Assembly: GCA_027620015.1 (NCBI GenBank)
Contig: JAQCGH010000014.1
Span: forward strand, 1 to 46,447
Direction of reading: 5' to 3'
DNA from: Cyanobacteriota bacterium
GTDB taxonomy: Bacteria; Cyanobacteriota; Cyanobacteriia; PCC-6307; Cyanobiaceae
Length of the DNA stretch: 46,447 nt
The notes under the pieces are model-generated. The model saw nothing but the letters and a program-made list of their open reading frames with translations, was not told the DNA's origin and searched no databases. Position 1 is the stretch's first letter, and every line of letters starts with the position of its first letter. Shown here piece by piece: positions 1-46,447 of this stretch. The position numbers were made by a program, and so were the translations under genes.

Positions 1-369
1 TGGAACCACCGCATGGGCGCACTGCTAGGTCGAATACCCTCAAGCGATTCGGAGGGTTGTCTTCAAGATATCCACTGGGCTGAGGGCATGTTTGGCTATT
101 TCCCGAGCTATGCACTGGGCCATCTGATCAGCGCCCAACTAGCGGAAACCATGGAGCAGGAGCTTGGAGGCTCGGGTGCAATCGAGGCCGCTATCGCAGC
201 AGGCCAGGAGGGCAGATTGCAGGCCTGGCTGGCGAGCAGGGTTTATCCACTGGGCCGCAGCGTCAATGCAGAAGAGCTGGTGGAGCAGGTGAGTGGCGAG
301 AGCCTGAGCGCGGCGGCCTTCCTTCGCTATCTGCGCACCAAGCTGGAGCGCCTGCAGGCAGAAACATAG
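1..369 (+). CDS. M32-family metallocarboxypeptidase, C-terminal part
   Basis: This is the last 122 residues of a reading frame that is open at the left edge of the window, so the gene is partial and its zinc-binding HExxH region lies outside. The visible part fits the C-terminus of thermostable carboxypeptidase 1 (peptidase M32): a WN..M start, then LQDIHWAEGMFGYFPSYALG, which matches the family's conserved DxHWxxGxFGYFPxYxLG block. The family removes C-terminal residues from peptides in the cytoplasm. The stop is 30 bases before pyrophosphatase on the same strand, so the two may be cotranscribed. The family call is firm; the length and start cannot be judged here. Confidence 0.85.
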   Translation, partial: WNHRMGALLGRIPSSDSEGCLQDIHWAEGMFGYFPSYALGHLISAQLAETMEQELGGSGAIEAAIAAGQEGRLQAWLASRVYPLGRSVNAEELVEQVSGESLSAAAFLRYLRTKLERLQAET

Positions 370-399
370 GATTCCTCCGAGCTTCTCAAATTCAGCTTC

Positions 400-987
400 A
401 TGGCGAACATCGACCACGCCCCGAGCCGCACAATGCTCAACTTGCTGCACGTGCTGCCGGCTTTCGCCGATGAAGCAGAGCTGCGATTGAACGCGATCGT
501 GGAGCTCAACTCCATGACCATCAACAAGTACGAATTGATCACAGAAACCGGCCACCTCAAGCTGGATCGCGTGGGCTATTCGTCACTGGCCTACCCCTTT
601 GCTTATGGCTGTATCCCCCGCACTTGGGACGAGGACGGCGACCCCCTCGATATCGAGATTGTCGGAGTCACCGAGCCCCTTGTGCCTGGATCACTAGTGG
701 AAGCACGAATCATCGGCATCATGACCTTTGACGACGGCGGCGAGGTCGACGACAAGGTGATTGCAGTGTTGGCCGATGACAAGCGGATGAACCACATCAC
801 CAACTTCAACCAGCTCGGTGAGCAGTGGGTCACGGAAACTCAGTACTACTGGGAGCACTACAAAGACCTCAAAAAACCCGGCACTTGTAAAGTAAATGGC
901 TTCTTTGAGCCAGTAGAAGCCGTGCGAATTATTAAGGAGTGCGAGCAGCGTTATCTTGAAACCATCGATTCAAAATTAGTGAACTAA
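400..987 (+). CDS. ppa: Inorganic pyrophosphatase (family I)
   Basis: Hydrolyses pyrophosphate to two phosphates in the cytoplasm, pulling biosynthetic reactions forward. At 195 residues it has the size of soluble family I enzymes. The signature DGDPLDI (after TWDE) supplies the metal-binding aspartates; the E..K start of the core (KYELI), the YPFAYG block and DDKVIAV are also present. The ATG start gives the usual short N-terminal lead. No strong Shine-Dalgarno sequence is visible. It follows the M32 peptidase by 30 bases. A 9-base inverted repeat lies just after its stop. Confidence 0.96.
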   Translation: MANIDHAPSRTMLNLLHVLPAFADEAELRLNAIVELNSMTINKYELITETGHLKLDRVGYSSLAYPFAYGCIPRTWDEDGDPLDIEIVGVTEPLVPGSLVEARIIGIMTFDDGGEVDDKVIAVLADDKRMNHITNFNQLGEQWVTETQYYWEHYKDLKKPGTCKVNGFFEPVEAVRIIKECEQRYLETIDSKLVN

Positions 988-1314
988 GCGACTGCATCAT
1001 CAGGGCTGACCACCTAAATCCCCTCTTGATTGCGGCAGCAGCCCTGAGCAAGCCCGGGGCAACAACAGTGAAATCGAGCTGAAACTTTGCAAGCGCACGA
1101 TCAGCCTAATTCGTATAGGTCATTTCTCGGTTCAGAGCACGATGGTTATCCCCAAATACCAAGGGGAAAGTCGGTAAGCAAGTATTAATGCAGCGCTGAA
1201 ACCAGCTAATTGTCGGAAAATATTCTGGAGATTCCCGCAGTTTTGGCCGCTAGCTGAGGTACGAGTATTAACTTGTGGAGCCAAAACAACGGAAGGGGCC
1301 TTTCGTCTGCGGTT
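988..1314. other. Intergenic region between ppa and a small ORF
   Basis: About 330 bases without a convincing gene. It holds the inverted repeat described separately, followed by a more AT-rich stretch from about 1105 to 1280. That stretch could carry a promoter for the small ORF at 1315, but I see no well-spaced -35/-10 pair. No tRNA-like TpsiC motif or other RNA gene was recognised. Confidence 0.5.
1000..1047 (+). terminator. Inverted repeat after ppa, possible weak terminator
   Basis: TCAGGGCTG at 1000-1008 is exactly complementary to CAGCCCTGA at 1039-1047, leaving a 30-base loop. It starts 12 bases after the ppa stop. There is no run of T after the second arm, so this is not a classical intrinsic terminator. 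It could be an mRNA 3'-end hairpin or chance. Confidence 0.3.
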
Positions 1315-1491
1315 ATGTCAACGGTTTCCGAATCCAATCACTATTGCGAACCCCTGGTGAGCACCACTTTGAAGTGGGCCAGTGATGGAGAGCTTTCAGC
1401 CCTCGATCTTGAGCGGATTCTGGCCAGGCTAAGTGCGGTTGATCCTGTAGCCCAGGCTATATGTACTAGCCAGTCGCAGAATCAAGATTGA
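1315..1491 (+). CDS. Small hypothetical protein (58 aa)
   Basis: I do not recognise this family. The ATG at 1315 gives 58 residues; an upstream in-frame TTG at 1273 would add 14 residues of poor character, so the ATG is preferred. The middle part (WASDGELSALDLERILARLSAVDPVAQ) looks like one or two acidic amphipathic helices, and no membrane segment or metal motif is seen. The frame ends 10 bases inside the end of the convergent ClC gene. A short soluble protein of a picocyanobacterial type is plausible, but conservation would have to be shown. Confidence 0.45.
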   Translation: MSTVSESNHYCEPLVSTTLKWASDGELSALDLERILARLSAVDPVAQAICTSQSQNQD

Positions 1492-3500
1492 GTAGCTGCC
1501 TGGGTGGGTGTGAGCTGGCGGGCTAGAGCCCGGGCCATGCCATCTCGAGTAGCCAAGCCACGCAGAGAAGTAACCGGCAGTCCGGGATTGGGGAGACCAT
1601 GAGGCAGGGCTGCAGCCGCCGCAGCCGGCACATCAAAAACCGGCAATTGGCGCAAGCCATTTGGCCTGAGCTGGTCTTCAAGTTGAGCAAGCTGGGCAGA
1701 TATCGGCAGCCAAACCAAGTCACTGCGGCGACAGGAGAGCAAGGTGGGCACTGGCAAAGAGCCGTCTTCATTAAATTCCCGCTCGGCACTTAGGGTCCGC
1801 TGCAGATCAGCAAGGGTGACCAGACCCACCACCCACGCGCCATCCGCGACTACTAAACAGTGGCAGTGAGCGTCTACCAGTTGAAGCAAGGCCTGCTGTG
1901 CTGGTAACTCAGCTGCCAGCACAAGGGGAACCTCGGGCTCGAAAGCCTCAGCCACCTGCAGATTTGCTAACTGGTGGCGGCGATGCTCTTCTTGGGGGTC
2001 AGGCCCGAGCAAGCCCGGATCAGCAAGCCCCTGCCAGCGCTCCACCAAAGCCGCACTAAGACCTGCGGCGGCCATCAGGGGCAGCACAATTCGAATATCG
2101 CGGGTCAGTTCAAAAAGAAGCAACAGGGCCGTCAGGGGAGCCCGGGCACTACCGGCCAGCACAGCCGCCATGCCCACCATGGCGTAAGCGGGTGGTTCAG
2201 CAACTGGCAAGTGCAGGCCACTATCACCAAGCAGCTGGCCGTAACAGTTGCCGAGCACTGCTCCAAGGAACAGTGATGGGGCAAAACCACCGCCAACAAA
2301 GCCGGTGGCATTGCTGATACCAGTGGCCACAAGCTTGGCCCCCAGCAACACCAGCAAGGTGAGCAGGGGCACGCCACCCTCACTACCAAGCAACGCCTCA
2401 ATCGTGTCGTAGCCGACACCAAGCACCTGGGGAAAACCAAGTGCCATAGCACCTACAGAGGCACCACCCAAGGCGGTTGGCAGGCCTGGCGGCAGCTTGC
2501 CCAGCCAGGCCTGCAGCCGCTCGCTGCGGCCAGCGGCAAGCAGGCTCACCAAAGCCCAGGACATCAGACTGGCCACCAAGCCCAAACCCAGATAGAGGGG
2601 TAACTCCAGCGGTGAACGCACCTCGTAAGCAGGCAACCTCAAAATCGGCGTATCGCCGAGAAGGAGTTGCGTAACTAGCGATGAAGCCACCGCCGCAACC
2701 AGCACCGCCCGCAAGCTGGGCCGCCCCTGAACAGCACTGAAGCTTCCTTCAAAAGCAAAAAACACCCCGGCAATGGGTGCCTTAAACCCCGCCGCCAGAC
2801 CTGCTGCCACTCCGGCAGCCACCAGGGCTTTCTGGCTCTGGGGCGAGAGCCCACCGCGCAGGGCTACCCAGAGGCCAATATTGCCTCCGCTCTCAACGCT
2901 GGGCCCCTCCGGACCGAGTGAGGCACCACTGCCCAAGCTGAGGGATGCACCCAGCAGGCGTAGAAAAGGCAATCGGGGCCGGGCGTTAACGGCACCATCG
3001 GCCATCGCCATCAAGCTGGGTAGGCCAGGGCCAAGGTCACCGACATAGCGACGCAAAAGACCAACAGCCCAGCCCCCCAGGGTGGGCACCACAACCACCG
3101 GCCAGAGACTGATCCAATTGGGTAGAGAGGAAACCGGAAGGGGAATGGGCTCAGGGACTGCCGGAGGCGGAGGCAGGAAGCCAAGCCCACCGAGACCCAC
3201 CTGGAGCAGAGCCCGCAGCGGTGTGCTCGTATCAGGAGCCACCGCCAGCGGCAATTCAGGGGGTAGCTCAGGCGGCTGAATACGACCAACTGTCATCAAC
3301 CCCTCCACAAAAGGGCCAAACAGACCGTTATTGATGAAGCCCAGCAATTCGTGGAAGGCAACAACTGCAAGCCCAGTGAGCCCTCCAATCAGGGCAGCCC
3401 AGGCCAACAGATTCCATTGATAGGGAAGGGAGCGTGCCTCCGCTTCAAACGGCCTGGTGGCGGCTAGCGCTGGTTCAGGCTTCGGGCCGGACTGTTGCAA
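1482..3500 (-). CDS. ClC-family anion channel/transporter with CBS domains
   Basis: Moves chloride or nitrate across the membrane. The 672 residues hold a ClC core followed from about residue 505 by a pair of CBS-like regulatory segments. Filter motifs are visible: GPGLP (157-161), GPEGP with the gating glutamate Glu198 (196-200), and [10 protein letters not shown]. The first motif has Pro where chloride-selective members have Ser (GSGIP). At the inner-glutamate position Glu251 is followed by Gly, where proton-coupled members usually have Glu-Glu. An unusual proline-rich insert of about 60 residues (about 65-125) sits before the core. The TTG start is supported by a strong GGAGGAG a few bases upstream, inside the end of hemC, so translation is probably coupled to hemC. 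Confidence 0.93.
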
Positions 3501-4425
3501 ATATCTCCTCCAGGATCTCGCCAGCGCCCTGGGCCTTCAAAGCATGGGCAAGGGCGATACCAACAGCCTCAGGGTCGGCCTTGGGACCGCAAGCCTCGTC
3601 CCGAATTAGGCGTAGGCCGTCGATGCTTGCAACCATGCCCGTCAACACAAGCGTATCCCCGTCGAAGCTGCTATTAACGCCAATCGGCACCTGACAGCCC
3701 CCCTCCAACTCCCGCAAAAAGGCACGCTCAGCTAGGCAGCGAAGGGTAGTAGGCAAGTGCTCCAGAACCTTGATCTGCGCGAGCACGGCGACATCTCCCT
3801 GCCGACACTCAATACCCAGGGCACCCTGCCCGACGGCGTGGAGGGAAATAGAGGGGGCGATCAGTTCGTGGATGCGATCACCCAAGCCAAGCCGTCCCAA
3901 ACCAGCGGCTGCCAGGATCAGACAGTCGTAATCACCCGAATCAAGCTTCTCCAGTCGGGTGATCACGTTGCCCCGCACATCCTTGAAGCTGAGGTGAGGG
4001 AAGTGGTGACGCAGTTGGGCAAGACGGCGTAGCGAACTGGTGCCCACCACGGCGCCGGCAGGCAGGGTTGCCAGGCTCTTATCGCGATGCTTTTCATGCA
4101 CCACCAAAGCGTCGGCGGGATCTTCCCGCTCTGTGATGCAGCCAAGCATCAGACCCTCGGGCAAATTGGTCGGCAGATCCTTGAGGCTGTGAACGGCGAT
4201 ATCCGCCTGGCCAACAAGCATCTGAGCTTCTAACTCCTTAGTAAAAAGTCCTTTGTCGCCGATCTTGGCAAGGGCCACATCGAGGATCTTGTCGCCCTGG
4301 GTGGCCATTGCTTCGATAGTGATCTCCAGACCGCTGTGGGCCTGGGCCAGTTCATCTCGCACCCAGTTGGTTTGCACCATGGCTAGCTGGCTGCGTCGGG
4401 AGGCAATGCGCAGGGGGTTGGCCAT
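3475..4425 (-). CDS. hemC: Porphobilinogen deaminase (hydroxymethylbilane synthase)
   Basis: Joins four porphobilinogen molecules into hydroxymethylbilane, an early step of haem, chlorophyll and cobamide synthesis. The ATG at 4425 gives [15 protein letters not shown], the usual start of the family; an upstream in-frame start would add 15 residues without homology. The dipyrromethane-cofactor cysteine is in [10 protein letters not shown], and the substrate-binding RGN(V)ITRLEKLD block is present. Length (316 aa) is normal. It lies 25 bases downstream of the DUF1824 gene and its end overlaps the ClC start, so rpoD, DUF1824, hemC and ClC look like one transcription run. Confidence 0.97.
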
Positions 4426-4450
4426 CAGGGGCAGATAACAGCCACCCAGA

Positions 4451-4845
4451 TTAAGGGCCGAAGAAATCAAGGGGCAACGGACCCCAAGTGTCCTCAGCCG
4501 CTGGATCTGCCGAACAGTGACCGCTGATTATTAGACCCTCACCTAAACCAGTTTCAGCACGCACCAAAAAACTACCGCTGTTCTGGTTGGCTTTGAGAAA
4601 AACCGGACCCTCGATCGAATCGAGAGCTACTCCGACTGGATCTAGCTCCAATTGGGTCCAACCCAGAGCCGTCTCCGCCTGGCGAAGACAGGTCACAGCC
4701 GCCAATGCAGAAGCGGCCATCACCCCCGCCGTAAACCAGTCGCAGCGAGCAAGCAACGGGTCAAGCTCAGCCCGCAGAGCCGAGCAGGTTGCGGGGTCGA
4801 GCGATGGAGCACTGCGCAGCCCCCGCAGGGAGGCCAAGCCCTGAA

Positions 4846-4849
<4 letters not shown>
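4451..4849 (-). CDS. DUF1824 family protein
   Basis: A 132-residue protein of the cyanobacterial DUF1824 family, whose function is unknown. The recognisable part is the C-terminal half: [25 protein letters not shown] and the ending [11 protein letters not shown]. No membrane segment or signal peptide is seen, so it is probably cytoplasmic. The GTG start overlaps the stop of rpoD (GTGA), which suggests translational coupling to the primary sigma factor. hemC follows 25 bases later. Placement between rpoD and hemC says little about function. Confidence 0.88.
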
Positions 4850-6228
<1,379 letters not shown>

Positions 6229-6445
6229 AAATGACAAAAACGAAATAACAAAACAAATGGACGGGACGCATCACCTGAAATCGCGTCTAGGTATTTCTTG
6301 CCTGCAACGGGCAAAAAATCTAACCAGAAACTCCGGGGTTAGCCGTAGAAGCTGGTGAAAGGCTACGAAAGATGGAGGCAAACCTCTGAAACAGTGGTGT
6401 TGGCAGGTAAGAAACGAAAGCGACCCGTCAAAAGCATGGGGTCGA

Positions 6446-6483
6446 TTGGCCGAAGCCTGGACAGTTGGCCGAAGCCTGGACAG
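6446..6483. repeat. Exact 19-base tandem duplication
   Basis: TTGGCCGAAGCCTGGACAG occurs at 6446-6464 and again without a gap at 6465-6483. It lies in the non-coding region between rpoD and priA, about 220 bases upstream of rpoD and 150 bases upstream of priA. It may be a recent slippage event or a doubled protein-binding site. Confidence 0.9.
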
Positions 6484-6588
6484 GGCTGACAGGGGTGGTC
6501 GCAGACCGGGAAACCGAATAGTGGGAGGCTGGCTCCCGGGGTCTCACTTCAGGTCTTCCCGCTGGAGGGAACTCTGTTTGGTTCCGAC

Positions 6589-6606
6589 AGCAGTTTTTAA
6601 ACTGCT
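6589..6606. promoter_or_regulatory. 18-base inverted repeat upstream of priA
   Basis: AGCAGTTTTTAAACTGCT has two perfectly complementary 8-base arms around a TT spacer, ending 26 bases before the priA GTG. The symmetry and place suggest an operator for a dimeric regulator or a hairpin in the priA leader. Which regulator would bind is unknown; it does not match the NtcA (GTA-N8-TAC) pattern. Confidence 0.4.
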
Positions 6607-6632
6607 AAGCATTCACATCCTAAGAATGGGCT

Positions 6633-8864
6633 GTGACCTTTGCAAGCTTGTCGATCCCCTGGCTGCAGATCTGGCTTGAAGCTGGGCGCGAAGGCCAGGT
6701 ATTCACCTACGCCAACTCCCCGGAAACACCTGCCGGGATTGGCGATTTGGTGCGGGTCACGCTGCAGGGCCGCCCGCACACTGGCTTGGTGGTGGGCTGG
6801 CTTGATCAATTACCTGCCAGTCTCAGCAGCAAACGAATACAACCAATCCTGGAGATTTGGCAGCGGGCCGCAGTAGATCCCGATTGGCAAAACTTAATGG
6901 CAAGCGTGGCAGCGGAATGCCATACAAGCCTATTTAAAACTCTAAAAAGCGCCCTACCACCTGGCTGGCTTGGCCAGCGCAACAAGGGGCCCAGCAGGCC
7001 ACGCCCCGCAATCTGGCAAGTCGAGCGCTCCGATGTTGCACTCCCCAGCCAGCCCCTCACCGAGCGGCAGCAGCAACTTCTTGAGCACCTTGGACGCCAC
7101 AGCGCTCCAGTACCTGTGAGGGATCTCTGTAGGAAAGGTGGCTTCAGCCGCGCTGTGCTCAAGGGGCTGGAGGCTCGAGGTCTGGTGCAGCGCCTTCAGG
7201 CTCCCCCCAAGGACAGTGGAGCTGGGATCCCAAATGCACACTGGCCTGCCCTGACTGAAGCCCAGGCGGCTGCAGTAACAGCTCTGGCCGGTGCCCCAGC
7301 GGGCATGGAATTTTTGCTATGGGGGGTAACAGGCGCCGGCAAAACTGAGGTTTATCTGCGTGCAGCCGCTGAGGCTCTGGAGGCGGGGCAGGCCACGCTT
7401 TTGCTCACACCGGAGATTGGATTAATTCCCCAGTTGCTCGACCGGGCACGCGAACGCTTCGGCAGCCGGGTGGTCGAGTTTCATAGCGGGCTTTCTGACG
7501 GTGCCCGAGTGGCAGCTTGGCGCCGCTGCCTGGAATCAGAGGCGGTGGTGGTCGTGGGTACTCGCTCAGCAATCTTTTTGCCTATGTCGAGGCTGGGCCT
7601 GATCGTGCTTGATGAGGAACACGACAGCTCCTACAAGCAGGACAGCCCAATGCCCTGTTACCACGCCCGCGATGTAGCTCGCCTACGGGCCCGACACAGC
7701 GGGGCGCGGCTGGTGCTCGGCAGTGCCACCCCATCGCTAGAGAGTTGGCTGAGGTGCCAATCCCCCAAACCAGCCACCCACCTCCTACGACTGCCGGAGC
7801 GGATTGGTTCGCGTCCCCTGCCTGCCGTACGGGTGATCGATATGCGCCACGAGCTCGCGGATGGTCACCGCCGCCTGATTAGCCGAGCCCTAATGGGGCG
7901 CTTAGAGAACTTGCAAGAAAAGGGCGAACAGGCAGTAGTACTGGTGCCCCGACGTGGCTACCGAGCATTCCTGAGCTGTCGCAGCTGCGGCGAAGCGGTG
8001 CTCTGCCCCCACTGCGATGTGGCCCTCACCGTGCACCGCTCTAAAGGGGGCAAGGAATGGCTGCGCTGCCACTGGTGCGACCACCGCGCAGAGCTGGGCA
8101 ATCGCTGTGGACACTGCGGCTCTACGGCCTTTAAACCCTTTGGCGCTGGCACCCAGCGAGTAATGGAGCAGCTGGCAACAGAGCTTGAGGGTTTGCGCCT
8201 GCTGCGTTTCGACCGTGACACCACTAGGGGCCGCGACGGCCACCGCCGTCTGCTCGATCGCTTCGCCCAAGGGGAGGCCGACGTGTTGGTAGGCACCCAA
8301 ATGCTGGCCAAGGGCATGGACCTGCCCCGCGTCACTCTGGCGGCAGTGCTGGCGGCGGACGGGCTTCTGCATCGACCCGATCTGCGCTCGTCCGAGCAGT
8401 GTCTGCAATTGCTGTTGCAGTTGGCGGGCCGGGCAGGCCGCGGCGAGAAGCCAGGCGAGGTGCTGGTGCAGACCTACTGCCCAGAACACCCTGTGATTCG
8501 TCACCTAGTTGACGGGCGCTACGAGCAGTTTTTGGCAGAGGAGCGCCAGATGCGCCGCCAGGGGGGGTTGGTGCCCTTCAGCCGGGCCTGCCTGCTGCGA
8601 CTGAGCGGACCTAGTGCAAGCGGCACGGCAACCGCCGCCGCCGCCTTAGCCGAAAGGATCCGCAGCCAAGTGGAGGCCGCCGGATGGCTGTTGATCGGTC
8701 CCGCCCCGGCCCCGGTAGCCCGGGTAGCGGGCAAGAGTCGCTGGCAGCTTTTGCTGCATGGTCCCGCTGGCCAGCCCCTGCCCTTGCCAACTGAAAGCCT
8801 GCTGCGGGAGGGGCTGCCAGCGGGGCTGGGTCTGGCGATCGACCCCGACCCGCTCAGCCTTTAG
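6633..8864 (+). CDS. priA: Primosomal protein N' (replication restart helicase PriA)
   Basis: A 3'-5' DNA helicase that reloads the replisome at stalled forks. In order: the N-terminal 3'-DNA-binding domain (FTYANSPETPAGIGDLVRV), a winged-helix linker, Walker A GVTGAGKTEVY, the DEEH box (VLDEEHDSSYKQD), GSATPS, a zinc-binding insertion with CxxC pairs (CRSCG, CPHC, CHWC, CGHCG), then the second helicase lobe with GTQMLAKGMDLP and QLAGRAGR. The length of 743 residues is normal for the family. The GTG at 6633 is the start that leads directly into the conserved domain. It stands alone on the plus strand and converges on DUF3153, 9 bases apart. Confidence 0.96.
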   Translation: MTFASLSIPWLQIWLEAGREGQVFTYANSPETPAGIGDLVRVTLQGRPHTGLVVGWLDQLPASLSSKRIQPILEIWQRAAVDPDWQNLMASVAAECHTSLFKTLKSALPPGWLGQRNKGPSRPRPAIWQVERSDVALPSQPLTERQQQLLEHLGRHSAPVPVRDLCRKGGFSRAVLKGLEARGLVQRLQAPPKDSGAGIPNAHWPALTEAQAAAVTALAGAPAGMEFLLWGVTGAGKTEVYLRAAAEALEAGQATLLLTPEIGLIPQLLDRARERFGSRVVEFHSGLSDGARVAAWRRCLESEAVVVVGTRSAIFLPMSRLGLIVLDEEHDSSYKQDSPMPCYHARDVARLRARHSGARLVLGSATPSLESWLRCQSPKPATHLLRLPERIGSRPLPAVRVIDMRHELADGHRRLISRALMGRLENLQEKGEQAVVLVPRRGYRAFLSCRSCGEAVLCPHCDVALTVHRSKGGKEWLRCHWCDHRAELGNRCGHCGSTAFKPFGAGTQRVMEQLATELEGLRLLRFDRDTTRGRDGHRRLLDRFAQGEADVLVGTQMLAKGMDLPRVTLAAVLAADGLLHRPDLRSSEQCLQLLLQLAGRAGRGEKPGEVLVQTYCPEHPVIRHLVDGRYEQFLAEERQMRRQGGLVPFSRACLLRLSGPSASGTATAAAALAERIRSQVEAAGWLLIGPAPAPVARVAGKSRWQLLLHGPAGQPLPLPTESLLREGLPAGLGLAIDPDPLSL

Positions 8865-8873
8865 GAACCATTT

Positions 8874-9992
8874 TTAAGCCGGTAGTTCCGGCAGGCCGAA
8901 GCCAAGCAGACGCCGCAAACGCTCCAGAGCCAGCACCAGCACCAGGGCCATGGCGATAAGTGCGCCACCAAGGCCAAGAGCACTCCAGCGCCAGCAGCTG
9001 AGCTGCAGGGTGTTGCTGGCGCCAAAGCGCAAGGGCCAGTGCAGGGCAGCACGTCCAGAGATCACCGCAGCGGACTCGGGACTTGCCAGGCGGACAGCCC
9101 CAGGGGCAACAGGGCCCAGATCGATGGCAGCGCTGAAGCCAGGCAGAGCAGTGAGCCCACGCAGGTCCACCGCCAGCTCAAGGCTTTGGCGCACCCCCAG
9201 CAGCCAATTGCGCTCCCGCAGCTGGAAGTGGGGCGGCGGCAGGGCCACACCGGCCAGATCGGCTGCCGCGCTGAGGTTTGCTGCCAGCAGGGCAAGGGCC
9301 TCGGGAGCTGCTAGAACCCGGCTCTCAAGGCGTTGGTTAAAGCCGCCAGCTCCAGCAAATGATTTCAGCTCTCTAGCTGGGTGAAATCCCTGGCTCTGCA
9401 AGGTGCGACCAAATTGACGCGCCCAGGGTTCTGGCTGGGGTCCCGGGCTCGATAGGCCATGGGCTACCTGCAGCCGCCCCGGCCCCTTAAAGGTCAACTC
9501 GCTATGGACCTCGGTGCAGCCGCCGAGCAGGAGCGTCACTAGTAACAGCAAAACTGCCAGCACAGCGAACCCAACCGGAGCCCTGGTTGGCCCCACCGGC
9601 GGCGGTGGTGGTGGTGGGGGTTTGATAGATCGACGTCCGCGGGCAAGCTGCTGCATCTGGCCTCCTACGGCCTCTGCCGATCCCAGATCGGGCAGGGTGA
9701 TCGACCAATCGCGGGGGCGCTCAAGAGCTGGAGCCTCGAGAACGGTCAGTAGGTCTGTGGCCTGAGCCCGCAGGCTGGCATCACGGCAACGCTTAATAAG
9801 GCGGCAACACAAGATCGCCCGCGCGTTGTCTCCCCGCCCCATCCAGGCGGTGGCGAGCAACAGCTGGATCTCGGCGCCAATAACAGTTGCAGCAGGATGG
9901 TCAATGTTGAGGGGCTCCAACAGGCGTACAACTTGGCCGTAATCCCCCCGATCGAGGGCTAAATGGGCTGCAGCGAGCAGGTCTTCAGCCAT
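8874..9992 (-). CDS. DUF3153 family protein with N-terminal helical repeat domain
   Basis: The 372 residues fall into four parts: an N-terminal TPR-like helical part (about 1-110: [38 protein letters not shown]), a linker with a run of eight prolines, a membrane segment ending in LLLGGC like a lipobox, and a C-terminal extracytoplasmic DUF3153 domain closed by a second membrane helix and a basic tail. The function of DUF3153 is unknown. The ATG at 9992 is preferred over a start 29 residues upstream that lies inside argB. The start overlaps the argB stop by 8 bases, so the two are probably translationally coupled. The lipobox-like motif lies too far inside for a normal lipoprotein and is more likely part of the membrane helix. 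Confidence 0.8.
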
Positions 9993-10899
9993 GGCAAACG
10001 CGCTGGCTACCCACAACCATGGTGCCGATCCCAGTGTCGGTGAATACCTCCAGCAAAAGAGCGTGGGGTACCCGGCCATCGACGATGTGGGCCGATGCCA
10101 CTCCCTGGGCTAGGGCACGGATGCAGCACTCGGTCTTCGGGGTCATGCCGCCTTGCACTATGCCGTCATGAATTAATTGGCGTGCATCCGCCAGCGTTAG
10201 TTGACGAATTAAAGATTCAGGATCGTGGCGATCTTGCAAGATCCCTGCCGTGTCAGTGAGCAAGATCAACTTCTCGGCCTGTAATGCCGCGGCCAGTTCA
10301 CCGGCCACCGTATCGGCATTGATGTTGTGGGCTTGCCCCTCCTCGTCGGCGGCCACGCTCGAGATCACAGGGATGTAACCGGCATTAAGCAGAGGTAAAA
10401 GAACTGCCGGATTTACTGCCGCCACCTCTCCCACCAACCCATTGGCCCCGCCGGCGTAAGTACGGGCCCGCACCAAGGAGCCATCGCTGCCGCAAAGTCC
10501 CACGGCCCTGCCTCCCACCTGATTGAGGCCATTGACAATGTTTTTATTAACCCGTCCCACAAGCACCATCTCCACCACATCCATGGTTTCCGGAGTGGTG
10601 ACTCTCAAACCGTCTCGGAATTCGGGCTCGATGTGGAGGCGATTGAGCCAGTCGTTAATCTCTGGTCCACCGCCATGAACAACCACCGGCTGCACACCCA
10701 CCGATGCAAGGAGCACCACATCGCGGTAAACCGCTGCGCGAAGGTCCGCTTGTGCCATCGCCGCGCCACCGTATTTGACCACCACCCTGCGGCCCGCGAA
10801 ACGCTGGATGTAAGGGAGGGCTTCACTTAGGACCGACACCCTCAGGGTGTCCTGACTAGTGATCAAGGTTTTGCTTCTCAAATGGGCAGCTGGATTCAA
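9985..10899 (-). CDS. argB: Acetylglutamate kinase
   Basis: Phosphorylates N-acetylglutamate, the second step and regulated point of arginine synthesis in cyanobacteria. The phosphate-binding [10 protein letters not shown], the glycine-rich [11 protein letters not shown], the substrate-binding [12 protein letters not shown] and [15 protein letters not shown] are all present, as is the C-terminal GGMTPK. Length (304 aa) is typical. In cyanobacteria this enzyme is controlled by the PII protein; the C-terminal region needed for that cannot be judged by eye. It starts 5 bases after the DUF2854 stop and overlaps the DUF3153 start. Confidence 0.97.
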
Positions 10900-10904
10900 C
10901 GGTC

Positions 10905-11453
10905 TTAGCTAGCGCTGGGCTCGGGCACCAGAGCCAGGCTGAATTCATCGAGTCGTTCGGGCTTTATGTCGGCACTCAAGCCAGGGCCAAAAAAGCGGCC
11001 AAGCCGATCCGCGCGGGCCTGCCAGCGGTCTATTGGCACGCCCTCGCAGCGAAAGCGCAGACGCAAGCCATAACGGCCATCGCAATCGAGCTCCTCAATA
11101 CTCAGAAGCTGGGGTGGGGCATCCTCGTCCCAGAGCTTTAGGACCTCCAGGGAGCTTTCCAGATGGGCTTTCTGGCCATAGCGCCAGCGATCTACATCGG
11201 CCAGCAACTTGCGTAGGGGCTCGCTCTCAGGCAGGTCCCGCAATTGCTTGAAACTGGAGGCCGGCGTGAGTCGCTGAGGAGGAGGCAGCTCAGAGGATTT
11301 CAAGGCCAAACCACCTAAAAGGATTGGGATGCCATAGAAAATCGTGGGCAGGCTGAGATTGGGGATATCGGTGGCATAAGCGATCGAGCCGATCACAGTG
11401 AGGACAGCCCCCGCGATGGTCACGAGACTGCCTGGTGAGAGAAGTGCTTGCAT
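10905..11453 (-). CDS. DUF2854 family membrane protein
   Basis: A cyanobacterial and plastid family of unknown function. The ATG at 11453 gives 182 residues starting [20 protein letters not shown]; a longer frame would overlap the divergent small gene. Two membrane helices near the N-terminus (about 8-28 and 35-55, the latter [19 protein letters not shown]) are followed by a soluble domain with [17 protein letters not shown] and a charged end. It is the first gene of the run DUF2854, argB, DUF3153. The family call rests on the overall layout and the [18 protein letters not shown] segment. Confidence 0.8.
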
Positions 11454-11475
11454 ACAGCCATCTTCCTTTATGCCC

Positions 11476-11685
11476 ATGGAGAATGCATCTACAAGCATGC
11501 CCAGCGAGACTGGCACTGTCGAACTGATCAGCAACCTCAAAACCGATCGGCTCTGGCTGTTGCGCCAAATTGATGCTGGCCGTTGGCCCCAATGGCGCTT
11601 AGATCTAGCCGCGCTGGAGCGGGAGCTGGGCCAGCTGCTCGAGCAGTTGAGCGCAGCTGATACCAGCTCAGATGCCCAACCCTGA
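11476..11685 (+). CDS. Small conserved-type hypothetical protein (69 aa)
   Basis: Not assigned to a named family. After a short Ser/Thr-rich lead, it is a two-helix protein: VELISNLKTDRLWLLRQID and LDLAALERELGQLLEQLS, both amphipathic and rich in Leu, with no membrane segment. The ATG at 11476 lies 22 bases from the divergent DUF2854 start; ATGs at 11470 and 11497 are also possible. It converges on ssb, 17 bases away. The regular codon use and helix pattern support a real gene. Confidence 0.6.
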   Translation: MENASTSMPSETGTVELISNLKTDRLWLLRQIDAGRWPQWRLDLAALERELGQLLEQLSAADTSSDAQP

Positions 11686-11702
11686 ACGGGACCAAGCCCT
11701 AA

Positions 11703-12185
11703 TCAAAAGGGGATGTCGTCATCGTCAGGAAGATCAGGCACCAGCGGAGATGTATTCCAAGTGGGGGGCTGGTCAGCTGCTGGTGCGACTGGAGCCAGAG
11801 GTTGGCTCGCTGCTGGGGCACGACGTTGAAGCGTTGGCGCAGGTGCAGCTGCTGGAATGCCAAGAGGAGCGCTAGGGGCTCCAGGGCCCATGCTGTGCAG
11901 TCGCGCCAAAGTGAATTCAGCGCGCTTTTCCTTGACACCGTCCTGACGGGTCAGGGTATTCATGCGCAGCCGGCCCTCGAGCATCAGCCGCTGGCCAACC
12001 TGTACCCGGTTCTGGAGCTCTTGCGCCAAATTGCCCCAGCCGACCACTTTCAATTGACCCGGGGGATCGTCGGGACGCAGGCCATCTATCTGGACGGTCA
12101 TCTCCGCCACTGGAGTCTGGTTGTCCTGGGTGTATCGCACCTGGGGTGCTTCCAGCACCTCAACCTCGAGCAGACAGTGATTCAC
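11703..12185 (-). CDS. ssb: Single-stranded DNA-binding protein, cyanobacterial type
   Basis: Binds single-stranded DNA in replication and repair. An OB-fold part (about 1-105) runs from NHCLLEVEVLEAPQVRYT through QLKVVGWGNLAQEL and VGQRLMLEGRLRMN to EFTLARLHSM. It is followed by a flexible Pro/Ala-rich linker and the acidic tip DDDDIPF, the hallmark tail through which SSB recruits partners such as PriA. The GTG at 12185 begins the conserved domain; a frame upstream adds only nine residues. It is divergent from cobK with 31 bases between. Confidence 0.9.
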   Translation of the reverse strand: MNHCLLEVEVLEAPQVRYTQDNQTPVAEMTVQIDGLRPDDPPGQLKVVGWGNLAQELQNRVQVGQRLMLEGRLRMNTLTRQDGVKEKRAEFTLARLHSMGPGAPSAPLGIPAAAPAPTLQRRAPAASQPLAPVAPAADQPPTWNTSPLVPDLPDDDDIPF

Positions 12186-12216
12186 TCCCCGGTAACCATT
12201 GGTGAATCCCATCCTG

Positions 12217-13008
12217 ATGCACCGACCTGAGATTCACCAGACCTCGCCCCGTCTGTGGCTGATCGCTGGCACCGGCGAAGGTCCTGTGGTGGCTGAACGG
12301 CTACTGCAGCGCGGCTGGCACCTAACAGTGAGCGTGGTTGGGGCAACAGCGGCCTTGGCCTATCCCCCCCATCCGGGGCTAACCCTTCGCGTCGGTGCCA
12401 TTGATGGAGAGAAGGAGATAAGAGCAGAACTGGCCGCCGCCAAATCGGTGGGGTGGCCCTATCTGGTTGTAGTAGATGCCAGCCATCCCTTCGCCTGTCT
12501 GGTGAGTCGCCAGCTGGCCGCCACTTGCGAGCAGCTGGGCCAACGGCTGATACGGCTAGTGCGCCCCACCCTTCCTGGGGCGGCAAAGATCCTGCCGAGC
12601 CTGGAGCAGCTGAGCAGCCAGTCGCTGCAGGGCCACTGCCTGCTGCTGGCAATCGGTGCCCGCCAGCTAAAACATGCACTGGCCTGCAGCCCCGGCGCTA
12701 AACACTTCGCCCGGCTGCTGCCCAGCCCAAGTGCCTTACAGCTGGCCATGGCAGCTGGCCTGACGGCAGATCAGGTCGCCTGCCTCCGCCCAGGCTCGAA
12801 GCTGGAAGTGGAACGGGCCCTAATTCGCCGCTGGCGCATCACCACAGTATTGGCACGCCAGTCGGGAGGTGCTACCGAGCAACTCTGGAGAAAGCTCTGC
12901 GAAGGCCCCGGGCCGGAATTGTTGCTGATAGGCCGGCCAGCAGAACCTGCCGGAGCACAAGCCTTAAGTCAGGCTGATCTCCTGAGTGCTCTGGTGCTGC
13001 CGCAGTAA
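12217..13008 (+). CDS. cobK: Precorrin-6A reductase (CobK/CbiJ family)
   Basis: Reduces precorrin-6A or its cobalt form with NAD(P)H during corrin ring synthesis for (pseudo)cobalamin. The N-terminus LWLIAGTGEGPVVAERLL is the nucleotide-binding loop; DASHPFA is the family's conserved block, followed by the RLVRP segment. The C-terminal half has LLAIGARQL and the ending RWRITTVLARQSGG, close to the usual K(R)xIxxLVxRxSG pattern. ATG at 12217 is chosen (263 aa); an in-frame ATG lies 18 bases upstream. The stop is 3 bases from the convergent kinase gene. Another cobamide gene, cobO, lies about 20 kb away. Confidence 0.9.
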   Translation: MHRPEIHQTSPRLWLIAGTGEGPVVAERLLQRGWHLTVSVVGATAALAYPPHPGLTLRVGAIDGEKEIRAELAAAKSVGWPYLVVVDASHPFACLVSRQLAATCEQLGQRLIRLVRPTLPGAAKILPSLEQLSSQSLQGHCLLLAIGARQLKHALACSPGAKHFARLLPSPSALQLAMAAGLTADQVACLRPGSKLEVERALIRRWRITTVLARQSGGATEQLWRKLCEGPGPELLLIGRPAEPAGAQALSQADLLSALVLPQ

Positions 13009-13011
13009 GGC

Positions 13012-14001
13012 TCAGCCCAGGTGCTGGGCTACGAGCTGCTTTAGCGAGCCCCGTGGACGGGGCCCCAGCTGGGTCACAACCTGACCAGCGCAAAGGGAGC
13101 CCAGCTTTCCGCAGGCGTCTATGGCCTGGCCCTGGGTGTAGGCATGCAGAAAGCCAGCGGCGTATAGATCGCCCGCCCCAGTGGTGTCAAGCAAGGGACC
13201 CAGCTGGAAAGGAGCAACGTTATGGGTGGCAGCACCATTGAGAACTACTGATCCCAGCTCGCTGCGGGTAAGAGCTGCCAACCTGCAGCGGCCCCGCACA
13301 TGGTCGGCAGCCTCTTCAAAACTATTGGCCTCGTACAGGGTCGTTATCTCCATTTCGTTAGCAAACAGGATGTCGACATGGCCGTCCACAAGCTCCTGAA
13401 AGCTCTCGCGGTGACGCTCGACGCAAAAGGCATCCGACAGGCTCAAAGCCACCTCTCCGCCATTGTCTCGAGCTACCTCGGCCGCAGCGATAAAAGCCGC
13501 CTTCGCCTCGTCGTTATCCCAGAGGTAACCCTCTAGGTAGAGCACCTTGGCTTGGGCAACCATTTCAAGGTCGAGGTCGGCAGGATCTAGCCCCACCGAA
13601 GCTCCCAGGTATGTGCACATGGTGCGCTGGGCATCTGGTGTCACGAGAATCATGCAACGGGCCGTGGAGGGGCCCTCCGTGGCTGCAGGTGTATCGAAGC
13701 GAGCTCCGACCGAACGGATGTCGTGGGTGAAGATCCGCCCCAGCTGATCGTCGCGCACCCGACCGATAAAGCCCGCCCTGCCACCCAACTGGGCAACCCC
13801 AGCCAGGGTGTTCGCAGCGGAGCCGCCGGAGGTTTCAAGGCCAGGTCCAACTTCGGCGTAGAGACCTTCTGCCTGGGCCTCGTCCACTAGGGCCATGGTG
13901 CCCTTGGTGAGTCCAAAATGCTCGATCAGGTCGTCGTCAGCCTGCACTAGCACGTCGACTATGGCGTTGCCAATGCCGATGACGTCATAGGTCTTGTCCA
14001 T
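13012..14001 (-). CDS. PfkB-family sugar/nucleoside kinase (adenosine-kinase-like)
   Basis: A ribokinase-fold ATP-dependent kinase of 329 residues. Visible are the N-terminal VIGIGNAIVDVLV, the GGSAANT substrate loop with the glycine pair, and the C-terminal DTTGAGDLYAAGFL, which carries the catalytic aspartate and anion hole. The substrate cannot be told from sequence; cyanobacterial copies are usually annotated as adenosine or sugar kinases. The ATG overlaps the purA stop by one base (TGATG), so it is coupled to adenylosuccinate synthetase, which makes a purine-nucleoside substrate plausible. Confidence 0.9.
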   Translation of the reverse strand: MDKTYDVIGIGNAIVDVLVQADDDLIEHFGLTKGTMALVDEAQAEGLYAEVGPGLETSGGSAANTLAGVAQLGGRAGFIGRVRDDQLGRIFTHDIRSVGARFDTPAATEGPSTARCMILVTPDAQRTMCTYLGASVGLDPADLDLEMVAQAKVLYLEGYLWDNDEAKAAFIAAAEVARDNGGEVALSLSDAFCVERHRESFQELVDGHVDILFANEMEITTLYEANSFEEAADHVRGRCRLAALTRSELGSVVLNGAATHNVAPFQLGPLLDTTGAGDLYAAGFLHAYTQGQAIDACGKLGSLCAGQVVTQLGPRPRGSLKQLVAQHLG

Positions 14002-15329
14002 CAGGTGCTGAGCAGGGCCCGTTTGGGACCGTGAATGGGATCTTCCACCACGATCGTCTGATCGCGGTTAGCTCCTAGGGAAACGATTGCTATCGGCACC
14101 TCCATCAGGTCGGCAAGAAAGCGCAGATAGCTCATCGCCGTTGCAGGTAGTTCCTCGAGGCTGCGGCACTCAGCAGTAGATGTTTGCCAGCCTGGCAAGG
14201 TTTCAAAGATTGGCTCGCAACGGGCGAAATCCTCCGAACTACTGGGGAAATACTCGATCCGTTCACCGTCGAGTTTGTAGGCAACGCATACCTGGATCTC
14301 ATCGAGCTCATCGAGCACATCGAGCTTTGTAATGGCCAGGCAATCGAGGCCATTCACCTCCACCGCATAGCGACCGATCACCCCGTCAAACCAACCGCAC
14401 CTTCGGCGGCGGCCAGTGGTAGTTCCGAACTCACCGCCCCGATTACAAAGGTGATCATTAAGGCTGCCCTGGAGCTCGGTGGGGAAGGGGCCCTCTCCAA
14501 CCCGGGTGGTGTAAGCCTTGGCTACCCCGATCACCCGGTCGATCAAGGTGGGGCCCACACCTGCCCCGATGCAGGCACCACCACTCACCGGGTTAGAGGA
14601 GGTGACATAGGGATAGGTGCCGTGGTCAAGATCCAGAAGTGTCCCCTGGGCTCCCTCAAACAGAATATTTTGGCGGGCCCGAGCAGCGCTATGGATGGTG
14701 CGGGTGCAATCGACAACATGAGGCGCTAACCGCTTGCCGTAACCGACGTATTCATCCACAACGGCATCGAAATCCAGCGGCTCCAGGCCGTAAAGCTTCA
14801 CCAGAATTTCGTTTTTTTCCGCAAGGGGGCCTGCGAGACGGTCCCGCAACCGATCCGCATCGAGAATGTCCAGAATGCGAATTCCATTTCGCTCAGATTT
14901 GTCTGCGTAGGTGGGACCGATACCCCGACCAGTTGTGCCGATGCGGCGATCGCCGCGGCGCTGCTCCATCGCCTGATCAAGCAGACGGTGGTAGGGCATG
15001 GTGACATGGGCCGTAGAAGCGAGCTTCAAGCCCCTTATGTCGATGCTGTAAGTGGCGAGCATGTCCAACTCACCAAGCATCACCTTCGGATCCACCACGG
15101 TGCCGGAGCCGATCAGGCAAATCGTTTCTGGGTAAAGAATCCCGGATGGGATTAAGTGCAGTTTCAGCACCTTGTCATCCACGACGATGGTGTGGCCTGC
15201 GTTCACCCCGCCTTGATACCGCACCACAACATCGGCTGAGCGGCTGAGAAGATCTGTGATCTTGCCCTTCCCCTCGTCACCCCACTGTGCACCGATGACG
15301 ACAACGTTGGCCAAAGACACAGCGGCCAT
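14001..15329 (-). CDS. purA: Adenylosuccinate synthetase
   Basis: Makes adenylosuccinate from IMP, aspartate and GTP, the first step from IMP to AMP. The N-terminal [20 protein letters not shown] has the GTP loop and catalytic Asp; NAGHT with the catalytic His follows. [39 protein letters not shown] and [13 protein letters not shown] complete the set. Length (442 aa) is normal. The end overlaps the kinase gene by one base. Upstream, psb27 is on the same strand with a 78-base gap. Confidence 0.97.
14946..14953. repeat. HIP1 octamer GCGATCGC
   Basis: One of only two exact copies of the highly iterated cyanobacterial palindrome that I found in the window. It lies inside purA. Confidence 0.8.
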
Positions 15330-15407
15330 GAGCCGCTTCTGATCACAATTTGAGAGTTTCTCAGATCGGAGGGACCTTCGTCAAAGTTGGATGCTCAGAT
15401 CGGAGCC

Positions 15408-15842
15408 TTAAGCACCGCGGGTAGCGTTGGTTTCGGCCTTTTTTAGTTCCTTGGCGATCCGGTCTTTAAGAGCCTCAGGCAGAGGACGATTGGGATAATT
15501 TGTGTAGTGACCAGCCAGGGAGTTGATGGCCGTCTGCATCGTCGTGAAAGAACCCAAGCCATTCACCGAGCTGCGGGGGCGGTAGCGGGCCATGTAGCCG
15601 TTTATCAGGCTGCGCGCTTCGATCTCGGCCTCGGCGCGAGCTGGATCGTCAGCTTCCAGGCTGACGGTGGTCAGCAAACTGTCAGCCACAGCAACAGTGT
15701 CCTCAACGTAGTTACCGGAAAGACCAGTAGTTGATGAGCTACAAGCAGTAAGCGTCAGGCTGATGCCCAGCACCAGGACTATGGCAAGGCGTGAAAAAAA
15801 CTGCTGCAGCCGCTGGCGGAAGGAAGGAAGCGCAGCGGCCAT
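15408..15842 (-). CDS. psb27: Photosystem II assembly lipoprotein Psb27
   Basis: Binds CP43 on the lumenal side of photosystem II intermediates and assists assembly and repair of the manganese cluster. The 144 residues begin with a basic lead and a hydrophobic signal ending in the lipobox LTAC (Cys at about 34), so it is a thylakoid-lumen lipoprotein. The mature part has the family's four-helix pattern: YVEDTVAVADSLLTT, AEIEARSLINGYMARYRP, SFTTMQTAINSLAGHYTNY and LKDRIAKELKKAE. It lies 47 bases downstream of proS. A TATAGG sequence (minus strand, 15866-15871) could serve as its own -10 element, but no good -35 is seen. Confidence 0.94.
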   Translation of the reverse strand: MAAALPSFRQRLQQFFSRLAIVLVLGISLTLTACSSSTTGLSGNYVEDTVAVADSLLTTVSLEADDPARAEAEIEARSLINGYMARYRPRSSVNGLGSFTTMQTAINSLAGHYTNYPNRPLPEALKDRIAKELKKAETNATRGA

Positions 15843-15889
15843 GGGTGAAATGCGTATTTCGTGATCCTATAAGCCGCTTCAAGAAAGCA

Positions 15890-17716
15890 TCAGACAGACA
15901 GGCCCATACGCTGAATAGCCAAGCTGGGCAGGAGGGCCTCAAGCAGCTCCGTAGCCGGCAGATCGCGCTTGCTACAGCTCGAGCGTTCCACCAACTCCAC
16001 CATCCCGTCCGCCGCGCCGCGACCAACCACTACCCGCCAGGGAATACCAATCAGATCAGCATCCTTAAACTTCACGCCAGCCCGTTCACTGCGGTCATCT
16101 AGTAACACATCTACACCGGCTTCCTGTAGAGACCGATAGAGCTGCTCGGACAAACTGCTCTGCTCGGTTTCGGCCCAATTAGCCGCCACCACGATCACTT
16201 CGAAGGGAGCGATCGATACGGGCCAGCAGATGCCATTGCCATCGTGATGTTGTTCAACAGCAGCCTGGGCCAACCGGGAAACACCAATGCCGTAACAGCC
16301 CATCCACAGAGCTTCTTCCGTGCCAGCCTCATTAGTGAAACGAGCTTCAAGGGCCTCTGAATATTTGCGTCCGAGCTGAAAAATGTGGCCCACCTCAATG
16401 CCCCGACTGGCCTGGAGCTGCTGAGAAGGGTCGTGTTGGCATCGATCACCTGGCTGGGCGGCCCGCAGATCAAGGCTTTCCGGGCAGGGGCAAAGAGAAC
16501 CCCAGGCCGCACCTATTAGATGGCTATCGAGGCTGTTGGCACCACACACAAAGGAGCTGAGCTCGGCGGCGGTGCTGTCAGCTAGTCGCAAAAAACGCTT
16601 GTTCCAGTGATCGGAACCGGCCAGTAGCCCATCGTCTAGATGGGGACCCGTAAACCCAAAGGGAAAGGGCAGCAGCCCTTCGCTGGCTACAGCCTCTTTG
16701 TCAATTGGGGAAATGTCCAATAACGCTCCGTGCTCCTCAGAGCAACGCGCCGTAACTGCATTGGTCAACTTGACTTCGTTGAGTTGTTGATCGCCTCGCA
16801 GACTCACCAGCAGGGGCTGGGCACTTTCATCTTCAAAACAGGCCAGCAAAACCAACACCTTTACGGTTTGGCAGGGCTCAATTCCATGGCCGGCGCAGAG
16901 ATCATCAATAGTGCTTTGGCCTGGCGTGGCAAAAGGTTCGCCTTGACCCCTGGCTCTCGGTCCGCCCGGCAAGGCAATTGGCTCAGCTGCTAACGAAACC
17001 GCCCGTTCCTGGTTGGCGGCATAGGACCAATCGGAACTAGCCAGTATCAAATCCTCACCGGCTTCAGCCGTAACCATGAATTCCTGGCTGGCAGATCCAC
17101 CGATCGCACCGCTGTCTGCCTCCACTGCAACGGCTCGCAAACCACAACGGGCGAAGATCCGTCTGTAGGCGCTATCCATTGATGCGTAGGTCTGCCGCAG
17201 GGACTCCTCATTCGCATGGAATGAGTAGGCATCCTTCATGATGAATTCACGACCACGCATCAAGCCAAACCGGGGACGAATCTCATCGCGGAATTTGCTC
17301 TGTATCTGATACAAATTGACGGGCAGCTGCCTATAAGAACGCAATAGGTCTGCAGCCAGATATGTGATTACCTCCTCATGGGTTGGTCCGAGTCCCATCT
17401 CACGCCCCTGACGATCCTCAAGATGAAACATGATCCCCTCCCCTGCCGTGTATCCAGCCCAACGGCCACTGCGCTGCCATAACTCCGCCGGCTGAAGTTG
17501 GGGCAACAGGGTTTCAAGGGCTCCGGTGCCGTCCATCTCTTCACGCACCACCCGGGAAACCTTCTGGAGCACGCGCCACATCAAGGGGAGATAGGCGTAA
17601 ATCCCTGAGGCCACGCGGCGGATGTAGCCAGCACGAATCAGCAGCTTGTGAGAGGGAATATCAGCCTCCGACGGATCATCGCGGAGCGTCACCAGCATCA
17701 GGCGGGAGACGCGCAT
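15890..17716 (-). CDS. proS: Prolyl-tRNA synthetase (bacterial type)
   Basis: Charges tRNA-Pro. The 608 residues include the class II motifs: motif 1 near GIYAYLPLMWRVLQKV, motif 2 (FRDEIRPRFGLMRGREFIMKDAYSF, shown in part) and motif 3 (MGCYGIGVSRLAQA). The editing (INS) domain of bacterial-type enzymes lies between motifs 2 and 3 (about 230-400), and the anticodon-binding domain is at the C-terminus (APFEVIVVAA, DDRSERAGVKFKDADLIG). The ATG at 17716 gives MRVSRLMLVTLRDDP, the usual start; five further residues upstream are not conserved. Confidence 0.97.
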   Translation of the reverse strand: MRVSRLMLVTLRDDPSEADIPSHKLLIRAGYIRRVASGIYAYLPLMWRVLQKVSRVVREEMDGTGALETLLPQLQPAELWQRSGRWAGYTAGEGIMFHLEDRQGREMGLGPTHEEVITYLAADLLRSYRQLPVNLYQIQSKFRDEIRPRFGLMRGREFIMKDAYSFHANEESLRQTYASMDSAYRRIFARCGLRAVAVEADSGAIGGSASQEFMVTAEAGEDLILASSDWSYAANQERAVSLAAEPIALPGGPRARGQGEPFATPGQSTIDDLCAGHGIEPCQTVKVLVLLACFEDESAQPLLVSLRGDQQLNEVKLTNAVTARCSEEHGALLDISPIDKEAVASEGLLPFPFGFTGPHLDDGLLAGSDHWNKRFLRLADSTAAELSSFVCGANSLDSHLIGAAWGSLCPCPESLDLRAAQPGDRCQHDPSQQLQASRGIEVGHIFQLGRKYSEALEARFTNEAGTEEALWMGCYGIGVSRLAQAAVEQHHDGNGICWPVSIAPFEVIVVAANWAETEQSSLSEQLYRSLQEAGVDVLLDDRSERAGVKFKDADLIGIPWRVVVGRGAADGMVELVERSSCSKRDLPATELLEALLPSLAIQRMGLSV

Positions 17717-17855
17717 GGCAGGAGCTTTCAAAGAGGGCGGAACCTATCACCGACACCTAGACAGCGGAGCCGGCATGTGGGTGATCAATGCTGCTACCAG
17801 GCCACAAAACTCCTGCTAGGTTCGCTTTTGATCCCGTTAGTCCAATAGCCGTCTC

Positions 17856-18305
17856 ATGCCAACCTATCCCAGTTCTACAAATGGATTGGGGGAAATCGGG
17901 CTACCTGCTGGTCTTGTCACCAACTCTGAACCTGGTGATACAACATCCGCCGAGATCGCTGAAGGCCTGATTGGCATCGATGAAGTCCAGAGAGCTCTTA
18001 ACCGTTCTCGAGCATCTGTATACCGCTATACAAATACTGATCCTCGCAATCTCAATCCGCCTTTCAACCCCCGCAAGTTAAATTCGGAATACCGCAGCGA
18101 TCAGAAGGATCCGCTGATGTTCCATCCAAACGAGGTTGCCCGTTTTGCCCGGGACGTGTTGCGGATTAAAGAAGTAACTGTTGAGGTGCTCAACTCACCC
18201 TCCACTGCCACCCAACAATTGTTGGGGGCGATCCTCGAAGAGCTCCGATCCATCCGCCTGCGTCTAGATCATCTAGATGGCCGACCAGCAGACCTGATTT
18301 CCTGA
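17856..18305 (+). CDS. Picocyanobacterial helix-turn-helix-like protein (resolvase-like N-terminal type)
   Basis: A soluble protein of 149 residues. The first 40 residues are low-complexity. The core GLIGIDEVQRALNRSRASVYRYTNTDP reads as a helix-turn-helix of the MerR/resolvase-like excisionase sort: a helix, a turn, and a recognition helix with R-S-R-A-S-V-Y-R-Y. It is followed by HPNEVARFARDVLRIKEVTVEVL and a C-terminal helix (TQQLLGAILEELRSIRLRLDHL) that could dimerise. No resolvase catalytic serine region is present. I recall similar proteins in marine Synechococcus and Prochlorococcus annotated as hypothetical or resolvase-like; that is memory, not a search. It starts 139 bases from the divergent proS. 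Confidence 0.7.
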   Translation: MPTYPSSTNGLGEIGLPAGLVTNSEPGDTTSAEIAEGLIGIDEVQRALNRSRASVYRYTNTDPRNLNPPFNPRKLNSEYRSDQKDPLMFHPNEVARFARDVLRIKEVTVEVLNSPSTATQQLLGAILEELRSIRLRLDHLDGRPADLIS

Positions 18306-18473
18306 AGTAATTAATACGGCCAATGCTCACGCCAAGCCGCCTCAAACGGCATTGCCTATTGAAAGAAGCAATGCTCGTTTGTTCCCCAATCTCTGAGTCA
18401 CAATGCCAGACTTGTGGAAATCCCTTTGAATTTCCGAGTGGAAATGGTGCCTTGTGCGCCCTTTCCTATTGCT

Positions 18474-18797
18474 ATGGACTCAGTTCCGCGAGTTTCCCAA
18501 ACCTCTTCCATTTCCCATCCTAGCGAAGCGCGCTCGCTAGAGCAGAAATTTGATAAGCAGGACGAAGATCCATTTAGTACAGGGCCACAAGCCCTTGCAG
18601 GCCTGCTGGGAAGTCTCATTGCTCTGGCAACGGCGGTGGTGCCACTAGCCATAGTTGTGGTTGGACGACCCTTCGGCTACACAGTTACAAACTTGGATAG
18701 TTCAGGGGCGGCGCTGCAGAAGAAAGCCCTCATATCCGAGAGCCTGAAAAACCCTGGCCGGATCTCCAAAACCGGCCGCGTTGACGAGAGCCGTTAG
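18474..18797 (+). CDS. Small single-span membrane protein, hypothetical
   Basis: A frame of 107 residues from the ATG at 18474; GTG 18414 and ATG 18444 would lengthen it. It has a polar N-terminus (SSISHPSEARSLEQKFDKQD), one clear hydrophobic helix (ALAGLLGSLIALATAVVPLA), and a basic C-terminal part. The last 96 bases overlap the end of the methyltransferase gene on the other strand, so that part may be a read-on rather than selected sequence. The membrane helix and position support a gene; the exact ends are unsure. Function unknown. Confidence 0.5.
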   Translation: MDSVPRVSQTSSISHPSEARSLEQKFDKQDEDPFSTGPQALAGLLGSLIALATAVVPLAIVVVGRPFGYTVTNLDSSGAALQKKALISESLKNPGRISKTGRVDESR

Positions 18798-19382
18798 CCG
18801 CGATTCTCCAATTGGATGGAGGCCTTGGGTAAGAGGCGCCAGGTCTTGAGGATCAGTGTTGAGGCCACTAGCTCGTTGGAAACCCATCCAGGCAGCATCG
18901 ACCTGGCTTTGCAGGGTTGATCGCTCCGGCGCCATCAAATCAACCAGCACGAGTTGCCCACCAGGCTCAAGGCTGCGGGCAAGAGCCGAAAGAAATGCAA
19001 GCTTGCTGCCATCGTCTGGCAAAGACTGCAAAACCAGCACTGACAGGGCGCCAGCAAAACATCCATCTGCGTTGAGGTCCTCGACGGTGGTTTGACGCCA
19101 GCTGATCGACTCGATACCCAGTCGCTGTTGGGAGGCAGCGAGCATCTCAGCGGAGGGATCGATTGCGGTGAGTTGCCAGTCCTGGCGCTGGGCCTTTGCC
19201 TCCACCAGCTCTGCGCCGGTGCCGCAGCCAGCAACCAGCACAGCTGCGCCATGGTTGCGGGCCCGGGGCGAAGCAGCCAGCAATGCAACCGCCAGGCGAG
19301 CCAGACTGGCGTATCCCGGAATCAGCTGCTGGACTATCAGGTCATAACCAAGGGGCAGGTCATAACCGAGTGGCGTTGACAC
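18702..19382 (-). CDS. Class I SAM-dependent methyltransferase
   Basis: The SAM-binding motif I is VLVAGCGTGAEL, with LTAIDPSAEMLAASQQR as the acidic motif that binds the ribose and LEPGGQLVLVDLM as motif III. The C-terminal GFGDPARVFQALGYEGFLL is typical of small cyanobacterial methyltransferases of unknown substrate. The GTG at 19382 gives MSTPLGYDL; a TTG at 19403 would add seven residues. Near the start GYDLPLGYDL is a local duplication. The 3' end overlaps the convergent small membrane protein by 96 bases; this gene's end is the better supported of the two. Confidence 0.85.
   Translation of the reverse strand: MSTPLGYDLPLGYDLIVQQLIPGYASLARLAVALLAASPRARNHGAAVLVAGCGTGAELVEAKAQRQDWQLTAIDPSAEMLAASQQRLGIESISWRQTTVEDLNADGCFAGALSVLVLQSLPDDGSKLAFLSALARSLEPGGQLVLVDLMAPERSTLQSQVDAAWMGFQRASGLNTDPQDLAPLTQGLHPIGESRLTALVNAAGFGDPARVFQALGYEGFLLQRRP
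19338..19372. repeat. Near-tandem duplication at the methyltransferase start
   Basis: CAGGTCATAACC occurs twice, separated by AAGGGG, giving GYDLPLGYDL in the methyltransferase frame. It looks like a small in-frame duplication of 18 bases. Confidence 0.75.
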
Positions 19383-19464
19383 AGCTCGCTCGCGATGATT
19401 CAAATGCTACGCATAGGGACGAGCGTGACCTAAGTTGGGCGGCGCCCATTCCCCCAGCTTGACC

Positions 19465-19827
19465 GTGCCCACCATCCGTTTTGAACAGGAAGGCCAGACG
19501 GTCGGTTGCATCGAAGGTGCCAATCTCCGCAAAGCCTCACTTGATGCGGGTATAAACCCTTACAAGGGGCTCAACAACGTCAACAACTGCGGCGGCATCG
19601 GACAATGCGGCACCTGCGTCATGGAAGTGATCGAAGGCATGCAAAACCTTTCTCCTCGCAGCGATGTTGAGGAGGTTTACCTCTCTGATCGTCCAGCCAA
19701 TTTCCGCCTCAGCTGCCGCACCAGCGTCAACGGCGACGTCACCGTGCGCACCAAACCGACCAACGCCGTTGGCCAGGGATCAAACAGCCTGATTGGTGCC
19801 CTTAAGTCTTTAATCGGCATCAAGTAG
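19465..19827 (+). CDS. [2Fe-2S] ferredoxin-like protein
   Basis: Electron carrier with a plant/adrenodoxin-type fold. The cluster cysteines are Cys42, Cys48, Cys51 (CGGIGQCGTC, spacing CX5CX2C) and Cys84 (RLSCRT); photosynthetic PetF has CX4CX2C instead, so this is not the main photosynthetic ferredoxin. The C-terminus carries an extra tail ending in the amphipathic NSLIGALKSLIGIK, which could dock to a membrane or partner. The GTG at 19465 starts the conserved domain; an upstream start would add ten unrelated residues. It lies 29 bases before the ArsC-like gene, probably in one unit. Confidence 0.9.
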   Translation: MPTIRFEQEGQTVGCIEGANLRKASLDAGINPYKGLNNVNNCGGIGQCGTCVMEVIEGMQNLSPRSDVEEVYLSDRPANFRLSCRTSVNGDVTVRTKPTNAVGQGSNSLIGALKSLIGIK

Positions 19828-19856
19828 CCGTTTGTCACTACAACTCGTAGCCCAGG

Positions 19857-20201
19857 ATGAAGCTCTACAGCTATCCCCGCTGCAGTACCTGCCGAAAGGC
19901 AATCGCCTGGCTGACAGCCCGCAACCTAGTTGCCGAAACGCTGGACATCACTGAACAGCCTCCAAGCATCGCCGAACTTGAGCAGGCCATGGCTCAAATG
20001 GGGCGTCAACGTTTGTTCAACACAAGCGGACAGAGTTATCGGGCTTTGGGAGCTGCATCTGTGCAGGCCATGGACGACCAAACAGCCCTAGCAGCTCTAG
20101 CAACAGACGGCAAATTGATCAAGCGGCCCTTTCTGATCACCGATGACGGGCGCATTCTCACTGGCTTTAAGGAGCCAGAGTGGCTGGATCTTTTGGGCTA
20201 G
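19857..20201 (+). CDS. ArsC/Spx-like thioredoxin-fold protein
   Basis: A 114-residue protein of the arsenate reductase/YffB/Spx family. The N-terminal YPRCSTCRKAIAWL carries a CXXC pair (Cys9, Cys12) like Spx and YffB, and KLIKRPFLI holds the family's basic anion-binding Arg before the cis-Pro. Whether it reduces arsenate, as ArsC does with glutaredoxin, or is a redox sensor cannot be told; no other arsenic gene is nearby. The preceding ferredoxin suggests a redox role. Its end overlaps the convergent membrane-protein gene by 35 bases. Confidence 0.88.
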   Translation: MKLYSYPRCSTCRKAIAWLTARNLVAETLDITEQPPSIAELEQAMAQMGRQRLFNTSGQSYRALGAASVQAMDDQTALAALATDGKLIKRPFLITDDGRILTGFKEPEWLDLLG

Positions 20202-21708
20202 CGGGGCTAGGGGCAGTCATCAACTGGTCGAGCTCCTGGATCAGGGCTTCAATCCCGGCCCTGTTGATCTGGCTTAGATAAGTGCCCTTGGCGCCGTCTA
20301 TGAGGGCGCAAAGCAGTTCCTGGGAGCGCTCTAAGGCCGAGCCGCTCTCGAGTGCCGCGGCCAGCTCCTCCCAAAATCGGTCGATGAACCCCTGCAGTAA
20401 TTCGAGTTGCACGTCATCGCGGCGAGAAAGCTGGTTGCCAGTGCTGCGGGAAAGCTCCAACAAGCTTTCAACCATGCCGCTTGCTAATTGGCGAGTGATT
20501 CCGGTCTCGACCTGGAGCAGCTGCTGCAACTGGCGCAACGGTGCTGGCACCACGGTGCGCTCGAGACTCTGACGCAGGCTGTACCCCAGCAAACCCTGCA
20601 GCTCCGGCGCAAGCTTCGGTGCCACCTGGCTCAGCAGCAGCGGCGCCCAGATCCTTACAAGCTCTACCAGCTCCCGCTCATTGCTGCTACTTGCCACGCT
20701 CTGATGGCTGCGCAAGGCTCGCAGACGCTGTGGCCAGCGCCGCGATCGAATTAAACCCTGGGTGCCATCGAGGATCTGCAGCGACAGCACCTCAAATAGC
20801 TCAACCGCAAGCAACGCCACCACACCCCGGCTCACAACGGCCCGCAGCGGCTCAAAATTGATTAGGCCGGAAGTCTGAAGGCGTTCAAGCACCGGTACTA
20901 GTCGCAACCAGCGCCAAAAGGGCAGCAGCAGTGATAGATCGCTCCAGCGGCGCAACAGTGCATCACCCCAGCTGAGCCCAGGTAGACGGCGCCGCAACCG
21001 GATCAGCCGCAAGAAAATGTCTAGAGCAAAGACGCTCTGAAATAGCAGCAGGTCGATGCGCCAAAAGTGGTCTGTGGGTCGGCCGTTTTCATCAATCGAG
21101 CGCCAGTAGTTGGTAGCCACCAGCGGGAGCACCTGGTCGTTCCAGAAGCGCCTCTCCTGGTTCCAGCCCCTAGTACGAATACGCTCTGGACTCAGCAACA
21201 GGCTGGAGGCCTGTCGAGCGGAATCCCGGTCCGCTCGCTGCCGCAAGAGATTTTTGATCTTCTCTACGGTTCCCGAGGCCTCAGAAGCCATGAAGGGATT
21301 GCTATCGATCAGCTGGACCGTGAGTTGGGCCTGACGATTCAGCTGGGCTAACTGGCTGGGCTGAAGTTCCTGACCGGTCGGCACGGTCAATAGGACTTTA
21401 TCGAGTTGGCGAAATTGCTCTAGGTAGGCCTGGGTCTCCCGGCGGGGCTCAATGCCCTTGATCGGATCCACATGAGGGGTGATATCCGGGATAACGGTGA
21501 AGGGCACCACTAGGGGCACCGAAGGGATCGGGTAGAGGTTGCGCTGCAGCCAAAAGGTGCGCAATGGCACGTAGGTGATGTCGAAGGCCACCCACAGCAA
21601 ATTGAAGCTGGCCCAACCCGCCACAAAGCGGTCCCAACGCAGCATCCAGCGGCCCACTGGCTCAGTCGATTTCAACTTGGTGCGGTCTTGCCATCGAGGG
21701 GACGCCAT
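20167..21708 (-). CDS. Uncharacterised cyanobacterial membrane protein (513 aa)
   Basis: I do not recognise a named family. Residues 25-48 form a first membrane helix, followed by a long polar part (about 55-215) rich in Gln, Arg and Glu. Residues 215-300 hold two to three hydrophobic segments with charged spacing: FALDIFLRLIRLRRR, WSDLSLLLPF and WRWLRLVPVLERL, which resemble S2-S4 of a voltage-sensor domain; another helix (VVALLAVELFEVLSLQIL) follows. The C-terminal 200 residues are soluble and helical (LGYSLRQSLERTVVP, ELLQGFIDRFWEELAA). No pore or selectivity filter is visible. It is divergent from lepB. Confidence 0.8.
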   Translation of the reverse strand: MASPRWQDRTKLKSTEPVGRWMLRWDRFVAGWASFNLLWVAFDITYVPLRTFWLQRNLYPIPSVPLVVPFTVIPDITPHVDPIKGIEPRRETQAYLEQFRQLDKVLLTVPTGQELQPSQLAQLNRQAQLTVQLIDSNPFMASEASGTVEKIKNLLRQRADRDSARQASSLLLSPERIRTRGWNQERRFWNDQVLPLVATNYWRSIDENGRPTDHFWRIDLLLFQSVFALDIFLRLIRLRRRLPGLSWGDALLRRWSDLSLLLPFWRWLRLVPVLERLQTSGLINFEPLRAVVSRGVVALLAVELFEVLSLQILDGTQGLIRSRRWPQRLRALRSHQSVASSSNERELVELVRIWAPLLLSQVAPKLAPELQGLLGYSLRQSLERTVVPAPLRQLQQLLQVETGITRQLASGMVESLLELSRSTGNQLSRRDDVQLELLQGFIDRFWEELAAALESGSALERSQELLCALIDGAKGTYLSQINRAGIEALIQELDQLMTAPSPASPKDPATLAP

Positions 21709-21766
21709 CGGCTTTGGCGGTGGTTGTTGTGCCTAATCTGACCTGTCTGGTTCGCTCAACCTGAGC

Positions 21767-21773
21767 AAAGGAG
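21767..21773 (+). promoter_or_regulatory. Ribosome binding site deciding the lepB TTG start
   Basis: AAAGGAG followed by 10 bases and TTG. No ATG or GTG with such a site is available in this frame before the membrane helix. Confidence 0.7.
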
Positions 21774-21783
21774 ATCTGCTGCC

Positions 21784-22551
21784 TTGAGCCCTTCCAACAA
21801 TCCAGAGAGTGGTCAGGTTGTTAATCAAGAGGACGGCAGTCGTTCCCCCTCCCTGATCCAGCCCGAACATGCACCCCAAGACGGCCCCTGGGCCTTCTGG
21901 CGCAGTGTGTTGGTCACATTGGCGGTGGCCTTAGGTATTCGCCAGTTTCTGGTGGAAGCTCGCTACATCCCCTCTGGTTCAATGCTGCCAGGGCTGCAGC
22001 TTCAGGATCGGTTGTTGGTGGAAAAGCTCAGCTACCGCAAGCGCGCGCCGCGACGCGGCGAAATCGTCGTGTTTCATTCGCCCCACCGCTTTGACCCCGT
22101 GCTGTCTGCAGGATCAAACCGCAATCCTCTGAGTTGCTTACTGGTGAATCTGCCGCTCCTGGGAAGCCTGCCCGGGTTTGGCAATCCTGCCTGCGACGCT
22201 TACATCAAGAGAGTTGTCGCCCTTCCCGGTGAGCGGGTTGTAGTGGATCCAAGAGGTCATGTGTTTATAGATGGCCAGCGTCTGGCAGAGCCCTATGTCC
22301 AGGGCGATTGCCCGGTAGATAGTCAGGGTATGGGTCCATGCCGAACCTTGAACGCCGTCGTTCCAGCAAGCCACGTGCTCACCCTGGGCGATAACCGTGC
22401 CAACAGCTGGGATGGACGCTTCTGGCCTGGGGGTGCGTTCCTACCCGAAAGAGAAATCATTGGTCGGGCCTTCTGGCGCTTTTACCCCTTCAACCAAACG
22501 GGTGCTCTGGGAGTCACAAGCTCCAGCGATCTACCGGCTGCAGACCGGTAG
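21784..22551 (+). CDS. lepB: Signal peptidase I
   Basis: Cleaves signal peptides from exported proteins at the outer face of the membrane. One N-terminal membrane helix (about 35-58) is followed by the catalytic serine box YIPSGSMLPGLQ, the general-base lysine in AYIKRVVALPGE, and the box GDNRANSWDGRFWP. A loop of about 45 residues between the serine and lysine boxes (with two cysteines) is longer than the minimum. The TTG start is supported by AAAGGAG 10 bases upstream. The end overlaps the convergent dihydroorotase-like gene by 38 bases. Confidence 0.95.
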   Translation: MSPSNNPESGQVVNQEDGSRSPSLIQPEHAPQDGPWAFWRSVLVTLAVALGIRQFLVEARYIPSGSMLPGLQLQDRLLVEKLSYRKRAPRRGEIVVFHSPHRFDPVLSAGSNRNPLSCLLVNLPLLGSLPGFGNPACDAYIKRVVALPGERVVVDPRGHVFIDGQRLAEPYVQGDCPVDSQGMGPCRTLNAVVPASHVLTLGDNRANSWDGRFWPGGAFLPEREIIGRAFWRFYPFNQTGALGVTSSSDLPAADR

Positions 22552-23794
22552 CCCGCACTGCCCCGCATAGGGACTGGCCCCAGCGAGGCTGATTAGCTGC
22601 CAGTGAAAAGGAGTCACCTCGCTCCCAATTCCAGGGGTGGTGGGGATCGAACAACAGCCAGCGGCGAGTTCCGTGGCTTAACTGCTCAGGGGGCAGCCCC
22701 AGCAACTTAGAGCCACCCCAGCTCAGGGCCTGCCAGAGCAACTCCACGCTCCAGCCACGGCGCTGCACCAACTCCTGCCACAACAGCGGCAACACCAGTC
22801 CATAGCGGGAGCCATGACCAGCCACTCCAGCCCGCCGCTGATCTAGTGGGAGAAGCTGCTCTTCCGCATCAAGAGGCAGATGGTGTACGGCCACGGCGGT
22901 AATTAGCCGCTGCTCTAAGCCAGCGATCAAGCCCAGGCGGTCAGCTGGAGTTCCAAGGCTGGGCCGCAGCCGCCAGCCCTCCTCAGTGGGGTGGAGATTG
23001 CCGCTGTCAGCTAGCAGGTGCCACCAGCTAACGCTGGCCAGGGGCCGCTTCGGGGCCTGGGCCAATAGCTCCACCCCTGCAGCTGTTGATAAGTTCATCA
23101 GCCGCAGCGCCGCCGAGGAACGAGCCTGAGCCAGGCTGAGCAGGCTTTGCAGCGGCAGGGTTTCGCTGGTCTCGGGATCAAGAAGCCAGCCCGCCCTCAA
23201 AGCATTAACCCCCTCGCGCACGAAGCCACCGCCGCTAATGCCGGCATCGCGCGGGGCCACCAACACGGGCCGGCTGCCCATCTCCCCGAGCAGCAGGCCC
23301 CGCTCCAGCAAAGCCAATGGTGGCTGCTGATCAGCGCAGGCCAAACCAATTGCGCCGGCGGAGATTTGATCAGCATGGGGGGCCAGCTCCTGATCGGCAC
23401 CCTCCAGGCTGAAACTGCCCCAAAGAAGTAGTTTCATCGGCTCAGCCCACACCAGGCCAAACCGCTCCGGTCGATCGCGCCACGGAGTAGCCCAGGGCAG
23501 CAGGGCCACAGTGCCGTAGCCCCCAGCAGCAGCGGCTGCGGCCAGGCTGGCAAGATCTTCTGCTCGTCCGCCGAAGGGTTGCTCCAGCACGCTGTGGGGG
23601 TCAACCAGAGGCGGGGCAAGCAACCAAGAACGGGCGTCGGTAGGGCTGAGGCCAAGGGTCTCGGCCCGCTGACTGGCGCCATCTCCCCAGATGAGCAGCT
23701 CCCCACCACGGTCGATCAGCGCATCGGCGCTAACAATCGGCTGCCCAGGTCCTGCGAGCAGCTGAACCTGGTTAAGCCAGAGGGGGAGAGTCAA
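22514..23794 (-). CDS. Dihydroorotase-like amidohydrolase-fold protein, probably inactive
   Basis: The overall pattern is that of PyrC: LLAPPLVDPHSVLEQP, then EDLASLAAAAAAGGYGTVALLPWATP, LMNLSTAAGVELL, and a C-terminal HHPW region. The metal ligands are largely gone. The DxHxH pair reads D-P-H-S-V, no carbamylated-lysine segment is seen (GAIGLACADQ), the HAED block is replaced by APRDAGI, the later His motif reads LMNLSTAAG, and the ATDHAPH block reads AVHHLPLD. It is therefore unlikely to make dihydroorotate; a structural or regulatory role is possible. The TTG start lies 3 bases after the stop of the histidine phosphatase, so they form an operon. Confidence 0.85.
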   Translation of the reverse strand: MTLPLWLNQVQLLAGPGQPIVSADALIDRGGELLIWGDGASQRAETLGLSPTDARSWLLAPPLVDPHSVLEQPFGGRAEDLASLAAAAAAGGYGTVALLPWATPWRDRPERFGLVWAEPMKLLLWGSFSLEGADQELAPHADQISAGAIGLACADQQPPLALLERGLLLGEMGSRPVLVAPRDAGISGGGFVREGVNALRAGWLLDPETSETLPLQSLLSLAQARSSAALRLMNLSTAAGVELLAQAPKRPLASVSWWHLLADSGNLHPTEEGWRLRPSLGTPADRLGLIAGLEQRLITAVAVHHLPLDAEEQLLPLDQRRAGVAGHGSRYGLVLPLLWQELVQRRGWSVELLWQALSWGGSKLLGLPPEQLSHGTRRWLLFDPHHPWNWERGDSFSLAANQPRWGQSLCGAVRATGLQPVDRWSL

Positions 23795-23797
23795 AAT

Positions 23798-25150
23798 TCA
23801 AAGTGCACCGGCGGCTGTGCGATCCAACACACCTCCAAGATGCAGGGTGAGGTTCATGGCGGCCACAACAGGTCGGCCAGCTGGGCCATCGGGGTAATCA
23901 ATCACTGTGACAGCGCCATTGCCCTGCTTGATAGTCCAGATGTCGGCGGGTTGCAGGCCCAGCAGCCCGCACAAGATGGTCTTGTTGACGGCGTCATGGG
24001 CCACCACAAGGGCAGTTTCATCATTCTGGAGGTTGGCGGCGATGCGAGCCCAGGTCGTTAAAGAACGGTCCCAAACCTCCTGGAGAGTCTCCCCTTCAGG
24101 CATCTGAACGGTGTGGGGCGCCCGCTTCCAATCGGCCAGAAGCTGGGGCCAACCTGCGGAGATCTCCTGTTCCAATCGACCCTCCCAGAGGCCGTGGCCG
24201 ATCTCCACCAAGCCGGTGCTGCTGGTGAGGGGAACACCAAGATGGCTAGAGAGGATTGCCTCAGCCGTCTGGCGCGGTCTGGCCATGCAGCTGGTGTAGG
24301 CGCGATCGATGCTCACCGATGCAAGAAACCTGCCAGCGGCTTCGGCCTGGGAGCGCCCGTTGGCATTGAGGGGAATGTCGATCTGGCCCTGAAAACGACC
24401 TTCTCGGTTCCAGTCAGTTTCCCCGTGACGCACCAACAGTAGTCGGGCACCTGAGCTTTTAAGGGGCAGGGGCTCCCCAAGGTGGGCTACCCCATTAAGC
24501 GACTCCACCTGGACGCTGCCCTTGCTGAGATTGAGCACTGAGATTGAGCAGTTGTCGACCTGCAGCCGGCGAAAGCCACTAGGAGGCAGCTCCAGCAGGG
24601 CTAGTAATAGGCAGCGCAGGATGGCGTTATGGGCCACCACGAGCACGGTCTGGGGAATGGCCTGATCATCATCCAGGGCCGCAGTGTGACGATCAAATAG
24701 CAAATTACGGAACAGCTGGGCCTGAGCCATCAGCTCCTGCAAAGGCAAGTAAGCGCTGCCATCGGGGCGCTGCAGCTCAAGCAACTCCGGGGCCTGGCGC
24801 CATTGACGCTCCTGTTCGGGATAGCGCTCCCGCAACTCCTTTCGCAGCAGCCCGCTCCAGGGGGCCAGATCAATTTCCAGGAGTTCTTCCGCCTGTTCGG
24901 CAACCAGGCCCTGGCCATGCTCGGCCAGGAGCAGTCGGGCGGTTTCAGCGGCCCGCTGCAAAGGGGAGCAGTAGGCGGCGGCGCAGGTCAAATCACGCAG
25001 GGCCACTCCTGTGGCACAGGACTGGTTCTGGCCTATTTCCGTGAGGCTCGATAGGTCGTCGCGGCCCTGGATCCGATGCTCCACATTGAAGCTGCTAAGC
25101 CCGTGGCGCACCAACACAATCCGAAGGGGCACGGGCTCATCGCTACTCAA
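23798..25150 (-). CDS. Double-domain histidine phosphatase (phosphoglycerate-mutase family)
   Basis: Two complete histidine-phosphatase domains in one chain of 450 residues. The first has LVRHGLSSFNVEHRIQGR (residues 13-30) and VVAHNAILRCLL; the second has LVRHGETDWNREGRFQG (about 230-246) and LVVAHDAVNKTIL. Both keep the phospho-accepting RHG and the second catalytic His, so both may be active. The substrate is unknown; relatives act as phosphoserine or sugar phosphatases as often as true mutases. A TTG start (25150) is assumed; a GTG at 25132 is an alternative. It precedes the dihydroorotase-like gene and is divergent from the CPBP protease. Confidence 0.92.
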   Translation of the reverse strand: MSSDEPVPLRIVLVRHGLSSFNVEHRIQGRDDLSSLTEIGQNQSCATGVALRDLTCAAAYCSPLQRAAETARLLLAEHGQGLVAEQAEELLEIDLAPWSGLLRKELRERYPEQERQWRQAPELLELQRPDGSAYLPLQELMAQAQLFRNLLFDRHTAALDDDQAIPQTVLVVAHNAILRCLLLALLELPPSGFRRLQVDNCSISVLNLSKGSVQVESLNGVAHLGEPLPLKSSGARLLLVRHGETDWNREGRFQGQIDIPLNANGRSQAEAAGRFLASVSIDRAYTSCMARPRQTAEAILSSHLGVPLTSSTGLVEIGHGLWEGRLEQEISAGWPQLLADWKRAPHTVQMPEGETLQEVWDRSLTTWARIAANLQNDETALVVAHDAVNKTILCGLLGLQPADIWTIKQGNGAVTVIDYPDGPAGRPVVAAMNLTLHLGGVLDRTAAGAL

Positions 25151-25215
25151 ATTCCATCGTATGGGAGGGGTGCGGGCCAGAATCCCGAAACCAGTGCGCC
25201 CTGGAGGGCCTGCGT

Positions 25216-26631
25216 TTGAACGCCAGTCCCCCCCCGCAACCCCGCCAGAGCGCTGGATGGATCACCGGACTTGCCCTGCTGAGCCTTGTGCTCAGTGGCC
25301 TGCTTTGGATCACTGGCTTAGTGGCCAGCCTGCAACGCCCATCTGTGGGTAATTCCCTGGAGCTGCGCCAACTGGAGCTGACGGCCCTGGCAGCACCAGC
25401 ACTGCCAGCTGGCCTCCGCCAAGCTCTCACCGGCTCCCAACCCCTCGAAGCCCTGCGCCTTGGTCTTCAGAAACAGTTAGACGGAAATTCCGTTCCGCCA
25501 GCACCGCAGCAAGACCTGCAGCTCGCCTTACTGAATCTTCAGGCGGGTCAGGGGAGCGCAGCTCGCCAGCGGCTGCAAGAACTCAATGAGCAGGTACCAC
25601 CTGAACAGCGTGAGCTACTCAAGGCCCTGCTCGAACCATTGTCCAAACCAGCCACCCACGCATCGGAGCAAGCGGCACTGCAGCAACTACTTAAGAGCTG
25701 GGGCCTGTCTCCTCTAAGCAACCAACTGGCGTGCCAAGCCCTAAGCGAGCCCCAAGCCGCTTGTGAAGATCGCGGAGCCCAGCAGACAGCAGTGCTTCGC
25801 CTGCTGGGCTCCGCGGTATTGCCGGTGCTTCTGCTGCTTCTGGGCTCCTCTCTACTACTGCGTGAACTATGGCTGCGCTGGCGCGGCAAGGCAGCTCCGA
25901 CCGCCCCACTAGTAGGGCCGACCCTCACCCTGGCGGAGGTAACGCTGCTGATCGCTGGCGGGTTTGTGGTGCTGGGCGAGCTGGTGATGCCCCTTGTGCT
26001 GGCTCCGTTGCTGCAGGGGCTACTTAAACCGTTGTCCAGCCAGCCGGCCCTGCAGCAGGGATTGCTGGTATTGGGGCTTTACAGCGGCCTGATGGCAGCG
26101 CCACTGATCTTGTTGTGGAGTCAGCTGAGATCCCTTGGAACTAGGCCCCAGGGGGGCTGGTTGCAGTGGCGCTGGCGGCCGCTGGCTAGCGCGCTGCGCC
26201 AAGCTTTGCTGCAGGTGTTGCTGGTGTTGCCGGTTGTGGCCCTTGTGGGATGGCTGCTGGAGCGTTTAGTTGGCGATCCCGGCGGTAGCAATCCCCTGCT
26301 TGAGCTCGTGCTGAACAGCGCCAATCCCCTCGCCCTGCTTTGCTTCGCCATCACGGCATTGGTGTTGGCACCCTTATTTGAGGAAACCCTGTTCCGGGGG
26401 GTACTACTGCCGGTGCTGGCCCAGCGCTGGGGGGGTATGGCGGCAGTGGTGGTGAGCGCCCTGCTCTTCGGCATCGCCCACCTCAGTCTGGGGGAACTGC
26501 CGCCTTTATTCGTGTTGGGGCTAGGGCTGGGCTGGCTCCGGCTGCAGAGCGGCCGGCTCGGGCCCAGCGTGCTGATGCACAGCATCTGGAATGGCCTCAC
26601 CTTTGCCAATTTGTTGTTACTTGCTGGCTAA
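25216..26631 (+). CDS. CPBP-family intramembrane glutamic protease
   Basis: A membrane protein of 471 residues. The C-terminal third has the three CPBP (Rce1/CAAX) motifs: EETLFRG with the catalytic Glu pair, FGIAHL, and HSIWNG. About eight membrane helices are visible (one at 15-38, the rest from about 195 on). Residues 40-185 are a soluble helical part rich in Gln and Leu, an unusual N-terminal addition that would face one side of the membrane. The TTG start has GGAGGG seven bases upstream. The natural substrate is unknown. The bitopic protein gene follows after 33 bases. Confidence 0.92.
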   Translation: MNASPPPQPRQSAGWITGLALLSLVLSGLLWITGLVASLQRPSVGNSLELRQLELTALAAPALPAGLRQALTGSQPLEALRLGLQKQLDGNSVPPAPQQDLQLALLNLQAGQGSAARQRLQELNEQVPPEQRELLKALLEPLSKPATHASEQAALQQLLKSWGLSPLSNQLACQALSEPQAACEDRGAQQTAVLRLLGSAVLPVLLLLLGSSLLLRELWLRWRGKAAPTAPLVGPTLTLAEVTLLIAGGFVVLGELVMPLVLAPLLQGLLKPLSSQPALQQGLLVLGLYSGLMAAPLILLWSQLRSLGTRPQGGWLQWRWRPLASALRQALLQVLLVLPVVALVGWLLERLVGDPGGSNPLLELVLNSANPLALLCFAITALVLAPLFEETLFRGVLLPVLAQRWGGMAAVVVSALLFGIAHLSLGELPPLFVLGLGLGWLRLQSGRLGPSVLMHSIWNGLTFANLLLLAG

Positions 26632-26664
26632 ACGTCTGCCAGCTCTTGCTGCCTTGCACCAAGG

Positions 26665-27171
26665 ATGGTTCAATCGCGCAGTGCATTGACCGTTCTTTTG
26701 GTTGCCTCCCTTTCGCCTCGGCAGGCTCCAAAGCTCAGCGTGACTGCAGTTACAAGTCCCAGTCGCAAGCTGCAGCAACGCACGCTGAAGCTGATCAAAG
26801 GTTCGCTCTCCGGGCGCAAACTTGAACGCCGCGCACCGTGGATATCCAACCTGCACCGGGCCACCGATGGCACCCTGGCTGGTCTGGGAATTTGCATGCT
26901 TGCCCTCAGTGCTCTAACCCTGCATTGGCAAAACCAATGGGGTGTGAGCTATCAGCAAATGGAATCGTCCCAGGTGTTGGAGCACAAGCTGCAGGAATCA
27001 GCTGCCCTGCTCGAACAGCATCACCTTGGCGCTGTGAAGCGTCCCGGCTGGCTGGTCCCCACCAGCAGCGAAAAACTCATTTACCTGCCGGCCCCGAGCG
27101 CGGCCTTACGAGTATCTGGCTTCTCACTTCTAAGCAACCTGCCCCTGCGCCAGATCCGAACAGGCTATTGA
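26665..27171 (+). CDS. Small bitopic protein upstream of ftsI, FtsL-like in layout
   Basis: A basic N-terminus of about 65 residues, one membrane helix (DGTLAGLGICMLALSALTLHW), a short helical stretch (ESSQVLEHKLQESAALLEQH), and a short outer tail with LVPTSSEKLIYLPAP. This layout, together with its place 13 bases before ftsI, is that of FtsL-type divisome proteins, which are too diverged to recognise by sequence. The ATG at 26665 is the longest start; a GTG at 26740 would remove the first 25 residues and may be correct. Function is inferred from context only. Confidence 0.7.
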   Translation: MVQSRSALTVLLVASLSPRQAPKLSVTAVTSPSRKLQQRTLKLIKGSLSGRKLERRAPWISNLHRATDGTLAGLGICMLALSALTLHWQNQWGVSYQQMESSQVLEHKLQESAALLEQHHLGAVKRPGWLVPTSSEKLIYLPAPSAALRVSGFSLLSNLPLRQIRTGY

Positions 27172-27184
27172 TGGCAACAACTGA

Positions 27185-29002
27185 ATGAACAGCAGCCATC
27201 AGCGAGGTCCGGTTCGGCCTCCTCGCAGCTCCCAGCAAAGAGTCGTGGCCATCCAAGCAGTACCCACTGGACGGCTACTGGCTGTTTACGGCTTGCTATG
27301 TGCGGGTCTGGTAGGCCTGGGGGCTCGGTTGGCCTGGCTCCAAGTGGTGGATGCCACCAACCTGCAGACCCGGGCCCATGCCATACAGACCCAAACCACC
27401 AAACCAATCGGCAAGCGGCGCACAATCGTCGATCGCAATGGCCGTCTAGTGGCTCTAGATGAGCAGCGCTTCACGCTTTGGGCCCATCCCCGCTACTTTA
27501 ACTTCCCAGGCGACGACCCCCAAAAGATACGCACGGCAGATGAAGTGGCCGGCAAGCTTGCGGCCGTACTGGCCCAGCCCAAGGCAGCCCTATTGCAAAC
27601 CATGGCCGGCCGGCCCAGCGGGGTGAAGCTGCGAACAGACCTCGACCCCGAAACTGCCGAACGGATAAGGCAATTGGGCATTAGTGGGCTCGATCTGGAG
27701 CCCTATCCACACCGGATCTATCCCCAAGGTGCCCTTTTTGCCAATGTAGTTGGCTTTCTAAACCTGGAACGCGTTCCCCAAGCCGGGCTGGAGCAAAGCC
27801 GCAACAGTGATCTCAAGCGCCAGGAGACGGTCCTACAGATGCGCCGCGGCGCTGATGGCACACCACTACCCGCCGGCCTCGCGGCTGGCTCACTCTACGG
27901 CGACGACCTGCGTCTACAGCTCACCCTTGACGCCCGTTTGCAACAGGTAGCCCTTCAGGCACTGGCAAAGCAGGTTAAGAAGTGGAACGCCAAGCGCGGC
28001 GCGGCATTGGTAATGGACGTACGCAATGGCGAAATGCTGGCGCTGGCCTCTACACCCACCTATGACCCCAATAGGTTCTGGACTTTTAATCCAGGGCTTT
28101 TCCGCGAATGGTCTGTGCAGGACCTCTACGAGCCTGGTTCCACCTTCAAGCCCATCAACCTGGCGGTGGCCTTGCAGGAAAAAGCTATTGAGGCCAATGG
28201 TCGCGTTGCCGACACCGGCCAGCTCAGCATCGGCGGATGGCCGATTTTTAACCACGACAAGCGGGCTAATGGACTAATTGATTTCCCTACCGTTTTGCAG
28301 GTGTCCAGCAACGTCGGCATGGTGAAGGCCATGGCCAAGGTGAAGCGCGATCGCTTTTGGCACTGGCTGCGCAAGATGGGGATTGACGAAACCCCTGACA
28401 CCGATTTGCCCGGGGCGGTGGCCGGCGAGCTCAAGACGCGCAAGGACTTCACGGGCCAGGCGATCGAACCAGCTGTCGCTGCGTTTGGCCAGGGGTTTTC
28501 CCTTACCCCGCTGAAGTTGCTGCAACTGCACGCCATGCTGGCCAACGGCGGCCGCTTAGTTAGTCCGCACATCACCCGCGGACTGCGCTCCGGCGAAGCC
28601 CTAGCCAGCGCGCCAGGCGGTAATGGTCTTCAATTGCTTGATTCCGGCGTCACCCGCACGGTGATGGCCTGGATGGAATCGGTGGTAGAAAACAGCACCG
28701 TCCTAGGTATGAAAATTCCGGGCTACCGCATTGGCGGCAAGACCGGCACAGCCCAGAAGGCTGAAAGAGGTGTTTACATCCCAGGGGCACTGATCACAAG
28801 CTTTGTTGGCCACCTACCCATGAACAATCCTCGCTACGTGGTGCTGGTGGTGGTGGATGAGCCCAAGGGGGGCAATACCTTCGGTTCCACGGTGGCAGCG
28901 CCTGTAGCGCGCCAGATCATCGACGCTCTGCTGGTGCTGGAGCGCATCCCCCCTTCCCATCCCAAGGAGCTGGATAAAGCTTTAGCTAAACCACGCGCCT
29001 GA
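27185..29002 (+). CDS. ftsI: Peptidoglycan transpeptidase FtsI (penicillin-binding protein 2/3 class)
   Basis: Cross-links septal peptidoglycan during division. One membrane helix (about 28-52) anchors it. The PBP dimerisation domain begins at [13 protein letters not shown]. The transpeptidase domain has the active-site serine in [12 protein letters not shown] in VSSNVGM and GGKTGTAQK as the third motif. Its 605 residues are normal for class B PBPs. The ATG at 27185 has no strong Shine-Dalgarno sequence and may be coupled to the bitopic protein 13 bases upstream. Transaldolase follows 115 bases later. Confidence 0.95.
28347..28354. repeat. HIP1 octamer GCGATCGC
   Basis: Second exact HIP1 copy found, inside ftsI. 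Confidence 0.8.
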
Positions 29003-29117
29003 GCGCCTGTTGCCGTTCCCACAAGGAAGGGGATCGCCGCTGGTTAACCCGAAAACGCTGGCTACCGTAATCAGGATCCGGGTCGGTGCTCAGCCATCAG
29101 CCCCCCTCATCCAGCCA

Positions 29118-30104
29118 ATGGCCAACCTGCTCGACCAACTCGCCGCCATGACCGTGGTGGTGGCCGACACCGGTGACATCGACGCGATCAAACAGTTCAC
29201 ACCCCGCGACGCCACCACCAACCCATCTCTGATCCTGGCGGCAGTCCAGATCCCCACATACCAAAATTTAATTGATATCTCCTTACAGGAATCGCGCCAA
29301 GCGATTGGTGCCGAGGCCAGCGCCGATGCGGTGGTGCGAGAAGCTCTTGATGAAATCTGCATCACCTTTGGCAAGGAGATCCTCAAGATCGTGCCTGGGC
29401 GGGTTTCCACTGAAGTGGATGCTCGCCTCAGTTACGACACCGAGGCAACGATCACCAAGGCCCGCAAATTGATAAGTCTCTATAACCAAGCAGGTATTAG
29501 CAACGACCGGGTACTTATCAAGGTGGCCTCCACCTGGGAGGGTATCCGCGCAGCTGAACAACTGGAAAGGGAGGGTATTCACTGCAACCTCACACTCCTG
29601 TTTGGCTTTGCCCAAGCCGTCGCCTGCGCGGAAGCCGGCATCACCCTGATCTCTCCTTTCGTGGGGCGAATACTCGATTGGTACAAAAAGAGCAGCGGCC
29701 GCGACGGCTATCCCGGCCCAGAAGATCCAGGTGTGATCTCCGTAACCCAAATCTTCAACTACTTCAAGACCTACGGCTACAAGACGGAGGTTATGGGGGC
29801 AAGCTTCCGCAACATTGAAGAGATCATCGAACTTGCCGGTTGCGACCTGCTGACAATTTCGCCGGCGCTGCTTGACCAGCTAAAGCACACCGATGGCGAA
29901 CTAGAGCGCAAGCTCAACGCCTTAGCCCCCGCCCCCACCGGCGCCAAAATCCACATAGACGAAGATCTTTTCCGTCAGATGCTTGCGGCTGATCCAATGG
30001 CTGCAGAGAAGCTTGATGAAGGTATCGGTGGTTTCTGCAAGGCAATCGAAACCCTGGAGACCCAGCTAGCTCACCGCCTTGGAGAACTGGAAGGCGGAGC
30101 TTGA
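29118..30104 (+). CDS. tal: Transaldolase
   Basis: Transfers a dihydroxyacetone unit between sugar phosphates in the oxidative pentose phosphate pathway, important in darkness. The ATG at 29118 gives [20 protein letters not shown]; the open frame runs 36 residues further upstream but that part is not conserved. The signature [10 protein letters not shown] is present, the Schiff-base lysine is in [16 protein letters not shown], and [18 protein letters not shown] and [12 protein letters not shown] follow. Length (328 aa) fits the TalB type without the EF-hand extension some cyanobacteria carry. Confidence 0.96.
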
Positions 30105-30201
30105 TACCCGCTACGCGGACAAGGATGGGCGGCTTGCACCGGCGTCAAGGGAGATCTTGGGCTGCCCTCATAGGGACTCACTTAAATCAGTCTTAACAAG
30201 G

Positions 30202-30230
30202 TTGCGCCTAACTTAGATCAATTATTTAAT
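30202..30230 (+). promoter_or_regulatory. Possible promoter of the cyclic-nucleotide-binding protein
   Basis: TTGCGC (30202-30207), a 17-base spacer, then TTTAAT (30225-30230), in a locally AT-rich stretch. The predicted transcription start would fall within a few bases of the GTG at 30240, so either the mRNA is nearly leaderless or the ATG at 30258 is used. Confidence 0.35.
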
Positions 30231-30239
30231 TCAGGCCTA

Positions 30240-30617
30240 GTGAATGCCCTTCACACCATGAGCGCTTTTGCCAGTAATGGTGAGGTGATCATGTTTGAGA
30301 CCGGAGAGCTGATTTTTAGGTCAGGGGAGGCTGGTGACTGCATGTTTGGACTACTTGAAGGGTTCGTCCAGCTCAGCTGGAATGGCGACCAGGGACATGA
30401 ACAAATAAACCCAGGCGATGTGTTTGGGTCAGGGGCACTGGTGACCAGTGATCACCTCCGTTACGGCAATGCCAAGGCCCTAACCGACTGCAAGGTGCTG
30501 GTGATGAACCGTGAACAATTCCTGTTTGCAGTGCAGGAATCGCCGCTGTTTGCGATTGAGCTGCTGGGATCAATTGACCAACGGTTGCGCCAACTCAAGG
30601 AATGCACCAAGAACTGA
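30240..30617 (+). CDS. Stand-alone cyclic-nucleotide-binding domain protein
   Basis: A single cAMP/cGMP-binding beta-barrel (CAP effector fold) of 125 residues: FETGELIFRSGEAGDCMFGLLEGFVQL, NPGDVFGSGALVT and a C-terminal helix. There is no DNA-binding domain after it. The phosphate-binding cassette, usually GELAL..R, reads GSGALVTSDHLRYGNA; the Glu is missing although an Arg is near, so binding of a cyclic nucleotide is uncertain. GTG at 30240 or ATG at 30258 may be the start. It converges on the flavoprotein gene, 8 bases apart. Confidence 0.85.
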   Translation: MNALHTMSAFASNGEVIMFETGELIFRSGEAGDCMFGLLEGFVQLSWNGDQGHEQINPGDVFGSGALVTSDHLRYGNAKALTDCKVLVMNREQFLFAVQESPLFAIELLGSIDQRLRQLKECTKN

Positions 30618-30625
30618 CTCGACCT

Positions 30626-31792
30626 TCAATTGCGCTTAAACAACAGACGCCTGATCACTCGCTGAGCGATGTCGCCGTAGCCCATCTCGCCGGAGAGAAT
30701 CTGGGCGATTCTTTTAGGAGCGGTGGGGCGTTTAATTCCGAGTTGGTAGCCAACCCGCGGCACTCTGTAAAAAACTTGGGCTATACGCTTTCCCCAGGCC
30801 ATCGAGGCACCCCACTCAGCCCGCATGCGATTGGTGTAACCAGTTAGGGCCTGACTTTCACCGGCCAACCATGGAATCAGAGCTTCGGCGGCTCTGCAGC
30901 CGCTGATAAGGGCAGGCCGTAGCCCCTCGGCCAGGAAGGGATCGCAGAGGGAAGCGGCATCGCCCACCACCACCAGACCTGCATTGGCACCCTGGCCGTG
31001 CAAGGGGTGGTGGCCATCCCAGATGCGTAGGCGGCCAGGCTGGCGTTCGCCAACATGCGCAGGCAGGCCTAGGCTAGGCAAGAGCTTGCTAAGCACCGCC
31101 TCGATATCGGCGGGGTCTCGGCCAATGAAGGTGCCCACTCCAATGCTGTAGCCCCCCTTACGGGGGAAAGTCCAGCAAAAGCCATGACGCACCAGCCCAA
31201 ATTCAAAACGGGCTGTGCTGGGGTTGCTCACCTCGCAATCCACCTCTACGGACACCGTTTCGGCATAGCGGGGCTGGCTTGAACCAAGGCCATGGCGGGC
31301 CGCCAACAGGGAGCCTGAGCCATCAGCAATCACAACGGCCCTGGCCATTAGCTGCATCGGTTTGCCTTGCGGCCCGCGGGCATCCAGCTGCCAGTAATCG
31401 CCTTGGCGCTGCAGGCCTTCCACCTCCACCCCGGTGTGGAAAGTGGTCCCAGCGGTCTGAGCCTGCTCCACCAGATAAGCATCGAGCACGGAGCGGCGCA
31501 CGATCCAGAAGGGCGAATCACCGGGCAGCAGCGCAGTAACTGGATCGCCTAGGCACCAAGTGAAGCGCACCTGATCAATCACCGAATCCACGGCAGGGCC
31601 CAGATCAAAGGGGAAAAGCCCCTGCATCGAAGCCGCCATGCCGCCACCGCACGGCTTGGATCGGGGGAAGCTGGCTCGCTCGAGCAGCAGCACCCCTAAC
31701 CCCCCTATCGCTAGGTGGAAGGCAGCAGCAGCACCAGCGGCACCAGCGCCAACCACGACCACATCAGCCACGCCAACCGGCGAGGTGGTCAC
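30626..31792 (-). CDS. Geranylgeranyl-reductase-family flavoprotein
   Basis: A FAD-dependent oxidoreductase of 388 residues. The N-terminal dinucleotide loop is [16 protein letters not shown], followed by KPCGGGM, typical of the geranylgeranyl reductase family, and [21 protein letters not shown] as the second FAD contact. Family members reduce isoprenoid chains for chlorophyll, tocopherol or lipids. It is shorter than usual ChlP, so I do not assign chlP. The GTG start overlaps the frr stop (GTGA), placing it at the end of the pyrH-frr unit. Confidence 0.88.
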
Positions 31793-32328
31793 ACCTTGAG
31801 GATGTCGGCTTCTTTTGTAGCAAGAAGCTTCTCAAGCTCAGCAATAAACTTATCGGTGAGCTTCTGCACTTTCTCCTGCTCGTCACGGCTCTGATCCTCG
31901 GAAAGATCACCGTCTTTTTCCTGCTTTTTTATCCTATCGATGGAGTCACGGCGCACATTACGTAGGGCAACCTTCCCCTCTTCGGCGTATTTAGCAGCCA
32001 ATTTACAAAGATCTTTGCGGCGATCTTCGGTGAGGGGTGGGATGTTAATCCGGATCACCTTGCCGTCGTTGTTGCAGGTGAGGCCCAGGTCACTCATTGA
32101 GATTGCCTTTTCGATCAGGCCCATCGAACCAGCATCAAAGGGCTGGATTTGAATCGTCTGGGAATCTGGGGTAGAGATAGTGGCCAAAGATTTCAGAGGT
32201 GTTTCAGCGCCGTAATACTCCAGCGAAATCTTGTCGAGCAGAGAGGGATTAGCTCTACCCGTACGGATGGTGTTAAAGGTGCGCTGGGTCGATTCCAACG
32301 ACTTGCGCATGTTGGCTTCTAAATCCAT
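31789..32328 (-). CDS. frr: Ribosome recycling factor
   Basis: Splits post-termination ribosomes together with EF-G. The 179 residues are nearly the full family length: [26 protein letters not shown] at the start of the long helix bundle (shown in part), [32 protein letters not shown], and the C-terminal [12 protein letters not shown]. It follows pyrH by 8 bases, a very common bacterial order, and overlaps the flavoprotein gene by 4 bases. Confidence 0.97.
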
Positions 32329-32336
32329 TGCTGGCG

Positions 32337-33789
<1,453 letters not shown>

Positions 33790-33793
<4 letters not shown>

Positions 33794-35082
33794 GGGTTTA
33801 CCGATGCTGTGATGCCACTCTGGCGTTGACGGGCTAAGGCCGCATCCACCGCCTGCTGTTGATCGCGCCGGGTGATCCAGTGGTGGTAGGTACGTGTATG
33901 GATGGCCACCGAGTGGCCCATCATCCGAGCTGCGACCGTATCCGGCAGGCCGATGTGAATGGTGCGAACTGCCCAGGCGTGGCGGAGGTCGTAGGGGGTG
34001 ATCGGCAAGTCGTAGCGGCGAAACTGTTCAGCCACCCGACGGCCTACCTGCTGCAGGGTGGTGTAGCGCAAGTCAGTCGCCACCGCAGGCAGGGGGGGAT
34101 TGGAGACCCCCAGCTGCTCCAAGCCGAAAAGCTCCACCCAATCGGGCTGGAACGGCCACACCTGATGTTCGCCTGTCTTAGAGGTGGGCAGCACCCGAAT
34201 CACCCGATCACCACCAGGGGCAAGGGCCGAAAGATCGCAGAAGAACACCTCGTGATTACGCAAGCCGTAGGTGGCCATCAATCCGTAGACCAGACGCCAG
34301 GACGGATTAGGGATTTGCTCCGCCCACAACAAAATCTGAGGATCACCCGGAAGCCGCCGGAACTGGGCCGCATGCAAGCCATAACCAGCTGCTCTCTCGC
34401 TCCAGTTATCAGGCAGGTCGAGTTCTAGGTGGCGGGCCAGGGCGGCCAGAGCGGTGCCGCACTGTTGCCGGCTGCGGCTGCTGGCCGCATAGCTTTCAAG
34501 CGCAATCTCAAATAGGGCCCGCCCCAAGGGCAGTTCGCGCTCGGCCGCAACGGTCACCAGGCGGCGAAGGTAAGGCAGGTAGGCGCTCGTCCAGGTTGTG
34601 CGACAACCGGCAGGGTTTCGGCGGCGGCGGGGATCGGCAAAAAACGCTGCTTCAAAAGCAGCCAATCCCAGTGAATCGCCAGCTGCGGGCTGGGCAAGTG
34701 AGCTTGACCACGTAGGGGAAGAAAAAGGTAATGGCATCTGATCTGGTCGAGCGCCCCAGGCACTCCAAGCGAAGCGGCCTTGCTGCAGCTGCCGCAACAC
34801 CTCTTTAAGCCGCTCCCTGGCCAGCTCAAGGCCAGCGCTATTGGCAGGCAGACTGAGGCTGATGCGCTGCACCGGGTGTCCGCCCGAGCCCCGACGACAG
34901 GGAAGGGGCCCGCGCAGGCCCAAACGTTGACCGCGCAGTTCTATGCGCAGGGAGACACCTGCTTGAGCCAGGGCCTGGTTTGCACGAGCGAGGCAGATTT
35001 GCAGGCTGGTTAAGGCTGCACTGGTTTCTGTTGCGCAGGCGTCTGTAACAGCCAGATCCAGCTCTACCGCTGCTTTTGGCAT
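33790..35082 (-). CDS. Tyrosine recombinase/integrase-family protein
   Basis: The C-terminal half has the catalytic set: Arg in GLRNHEVF, Lys in TSKTGEHQVWP, Arg in YDLRHAWAVR (with Tyr where most have His), His in MMGHSV, and the nucleophile Tyr in HTRTYHHW. The N-terminal 130 residues are basic and differ from phage integrases; a core-binding-like helical part (about 150-240) follows. There is no attachment site, tRNA, excisionase or phage gene near, codon use matches the neighbours, and the stop overlaps cobO. It looks like a resident chromosomal gene rather than a mobile element. Target DNA unknown. Confidence 0.87.
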
Positions 35083-35204
35083 GGTCCCAGCACAGAGACT
35101 GACGTTTCAGTACAGATTTGAATGGTATCGATCCTCCGCCTTGGTCGCTAGGTGAGTAGCGGCAGAGTTACGCTTTTAATCCATAAGCTGCGCGCAAGGA
35201 AGGC

Positions 35205-36380
35205 ATGGCCAAAGTTGGCGTGCTGCTGCTGAACCTCGGTGGGCCCGAGCGTATCCAGGACGTTGGGCCGTTTCTTTACAACCTATTTTCTGATCCGGAA
35301 ATCATTCGGCTGCCCAATCCAGCCCTACAAAAACCGTTGGCCTGGCTTATTAGCAGTCTTCGTGCTGGCAAGTCCCAAGAGGCATACCGCTCCATTGGCG
35401 GGGGTTCTCCTCTTCGGCGTATTACCGAGCAGCAAGCCCGAGAACTGCAAAGCGAACTACGCTCCAGGGGCATCGAGGCCACTAGCTATGTAGCAATGCG
35501 CTACTGGCATCCATTCACAGAGTCAGCTGTGGCCGACATCAAGGCCGACGGGGTGGAGGAGGTGGTGGTGCTGCCTCTCTACCCACACTTCTCGATCAGC
35601 ACCAGCGGATCCAGCTTCCGTGAGCTACAGCGCCTACGCCAAGCTGACAGTGGTTTTTCAAGGCTGCCGATCCGCTGCATTCGCAGTTATTACGACGACC
35701 CTGGCTATGTGGGGGCCATGGCTGGCCTGATTGCGCGCGAAATCCAGGCTTGTCCAGAGCCCTCAAAAGCTCATGTCTTTTTTAGTGCCCACGGGGTACC
35801 TAAAAGTTACGTGGAGGAAGCCGGCGATCCATACCAAAAAGAGATTCAAGCCTGCGCCCAGTTGATCATGGAGCGCCTTGGTCGCGATCTGGACTTCGCC
35901 AATCCATTCACCCTTGCTTACCAGAGCCGGGTAGGTCCTGTGGAGTGGCTTAGGCCCTACACCGATGACGCATTGGAGGATCTAGGTGCAGCTGGGGTAA
36001 AAGATTTGGTGGTGGTACCAATCAGCTTCGTAAGCGAACACATCGAAACCCTCGAAGAGATTGATATCGAATATCGGGAGATCGCGACTGAGGCGGGCAT
36101 CACTAATTTTCGTCGAGTGCCTGCCCTAGACACGACCCCAGCCTTCATCAACGGTCTGGCCGATCTTGTGCAGCACGCCCTTGAGGGCCCCGAGGTGAAC
36201 CTCGACCAGGCAGCAGAATTGCCTAGCAAGGTGAAGCTCTATCCCCAAGACAAGTGGGCTTGGGGCTGGAATAACAGCTCAGAAGTTTGGAATGGGCGCT
36301 TAGCGATGGTGGGATTCTCTGCTTTCTTGCTGGAGCTGCTTGGTGGGAAGGGACCCCTGCATGCGCTGGGCCTCCTCTGA
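35205..36380 (+). CDS. hemH: Ferrochelatase with C-terminal CAB-like helix
   Basis: Inserts iron into protoporphyrin IX, the haem branch point against chlorophyll. The catalytic part starts at [17 protein letters not shown] and has [20 protein letters not shown] with the catalytic His, and [19 protein letters not shown] with the Glu-rich metal path. Residues 351-391 form a linker and one membrane helix with [19 protein letters not shown], a chlorophyll-binding ExxNxR-type motif shared with Hli proteins, as usual in cyanobacterial enzymes. AAGGAAGG lies just before the ATG. The end overlaps the M23 peptidase start by 20 bases. Confidence 0.97.
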
Positions 36381-36978
36381 TCGCCGTCTATTTAATGACG
36401 GAGTGATAGCGGCAGGAGTCATATTTAGCGTCAGCATGCTGCTTTTGAGTCCAGCGGCACTGGCCCATAGTCGCTGGCAGATGGGGGTTTTCCCCGTCAC
36501 CAGCTTCCTGGCCTACACCAGTCATTTCGGCACTCGCACCGGCCCCTGGGGTCGGGTGGAGCCCCATTACGGCCTGGACATAGCAGCGCCCATGGGATCG
36601 CTGATCCGCAGCTGGTGGGCTGGTTCAGTACGGGAGGTGATCAACGACGGAAGCTGCGGCTTGGGACTGGTGATTCGCACTGGCGATTACGAGCACATCT
36701 ACTGCCATTTGTCCGGGCGGGTTTCTGGCGACATCTACACAAGTGGTCAAGTGCTCCTGCGCCAGGGCCAGAGCGTACGCACGGGCCAACTAATCGGCCA
36801 TGTGGGCATGAGCGGCCGCACTACTGGTCCACACCTGCATTGGGGCATCCGCCATGGCGGCCGCTGGCTAGACCCAGCCCAGATCCTGCGAGCTATGGCC
36901 AACGGCAGGCGCCATCAACCTGGGCGGGCAGCGGCCCCGAAAGCGCCACCGGCAACTAAGGTTACTTTAATCCGTTAA
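36361..36978 (+). CDS. M23-family peptidoglycan endopeptidase (LytM-like)
   Basis: A secreted zinc endopeptidase of 205 residues that probably cuts peptide cross-links in peptidoglycan. The N-terminal hydrophobic stretch (about 14-35, ending [11 protein letters not shown]) is a signal peptide. Zinc ligands are in HYGLDIAAP (HxxxD) and in GPHLHWGIR (HxH). The tail is basic and proline-rich. ATG 36361 is chosen; a GTG at 36340 is possible. It starts 20 bases inside hemH and is followed by ilvB after 28 bases. Confidence 0.92.
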
Positions 36979-37006
36979 CCGCCAAGTTGATTGGCATGCA
37001 GCAGCC

Positions 37007-38893
37007 GTGACGCTGACGCCCCTCGCCTCTGCGGTCCAGTCCGCTACCACCACAACTAATGGTGATGACGTCCCTGCTGAAGCTTTTGCTTCTCAGCTAG
37101 TAAATGGCGGCTATGCCCTCATGGATGCCTTGCGTCTCCATGGAGTGCGCCACATCTTTGGCTACCCCGGCGGAGCAATCCTGCCGATATACGACGAACT
37201 GCACAAAGCAGAATCTCGTGGCTGGTTAAAGCACATCTTGGTGCGCCATGAGCAGGGAGGCGCCCATGCCGCCGATGCCTACGCCCGAGCTACCGGCGAA
37301 GTTGGCGTCTGCTTTGGAACCTCAGGCCCCGGGGCCACGAATTTGGTCACCGGCATCGCCACCGCTCAGATGGACTCGGTGCCGTTGGTGGTGATCACCG
37401 GGCAGGTGCCTCGGGCATCAATTGGCACTGACGCCTTCCAGGAAACCGACATCTTCGGCATAACCCTTCCAATCGTTAAGCACTCCTGGGTGGTGCGCAA
37501 TCCCCGCGATATCGGCCGGATCGTGGCAGAAGCATTTTTGATTGCAGCCAGTGGCCGGCCAGGCCCGGTACTAATCGACGTGCCCAAGGACGTAGGCCTG
37601 GAGGAATTTGATTACACGCCGGTCGCTCCGGGTTCGGCAATTCCAGCAGGATTTAGGCTTCCACCCAGTCCAGATCCCGAGGCAGTTGCAGCGGCACTAG
37701 CCCTGATCCGCCAAGCCCGTCGCCCTCTGCTTTACGTAGGTGGCGGTGCCATCAGCAGCGGGGCCCATGGAGCAGTGAAACAGCTGGCCGAACGATTCCG
37801 GCTGCCAGTCACGACCACCTTGATGGGTAAGGGAGCTTTTGATGAGAAGCACCCCCAATCGGTGGGCATGCTCGGCATGCACGGCACTGCATATGCCAAT
37901 TTCGCAGTCACAGAGTGCGATCTGCTGATTGCTACCGGTGCCCGTTTCGACGACCGGGTCACAGGCCGGCTTGATGGATTTGCCCCCCGGGCCCAGGTGA
38001 TCCACATCGATATCGACGCGGCGGAAATGGGCAAAACCCGCTTACCTGATGTGGCGTTGGTAGCTGATGTCCAAGCAGCGCTAGCAGCACTTCTGGCTGC
38101 ATCAACGCGGGACAGCTCGGAGGGCCGCACCGAGGCCTGGTTGCAGCGCATCGATAGCTGGAAACAGCACTATCCCCTTTTGGTACCAGACCCAGAGGGA
38201 GATATCTCCCCCCAGGAAGTGATTGTCGCCCTGAGGGAATTAGCACCAGATGCCTTCTATACGACAGATGTGGGCCAACACCAGATGTGGGCTGCTCAGT
38301 TTCTACACAATGGCCCCAGGCGCTGGATCAGCTCGGCCGGCCTTGGCACGATGGGTTTCGGCATGCCCGCAGCCATGGGCGTACAGACCGCTTTCCCGGA
38401 TGAGCAAGTTATCTGTGTCGCCGGCGACGCCAGCATTCTTATGAATATTCAGGAGCTGGGCACTCTCAGCCAATACAACTTGCCGGTGAAGGTGGTGGTG
38501 ATCAACAACGGCTGGCAGGGAATGGTGCGTCAGTGGCAGGAGAGCTTTTACGGAGAGCGCTACTCGGCTTCGGAAATGACCAATGGCATGCCAAATTTCG
38601 CGGCCCTCGCGGAAGCCTTCGGCGTTCGAGGCGTGCGCATCGATGAACGCGCCAACCTGCGCCAGCAACTCCAGGAAGGCCTTGACCATCCAGGTCCTGC
38701 CTTCATCGATGTGAAGGTGCGGCGCAATGAGAACTGCTATCCGATGGTGCCCCCTGGAGCCAGCAACGCCCAAATGGTGGGGCTGCCATCCCATCCAGAG
38801 CTTGCTATCGACACCAGCCGCGTATGCCATTCCTGCGGCAGCAGTACCGAAAGCGCCCATCTCTTCTGCCCCAGCTGCGGCGCCAAGCTTTGA
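37007..38893 (+). CDS. ilvB: Acetolactate synthase large subunit with C-terminal zinc ribbon
   Basis: Makes acetolactate or acetohydroxybutyrate for branched-chain amino acids, using thiamine diphosphate. The catalytic Glu is in [32 protein letters not shown] and the cofactor motif [19 protein letters not shown] follow. After the normal end ([16 protein letters not shown]) the protein carries an addition with CHSCG and CPSCG (Cys607, Cys610, Cys621, Cys624), a textbook zinc ribbon. The GTG at 37007 leaves a 30-residue lead. The stop overlaps a TTG start of the nuclease-like gene (TTGA). The small subunit ilvN is not in the window. Confidence 0.97.
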
Positions 38894-39279
38894 GATGGCT
38901 AGCCGCATTGGTGGCGGTATTACTGGTGTGTCCTGGAGCTGCCTGGGCGGCCGAGGTACTGCAGGTGCGGGGGTCGACCCTGCTGCAACTCGGCGATCAA
39001 AACCGTAGCTACACGGTGCAACTGGCCTGTGTGGAGGTAGCTGAAGCACAGCAGGCTGAGGCAGTGGCATGGCTTCGCCAAGCCGTTCCTCGCCACACCC
39101 GCGTCAATCTGAGGCCGATGGGGCAAAACCACGGTGTGCTGTTGGCAAGGGTTCAGCCACTTGCGCCCGTGCGTGGCAGCACAAACCAAGCGGCAGATCT
39201 GGGCAACGGTTTAATCGCAGCTGGTCTGGCCCGATCCGATCTAAGCAGCAACTCCGACTGTGCCAACGTCGCAACCTGA
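38890..39279 (+). CDS. Secreted staphylococcal-nuclease-like protein, probably inactive
   Basis: The TTG start overlaps the ilvB stop and leads straight into a signal peptide ([20 protein letters not shown]). The mature part of about 105 residues follows the SNase fold: [55 protein letters not shown], and [12 protein letters not shown]. The catalytic arginines of nucleases are missing: the first position reads VQLACVE instead of VRLxGID, and YGR reads HGV. It probably keeps the fold for binding rather than cutting. Fold assignment is by pattern and moderate. Confidence 0.72.
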
Positions 39280-39299
39280 ACGAAGCTAATTATCTGCTC

Positions 39300-39512
39300 A
39301 TGAGTCTGAATCGCACCGCCAAAGGCATCGTGTTGGTGCCCTCCCTACTGCTGGGAGGTGCCTTTCTAGCGGCTGGAGTATGGAGTGATGGGCCCGCGGC
39401 GAGTAATAAAACCCTGGCCCTTAGCTTAGGCGGATTGCTGATGGCGGCTGGGCTACTGGCCCAACTTCTACCTGAGAGCAAGCCGGAATCTTCTGACGCC
39501 GAATCCGACTGA
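39300..39512 (+). CDS. Small two-helix membrane protein (70 aa)
   Basis: Starts at ATG 39300 with MSLNRTAKGIVLVPSLLL. Two hydrophobic helices (IVLVPSLLLGGAFLAAGVW and LALSLGGLLMAAGLLAQLL) are separated by a short polar loop, and the tail is acidic and serine-rich. A longer frame upstream is the shadow of the nuclease-like gene. No family is recognised. It lies 20 bases after that gene and converges on the secreted protein at 39537. Confidence 0.65.
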   Translation: MSLNRTAKGIVLVPSLLLGGAFLAAGVWSDGPAASNKTLALSLGGLLMAAGLLAQLLPESKPESSDAESD

Positions 39513-39536
39513 TCTCTTGACGAATAAGCAAACGAT

Positions 39537-40019
39537 CTATTTCTTGGGCTGGGCTTTAGTGGCCTGGGCTGTGTACTGAGCGATCACTTCGTCCACAAAT
39601 TTTTTGTCAGCGGCCGTGATCTTGGCGTAACAGCCCTGTTTAACCCGGCCCACAATCTGAACAATGCTGCCGTTCACAATCTGGGCAGCTTCAAGCTTGC
39701 CACTGCCAGCGATCTGACTGCCATGGCCAGCAGTAACGACATAGGTAATCGCTTTGGCATTTGAGATCACAGCGTTCTGCACAGCCAATTTCTGCTCGAC
39801 CGCCAGTTCGCAAACGTTTACGGCGGCGGCAAGAGAAAGATCGTTCATGGTCTCAAGGCTGACGGGCTTGACCGCCGCTGCGGAGGACCCAGGCGACTGG
39901 GCGTAAGCAGGAACTCCCAGCACAAAGGTGGTGCTCAGGGCGGAAGCAACGATCCAGAAAAGAGAAAAGGGAGACACAGAAACTTGCGTTCTACGAAAAG
40001 CATCAGACCACTGTGCCAT
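39537..40019 (-). CDS. Secreted cyanobacterial protein of unknown function
   Basis: A signal peptide (SLFWIVASALSTTFVLGVPAYAQ) is followed by a mature domain of about 115 residues: MNDLSLAAAVNVCELAVEQKL, AVISNAKAITYVVTAGHGSQI, QIVNGSIVQIVGRVKQGCYAKI, ending in a basic tail. Two cysteines in the mature part could form a disulphide. It would lie in the periplasm or lumen. The start is unsure: ATG 40019 is chosen, with ATG 40046 as an alternative; the open frame reaches 40136. I recall similar picocyanobacterial proteins labelled as phosphodiesterases, but see no such motif. Confidence 0.72.
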   Translation of the reverse strand: MAQWSDAFRRTQVSVSPFSLFWIVASALSTTFVLGVPAYAQSPGSSAAAVKPVSLETMNDLSLAAAVNVCELAVEQKLAVQNAVISNAKAITYVVTAGHGSQIAGSGKLEAAQIVNGSIVQIVGRVKQGCYAKITAADKKFVDEVIAQYTAQATKAQPKK

Positions 40020-40142
40020 CCATTTCGAACTTGCAGCAAGGGTCATGTATGGCCTTGGCGGCAGTTGGCATGGAAATGATCCTGCGGCCAAGCACCCAGC
40101 TACTACCCCGACGCCGTGATCGCACTCCGCAAACACTCCCCT

Positions 40143-41240
40143 TCAGCCTATTCGCCGCAGTGGCGGGCCCTGGCTGGGGCGGATCTGGGCCGGTAGCTGT
40201 TGACTGGTGATTGTCTCCAGGCTAGTCATGTTGTAACTGGTGTAAGTCGTGCGTCCCGCGCCATCACCCTGGGGCCAGAAGGCATCGATCACGGTGAGGG
40301 TCTGCACTGGAGCTGTGCTGTCCTGCAGCCGGCGGCGCGGACCACTGCCCAGGGCGCCGAGGTTGAGCAAGTCCAGTTGGCCCACCCGGCCTGGGAAGAA
40401 AGCGTGATGGTGGCCGCTGATATAGGCATGGGCGCCAGTGCGCTCCAGCAACTGGCGCAGAGCCTCGCTCTGCTGCAACACCTCGCCAGGGCGATCCCGG
40501 CCTTGACCAACCGCCAGCAACGGCAGATGGCCCAGCACCAGACGTAGCCGTGCCGTTTGGGCCTCCGGGCTGCGCAGCTGGCGCTCGGCCCATGCCACCT
40601 GTTCGGCCTCCAGAACGGCTGAGGAGGCATCCCACACCAGCAAGAAGAGGTCTTGCTGGCGCACGCTGTAGGCGAAGGGAAACCGGCTTGCATCAACAAA
40701 CTTCAGCCCCAGGGCGTGCTGCTGGCCGCGCCAATAACGCTCAGCCTCCTGGCGATCGAACTCAAATATGTAGTTTCCCGCAGAGCGGGCCGAAGAGGCA
40801 TCGTGGTTGCCCATGGTGATCGCAACCGGCAGCCCGGAGCGCCTAAGCGGTGCCAGCAGCTGGCGGTGGAAGGAAGCCCACATGGCGCTGAGGTGTACCC
40901 GGCTGAGACCCTGCTTCTGACCAGCCACCATGTCGCCCCCGCAGAGCACCAAATCGGGTTTCCAGCTAGGGATCAGTTCAACGGCTCGCAGCACCTCCGG
41001 CAGATAGCTGGTGGAGCCATAACTGCTATTTAGATCGCTGATCGCCACCATGCGCAGGTCGCCCCGGGGCGGCAGCAGCGGTTTTACCCCACCCCTAGGA
41101 GCGGCAATGGCATCCGAACGCAGACCTGACGCCGCCCAAGTCGCGACTCCCAAGCCAGCCAAGCTGAGGAAGCCGCGTCGGGTGAGGTAGGCAGCAGGCC
41201 AGGCAACCATCTCCGGCGTGCTGCGCTGAAACATTCCCAT
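40143..41240 (-). CDS. Tat-exported calcineurin-like metallophosphoesterase
   Basis: The N-terminus has a twin-arginine signal: TRRGFLSLAGLGVATWAASG. The phosphoesterase motifs follow in order: SDLNSSYG, GGDMVAGQ, GNHDA, GHLPLL and GHHHAFF. The first should be DxH, but here it is D69-L-N71, so one metal ligand is changed to Asn. Other ligands are intact. Substrate unknown; export suggests hydrolysis of organic phosphates or nucleotides outside the membrane. A start at ATG 41210 (MVAWPAAYL) is also possible. It ends 123 bases before the secreted protein gene. Confidence 0.9.
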   Translation of the reverse strand: MGMFQRSTPEMVAWPAAYLTRRGFLSLAGLGVATWAASGLRSDAIAAPRGGVKPLLPPRGDLRMVAISDLNSSYGSTSYLPEVLRAVELIPSWKPDLVLCGGDMVAGQKQGLSRVHLSAMWASFHRQLLAPLRRSGLPVAITMGNHDASSARSAGNYIFEFDRQEAERYWRGQQHALGLKFVDASRFPFAYSVRQQDLFLLVWDASSAVLEAEQVAWAERQLRSPEAQTARLRLVLGHLPLLAVGQGRDRPGEVLQQSEALRQLLERTGAHAYISGHHHAFFPGRVGQLDLLNLGALGSGPRRRLQDSTAPVQTLTVIDAFWPQGDGAGRTTYTSYNMTSLETITSQQLPAQIRPSQGPPLRRIG

Positions 41241-41436
41241 GGTTAGCGCCTCGCTTAGGCCGACAAGCGCCAGAGCAAGGTGCCATGAGCCGTGGCTCTA
41301 AGCACACAAAGCGCCGCTAGGGCCATGCAAAGGGGACAGTGGGTTATCGACAAGGAACCGGTGCCGCATCGACCTCCACCCTGGCAGCTCAATCAGCTTT
41401 CAGGCGCAGGGGAGCCAATACTGCTGAAATAACGCC

Positions 41437-43164
41437 ATGAATGAGCGCCTGAAATCGGTAGTGCTGCGCCTGAGCGAATTAAAACTCCCCCTCGACCACA
41501 GCGAAGCCGACCTGGCGGCGGCAGTGCTGAGGCGCCTACGACTCGCCCCCGATCAACTACTTGGATTGCGGCTGGTTAAACGCAGCGTTGATGCCCGCAA
41601 GAGCACAGCGATCAGCCTCGTTTACAGCCTGGATTTGGAATTGGGCCTTGATGAACGGGCCGAGGCCAAGCTCTTGCAGCGTTTTGCCCGCGACCCCCAC
41701 CTGCGGCCCAGACCCGACACGACCTATCACCCCGTCGTAGGCCACGCCAACGATCGAAGGATGCGACCAGTTGTGGTGGGAGCTGGTCCATGCGGCTATT
41801 TCGCAGCCCTGCTGCTGGCCCAGATGGGGTTTCGTCCCCTATTGCTGGAACGAGGCAAGACGGTCAAGGAGCGCAGCGCCGACACCTTCGGCTTCTGGAA
41901 GGGCCGGGCGGACTTCAATCCCGAATCGAATGCCCAATTTGGCGAGGGTGGGGCCGGCACCTTCTCTGATGGCAAGCTCTACAGCCAGGTGAGCGAAGCC
42001 AAGCCTTACGTGCGCAAGGTGCTTGAAGAGCTAGTTGCCGCAGGCGCTAACCCCGACATACTCACCCTGCACCACCCCCACATCGGCACGTTCAAACTGG
42101 CCACGGTGGTGAGAGGGTTACGTCAGCGAATTGAGGCTCTAGGGGGCGAGGTGCGCTTCGAATGCCGGGTAGACGGCTTGGAGTTTAATCCAAAGGACGG
42201 CTCCATACAGGGCCTGCAGCTGCGTAACGGCGAACGAATTCCTGCTACCCAGGTGGTGCTTGCTCTCGGCCACAGCGCCCGGGACAGCTTTGAGATGTTG
42301 AAAAGCGCCGGTGTAGCAATGCAGCCCAAGCCTTTCGCAGTTGGACTACGCATCGAACACCCCCAGAGCCTGATTGATAAAGCCCGCTGGGGGAAGGCCG
42401 CCGGCCACCCTCGCCTGGGTCCAGCCGAATACAAGCTGGTGCATCACTGTAATGAGACAGCCAACTTGGGCCGAAGTGTCTACAGCTTCTGCATGTGCCC
42501 AGGGGGACTGGTAGTTGGGGCTACCTCAGAGCCAGGCAGGGTTGTGACAAATGGCATGAGCCAGCACACCCGAAACGAACGCAACGCCAACAGCGGCATC
42601 GTGGTGGGTATCGGGCTAGCCGATCTAACTCCGTACGGCGCAAGCGCCGATGATCCCCTCGCCGGCGTGGCTTTTCAGCGCCATTGGGAGGGTTGCGCCT
42701 TCGTTAACGGTGGCTCGAACTACCAAGCTCCTGCCCAGCGGGTTGGCGATTTCCTCGCGAACCGCCCCAGTCAGGGCAAAGGGGGAATTATTCCCTCATA
42801 CCAACCAGGAGTCTGCTACGGGAGTTTGGCTGGCTGCCTACCGGAATTTGTGCTTACGGCTATTAGGGAGGCCTTGCCTGCCTTCAATAAGCGTATTCCA
42901 GGCTTCCTAATGGAGGATGCTCTACTCACCGGTATAGAAACCCGCACCTCCTCTCCAGTTCGTCTACCTAGAAACGAAATAACCCTGGAAAGCTGCAACA
43001 TCCCAGGGTTATACCCAGCTGGCGAGGGGGCTGGGTACGCAGGTGGGATCCTTTCGGCAGCAATTGATGGCATCAAAGTGGCCGAAAAGGTAGCCCTAGC
43101 GATCACTCTTCCTCGTCCTCTGCCCCAAGAGGCACTAAACGAATCTGTTTGCGACCCAACTTGA
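41437..43164 (+). CDS. FAD-dependent dehydrogenase (COG2509 type)
   Basis: A flavoprotein of 575 residues of the uncharacterised COG2509 family. An N-terminal domain of about 105 residues (LRLSELKLPLDHSEADLAAAV) precedes the dinucleotide loop VVVGAGPCGYFAALLLAQMG. NAQFGEGGAGTFSDGKLYS is the family's most typical block; VVLALGHSARDSFEML and GLYPAGEGAGYAGGILSAA complete the FAD site. The reaction is unknown. Its 3' end overlaps the cyAbrB gene on the other strand by 62 bases. A 196-base gap without recognisable signals separates it from the divergent phosphoesterase. Confidence 0.92.
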   Translation: MNERLKSVVLRLSELKLPLDHSEADLAAAVLRRLRLAPDQLLGLRLVKRSVDARKSTAISLVYSLDLELGLDERAEAKLLQRFARDPHLRPRPDTTYHPVVGHANDRRMRPVVVGAGPCGYFAALLLAQMGFRPLLLERGKTVKERSADTFGFWKGRADFNPESNAQFGEGGAGTFSDGKLYSQVSEAKPYVRKVLEELVAAGANPDILTLHHPHIGTFKLATVVRGLRQRIEALGGEVRFECRVDGLEFNPKDGSIQGLQLRNGERIPATQVVLALGHSARDSFEMLKSAGVAMQPKPFAVGLRIEHPQSLIDKARWGKAAGHPRLGPAEYKLVHHCNETANLGRSVYSFCMCPGGLVVGATSEPGRVVTNGMSQHTRNERNANSGIVVGIGLADLTPYGASADDPLAGVAFQRHWEGCAFVNGGSNYQAPAQRVGDFLANRPSQGKGGIIPSYQPGVCYGSLAGCLPEFVLTAIREALPAFNKRIPGFLMEDALLTGIETRTSSPVRLPRNEITLESCNIPGLYPAGEGAGYAGGILSAAIDGIKVAEKVALAITLPRPLPQEALNESVCDPT

Positions 43165-43465
43165 TTTCAAACTCATCGCCAGGCTTGAGATCAAGCATGC
43201 CCGTATAAGCCTTACCAACCATCAGATTGCCATTGAACTGGATCTTGGTGTTAAAGCTAAGCTTACGTCCGCCCTTTCCTGTTTTTGATGCACCACCAAG
43301 ATCAACGCCTTTTGCATTCAAGAGGGCTTCGTAAAATGCTGTGAAGTTGAGCCGTTCTGAACCGTCTTTTTTATGGGAAACATAGCCACAAGCACGAACT
43401 AAGTCGGATTTGCTAACATCCCCGAGCTCTTTGACTTTAGCTAGAAGATCAGCATTGGTGAGCAT
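43103..43465 (-). CDS. cyAbrB transcriptional regulator
   Basis: Cyanobacterial AbrB-like DNA-binding protein of 120 residues, a family that regulates nitrogen and carbon genes, hydrogenase and cell division. The N-terminal part LAKVKELGDVSKSDLVRACGY and the beta-hairpin DNA-binding part (NGNLMVGKAYTGMLDLKPGDEFEIKL, shown in part; KQIRLVPLG) are typical, with a basic stretch GKGGRKLSF before it and an acidic end. Which paralogue (1 or 2) it is cannot be decided here. A promoter-like sequence lies just upstream. The 3' end overlaps the convergent dehydrogenase gene. Confidence 0.93.
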   Translation of the reverse strand: MLTNADLLAKVKELGDVSKSDLVRACGYVSHKKDGSERLNFTAFYEALLNAKGVDLGGASKTGKGGRKLSFNTKIQFNGNLMVGKAYTGMLDLKPGDEFEIKLGRKQIRLVPLGAEDEEE

Positions 43466-43488
43466 GAAACTAAATATGCAACCTATGC

Positions 43489-43518
43489 ATTATGGCGCAT
43501 TAAGAGGCCCAACTGCAA
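43489..43518 (-). promoter_or_regulatory. Possible promoter of the cyAbrB gene
   Basis: On the minus strand TTGCAG (43513-43518) and CATAAT (43489-43494) are 18 bases apart, in an AT-rich stretch. The start of transcription would be about 17 bases before the ATG, a short leader. Confidence 0.45.
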
Positions 43519-43567
43519 GCAAAAAGTTTGGTTTGAATGCAAATCCAGCTACATACTGCGCCAAGAT

Positions 43568-44383
43568 TCAAGCCTGAGAAACAATGCCGCTCCACTGAAC
43601 CGCCTTCACCTGATCACGCCGCCAGGAGTGAAACAGCAGCGGTTCGCTCACTGTGCAAAGAGGACAACTGCCAATGCGCGCCGTTGGCACTCCAAGTAGT
43701 TCCAGTTGGAACCTGGCTGCAAGGCGGATATCAAGGCGGTCCCTCATAGGGTCTGGGTCGGCCTGCAAAGCGCCGCACTGACGCAATTGCTCAAGCAGCG
43801 CAGGCATCGACGAATCCTGATGGGAGGGATCTAGAGAAGCCGCAACCTGCTCAGAGACCTTCCGCTGCACCTGATTGGAGCCACCACCGATCGCTGGTCC
43901 GAGGGCAACCAGCAGCTCGGTCGGCCGACTACCGCCTTCCACCAGAAGTTGCACGGCGCGCTCGAGGATGCCACCTGCAACACCGCGCCAACCAGCGTGG
44001 CAAGCCACCACTCGGCCACTGGCGGGATCAGCAATCAGCACCGGGGTGCAGTCAGCGCCACAAACCCAGAGGCTTTGGCCGCCAGCATCACTGATAAGAC
44101 CATCGGCCTCGGGGAAGGGATCGGCGCTGGCCTGACTGGCAGGCAAAACCACGGGGCTGTGAACCTGGCGCAGACGGTGAACACTTACCCCAGCGCTCAC
44201 ATAGGCCGCCAAAACCTCCGGCTTCCGCCCCTGCCACTGGCGTGTAAAAAACCCGTGCTCGAACGACTGGAGTAGGTCGCACTGCAGGTAGTAGCCACCG
44301 TAGGTGCCTATCCAGGTCCAACCAGGCAAAGAATTGAAGTCCCGATCGGGACGATCAAAAGGAGGATCAACCGCTTCGGCCAT
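43568..44383 (-). CDS. pgeF: Peptidoglycan editing factor PgeF (YfiH/laccase-domain)
   Basis: A metal-dependent enzyme that removes wrongly built peptidoglycan precursors (established for E. coli PgeF); older annotations say polyphenol oxidase or laccase. The metal-binding set is visible: His in RQVHSPVV, Cys in CGADCTPVLI, His in ACHAGWRGVAGG. The C-terminal LDIRLAARFQLELLGV is also typical. It has 271 residues. It starts 9 bases after the tab2 stop and is the last gene of the S1-tab2-pgeF unit. Confidence 0.92.
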   Translation of the reverse strand: MAEAVDPPFDRPDRDFNSLPGWTWIGTYGGYYLQCDLLQSFEHGFFTRQWQGRKPEVLAAYVSAGVSVHRLRQVHSPVVLPASQASADPFPEADGLISDAGGQSLWVCGADCTPVLIADPASGRVVACHAGWRGVAGGILERAVQLLVEGGSRPTELLVALGPAIGGGSNQVQRKVSEQVAASLDPSHQDSSMPALLEQLRQCGALQADPDPMRDRLDIRLAARFQLELLGVPTARIGSCPLCTVSEPLLFHSWRRDQVKAVQWSGIVSQA

Positions 44384-44392
44384 CGTGGGGCA

Positions 44393-45277
44393 TCAAGCGT
44401 CGGGAAGGTCGCGCAGCAGCCAAAAGCCCTCAAAGCGCTGGTCTTCCTCCCTGGCTTGCACGGCTAGGAACTGAAGGCCTCCAGCCTGCTCTCGGGCATC
44501 AGCAAAAGCGGCAGTTGCTACCTCTGCCTCCTCAGTTGGCAAGTTGGCAAGTAACCAGCGATCCTCCAGGCCTGCTTCAAGCACCAGCTGCGGACCACTG
44601 ATCTCAAGTCGTACTGGCTCAAGCCCAGCCAGCCAACCAGCCAGGGCTAGGGCCCTGGTGGCACTGAATAAGCGAATTCCAGGTACTTGCACCTCGGTAG
44701 ACACCCTCTCTGGCAGGGGTACAAGCCCCGAAAAGCCAAGCTCCCACTCCGATGCAGTGGCCAAGGCAGCCAATGGCAAAGTGGCCCAGGCCCAGCTATC
44801 GCCCCGCGCCGCTTCCGGCAAGGGCACCGCAATCGGTCGCAAGGCCTGGGGGGGCGGGGCTAGTGGACCGGCCATGTAGCCGAGCTCCTGGGGATACACC
44901 AGGCGCTCCCGCTCTTGCAACCAGCTCACCAGGGCGTAGGTACGGCGGCTGAGCACCAACTCCAGCCCCAGCCCCTCCGCCGCCCGTTGCACCATGGTGC
45001 GCATCGAGGCACGCCAGCAGCGCAACCGCCTCGGCTGCCCAAAACCTTGCGCTGCAGCACCTGCCAACGCCGCCTCAAGAGCCTCCCTCAGCCAGATCGA
45101 ATTGACGCTGGTAGCAGGGCAGTCTTGGGCCCAGCGGAATGATTCGCTCGCTGTTTCCTCAGCTCTGGACCCAGCGGGGGTGGAACAGATCAGCAGCTCC
45201 CAGCGCTTTTTACCATCAGCTTCGAGAATGGGACGGGAGTAGTAGTCGAGCTCCCAATCTGGAGCGGCCAGATTCAT
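44393..45277 (-). CDS. Tab2/Atab2 family RNA-binding protein
   Basis: The plant and algal relatives bind RNA (psaB 5' leader in Chlamydomonas) and are needed to make photosystem I. The 294 residues begin with WELDYYSRPILEADGKKRWELLI (shown in part; the W-E-L-D-F/Y-x-S-R-P block is the family mark), then VNSIWLREAL, RCWRASMRTM, RRTYALVSWLQERE and the C-terminal GFWLLRDLPDA. The ATG overlaps the stop of the S1 protein (ATGA), so the two RNA-binding proteins are translated together. Confidence 0.92.
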   Translation of the reverse strand: MNLAAPDWELDYYSRPILEADGKKRWELLICSTPAGSRAEETASESFRWAQDCPATSVNSIWLREALEAALAGAAAQGFGQPRRLRCWRASMRTMVQRAAEGLGLELVLSRRTYALVSWLQERERLVYPQELGYMAGPLAPPPQALRPIAVPLPEAARGDSWAWATLPLAALATASEWELGFSGLVPLPERVSTEVQVPGIRLFSATRALALAGWLAGLEPVRLEISGPQLVLEAGLEDRWLLANLPTEEAEVATAAFADAREQAGGLQFLAVQAREEDQRFEGFWLLRDLPDA

Positions 45278-46440
45278 CCGGCCCCTTGTTCTTGTTGACG
45301 CAGCACGGAACGGGCCCGGTTGGCCCGCTCGGGGGCCTCAGCCATAACTTTGTCGCGATCGATCAGCAGTTCTCCTGGCTGTCCCTCAAGCAGAGCGGTA
45401 TTAAGGGCGATGCGACCCCGACCCGGATCCAGCTCGGTGATCAGGGCCTTGACCCGATCTCCCTGGCCAAAAACCTCACGCAGGTCACGCAGCTGACCAC
45501 CACTAATTGCCGATTGGTGCAACAAACCGCTGACTCCGCCTAGATCGACAAACAAGCCGTAGGGCTTAATTGCCACAACCTGGCCTTCGACAAGCTGTCC
45601 AACTTCCAGGTTTTGGAAAAGTGCTGCGGTGGCGGCTTTCTTCTCCGACAACACCAACTTGCGAGTCTCTGCGTTGACCTCTAAAAAAGCGGCCCCTAAG
45701 GTCTTACCCACCAAAGCCTCATGGTTTTCACCCTCCTGCAGCTGGGAACGAGGGATGAAGCCGCGTAAGCCCTCAAGTTCACAGGTGACACCACCGCGGT
45801 TGAAGCCATTCACTTTGACCTGAACAACCTTTCCCTCCTTCTCAAGGAGCCTCACCTTCTCCCAGCTCTGACGCAGGGCCAAGGCTCGGGCGCTGATGGT
45901 GACCATGCCATCCGCGTTTTGCTCGCCGGTGACGAGCACATCCACCACCAGATCCTTAGGAAAACTTTCCTTGAGATTCGTGATCACCCCCAGGCCGCAT
46001 TCTTTCTTGGGCATGAAACCCGGCGCCTTGCCCCCGATGTCCACGTAGACGCCATCACTTTCGACGCCAATCACCGTGCCGCGCACCACCTCTCCAGTGG
46101 TGCCGTGGGGCTCGTGGTCGTCGAGAGCCGCCAGAAAGGCTTCTTCGTCAAAATCGAAGTCGTCGACGCTCCGCGCCGCGGGCTTGGTGCTGGGCTCTCC
46201 GGCAACAGCAGCCTTCGCAGCACGCTTCTGACTCTGGTCAGGGCCCAACAGATCGGCCATGGTGAGGCCCTCCATAGATCCCAGGTCAAACAACTCGTCA
46301 TCGCTTCGGACGGGAGTGCGTGCAGGCGCAGCAACCCTGCTAGGGGAAGCGAAATGAGAAAGGGCCTCGGGAGCTGCGGCAACCGCAGGCTCAATTGAGG
46401 TTGGTGGCGGTGCAGGCTCGTCCTTACGGATCATCAACAC
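45274..46440 (-). CDS. S1-domain RNA-binding protein (ribosomal protein S1 homologue)
   Basis: Three S1 domains in tandem: about 118-190 (GTVIGVESDGVYVDIGGKAPG), 205-270 (VKVNGFNRGGVTCELEGLRGFIPRS, shown in part) and 285-355 (GQVVAIKPYGLFVDLGGVSGLLH). An N-terminal acidic and proline-rich part of about 110 residues precedes them. This is shorter than full S1 and resembles the second cyanobacterial S1 homologue (rps1b type). Candidate starts are GTG 46440, TTG 46437 and ATG 46434; since the frame stays open to the window edge, a start further upstream cannot be excluded. It leads the unit with tab2 and pgeF. Confidence 0.9.
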   Translation of the reverse strand: MLMIRKDEPAPPPTSIEPAVAAAPEALSHFASPSRVAAPARTPVRSDDELFDLGSMEGLTMADLLGPDQSQKRAAKAAVAGEPSTKPAARSVDDFDFDEEAFLAALDDHEPHGTTGEVVRGTVIGVESDGVYVDIGGKAPGFMPKKECGLGVITNLKESFPKDLVVDVLVTGEQNADGMVTISARALALRQSWEKVRLLEKEGKVVQVKVNGFNRGGVTCELEGLRGFIPRSQLQEGENHEALVGKTLGAAFLEVNAETRKLVLSEKKAATAALFQNLEVGQLVEGQVVAIKPYGLFVDLGGVSGLLHQSAISGGQLRDLREVFGQGDRVKALITELDPGRGRIALNTALLEGQPGELLIDRDKVMAEAPERANRARSVLRQQEQGAG

Positions 46441-46447
46441 CTGGGGC

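Follow-up and report, generated by a model that had tools for sequence, protein, structure and literature searches.

The locus described here raises the question of what a dihydroorotase (DHOase) homologue that appears to have lost its catalytic residues is kept for, and which protein, if any, it acts on. The gene lies at positions 22514-23794 on the minus strand of the stretch of DNA analysed (46,447 nt, hereafter the window, to whose positions coordinates refer unless a locus is named), from a Cyanobium/Synechococcus-like genome of 1.83 Mb in 80 contigs. It encodes a 426 amino acid protein with a TTG start, given the working name pDHO, and the open reading frame, profile and structure-database searches, and a residue table point to a non-catalytic type-I DHOase homologue. 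Directly upstream on the same strand is the gene for a two-domain histidine phosphatase with two His_Phos_1 stretches (PHOS, 450 amino acids; 23798-25150), presumed to be the first gene of a two-gene unit, with 3 bases between its stop codon and the TTG start of pDHO. The convergent lepB gene (signal peptidase I; 21784-22551, plus strand) shares 38 bases with the 3′ end of pDHO and is presumed to lie outside the mechanism.

The first-pass annotation held that the PyrC scaffold is kept and quoted two motifs, both of which are present (DPHSVLEQP, residues 65-73, and EDLASLAAAAAAGG, residues 79-92). Homology to type-I DHOases was found with NF005614/PRK07369 (E 2e-76, 257.5 bits, below the curated cut-off of 456) and TIGR00857 (E 5e-36, 124.5 bits, below the curated cut-off of 279), and among solved DHOases with 2z00 (E 5e-17) and 3d6n (E 8e-13), the Thermus enzyme being nearest; a Pfam-A search with the window protein returned zero families at E 0.1. 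An AlphaFold2 model built on the window protein and two relatives had a mean pLDDT of 32.7 and was discarded. Named relatives with 89-90% identity are found in Synechococcus sp. CS-1330 and Cyanobium usitatum; the same frame is present in other Cyanobium/Synechococcus genomes, and a sequencing artefact was dropped as an explanation.

Catalytic positions were compared in 54 copies, comprising the window copy, 17 further members of its family (f1) and 36 copies that represent 35 other cyanobacterial families, and were numbered after Aquifex aeolicus DHO by alignment to 3d6n and the accessible text of PMC3880350. In the window protein the former HxH metal site (Aquifex H61 and H63) reads H67, S68, V69 (23588-23596), C153-A154 stands where Aquifex has D153 (23333-23338), A180 at H180 (23255-23257), N234 at H232 (23093-23095) and H304 at D305 (22883-22885), all on the minus strand, and R65, N95 and H309 are replaced by E71, W101 and L308, respectively. 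The alpha-site metal ligands H61, H63, D153 and D305 are thus represented by H, V, C (or A) and H, which is not the ligand set of a catalytic type-I enzyme. Among the 18 f1 copies, H61 is present in 18, N95 in two and D153 in five (the alignment being loose at D153), position 232 is Asn in all 18, and H63, R65, H180, D305 and H309 are found in none. Outside f1, Tyr at position 61 and Arg at position 232 each occur in 35 of 36 copies, D305 in 35, D153 in 32, H63 in 20, N95 in six, H309 in two, and R65 and H180 in none. The statement of the first-pass annotation that the HxH pair is lost is hence correct for the second histidine (V69) and incorrect for the first (H67 stays); its wider statement that the metal ligands are lost applies within f1, H67 excepted, and does not extend to the other families, where D153, D305 and, in 20 copies, H63 are kept.

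Three of the Aquifex residues, R65, H180 and H232, are absent from 54/54 copies, and H309 is absent from 52/54; R65 and H309 presumably function in substrate binding. According to the accessible part of PMC3880350, Aquifex DHO with H180, H232 or both changed to alanine remains active, so the loss of these two residues alone does not prove inactivity, and neither do absent ligands alone, since a PyrC paralogue without zinc residues is reported to show DHOase activity in another system (PMC2770081, as far as its text is accessible). A stronger case is made by the further losses, which concern H61 outside f1 and H63, D153 and D305 within it, taken together with R65 and H309, and on this residue pattern pDHO is predicted to be inactive as a DHOase.

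A conventional enzyme is encoded elsewhere in the same genome. The first-pass annotation regarded pDHO as a pseudoenzyme and named the lack of any second dihydroorotase as part of what would speak against it; its view is supported by a PyrC of the E. coli type, encoded on a different contig in a frame that contains DDWHVHLRDG and scoring 440.9 bits with TIGR00856 (cut-off 292.95). The source genome has one PyrB (290.6 bits), and no PyrI match was found in it. A panel of 72 chosen genomes from 51 genera was then assembled, of which 36 belong to f1 (including listed genomes without pDHO) and 36 to 35 other families. PyrB scored above cut-off in 72/72 and E. coli-type PyrC in 47/72 (36/36 in f1, 11/36 elsewhere). 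The second conventional type, PRK07575, was searched for in 37 of the 72 genomes (the 36 outside f1, and the source genome as the sole f1 member) and scored above cut-off in 24/36 outside f1. There the two types are mutually exclusive, the PRK07575 type being carried by 24 genomes and the E. coli type by 11, with no genome having the two together and one (G342) having neither above cut-off, such that one or the other is present in 71/72 panel genomes and in 53/54 genomes with pDHO, the exception, G342, being a 170-contig draft. With a separate PyrC/PRK07575-type DHOase found, pDHO as sole DHOase was dropped. These conventional enzymes belong to the same superfamily and occur in the same genomes as pDHO, but pass the cut-offs of conventional DHOase models, whereas the window protein falls below those of NF005614 and TIGR00857.

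In 5/36 loci outside f1, drawn from four families (L037, L038, L040, L052 and L059), pDHO has an intact PRK07575-type pyrC in its vicinity; four of the five read PHOS - pDHO - LepB - pyrC. In two further loci (L035:3894-4220 and L036:3581-4216, minus strand), the slot after LepB holds PRK07575-type pyrC fragments with stops, pDHO is open, and the genomes carry an E. coli-type PyrC instead of the PRK07575 type; we read this as a catalyst that was apparently displaced, with the pseudo-copy left in place. As a separate observation, the PRK07575-type DHOases at L037:2211-3650, L038:1716-3074 and L040:2724-4073 have Gln for the first His of HxH and His at the D153 column, so their metal site appears to be unusual too.

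The gene is no local oddity, as a PRK07369 match is present in 54/72 panel genomes and 51/51 genera, scoring above the model's cut-off in 36/36 genomes outside f1 and below it in the 18 f1 copies. A wider scan with the window protein, from whose genomes the panel was drawn, matched 359/388 genomes, although the weaker matches may include other amidohydrolases; its listing of genomes without a match leaves out nine. Fifty-three other pDHO loci (36 outside f1, 17 within) were read over up to 11 kb around the gene, six of them shortened by contig ends, and a single uninterrupted pDHO frame was present in each. Five comparisons within the window's genus put dN/dS at 0.146-0.157 for pDHO and at 0.113-0.137 for PHOS; two pairs of them have identical values and probably involve the same genomes twice, leaving three independent ones. 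Against two more distant relatives the values were 0.22 and 0.145-0.176, respectively. The gene is under purifying selection in this genus, and with a dN/dS of about 0.15 a recent pseudogene was dropped as an explanation. Absence of pDHO was seen in 17 of the 18 panel genomes of genus g2 and in G355 of genus g4, while G160 (g2) and G041 (g4) keep it; since both genera contain keepers and losers, it was lost at least twice. The g2 genomes measure 1.6-1.7 Mb and, judging from this size and from their kinship, are probably Prochlorococcus-like. In eight loser loci the genes for PHOS, LepB, CPBP and a penicillin-binding protein (PBP) are still in order, the gap between the PHOS and LepB frames being 56-61 bases in seven g2 genomes and 154 bases in G355. 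PyrB is kept in all 18 panel genomes without pDHO.

From this pattern we infer that pDHO works by binding another protein. Catalysis would be left to a different PyrC, which can be exchanged, and cyanobacteria would retain pDHO as a scaffold. Our first choice of partner, a possible one, is aspartate transcarbamoylase (ATCase); the first-pass annotation, too, had pointed to inactive DHOase domains as structural partners of that enzyme. In the fullest form of this reading, to which we give about an even chance, pDHO is a scaffold of the pDHO/PyrX/PyrC′ kind with PyrB as its likeliest partner; it would join PyrB as in the class A ATCase dodecamers and act as a stabilising or regulating subunit that is not obligatory, because Prochlorococcus-like genomes have dropped pDHO and kept PyrB. 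The structure 3d6n, a DHO-ATC complex, is the nearest solved relative both of a pDHO copy from outside f1 (Aquifex DHO chain, E 2.5e-63) and of the source-genome PyrB (ATC chain, E 1.6e-46), which we count in favour of PyrB together with the absence of a PyrI match and the precedent in Pseudomonas and Sinorhizobium. Counted against it are the B. subtilis ATCase, a plain trimer that is nearly as close to the source-genome PyrB as Aquifex ATC (159 versus 162 bits), a profile from 19 pDHO copies that favours Bacillus DHO (241.9 bits) over Aquifex (237.8 bits), and the Thermus enzyme as nearest relative of the window copy. PRK07627, a family that we take to include Pseudomonas PyrC′, ranks third among NCBIfam models for all three pDHO copies from outside f1 that were scanned.

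In P. aeruginosa the ATCase chain forms no active trimer without pDHO (PMC7053772), and in Sinorhizobium the PyrX gene adjoins pyrB and its disruption leads to pyrimidine auxotrophy (PMC5929573), both according to the accessible parts of these papers. The class A2 proteins pDHO, PyrX and PyrC′ are likewise full-length type-I homologues without catalytic residues, accompanied by a separate active PyrC (PMC7053772, PMC5929573 and PMC2770081, in their accessible text), and by analogy we think that the cyanobacterial protein may work like such a pseudo-subunit. However, its gene lies away from pyrB, often beside a phosphatase gene, with no pyrB match in 53/53 loci read (up to 11 kb around pDHO), so that the adjacency usual, though perhaps not defining, for PyrX is absent; moreover, some genomes have PyrB and do without it. 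The active DHOase in the dodecameric DHO-ATC complex of Aquifex aeolicus (3d6n) has the same length and domain layout as pDHO, which differs from it in the uniform absence of R65, H180 and H232, the replacement of H61 in 35/36 copies outside f1, and the loss of H63 and D305 within f1. Fungal CAD-like proteins also retain an inactive DHOase domain (PMC7053772 and PMC4581275, in the text accessible), but there it shares one chain with CPSase and ATCase, whereas pDHO is a free-standing gene. No paper on a cyanobacterial pDHO was found in the open literature among the matches listed (titles and starts of abstracts), a scope that leaves subscription journals largely outside. We do not file pDHO as a dihydroorotase, because the defining residues are absent; nor, with the gene unlinked to pyrB and a complex with PyrB hypothetical, do we count it among the subunits of class A2 ATCases.

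The probability given to PyrB as partner is no higher because the genes are unlinked, no surplus of PyrB changes follows the loss of pDHO, and rate covariation is flat. An imprint of loss was sought at the PyrB positions that do not vary among 16 other keepers of f1 (n = 141), using seven of the 17 g2 losers. Changes were found at 17/141 positions in the g2 losers and at 17/141 in the keeper G160, five being private to each; the corresponding private changes were 2 and 2 for PHOS (of 151 positions), 2 and 1 for CPBP, 4 and 3 for PBP, and 0 and 1 for LepB, and the PROS row of this comparison covers 18 taxa, many loci cutting the PROS gene. No PyrB change at keeper-conserved positions was common to both losing lineages. 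PyrB R61 is Lys in 17/17 g2 losers and Arg in 54/54 keepers, and PyrB is 92% identical between G041, a keeper, and its sister genome G355, a loser. Across 18 f1 genomes, the rate of pDHO correlated with that of PyrB at +0.05, PHOS at +0.29 (p 0.10), CPBP at +0.24, PBP at +0.17 and LepB at -0.02, none with p < 0.05, and a 37-genome covariation of three genes, each pair against the third, gave +0.37 to +0.48 for all pairs and does not discriminate between them.

PHOS thus has the highest of the five correlations, and by gene order alone the phosphatase is the second candidate partner. The operon with a phosphatase proposed by the first-pass annotation, which suggested that its conservation be checked, turns out to be an old linkage. 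Outside f1, PHOS lies directly upstream of pDHO on the same strand in 19/36 loci (35 families), the frames often overlapping or nearly touching, and in one further locus it lies 1.27 kb away; within f1 a script rule places it upstream in 16/17 other loci and inspection by eye in all 17, the discrepant locus having an over-long open frame. A consensus scan of 22300-25500 found no promoter-like site on the pDHO strand, which fits a two-gene unit and proves nothing. On these grounds pDHO could be a partner or regulator of the phosphatase, co-made and co-acting with it, its link to pyrimidine synthesis being mere ancestry. We regard this as unlikely: 16/36 loci outside f1 have no phosphatase in the stretch read, PHOS is full-length in 18/18 pDHO losers (and in 44/44 cyanobacterial genomes searched), and it has no excess of private changes in them. 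Moreover, convergent LepB directly downstream (9/36 loci) and CPBP within the locus (12/36) are also old neighbours outside f1 though not co-transcribed, and adjacency may be inherited order. PHOS itself scores 210.7 against the alpha-ribazole phosphatase model (cut-off 162.9), a PDB search gave phosphoserine and ribazole phosphatases, and its C-terminal half is nearest in the PDB to phosphoserine phosphatase 1. It may be the counterpart of plant CA1P phosphatase. A cyanobacterial gene goes unmentioned in the accessible part of PMC10212915. Also in the neighbourhood, a 513 amino acid protein encoded at 20167-21708 (minus strand) matches nothing in Pfam-A or NCBIfam at E 0.1, and its relatives adjoin lepB in most f1 loci read.

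A further reading, which we consider unlikely, is that the pocket is still in use, at least outside f1, as a sensor of a small molecule such as a pyrimidine precursor or for some other chemistry. The pocket strands are the best conserved stretches outside f1 (0.87-0.89, the mean column identity being 0.615), and D153, D305, Tyr61 and Arg232 are kept there at the high counts given above. Positions 61 and 232 (pDHO residues 67 and 234; 23594-23596 and 23093-23095) are Tyr/Arg in 34/36 copies outside f1 and His/Asn in 18/18 within it, an exchange that may have been one single event. However, f1 copies persist despite the loss of D305 and H63 in 18/18, the pocket strands double as the core of the barrel, such that structure alone could explain their conservation, and no ligand is known. 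It is doubtful that this former DHOase is a ligand-sensing subunit, non-catalytic or differently catalytic, whose strongly constrained pocket, with Tyr/Arg (His/Asn in f1) for two metal histidines, couples pyrimidine precursors to ATCase or to the adjacent phosphatase.

It is very improbable that pDHO functions as a dihydroorotase by means of an unusual site. The NCBIfam model named dihydroorotase covers 36/54 copies above its cut-off, G342 has no other DHOase above cut-off, and the active Aquifex mutants and the zinc-less PyrC paralogue cited above would allow for activity without some of the usual residues; set against this are the conventional DHOase in the other 53 genomes, the draft state of G342, and the absence of R65 throughout and of H309 in nearly all copies, to which the window copy adds the loss of H63, D153 and D305. 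Least credible of all is a decaying, functionless remnant, for although f1 copies are more degenerate than those elsewhere and some lineages have lost the gene, the low dN/dS, the frame open in every locus read and the presence in every panel genus argue against it.

The extra DHOase copy of cyanobacteria is therefore probably a helper subunit of another protein, with PyrB the likeliest partner. What a reference model calls a dihydroorotase across most of the phylum is very probably not one, and metabolic reconstructions may pick the wrong gene. If the partner is the phosphatase, pDHO would represent a new use of the DHOase fold. If it is an ATCase subunit, the class A2 architecture would extend to cyanobacteria, with a pseudo-subunit that is dispensable, and the Prochlorococcus-like losers beside keepers would be a natural experiment on the role of such a subunit.
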